DNA of 11,346 nucleotides, taken from positions 1 to 11,346 of the forward strand of contig JAJYFW010000017.1 in assembly GCA_021785335.1 (NCBI GenBank), written 5' to 3'. Of this stretch, positions 1-11,346 are shown piece after piece. A model generated the notes under the pieces. It was not told where the DNA came from and did no database searches. It was given only the letters and a program-made list of their open reading frames with translations. The DNA comes from Pseudomonadota bacterium (GTDB lineage Bacteria > Pseudomonadota > Alphaproteobacteria > Acetobacterales > Acetobacteraceae). Position 1 is the stretch's first letter. Each line of letters starts with the position of its first letter. A program made the position numbers and the translations under genes.

Positions 1-492
1 ACCCTCGCGGATCGGCGTGCCTTCGCCGCCCGGCTCCTCAAGAAGCACCCAGACTGGTCTGACCGGGAGATCGGCCGCCGTGCGGGGCTGGTGCAGCCGA
101 CGGTCGCCAAGGTCCGCCAGGACCTGGAGCGGGATGCCGCGATCCCCCAGGCGGACACAAGGCGCGGGCGCGATGGGCGCGTGTACCCGGCTTCGCCAGC
201 ATCGCCCGGTCGCTCGCTCGCCGAGATCGCCAGGGACGTGATCGAGCGGATGACCACGCCAGCTGAGCGCATCCAGCAACGCGAGATCGTTCGCTATCTC
301 GAACGCCTCGCAGACCTGCTGGAGGCCCAGGACAACCTCGCAGGCTTCGATACGATCAAGGCCGGTGCCGATGCCTGCCAAGCTGTTCTCGGCGAGGCAA
401 AGGCGCGTGAACTGGCGGAGCGCCTGGGCTGGTCGAGCGGCAACATCGTCGCCGTCGCCGAGGCGCTTGGCTACGTGGCGGCGGATTCCTGA
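1..492 (+). CDS. ParB-like DNA-binding protein, C-terminal part (5' truncated by window edge)
   Basis: The frame is open from the first base and ends at TGA 490-492, giving the last 163 residues; the N terminus lies outside the window. Near the visible N terminus is a helix-turn-helix of the kind found downstream of the ParB N-terminal domain, with the core DWSDREIGRRAGLVQPTV at residues 18-35. It is followed by a GRDGRVYP motif (about residues 56-63) that recurs after this HTH in StrR/ParB-like regulators. The C-terminal 90 residues are helical and show no enzyme motif. An internal GTG at 91 is not the true start, because coding similarity continues upstream of it. The stop overlaps the start of the Mom-like gene by 1 nt (TGATG), so the two are probably translationally coupled. 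The role could be transcriptional control or partition of the element. The ParB nuclease/CTPase domain itself cannot be seen. Confidence 0.7.
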   Translation, partial: TLADRRAFAARLLKKHPDWSDREIGRRAGLVQPTVAKVRQDLERDAAIPQADTRRGRDGRVYPASPASPGRSLAEIARDVIERMTTPAERIQQREIVRYLERLADLLEAQDNLAGFDTIKAGADACQAVLGEAKARELAERLGWSSGNIVAVAEALGYVAADS

Positions 493-1196
493 TGTCTGCG
501 CGGGTCGTTCAAGAGCAGGATAGCGCGGCTTCCTCCGCGCAGATGGCGGTGCGAGTCCGACCCCCGCGCTCCCTCACCAAATCGCTCGTCGTGACGCCGG
601 CAGCACCTTCCGTGATCCGGCCTCTGATCATCGATCATCACTATCTGCACTCGATGCCGGCCGCGACGTGGCGCTGCTTCTGCGTCTTTGTCGGGGACGT
701 GCTGTCGGGCGCGGTGCTGTTCACGGCTGGCCCCCGGCACGGGCATCGGTTGCTCGTCGGCGCACGCCCGCAACAGGTCGCCGTCCTCGCTCGCCTGTGG
801 CTGCACGATGACCTGCCGAAGAACGCCGAAAGCCGGGTCATCGGCATCCTGATGCGCCAGGTGCGCCGCGAGCAGGCGTGGAAGCTCGTGTTGTCCTATG
901 CCGACCCGGCCGCGGGCCACACCGGCACCATCTACCGGGCCTCGGGGTGGCTCTACCTGGGCCAGGGTCTGCCGGGTACATACATCGATCTCGGGGACGG
1001 CATCGCCCGCCATCCCCGCACCGTCTACGGCACGCACGGCGCCAACGGCATCGGGCATCTACGACGCACGGGGGTGCCCGCGCAGCGTCGTGTCGTCGGC
1101 GGCAAGCACCGCTACGCCTACCTGCTTGACCCGACTTGGCGGTGGCGGCTGCGCGTTCCGCCCGTGGCCTTCCCGAAGGTGGAGGCCGCGCCATGA
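492..1196 (+). CDS. Mom-like GNAT DNA-modification protein (adenine methylcarbamoylation family)
   Basis: This 234-residue protein has the motif order I recognise from the Mom family: HHYLHSMP (residues 49-56), a GARP...LARLWL..DLP stretch with ESRVIG (90-118), SYADPAAGHTGTIYRASGW (135-153), and KHRYAYLLDP with WRWRLRVP near the C terminus (205-223). Phage Mu Mom is a GNAT-fold enzyme that converts adenine in DNA to an N6-carbamoylmethyl form and shields DNA from restriction. The role of this homologue is inferred from family membership. The first 35 residues or so are not conserved in character, so a later start is possible, but the ATG at 492 overlaps the upstream stop and fits operon architecture. 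The end overlaps the next ATG by 4 nt. No Com-like zinc-finger activator, which controls mom in Mu, is encoded next to it. Confidence 0.85.
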   Translation: MSARVVQEQDSAASSAQMAVRVRPPRSLTKSLVVTPAAPSVIRPLIIDHHYLHSMPAATWRCFCVFVGDVLSGAVLFTAGPRHGHRLLVGARPQQVAVLARLWLHDDLPKNAESRVIGILMRQVRREQAWKLVLSYADPAAGHTGTIYRASGWLYLGQGLPGTYIDLGDGIARHPRTVYGTHGANGIGHLRRTGVPAQRRVVGGKHRYAYLLDPTWRWRLRVPPVAFPKVEAAP

Positions 1197-1777
1197 GCAG
1201 CAAGCCTCGCGACTACCGGGCCGAGTATGCGCGGCGGATCGCGCGGGGCCTTGGCCGGGGCCTGTCGCGCTCGCAGGCGCGGGGCCATCCCCGGTCGAAG
1301 GAGAAGCTGGTCCGCAAGGTCGGGAAGGCCAAACTGCCGAAGGTGGACCGGCGGCTGGAGGATGCCGTCGCCTCCCTGCGGAAGGGGCGCTCCCTCACGG
1401 CGAGCGCGAAGCACGCGCACGTCTCGCCCGAGCGCCTTCGCCGTCACCTCTCATCGCTGCGCTTCGTGTCGCAGAAGCGCGGTCGGTGGGTTGTCGGTGC
1501 CGACACGCGCCGCCGGCGGATACTGCTCTACAGCCGCGGGCGCGATGTCGAGGTCACGGTCCGTGAAGCCGAAGCGGCGAAGATCGGGCGCTTCATGGGG
1601 GCGGTCAGCCGGTTCCTCGAAACCAACGACGCGAGCCTGCTGGCGCCCTTCGTCGGGCAATCGGTCACCGACACCAAGGGCAAGCGCCACCCCTTCGAGA
1701 CCGACCCCAACAGCCTCTACCGGATCGCCGAGACCGGCGGGAGCACCTTCGAGGATGTCTATCGGATCGTTGCGTAG
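1193..1777 (+). CDS. Basic helix-turn-helix protein of unknown function
   Basis: This 194-residue protein starts at the ATG that overlaps the Mom-like stop (ATGA); an in-frame start 57 nt upstream would run into the previous gene and is less likely. The N terminus is very basic, with the pattern DYRAEYARRIARGL (7-20) then GLSRSQARGHPR (23-34), a signature I have seen in uncharacterised mobile-element and phage-neighbourhood proteins. Residues 65-92 look like a helix-turn-helix (SLTASAKHAHVSPERLRRHL). The C-terminal half (100-194) is a separate domain with RRRRILLYSRGRDVEVTV and a late FETDPNSLYRIAET motif, and I recognise no enzyme motif there. It is probably a DNA-binding accessory factor of the cassette. 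No function can be assigned, and transposase-like catalytic residues are not evident. Confidence 0.75.
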   Translation: MSSKPRDYRAEYARRIARGLGRGLSRSQARGHPRSKEKLVRKVGKAKLPKVDRRLEDAVASLRKGRSLTASAKHAHVSPERLRRHLSSLRFVSQKRGRWVVGADTRRRRILLYSRGRDVEVTVREAEAAKIGRFMGAVSRFLETNDASLLAPFVGQSVTDTKGKRHPFETDPNSLYRIAETGGSTFEDVYRIVA

Positions 1778-1780
1778 GAG
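1776..1780 (+). promoter_or_regulatory. Shine-Dalgarno site for the GTG-started HNH-like gene
   Basis: AGGAG lies 7 nt before the GTG at 1788 and overlaps the TAG stop of the preceding gene. It is the best ribosome-binding site in the cassette, and it decides the GTG start over the ATG at 1825, which lies in a different frame, and over upstream extension. Confidence 0.7.
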
Positions 1781-1787
1781 ATACGTC

Positions 1788-2153
1788 GTGAGCACCATAT
1801 CGGACGCCGAGAAGCGCCGGCTTCATGCATTGGAGCGGCTTGGCACGAACCATCCGGTTTGTGTCGTGTGCGGCGAGAACAACCCGCTGTGTCTCGAAGC
1901 CCATCACGTTGCAGGGCGGGCCTTCGACGACCAGACGGCGCTGGTTTGCCGCAACTGCCATCGCAAGCTGTCGGACGAACAGAAGGACCATCCCCCGAAG
2001 ATCGAATCCCCACCAAGCCCCCTTGAAGCGCTGGCCCATTACCTGCTCGGGTTTGGCGACCTTCTTCACCTCATCGCGGACCGCCTGAAGCAGTTTGCCC
2101 GCGAGCTGCTTGCGATGATCACTGCCGAACAGGGAAAGGGTGTCGGGCCATGA
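1788..2153 (+). CDS. Small HNH/zinc-ribbon-like protein
   Basis: This 121-residue protein uses a GTG start placed 7 nt after AGGAG. It carries a zinc-ribbon HNH-like core: CVVC (25-28), LEAHHVAGR (36-44) and CRNCHRKLSD (54-63), which is the CxxC...HH...CxxCH arrangement of phage and restriction-associated HNH nucleases. The Asn usually found just before the second Cys pair in active HNH enzymes is not obvious here (the residues are TALVC), so catalysis is uncertain and a purely zinc-binding, DNA-contacting role is possible. After a Pro-rich linker (69-79) there is a long amphipathic or weakly hydrophobic helix (80-112) that could mediate oligomerisation or membrane contact. The stop overlaps the polymerase start by 4 nt (ATGA), implying co-expression with the polymerase. 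The HNH assignment comes from the motif pattern only. Confidence 0.75.
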   Translation: MSTISDAEKRRLHALERLGTNHPVCVVCGENNPLCLEAHHVAGRAFDDQTALVCRNCHRKLSDEQKDHPPKIESPPSPLEALAHYLLGFGDLLHLIADRLKQFARELLAMITAEQGKGVGP

Positions 2154-5100
2154 CACCCGAGGAACTGCCCATCGCGGTGCGTGCTTTTGTCGATGCACCG
2201 AGTGCACCAGCGCCACGCCAGGGGCACCATACGATGCGGCCCATCGGCCCCTCTGATCGGGTGCTGGTCATCGACACCGAGACGACAACCGATGCGAGCC
2301 AGCAGCTTCGCTTCGGCGTTTATCAAATGCGCATCGGCGAAGAGCTTGCTGAGGCTGGTTTCTTTTACGATCGCGACAGCCTAACGAGCGACGAACTGTC
2401 GATATTGCGGACGGAGGCTGAGCGCCTGGGCATGAAACTCATGCCTGTGGCCGCGTTCATCGAGGAGGTGTTCTTCGAGGCAGCCTATGAGGGCCTTGGA
2501 ACCCTCGTCGGGTTCAATCTGCCCTTTGATATCTCACGCCTCGCCATCGCCCATGCGCCTGCGCGGGGCAAGGCAATGCGCGGAGGCTTCACCTTCAAGC
2601 TCAGTGCCGATCGCCGCTGGCCACGCATCCAGATCAAGCACCTCTCGCAGCGGGCCGCGCTGATACGCTTTGCCATGGTCCAGGGCGCACGTGCGGGTCG
2701 CGGCATGCGACGGCGTAACCAGAAACGGGCGCCAAGGCGTGGCTACTTCGTCGACGTGAAGACGATCGCCGCCGCTCTAACCGCTCGCTCCTTCACCCTC
2801 GCCACCCTCGCGGACCATCTCGCCGTGCCCAGCCGCAAACTCGACACCAACGAGCACGGCGGGCCGCTGACACCGGATTACGTGGCGTACGCCGCACGCG
2901 ACGTGCAAACCACCTGGGAATGCTATGCCGCCCTGCGTGACCGCTTCGACGAGTTCGGCCTGAAGCAGACACCGCTGCCGCGCATCTACAGCGAGGCGTC
3001 GCTTGGCAAGGCTCACCTGCGGGAGATGAACGTCGCGCCGTGGCGCAGCGTGCAGCCGGACTTCGATCCCAAGATGACCGGGACCATCCTCAGCACCTAT
3101 TATGGTGGCCGCACCGAGGTCCGCATCCGCCGCCAGGTGCGCCAGGTCGCGTACTGCGACTTCCTCTCCATGTATCCCACGGTCTGTGTCCTGATGGACC
3201 TTTGGCGGTTCGTCACGGCCAACGGCATCCGCCAAAGCGACGCTACCAAGGAAACCCGCGAGTTCCTGCACAGCGTGACCGTCGAGACCATGCAGCAGCC
3301 GGACGTGTGGAAGCGACTGCCCGTCCTGGTGCAGGTTGCCCCGGACGGGGACCTCTTCCCCGTGCGTGCCAAGTATGGCGGCGAGACGCACTACACCATC
3401 GGCCTCAGCCATCTCGCTGCAACAACGCCGATGTGGTTCACGCTCGCCGACTGCATCACCGCGACGCTGCTCGGTGGAAAGCCACCGAAGGTTCTCCAGG
3501 CAATCCGCTTCGAGCCCATGGACCGGCAAGCCTCATTGCTCCCGGTCTCGATCCTCGGCGATGACCGCTACCGCATCGACCCGGTGGAGGACGACTTCAT
3601 CCGGCGGCTCATCGAGCTGCGCAGCGACATCCGGGGGCAAGAGGTCGCGCCCAACAGCGACGACGAGGCCCGCCGCGACATGGCCCAGCAGGCCGTGAAG
3701 ATACTCGCCAACGCCACCAGCTACGGCATCTTCATCGAGTTGAACCCGAACGAGCTGCCCGAGCCCGTCCACGCCCAGGGATACGCCAACGGGGACGCGT
3801 TCGATTGCACCCTCGCGCAGATCGAGGAAGCCGGCCGCTACTTCCATCCGTTGCTCGGCACCCTGATCACGGGCGCTGCTCGCCTGATGCTGGCGCTGAC
3901 CGAGCGCAGGATCCGAGACAGCGGCCTGGAATGGGTGTTCTGCGACACGGACAGCATGGCCATTGCTCGGCCAGCCGACATGGGGGAGGTCACCTTCCAC
4001 GCGAAGGTGGAGGCGATCCGCAACTGGTTCGCGCCGCTCAACCCGTATCGTGGGCGGGCTGGCAGGGCGTCCGTGCTGAAGCTCGAAGACACCAACTTCG
4101 CCGTCGGTGCCGAGGGTTCACCATCTCGGGAGTTGGCGCCGCTTTACTGCTTCGCCGTGTCGCCGAAGCGCTACGCCATGTTCAATGTCGGGGAGGATGG
4201 TCGGCCGATCCTTCGGAAGGCATCAGCGCACGGGCTTGGGCACATGCGTGATCCTTACGGCGATGCTGCACGGCCCGCCTCGATCCCGCCCCCGCTCGCC
4301 GGTCGCGCCAACCCTGATGTCTCGCGGTGGCAGCATGACGTGTGGGTACGCATTATCCAGGCGGTGCTGGAGGGCCACCCTGAGCAGGTACGACTGCATG
4401 ACCTGCCCAACTTCGACCAGCCCGCTGTGAGCCGCTACGCGGCAACGACGCCGCAGCTGCTCGGCTGGTTCAAGCGATACAACGCGGGCAAGCCCTACCG
4501 GCAGCAGGTACGGCCCTTCAACTTCCTGCTGGCCTTCCAGGCCAAGCGACTTGAACGAGACGCGGAGCTTGAGGCCGAACCCGGCAAAGCAAGGAAGCAT
4601 AGCCGCTCCAGGGCCTCGAAGAACCTGCCCCGCGCCGTTGCGCCATATGATCGCGATCCAGTCCGCGCCGCCGCCCACTGCTTCGATAGGGAGACCGGCG
4701 AGCCAGTGTCCAGGCGCCAGCTCAAGACCGTCAACCAGGCTCTCGTCCGCTATCACCTACACCCTGACCGCAAGGCGCTTGGCGGCGAGTACCGGGACGC
4801 TGGGACCACCCACCCACTGCACGTCCGCGTCATAGCGATCCACTTCATCGGCAAGGAGGCTCACCGCTGGGAGGAGCAGTTCCACCTCGGCGAAGCACCC
4901 GATGCGCAAACCGAATACGGGACCATGCCCAGCGATCACCAGCAGATGCTCGCCATGGTTCGCGAAGGTATCCGTCGGCATGGTGCCCGGGCCGTCGCGG
5001 AACGCGCACGCGTCTCGCGGCAGCATGTTTCTTCAGTCGTGAGCGGGGTGAGCACGCCATCGGCGGGCGCGCTGGGAGCGCTGGCGAGGGCCGTGGCCGG

Positions 5101-5305
5101 GCTGAACGCGAAGCGGGATCGGGAGGCCAGCATCGTCGCTGACAGCCTCCAAGCCATACGCCAAGCCTGCAAGCGCCACGGCATCCGGCAAATAGCCCGC
5201 ACCGCTGGGGTCGACGACGGCAACCTCGCGAGGATCGTCGCCGGGAAGCGGAAGGCTTCCCAACCATTGATCCAGTCGCTGCTGGCGGTGATCGACCATA
5301 CCTAA
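2150..5305 (+). CDS. Family B DNA polymerase with 3'-5' exonuclease and C-terminal tandem HTH
   Basis: This 1051-residue protein has all core family B motifs. The DEDDy-type proofreading exonuclease shows Exo I VIDTET (D42, E44), Exo II GFNLPFD (N123, D127) and Exo III YAARD (Y247, D251). The polymerase shows motif A YCDFLSMYP (D337), motif B KILANATSYG (K517...YG 525-526, one residue longer between Asn and Tyr than the usual NSxYG), motif C FCDTDS (D599, D601) and a KxY-type SPKRY (673-675). All catalytic acids are present, so both activities should be intact. Residues about 930-985 and 995-1048 form two similar helix-turn-helix units (ARAVAERARVSRQHVSSVV and IRQIARTAGVDDGNLARIV), which is not usual for family B polymerases. 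A basic linker lies at 812-825. The ATG overlaps the HNH-like stop. It could replicate an episomal element or act in defence or repair. The KTRG motif I associate with primer-independent pipolin polymerases is not seen. Confidence 0.9.
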   Translation: MTPEELPIAVRAFVDAPSAPAPRQGHHTMRPIGPSDRVLVIDTETTTDASQQLRFGVYQMRIGEELAEAGFFYDRDSLTSDELSILRTEAERLGMKLMPVAAFIEEVFFEAAYEGLGTLVGFNLPFDISRLAIAHAPARGKAMRGGFTFKLSADRRWPRIQIKHLSQRAALIRFAMVQGARAGRGMRRRNQKRAPRRGYFVDVKTIAAALTARSFTLATLADHLAVPSRKLDTNEHGGPLTPDYVAYAARDVQTTWECYAALRDRFDEFGLKQTPLPRIYSEASLGKAHLREMNVAPWRSVQPDFDPKMTGTILSTYYGGRTEVRIRRQVRQVAYCDFLSMYPTVCVLMDLWRFVTANGIRQSDATKETREFLHSVTVETMQQPDVWKRLPVLVQVAPDGDLFPVRAKYGGETHYTIGLSHLAATTPMWFTLADCITATLLGGKPPKVLQAIRFEPMDRQASLLPVSILGDDRYRIDPVEDDFIRRLIELRSDIRGQEVAPNSDDEARRDMAQQAVKILANATSYGIFIELNPNELPEPVHAQGYANGDAFDCTLAQIEEAGRYFHPLLGTLITGAARLMLALTERRIRDSGLEWVFCDTDSMAIARPADMGEVTFHAKVEAIRNWFAPLNPYRGRAGRASVLKLEDTNFAVGAEGSPSRELAPLYCFAVSPKRYAMFNVGEDGRPILRKASAHGLGHMRDPYGDAARPASIPPPLAGRANPDVSRWQHDVWVRIIQAVLEGHPEQVRLHDLPNFDQPAVSRYAATTPQLLGWFKRYNAGKPYRQQVRPFNFLLAFQAKRLERDAELEAEPGKARKHSRSRASKNLPRAVAPYDRDPVRAAAHCFDRETGEPVSRRQLKTVNQALVRYHLHPDRKALGGEYRDAGTTHPLHVRVIAIHFIGKEAHRWEEQFHLGEAPDAQTEYGTMPSDHQQMLAMVREGIRRHGARAVAERARVSRQHVSSVVSGVSTPSAGALGALARAVAGLNAKRDREASIVADSLQAIRQACKRHGIRQIARTAGVDDGNLARIVAGKRKASQPLIQSLLAVIDHT

Positions 5306-5358
5306 CGGTGGGTCAGAGGCTAGTCGCACTTGAGGGATCCAAGCAGAAGCCACCACCG

Positions 5359-5376
5359 GGTCTCATCTAAGAGACC
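5359..5376. repeat. Short perfect hairpin GGTCTC-6 nt-GAGACC after the polymerase gene
   Basis: GGTCTC at 5359-5364 and GAGACC at 5371-5376 form a 6-bp stem around ATCTAA. The right arm is the left tip of the MITE-like element, so the left arm resembles an extra inverted copy of the element's tip. Only GTTTG follows, so this is at best a poor intrinsic terminator for the polymerase operon. Confidence 0.4.
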
Positions 5377-5533
5377 GTTTGAGAATGCGTTCCGGTGAGT
5401 CAGGGGCTCGCGCGAGCGAGCCGCCCGGCGGTGGTTTGCGAGCACCGGAGCGGAGCGATCTGGAGATCGTGAGCACCGGAGCACAGCAAACCACTGTCGA
5501 ATAACCGCCGGAGTAGCATTGTCAAACGGTCTC
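5371..5533. mobile_element. MITE-like 163-bp element with IS-type inverted ends and TAA target duplication
   Basis: The element begins with GAGACCGTTTGAGAATGC and ends with the inverse complement GAGACCGTTTGACAATGC (17 of 18 identical), with similarity continuing into a shared TCCGG. TAA lies directly on both sides (5368-5370 and 5534-5536), a 3-bp TNA target duplication typical of some IS5-family groups such as IS1031. No transposase fits in 163 bp, so it would have to be mobilised in trans by a related IS elsewhere. Inside are a 12-bp palindrome GCTCGCGCGAGC (5406-5417), inverted GTGGTTTGC arms near 5431 and 5485-5493, two direct copies of GAGCACCGGAGC (5440-5451, 5471-5482) and a central CGATCT/AGATCG hairpin. 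It should fold strongly as RNA or single-stranded DNA. The IS5-family assignment is an inference from the duplication and ends. Confidence 0.75.
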
Positions 5534-5707
5534 TAAAGCCGCCCCCTGAAGTGCCGGTGTTGCAACAGAAAATGAGTGTTGGGTTGCCTCCAAACCTATA
5601 CATAAAGGGCGTCCAGTCATGCCACTTCCATCGGATCATGATGGAGATGCTTGCCAAGATGAAATCATTCCGCGCAATATGTGGCTAACCAAAGAGCGAG
5701 GTCGACA

Positions 5708-6433
5708 ATGGCCATAAAATACGGTCCGATCACCATTCAGGACCCCATCCCCGACTCCGTTACACAGGAAGTTGCGGACAAGGAGACGGTTGAAAGAATC
5801 GACGCTCTCCGTACGTACGATTTCAATTTTCTCACCAATAACTTTGTTGTCTCTAAAATACGACGGTTTTCACCGGAACAATTATTCCCTCTGGTGCCAT
5901 ATTTTCGCCGGTTTAAACTTACTGTGGATGAGGATGTCTCGGTGCGCTTAGGAGTAGAATTCAAGAGATTTGTGACTGTTGCTCTTATTTACCCAAGCAG
6001 ACGAAATGCCCCATCCGGCCCCGTAGACATGTTTTGGCACTTTTTTATATTACATACTCCAGAATATGTACGGTTTTGTACGGAAATATTTGGGGCGTAC
6101 GGTCCGCAACCTCGGATCGGCAAGCATTATTTTACCGATTGGACTGATAAGCGGGCGGAACAAAATGCCATAAACAATGTGAACGATAAAAATGGTGATA
6201 GGCCGAATGTTGATCGGGACGCGATGGTAGATCACATTCCGGCGACAGACGAAACTCGCCCCGCGATGTATAAATCATATCAAGAAACAAGAAAACTTTA
6301 TACGAAACTTTTTGGAAAACCCGATAATAGGTTCTGGCCTCTTGGTGGAGGGGGTACGACTTGCGGCGATTCCTATTCTGGTTTTGTGAACCCTAAGTAT
6401 AAACGCACACCCATCTTAGAGTTATCCATATAA
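5708..6433 (+). CDS. AT-rich gene, GRDP-like (glycine-rich domain protein-like) hypothetical protein
   Basis: This 241-residue protein starts at ATG 5708, preceded by a weak AGCGAGG; an in-frame GTG at 5681 would add 9 residues but has no ribosome-binding site. The sequence resembles bacterial members of the GRDP-like family: PVDMFWHFFILHTPEYVRFC (105-124) with the invariant-looking WH, then a short HIP (176-178) and ETRKLYTKLFG (193-203), ending in WPLGGGGTTCG (210-220). An approximately 40-residue insertion (about 133-174) separates the FG and HIP parts, which are close together in the short family members I know. No signal peptide or membrane segment is evident. The biochemical role of the family is not established. 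Its AT-rich codon use differs sharply from every neighbour, pointing to recent transfer. It stands alone, with no partner in the same composition. The family link rests on motif recall and is moderately sure. Confidence 0.7.
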   Translation: MAIKYGPITIQDPIPDSVTQEVADKETVERIDALRTYDFNFLTNNFVVSKIRRFSPEQLFPLVPYFRRFKLTVDEDVSVRLGVEFKRFVTVALIYPSRRNAPSGPVDMFWHFFILHTPEYVRFCTEIFGAYGPQPRIGKHYFTDWTDKRAEQNAINNVNDKNGDRPNVDRDAMVDHIPATDETRPAMYKSYQETRKLYTKLFGKPDNRFWPLGGGGTTCGDSYSGFVNPKYKRTPILELSI

Positions 6434-6436
6434 TTT

Positions 6437-6467
6437 CCAATAGGTAAGCAGATATTGGTCGGTTTTT
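6437..6467 (+). terminator. Possible rho-independent terminator after the AT-rich gene
   Basis: CCAATA (6437-6442) and TATTGG (6453-6458) form a perfect 6-bp stem with a 10-nt loop, 3 nt after the stop codon. TCGG and a run of five T (6463-6467) follow. The stem is AT-rich and weak and the T-run is offset by 4 nt, so efficiency is uncertain. Confidence 0.4.
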
Positions 6468-6640
6468 ATCCGTCTGTGCGCGGCTGGGATTTCGCTTATC
6501 CATGTGGAGTGCTATAAATAGTAGAGACAATATTGGCTTGGTTTTGCACGTGCGATGGCGTTCATCCACGCTATACCTAACCGCGGGCGGTGCTGCCAGA
6601 AGTGTAAAGTCAGCGGGATATCGCTATACCCCCTCTTCCC

Positions 6641-6679
6641 CCCTGGCCTTCCCCGCTGGGCATCCGCCCCTGGCCTTCC
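6641..6679. repeat. 12-bp direct repeat upstream of the YcgN-type gene
   Basis: CCCTGGCCTTCC occurs at 6641-6652 and again at 6668-6679, a spacing of 27 bp, in a C-rich pyrimidine tract just before the next gene. It lies at the junction where base composition changes from AT-rich to GC-rich. It may be a regulatory repeat or simple sequence drift. Apart from this and the terminator, I see no gene or site in 6434-6706. Confidence 0.4.
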
Positions 6680-6706
6680 GGGGGCTTCCTGCCTAAACCT
6701 TCGCGC

Positions 6707-7171
6707 ATGCCGCCCTTCTGGGAAACCAAGACGCTCGAGGCGATGACCCAGCGCGAGTGGGAATCGCTCTGCGACGGCTGCGGGCGCTGCTGCCTGCACA
6801 AGCTGCGCGACGAGGACACGAACGGGCTGTCCTTCACCAACGTCGCCTGCCGCCTGCTCGATACCAACACCGCGCGCTGCCGCGACTACGCCAACCGCAG
6901 GCGCCGCGTGCCGGACTGCATTCGCCTCACGCCCAAAATCGTGCGCAAGTGCGACTGGCTGCCGCCCTCCTGCGCCTATCGCCTGCTCGCCGAGGGCAGG
7001 AACCTGCCGCCCTGGCACCCGCTGCGCGGCGGCACGGCGGAGAGCGTGGTCGAGTCCGGCGCCTCCGTCATCGGCCGCGTGGTGAGCGAGCGCGACGCGG
7101 GGCCGCTGGAGCACCACATCGCCGAGTGGCCGGGCCGCCGCCCGCGCCGCCGCGCGCCCGAGCTCGCCTGA
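6707..7171 (+). CDS. YcgN/UPF0260-type cysteine cluster protein
   Basis: This 154-residue protein has the CxxCxxCC signature CDGCGRCC (22-29) plus further Cys at 48, 58, 71, 82 and 89, nine in all. The order of blocks is that of the YcgN (UPF0260, YkgJ-like) family: [16 protein letters not shown], then a TARCRDY segment (56-61), PDCIRLTP (69-76) and [20 protein letters not shown] (85-104). The length is usual for the family. The cysteines are thought to bind zinc or an iron-sulphur cluster; the function is unknown. The ATG at 6707 gives the expected N terminus (PPFWETKTL), although no strong ribosome-binding site precedes it. The C terminus is Arg- and Pro-rich. It is the first gene of the GC-rich core segment, and the downstream aldolase gene begins 39 nt later, so they may be co-transcribed. 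Confidence 0.88.
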
Positions 7172-7210
7172 CGCCATGTCCAGGCAGACCACTCAACCGG
7201 AGACACCGAC

Positions 7211-8125
7211 ATGCTGAAGAACGCGATCTATGGCGGCGTGAACGCCGCGGTGCTGACGGCGATGAACGCCGACCTCTCGGTCGATCTCGACCGCATGACG
7301 GCGCATTCGCGGTGGCTGCTGGCCAATGGCTGCAACGGGCTCGGCGTGCTGGGCACGACGGGCGAGGCGAACTCGCTCGGCATCGAGGAGCGTATCGCCA
7401 TCCTCGAGGGCCTGGTGGCGCGCGGCATCCCCGGGCGCGTGATGCTGCCCGGCACCGGCACCACCAACATCGCCGACACGGTGAAGCTGACGCGCCACGC
7501 GGCCTCCCTCGGGGCGCGCGGCTGCCTGCTGCTGCCGCCCTTCTTCTACAAGAGTCCGAGCGAGGACGGGCTGTTCGCCTACTACTCGGAGGTGGCGAAG
7601 CGCATCGCGGGCGCGGCGAAGATCTATTTCTACCATTTCCCGGCGCAGTCCGCGGTGCCGATCACGGTGCCGCTGATCGCCCGCCTGCGCGCCGCGCACC
7701 CCGGCGTGTTCCAGGGGATCAAGGATTCCTCCGGCGACTTCGCCAACACCAAATCCTATGTCGATGCCTTCGCGGCCGAGGGCTTCGAGGTCTATTGCGG
7801 CGACGACGGCGCGCTGCACGACCTGCTGCGCGCGGGCGGCGCCGGCTGCATCACGGCGGCGGCCAATGTCGGCTGCCCCGTGAGCGCCGTGGTCTACGCC
7901 AATGCCGGCACGCCGGCGGCCGAGGCGGCGCAGACGCAGCTCTCCGCGATCCGCAAGGCCGTGACCTCCGCGCCGCTGATCCCGGGGCTGAAGGCGCTGG
8001 TGGCGCGGCGGACCGGCGACGCGGCGTGGAACCACATCCGCCCGCCGCACCTGCCGCTCCCGGCGGAGGCCGCGCAGAAGTTGTTCGCCGCCTTCGACGC
8101 GACGGGCCTCAAGCTCGCCGCCTGA
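7211..8125 (+). CDS. DapA-superfamily (DHDPS/NAL) class I aldolase or lyase
   Basis: This 304-residue TIM-barrel enzyme of the dihydrodipicolinate synthase / N-acetylneuraminate lyase superfamily shows GTTGE (48-52) for the pyruvate carboxylate, Tyr141 in YFYHFP (proton shuttle) and the Schiff-base Lys171 in GIKDSSGD (169-176). The length is normal. Two positions differ from lysine-pathway DapA. The Arg that binds the aspartate-semialdehyde carboxylate (YNVPSRT in E. coli) is replaced by Gln146 (YHFPAQS), and the Tyr107-equivalent region reads PPFFYK. It is therefore more likely another pyruvate-dependent aldolase or lyase than DapA itself, and its substrate cannot be told. GGAGA at 7199-7203 lies 7 nt before the ATG and supports the start. 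It sits between the YcgN-type gene and a LysE-type exporter on the same strand. Confidence 0.85.
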   Translation: MLKNAIYGGVNAAVLTAMNADLSVDLDRMTAHSRWLLANGCNGLGVLGTTGEANSLGIEERIAILEGLVARGIPGRVMLPGTGTTNIADTVKLTRHAASLGARGCLLLPPFFYKSPSEDGLFAYYSEVAKRIAGAAKIYFYHFPAQSAVPITVPLIARLRAAHPGVFQGIKDSSGDFANTKSYVDAFAAEGFEVYCGDDGALHDLLRAGGAGCITAAANVGCPVSAVVYANAGTPAAEAAQTQLSAIRKAVTSAPLIPGLKALVARRTGDAAWNHIRPPHLPLPAEAAQKLFAAFDATGLKLAA

Positions 8126-8140
8126 TATCCCGGTCTGGCC

Positions 8141-8176
8141 GCGCGCGGCGGAGGCGGACCACCGCGCGCCGCGCGC
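8141..8176. repeat. GC-rich hairpin between the aldolase and exporter genes
   Basis: GCGCGCGGCG (8141-8150) and its exact complement CGCCGCGCGC (8167-8176) form a 10-bp stem with a 16-nt loop, beginning 15 nt after the aldolase stop. No T-run follows. It could protect the upstream mRNA end or attenuate transcription into the exporter gene. In such GC-rich DNA, chance is also possible. Confidence 0.45.
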
Positions 8177-8195
8177 AGCCGCCTATCAGGGCCGG

Positions 8196-8810
8196 ATGCA
8201 CCCGCTCATCTGGCTCGCCTTCGCGCTCGCCTACACGCTGATGGCGGCCGCGCCCGGCCCGGTCGTCGCCGTCATCGTTTCCTACGCCATCACCACCGGC
8301 AGGCGCACCTCGCTCGCCGTCGTCGCCGCGACCGCGCTCGGTGACGCCACGATCCTGCTCGCGGCGGCATTCGGCGTCGGCGCGCTGCTGTCGGCCTCCG
8401 CCGAGGCGTTCACGGTGCTGAAGCTGGGCGGCGCGCTCTACCTCGTGGTGCTCGGCATCCTCGCCTGGCGCGCGCCCCTGGCGGCGGAAGCGGCGAGGCC
8501 GCCGCGCTCGCGCCGCCGCGCCTTCCTGCACGCCTACGCGACGACAGTGCTGAACCCGAAGGGCGTGCTGTTCTTCGCGGTGTTCCTGCCGCAGTTCCTC
8601 GACCCCCATTCGCCGCTCGCGCCGCAGGTCGCGATCATGGCGGCGACGGTGATCGCCTGCGGGCTCGTGGTGGACGGCTCCTACACGCTGCTGGCGACGC
8701 GCCTTGCCGCGCGGCTGCGCTCCGCGCGCGCGCGCCGCATGGCCAACCGCTTCGCCGGCGGCACCCTGGTCGCGGAAGGCACGCTCGCCGCCCTCTGGCA
8801 CGGCGTCTGA
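8196..8810 (+). CDS. LysE/RhtB-family amino-acid exporter
   Basis: This 204-residue inner-membrane protein has about six hydrophobic helices. The first is followed by the family's PGP motif (AAAPGPVVAVI, 17-27), and the second half carries LNPKGVLFFAVFLPQF (119-134), both hallmarks of LysE/RhtB exporters. A basic cytoplasmic loop with RPPRSRRR (101-108) separates the two halves. Family members export amino acids such as lysine, homoserine or threonine by exchange with protons; the substrate here cannot be told. The ATG at 8196 sits behind a weak CAGGG. It follows the aldolase gene by 70 nt, across a GC-rich hairpin, and converges with ctrA, whose end is 36 nt away. Co-transcription with the aldolase is plausible but not shown. 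Confidence 0.88.
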   Translation: MHPLIWLAFALAYTLMAAAPGPVVAVIVSYAITTGRRTSLAVVAATALGDATILLAAAFGVGALLSASAEAFTVLKLGGALYLVVLGILAWRAPLAAEAARPPRSRRRAFLHAYATTVLNPKGVLFFAVFLPQFLDPHSPLAPQVAIMAATVIACGLVVDGSYTLLATRLAARLRSARARRMANRFAGGTLVAEGTLAALWHGV

Positions 8811-8846
8811 CGAACCCGCGCCTGGCCTCCCGCGCCCAGCGCCCCC

Positions 8847-9605
8847 TCAGGCCGCCAGCACCCGCGTCTCGTCGCGGCCATGCACCGGCATCGCGGGCTC
8901 CCCGGCACGTTCGCCGGCACGCTCCGCCGCCCGCTCGGGGTCGCGCACCATGTAGCCGCGCCCCCAGACCGTGCCGATGAGGTTGTCTGCCCCGGCCTGC
9001 GCCAGCTTCTTGCGCAGCTTGCAGATGAACACGTCGATGATCTTCATCTCCGGCTCATCGATGCCGCCGTAGAGGTGGTTGAGGAACGCGTCCTTCGTCA
9101 GCACCATGCCCTTGCGCAGCACCATCAGCTCCAGGATCGCGTATTCCTTGCCGGTGAGGTGGACCTCCTTGCCGTCCACCGTCACCTCCCGGCTGTCGAG
9201 GTTGAGCTTGACGTTGCCGGCGTGCAGCACCGGCTGGCTGAACCCCTTGCTGCGCCGCACCACGGCTTGCAGCCGCGCCAGCAGCTCCGCCTGGTCGAAC
9301 GGCTTGGTGATGTAGTCGTCGGCCCCGGCGCCGAGGCCCTTCACCTTCGCGGACGGGCGGTTGAGGCCGGAGAGGATCAGCACCGGCGTTTCCACCCGCG
9401 CCGCGCGCATGCGCCGCACCACCTCGAACCCCTCGATATCCGGCAGCATGAGGTCGAGCACGACGATGTCGTAGTCGTAGTGGCGGGCGAGCTCCAGCGC
9501 TTCCTCCCCCGTGTCCGCCTGGTCCACCACGGCGCCGCCGCCGCGGAGCATCAGCGCGATGCCGCGCGCGGCCACCAGATCGTCTTCAACCAGAAGGACA
9601 CGCAT
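8847..9605 (-). CDS. ctrA: Cell-cycle response regulator CtrA
   Basis: This 252-residue OmpR/PhoB-type regulator starts MRVLLVEDD, the canonical CtrA N terminus. The receiver domain (1-118) has the acidic pair E8/D9-D9/D10 region, phospho-acceptor Asp51 in VVLDLMLPD, and Lys101 in YITKPFD. The winged-helix domain (about 125-222) contains LTGKEYAILELMVLRKG (150-166) and DVFICKLRKKL (191-201), ending in GTVWGRGYMVRDP (211-223), very close to Caulobacter CtrA. The C terminus ends in VLAA; the terminal Ala-Ala is the known ClpXP degradation signal of CtrA. The start at 9605 is chosen over an upstream ATG (9623) because it has GGAGG 7 nt before it and matches the family. CtrA controls cell-cycle, flagellar and motility genes, and in many alphaproteobacteria it is non-essential and mainly motility-directed. 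It is divergent from fliI. Confidence 0.96.
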   Translation of the reverse strand: MRVLLVEDDLVAARGIALMLRGGGAVVDQADTGEEALELARHYDYDIVVLDLMLPDIEGFEVVRRMRAARVETPVLILSGLNRPSAKVKGLGAGADDYITKPFDQAELLARLQAVVRRSKGFSQPVLHAGNVKLNLDSREVTVDGKEVHLTGKEYAILELMVLRKGMVLTKDAFLNHLYGGIDEPEMKIIDVFICKLRKKLAQAGADNLIGTVWGRGYMVRDPERAAERAGERAGEPAMPVHGRDETRVLAA

Positions 9606-9731
9606 TCCTCTGCCTCCCCACAACCTATGGTTTTATTCAGCCGCCTCGTTCGCTTCGATGTCCACTCAATTTTCATCACAGCAGCGCAAATTCGATGGAG
9701 AACGCCCTCATGTTCGTCTCAATTGTCGAGA
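9606..9731. promoter_or_regulatory. Divergent ctrA / fliI intergenic promoter region
   Basis: These 126 bp are clearly richer in A and T than the genes on each side and must hold the promoters for ctrA (minus) and fliIJ (plus). No full CtrA box (TTAA-N7-TTAA) is present. CTATGGTTTT near 9626-9635 resembles the CtrA half-site ATGGTTAA only loosely. No convincing sigma-54 flagellar promoter was seen. Confidence 0.45.
9613..9617 (-). promoter_or_regulatory. Shine-Dalgarno site for ctrA
   Basis: On the minus strand GGAGG lies 7 nt before the ATG at 9605-9603. This fixes the ctrA start and excludes the longer in-frame reading from 9623. Confidence 0.75.
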
Positions 9732-11125
9732 ATGCCCCTTTTTGCCCGCCCCCACGCTCTCAACTCACGGTTGTGCACCGCCGCCGAAACCCTCGCCGGC
9801 GTCGAGCCCGCGATCGTCGAGGGCCGCGTCGCCGCCGTGCGCGGCCTCGCGGTGGAGGTCGCGGGCCTCGGCGGCCTCGCCGGCATCGGCGCGGCGTCAC
9901 GCTGCACCCGCGCGACGCCGCCCCGATCCCGGCGGAACTGGTCGGCTTTGCCCCCGGCCGCGCCATCGCGATGCCCTTCGCCGCCACCACCGGGCTGGCG
10001 CCGGGCGACGGGGTGCGTGTCACTTTTTGCAGCGGGGGCCTGCGCCCCCTCCCCAGCTCGCTCTACCCATGCGCGGCCTGGCTCGGCCGCGTGCTCGATC
10101 CGCTCGGCAACCCGGTGGACCAGCGCGGGCCGCTGCCGCGCGGCGCAAGGGCCGCACCGCTCGATGCCGCGCCACCCGCCGCCGCCACCCGCTCGCGTCT
10201 GGGCCCGCGCCTCACCCTCGGCGTCGCCGCGCTCGACCTCTTCGCCACCTGCCGCGAGGGCCAGCGCCTGGGCCTCTTCGCCGGGCCGGGCGTGGGGAAA
10301 TCGACCCTGCTCGGCATGCTCGCCCGCGATGCCGGCGCGGATGTCGTGGTCGCGGGCCTGGTCGGCGAGCGCGGGCGCGAGGTGCGCTCCTTCCTCGAGG
10401 ACGATCTCGGCGAGGGGCTCGCGCGCTCCGTCATCGTCATCGCCACCTCCGACGCGCCGCCGCTTGCGAGGCGCGAGGCCGCCCGCGCCGCGATGGCGGT
10501 CGCCGAGCATTTCCGCGACGAGGGGGCGAAGGTGCTGCTGCTGCTCGACAGCGTGACGCGGTTCTGCGCCGCCCTGCGCGAGATCGGCCTGGCCGCCGGC
10601 GAGCCGCCCGCGGCGCGCGGCTACCCGCCCCGCGTCTTCGCCGAGTTGCCCCGCCTGCTGGAGCGCGCCGGGCCCGGCGCGGAATGCCGGGATGGCAGGA
10701 GGGGAGGCAGCATCACGCTCTTTGCCACGGTCCTGGTGGACGGCGACGACATGACGGAGCCGGTGGCGGACGCCGTGCGCGGCATTCTCGACGGCCATGT
10801 GGTGCTCGACCGCCGCATCGCGGAATCCGGCCGCTACCCCGCGATGGACGTGCTGCGCTCGCTCTCTCGCACCGTGCCGGGCTGCCTTGAGGCGCACGAG
10901 GCGCGCGCCGCCGCCGCCGCCCGCGCGGCCCTCGCCCAGGCCGCCGACCTCGCGGACCTGGTGCGTCTCGGCGCCTACCAGCGCGGGGCGGACGCCGCCG
11001 CCGACGCGGCGCTGGCCGCCGCCCCGGCGATCGAGGCGCTGCTGCGCCAGGCGCCCAGCGAACGCCGCGACCCCGGATCCGGCTTCGCGCAACTCGCCGC
11101 CATCCTCGCCGATCCCGCCGGATGA
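9732..11125 (+). CDS. fliI: Flagellar export ATPase FliI, with apparent frameshift near codon 54
   Basis: FliI is the ATPase that powers type III export of flagellar subunits. The body of the protein (reading frame beginning about 9893) carries Walker A GPGVGKST (10283-10306), the LVGERGREVR motif, Walker B VLLLLDSVTRF (about 10532-10564) and the following GYPPRVFAELP and SITLFATVL blocks of FliI/F1-beta-type ATPases. The N-terminal beta-barrel part is encoded in another frame: from ATG 9732 it reads MPLFARPHALN and continues through VEGRVAAVRGLAVEVAGLGG to about codon 54 (9893). The in-frame alternative, open from 9695, gives an Arg-rich nonsense N terminus over the same DNA. Joining the frames (-1 around 9882-9895, GGCGCGGCG) restores about 464 residues, the usual FliI length. 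It is either a sequencing error or a real lesion. The stop overlaps fliJ by 4 nt. Confidence 0.9.
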
Positions 11126-11346
11126 CGCCCGCCGCCCTCGCGAGCCTGCGCCGCCTGCGACGCCGCGCGCTGGAGGAAGCCGCGCGCGCCCTCGCCGAAG
11201 CCCAGGCGGTTCAGGACCAGGCGGAGGCCGCTGCAGGCGCGGCCCGCCGCCGGCTCGATGCCGAGCGTGCCGCCGCCGAGGACCTCGCCGCCGGCGACGG
11301 CGCGGTGGAGGCCTATGCCGCCTGGCTGCCGCGCGGCCGCGCGGCG
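11122..11346 (+). CDS. fliJ: FliJ-like flagellar export chaperone, N-terminal part (3' truncated by window edge)
   Basis: The frame opens at ATG 11122, overlapping the fliI TGA (ATGA), and stays open for 75 codons to the window end. The peptide is Ala-, Arg- and Glu-rich with heptad-like spacing (LRRLRRRALEEAARALAEAQ at 8-27, then more of the same), as expected for the long antiparallel coiled coil of FliJ, the stalk-like partner of FliI in the flagellar export gate. Sequence identity in FliJ is low, so the call rests mainly on position directly after fliI and on coiled-coil character. Any other coiled-coil flagellar protein in the slot cannot be fully excluded. Confidence 0.75.
   Translation, partial: MTPAALASLRRLRRRALEEAARALAEAQAVQDQAEAAAGAARRRLDAERAAAEDLAAGDGAVEAYAAWLPRGRAA

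What the first reader, a model, noticed from the sequence alone, without database searches (positions are those of the whole stretch)
1..5305. Five-gene cassette: ParB-like, Mom-like modification enzyme, HTH protein, HNH-like protein, family B DNA polymerase
The genes overlap by 1-4 nt or are 10 nt apart, so they are co-expressed, yet the combination matches no system I can name. A DNA polymerase with proofreading, an adenine-hypermodifying enzyme, a nuclease-like protein and two DNA-binding proteins could form a self-replicating element with protected DNA. Alternatively they could be a defence module that marks self DNA and resynthesises or degrades unmarked DNA. No capsid, terminase, integrase or relaxase is visible, so it is not a plain prophage in this window. 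Seen: gene order, overlaps, motifs. Inferred: joint function.
Basis: partly seen in the sequence, partly recalled or inferred. Interest (0 to 1): 0.8.

Follow-up and report, generated by a model that had tools for sequence, protein, structure and literature searches.

The report
Casposon carrying a DNA-disguising Mom gene
The five genes are one end of a jumping DNA element (a casposon, which copies itself with its own DNA polymerase and inserts with a relative of the CRISPR protein Cas1), here also carrying a phage-type enzyme thought to disguise DNA from restriction enzymes.

Summary
The cassette is real, and it is the right-hand part of an integrated bacterial casposon. The order ParB-Mom-HTH-HNH-PolB recurs in other genomes. 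In all 13 PolB loci whose contig reaches far enough, a divergently transcribed Cas1 gene lies beyond; the window stops inside ParB, before that point. The element does not end at 5305: a terminal inverted repeat, 5'-GGGGTATAGCGATATCC, ends it at 6632, so a 250-aa AT-rich gene (5681-6433) is cargo. Ten related elements have both ends with 13-15-bp target duplications (15 bp in eight); one insertion has an empty site in a congener. The repeat begins almost like that of the active Methanosarcina mazei casposon (GGGATATAG). PolB had no relative in the phage, plasmid or viral-contig collections searched. Two features I did not find in print: a Mom (adenine-modification) gene coupled to ParB, in at least three elements beside restriction genes; and insertion into hairpin loops (terminators, REP-like palindromes) at 7 of 10 sites. 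Palindromic 15-bp duplications made by a Cas1 relative resemble CRISPR repeats and make one idea about repeat origin testable. The casposon identification is very likely; Mom's protective role is inferred.

The parts
1..492 (+). ParB-like protein, C-terminal 163 aa (5' end cut by the window): HTH region
   Evidence: 68% identical over 165 columns to the 292-aa protein of L001
492..1196 (+). Mom family DNA-modification protein, 234 aa
   Evidence: Pfam PF25680 E=1.7e-42; PHROG 1384; PDB 8bv8 Mom E=2.7e-13
1193..1777 (+). Small basic core protein, probable HTH, 194 aa; found in 17 of 17 loci compared, with or without Mom
   Evidence: model m55895797cd79
1788..2153 (+). HNH-type nuclease-like protein (GTG start); found in 17 of 17 loci compared
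   Evidence: CxxC...HH...CxNCH pattern, alignment A4 of 8; PHROG HNH families E=5e-4
2150..5305 (+). Family B DNA polymerase, 1051 aa, proofreading exonuclease and polymerase motifs, motif C CDTDS
   Evidence: invariant D42/E44, D127, Y247/D251, D337-Y342, K517-G526, D599-S602 in 25 sequences
4922..5290 (+). Two C-terminal XRE-like HTH domains of the polymerase (about residues 925-983 and 997-1047)
   Evidence: Pfam HTH_3 E=3.6e-8; PHROGs 2119, 3642
5681..6433 (+). AT-rich (45% G+C) 250-aa gene of unknown function, cargo inside the element
   Evidence: lies between PolB and the terminal repeat; no significant Pfam, PHROG or PADLOC family; G+C
6588..6632 (-). Right terminal inverted repeat; first 17 nt (6632 down to 6616) GGGGTATAGCGATATCC identical to G001, 45 of 60 positions identical over 6573-6632
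6633..6647 (.). Presumed 15-bp target-site duplication, only one copy visible
   Evidence: position inferred from relatives

Best explanation
Window 1-6632 is the right-hand part of a casposon inserted in a bacterial chromosome (probably alphaproteobacterial, judged from its relatives and recalled flanking genes). Predicted cycle: Cas1 (casposase, left of the window) binds the terminal repeats, excises or captures the element and inserts it with a staggered cut that duplicates about 15 bp; the element's own PolB copies it; HNH, the HTH protein and the HTH tails of PolB assist end recognition, targeting or regulation. Mom, translated with ParB, is predicted to modify adenines (methylcarbamoylation, as named for its solved relative) so that the DNA survives restriction on entry into a new cell. 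Shown by sequence: gene set and order, terminal repeats, target duplications in relatives, one empty site, linked Cas1 in relatives. Inferred: Cas1 for this very copy, activity of every protein, role of Mom.
For: Cas1 (PF01867 E=4.2e-46 in L001; best PDB match 6opm, which I recall as the M. mazei casposase) is present in 13 of 13 PolB loci whose contig extends past that point. HTH and HNH genes in 17 of 17 loci. Paired TIRs: exactly two copies of the TIR pattern in each of G001, G602 and G682; 5 of 8 genomes had a hit; reversed-pattern control zero in all 8. Target duplications: 15 bp in 8 of 10 two-ended elements, 14 and 13 bp in the others. Empty site in G896 for the G849 insertion. Window TIR 45 of 60 identical to G001. 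Two facing TIRs 15 bp apart in G975. M. mazei MetMaz-C1 TIR starts GGGATATAG and its duplication is 14 bp (PMC10359463, passage); A. boonei 14-15 bp (PMC6614799, passage).
Against: Cas1 and the left terminal repeat of this copy lie outside the window and could not be fetched, so the element might be truncated. Mom activity and benefit are untested; 7 of 17 loci show no Mom, so it is not essential. PolB similarity to solved polymerases is weak (E=0.0021). No tree places this Cas1 among published casposon families or against CRISPR Cas1; the second PDB match (4n06, 9.7e-19), which the call names only as Cas1, is not far behind 6opm (6.1e-22). The TIRs of G358 and G581 are only 19 and 16 of 25 identical.
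Confidence: 0.92

Rival explanations
1. Early region of a phage or prophage, or part of a plasmid, that happens to carry PolB and Mom.
For: Mom is known from phage Mu and matches a PHROG family; PolB hits phage polymerase profiles weakly.
Against: No PolB match in 50,697 phage or 72,556 plasmid records (a second PolB, from G602, against plasmids); two pattern-based scans of viral contigs confirmed no relative; the end at 6632 is a casposon-type repeat; Cas1 is linked in relatives.
Confidence: 0.03
2. Defence or self-marking module (Mom marks self DNA, HNH and PolB act on unmarked DNA).
For: Type I, type III and type IIG restriction-modification genes lie in related elements.
Against: No Mom in 7 of 17 loci while HTH-HNH-PolB and Cas1 stay; restriction genes differ between elements and sit as cargo.
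Confidence: 0.03
3. Immobilised or decaying casposon remnant retained for Mom or for a host function.
For: One relative (G975b) has Asn where the aligned Cas1 proteins have a conserved active-site His; the left part of this copy is unseen.
Against: All window genes are open with close spacing and the right repeat is intact; two PolB-bearing elements in each of G002 and G975 suggest mobility.
Confidence: 0.1
4. Pipolin or another PolB-carrying integrative element using a tyrosine or serine recombinase.
For: Self-encoded PolB; G602 carries a serine recombinase inside its element.
Against: A recombinase was seen in one element only among the cargo proteins scanned; Cas1 is in 13 of 13 loci.
Confidence: 0.02

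Closest known systems
Family 3 (bacterial) casposons, e.g. HenMar-C1 and NitAL212-C1 (PMC4046053: Results parts 1 and 2 of 3 read, plus passages)
   Same: Bacterial hosts, Cas1 + PolB + HNH + HTH protein, TIRs and target duplications, DNA-modification genes among cargo (HenMar-C1: C5 methyltransferase)
   Different: Mom, ParB, a shared GGGGTATAG terminus and hairpin targets are not mentioned in the text parts seen; Cas1 clade not tested here
Family 2 casposons (archaeal)
   Same: Core of Cas1, PolB, HNH and two HTH proteins; HTH at the C terminus of PolB
   Different: No HTH found fused to Cas1 in the one Cas1 scanned with Pfam (L001); some other Cas1 here have a C-terminal extension not examined; bacterial hosts
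MetMaz-C1, casposon of Methanosarcina mazei shown to move (PMC10359463, passages and abstract listing)
   Same: TIR begins GGGATATAG (identical for these 9 nt in G759; the window has GGGGTATAG), target duplication 14 bp
   Different: Archaeal host, 8 genes, other target site; Mom not mentioned in the passages seen
Phage Mu Mom (PDB 8bv8)
   Same: Homologous over residues 41-222
   Different: Here in a transposon and next to ParB; no search for a Com-like regulator was made

Membership tests
Casposon | Cas1 linked to the polymerase | tested here: met
   Met in 13 of 13 relatives with enough contig; for this copy it lies outside the window and is not seen
Casposon | Family B DNA polymerase | tested here: met
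Casposon | Terminal inverted repeats | tested here: met
   Right TIR in window at 6632; both ends in 10 relatives; left one of this copy unseen
Casposon | Target-site duplication of about 14-15 bp | tested here: met
   In relatives: 15 bp in 8 of 10, 14 and 13 bp in two; only one side visible in the window
Casposon | No conventional transposase or recombinase shared by the elements | tested here: inconclusive
   Only selected cargo proteins were scanned; one serine recombinase, in G602
Casposon family 3 | Cas1 in the family 3 clade | not tested
   Published casposase sequences were not fetched; no tree built
Casposon family 2 | HTH domain fused to the C terminus of Cas1 | tested here: not met
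   Pfam scan of the L001 Cas1 finds the Cas1 domain only; one protein scanned
Mom (Mu) family | Mom-domain homology | tested here: met
   Pfam PF25680 over cut-off; 8bv8
Mom (Mu) family | Methylcarbamoylation of adenine | not testable with these tools
   needs nucleoside mass spectrometry

The most novel reading that the evidence does not exclude
A widespread bacterial casposon lineage uses Cas1 to insert into the loops of hairpin-forming palindromes (terminators and REP-like repeats), creating palindromic 15-bp duplications like small CRISPR repeats, and in one branch protects its DNA with Mom. Palindrome recognition by Cas1 would then predate CRISPR, and dispersed palindromes would be a ready source of the first repeats.
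Probability: 0.5. Interest if true: 0.8.

Novelty: new variant of a known kind. Interest (0 to 1): 0.64.

Why it matters
Casposons are held to be the source of the CRISPR adaptation module, yet the founding paper listed 19 islands, mostly archaeal (PMC4046053). Here the PolB family has at least 2270 relatives at E<=1e-3 in a protein database (not all need be casposons), and nine bacterial genomes showed an element with both ends. One lies in a 3.9-Mb contig whose length ties it to the named species Acidibrevibacterium fodinaquatile. A Mom gene in a transposon suggests anti-restriction DNA modification outside phages. Hairpin-loop targeting would link Cas1 insertion to palindromes, so that one idea of where CRISPR repeats came from can be tested in vitro.

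Tried and rejected
Phage, plasmid and viral-contig searches with PolB gave nothing; the viral scans rest on short peptide patterns. tRNA genes as insertion targets: none in the 20 loci scanned; G759, G849, G975 were not scanned. The inverted-repeat search (six elements) found the ends of four and missed G358 and G581; the pattern scan missed G759; a search for direct repeats found the ends of all three. That search's own control on G001 and G602 used a wrong boundary and did not return their known ends as the top hit. The structure of the Cas1-neighbour protein (A2) was poor (pLDDT 50): only its N-terminal third is confident, and MerR-type Foldseek matches are not significant. The HTH-protein model gave no significant fold match. 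No Cas1 tree was built for lack of published casposase sequences. Hairpin targeting is weak or absent at 3 of 10 sites (G358 none; G581 and G759 weak), and in the stem-centre test G602 is only at P=0.064.

Contig-length co-occurrence: 23 of 70 PolB contigs of 10 kb or more have a length that is also in the Cas1 or Mom list; shifted controls 0-2 per shift. The lists hold only the best 120 each.

Full report
What is there. Mom is secure: Pfam PF25680 E=1.7e-42, PDB 8bv8 E=2.7e-13. In PolB the exonuclease and polymerase motif residues are invariant across 25 aligned sequences, the window's and 24 chosen from the 120 listed; HTHs sit at its C terminus. Motif names are recalled.

Who else has it. 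A database search gave 2270 relatives of PolB at E<=1e-3 among 7997 scored candidates; the candidate list was cut, so this is a lower bound, and not all need be casposons. There was no match in 50,697 phage or 72,556 plasmid records. Two pattern-based scans of viral contigs confirmed no relative (1 and 4 stretches matched). Whole genomes with a match: 3 of 385 in the class of G002, G002 included; 6 of 398 in the phylum of G125, G125 and G358 being already in the first set; 6 of 299 in the order of G002, G002 included. So the family is rare per genome but broad. Genomes of this tool are unnamed; contig lengths tie G759 to Acidibrevibacterium fodinaquatile (P0209, 3,907,406 bases), G849 to Acidocella sp. 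(P0018, 114,888 bases) and G979 to a Rhodospirillales MAG (P0196, 41,500 bases). L001 and L002 are named MAGs.

The missing integrase. In L001 (G001) the same five genes are followed, divergently, by a 320-aa protein and a 372-aa Cas1 (PF01867 E=4.2e-46). Its best solved relative is 6opm (E=6.1e-22), which I recall as the M. mazei casposase; the call names it only as Cas1, and another Cas1, 4n06, follows at 9.7e-19. Counting 17 PolB loci (window, G001, G002a, G002b, G125, G358, G481, G581, G602, G682, G759, G805a, G849, G975a, G975b, G979a, G979b), 13 have contig past that point and all 13 have Cas1, in G481 as a partial gene at the contig end. The other four (window, G002a, G002b, G979a) are cut first. 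Left out of the count: pieces that match only the C-terminal part of PolB (G805b; and in G001, G002 contig C35 and G979b near the other element end). The HTH and HNH genes are in 17 of 17. Mom is in 10 of the 17 (partial at the contig end in G002a and G002b); none was found in G125, G358, G481, G581, G602, G682 and G805a. ParB is seen with Mom wherever the contig allows, and in G805a without Mom. In G002 the contig with ParB and Cas1 (C16) overlaps both ends of the PolB contig (C18) by the same 96 bp, so two elements share that stretch in the assembly. Searching 8 genomes for the Cas1 family: G602's two hits are one gene in two pieces, G002 has a second Cas1 elsewhere, the other six show one hit each. 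By eye, through the 6opm alignment, the active-site Glu, His and Asp are conserved in the Cas1 alignment except His-to-Asn in G975b; the fourth published position was not mapped. PolB and Cas1 distances correlate over 11 loci (Mantel r=0.75, P=0.0005); over only 6 loci Mom correlates with Cas1 (P=0.024) and ParB (P=0.016), and not clearly with PolB (r=0.56, P=0.087).

The ends. A search for inverted repeats flanking six cores found GGGG...TATA-type repeats in four: G001 (54 bp perfect), G125, G602 and G682. The pattern GGGGTATARYGATA occurs exactly twice in each of the genomes G001, G602 and G682, at the element ends; G002 has three, G481 two, and G125, G358 and G581 none (their ends differ); the reversed pattern has no hit in any of the 8. 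In the window the repeat lies on the - strand from 6632 and matches G001 at 45 of 60 positions. Thus the element ends at 6632, and the 45% G+C gene 5681-6433 is inside, while DNA beyond is 73% G+C and holds CxxCxxCC, DHDPS, response-regulator and flagellar/T3SS-type ATPase genes (a LysE-like gene and the name CtrA are recalled). Ten relatives have both ends: target duplications are 15 bp in G001, G125, G602, G849, G481, G002, G358 and G581 (in G581 the direct repeat runs on into the TIR), 14 bp in G759 and 13 bp in G682. G481 and G002 ends lie on different contigs and were paired by their identical 15 bp. The TIRs of G358 and G581 are less alike (19 and 16 of 25 identical), that of G759 is 25 of 25. 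In G975 two facing TIRs are 15 bp apart, as for tandem elements; no core gene was found in the 5.6 kb of the neighbour that is held. An empty site for the G849 insertion exists in congener G896: 216 of 239 identical, continuous across the junction. In print, M. mazei MetMaz-C1 has TIR GGGATATAGG... and a 14-bp duplication (PMC10359463, passage), and A. boonei Cas1 makes 14-15 bp (PMC6614799, passage).

The target. Rebuilt empty sites are hairpins in 7 of 10 cases (G001, G125, G602, G682, G849, G481, G002), with folding energy of -10.5 kcal/mol or lower in a 41-nt window; G581 and G759 fold weakly, G358 not at all. Of 4573 intergenic windows from nine of the contig pieces 5.1% are as stable; binomial P for 7 of 10 is 1e-7. 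A stem-centre test on the seven gives per-site P of 0.0015 to 0.064, G602 being the weakest. Caveats: the threshold was set after seeing the sites, gene calls were crude, the three other sites were not in the stem-centre test, and the control pieces exclude G849, G481 and G759. By eye, the G849 and G682 sites are rho-independent terminators; part of the G602 site recurs many times in congeners, as REP-like palindromes do (44 of 61 genomes have some match to the 360-nt query). The 15 bp beside the window's end show no evident palindrome by eye, and the other half is unseen.

Cargo. Related elements carry a type I restriction system (G001: hsdR, hsdS, hsdM), hsdS and hsdR (G759, by similarity to G001), a type III system (G849), a type IIG enzyme (G682), an N6/N4 methylase (G975a), an AAA-DUF4143 protein matching a PADLOC candidate (G125), and two radical-SAM proteins and a DUF4062 protein (G358). 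G602 instead has a serine recombinase, two RepB/ParB proteins and an antiporter. G581 gave an ABC-type ATPase and a pentapeptide protein. Only selected proteins were scanned: 22 distinct ones, one of them the window's; several had no family.

How it probably works. Cas1 inserts the element by joining GGGGTATAG ends to a target with a 15-bp stagger; PolB copies it. This follows the published casposon model (PMC4046053: outline, Results parts 1 and 2 of 3, passages). Mom probably shields the element from restriction at entry, as Mom does for phage Mu DNA (PMC6483171, abstract in a search listing). That is inference.

Literature. 'casposon' + 'Mom' gave one paper, whose casposon passages concern profile HMMs. 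'casposon' + 'terminator' + 'hairpin' gave none; 'casposon' + 'palindrom' + 'target site' gave 32, 12 listed, and in the three I looked into the palindrome passages concern CRISPR repeats or palindromes inside TIRs. Papers since 2023 with casposon terms: 22, none titled as a bacterial survey. The library holds only open-licence papers, so absence is not proof. Casposons with DNA methyltransferases are known (HenMar-C1, AciBoo-C1; PMC4046053); Mom would extend that theme.

Verdict. New variant of a known kind: a casposon, identified with high confidence, whose Mom-ParB module and hairpin targeting I did not find in print.

Noticed in passing
window 5681-6433: AT-rich 250-aa gene with no family match, inside the element
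   Followed up: partly
G001:C30:17617-17973, G002:C35:4295-4618, G979:C21 12301-12687: Stretches resembling the C-terminal HTH part of PolB lie near the Cas1-side end of some elements, as if the polymerase tail and the repeat had been copied to the other end
   Followed up: no
G975:C25 (L076) Cas1: Asn in place of a conserved Cas1 active-site His, while a second element in the same genome keeps His
   Followed up: no
L071 8560-8575: One IMG/VR contig holds the terminal-repeat pattern GGGGTATAGYGATATC once; possible chance or a short derivative
   Followed up: no
G002 contigs C16, C18, C35 (L014-L016, L019): Two elements with different PolB genes share an assembled segment at ParB/Mom; recombination or recent copying
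   Followed up: partly
L030 9033-12387 (G602): Serine recombinase plus two RepB/ParB genes inside a casposon, perhaps a nested element
   Followed up: no
P0334, P0344: Close Mom relatives named from Chloroflexota and Armatimonadota MAGs, suggesting transfer between phyla or misbinning
   Followed up: no
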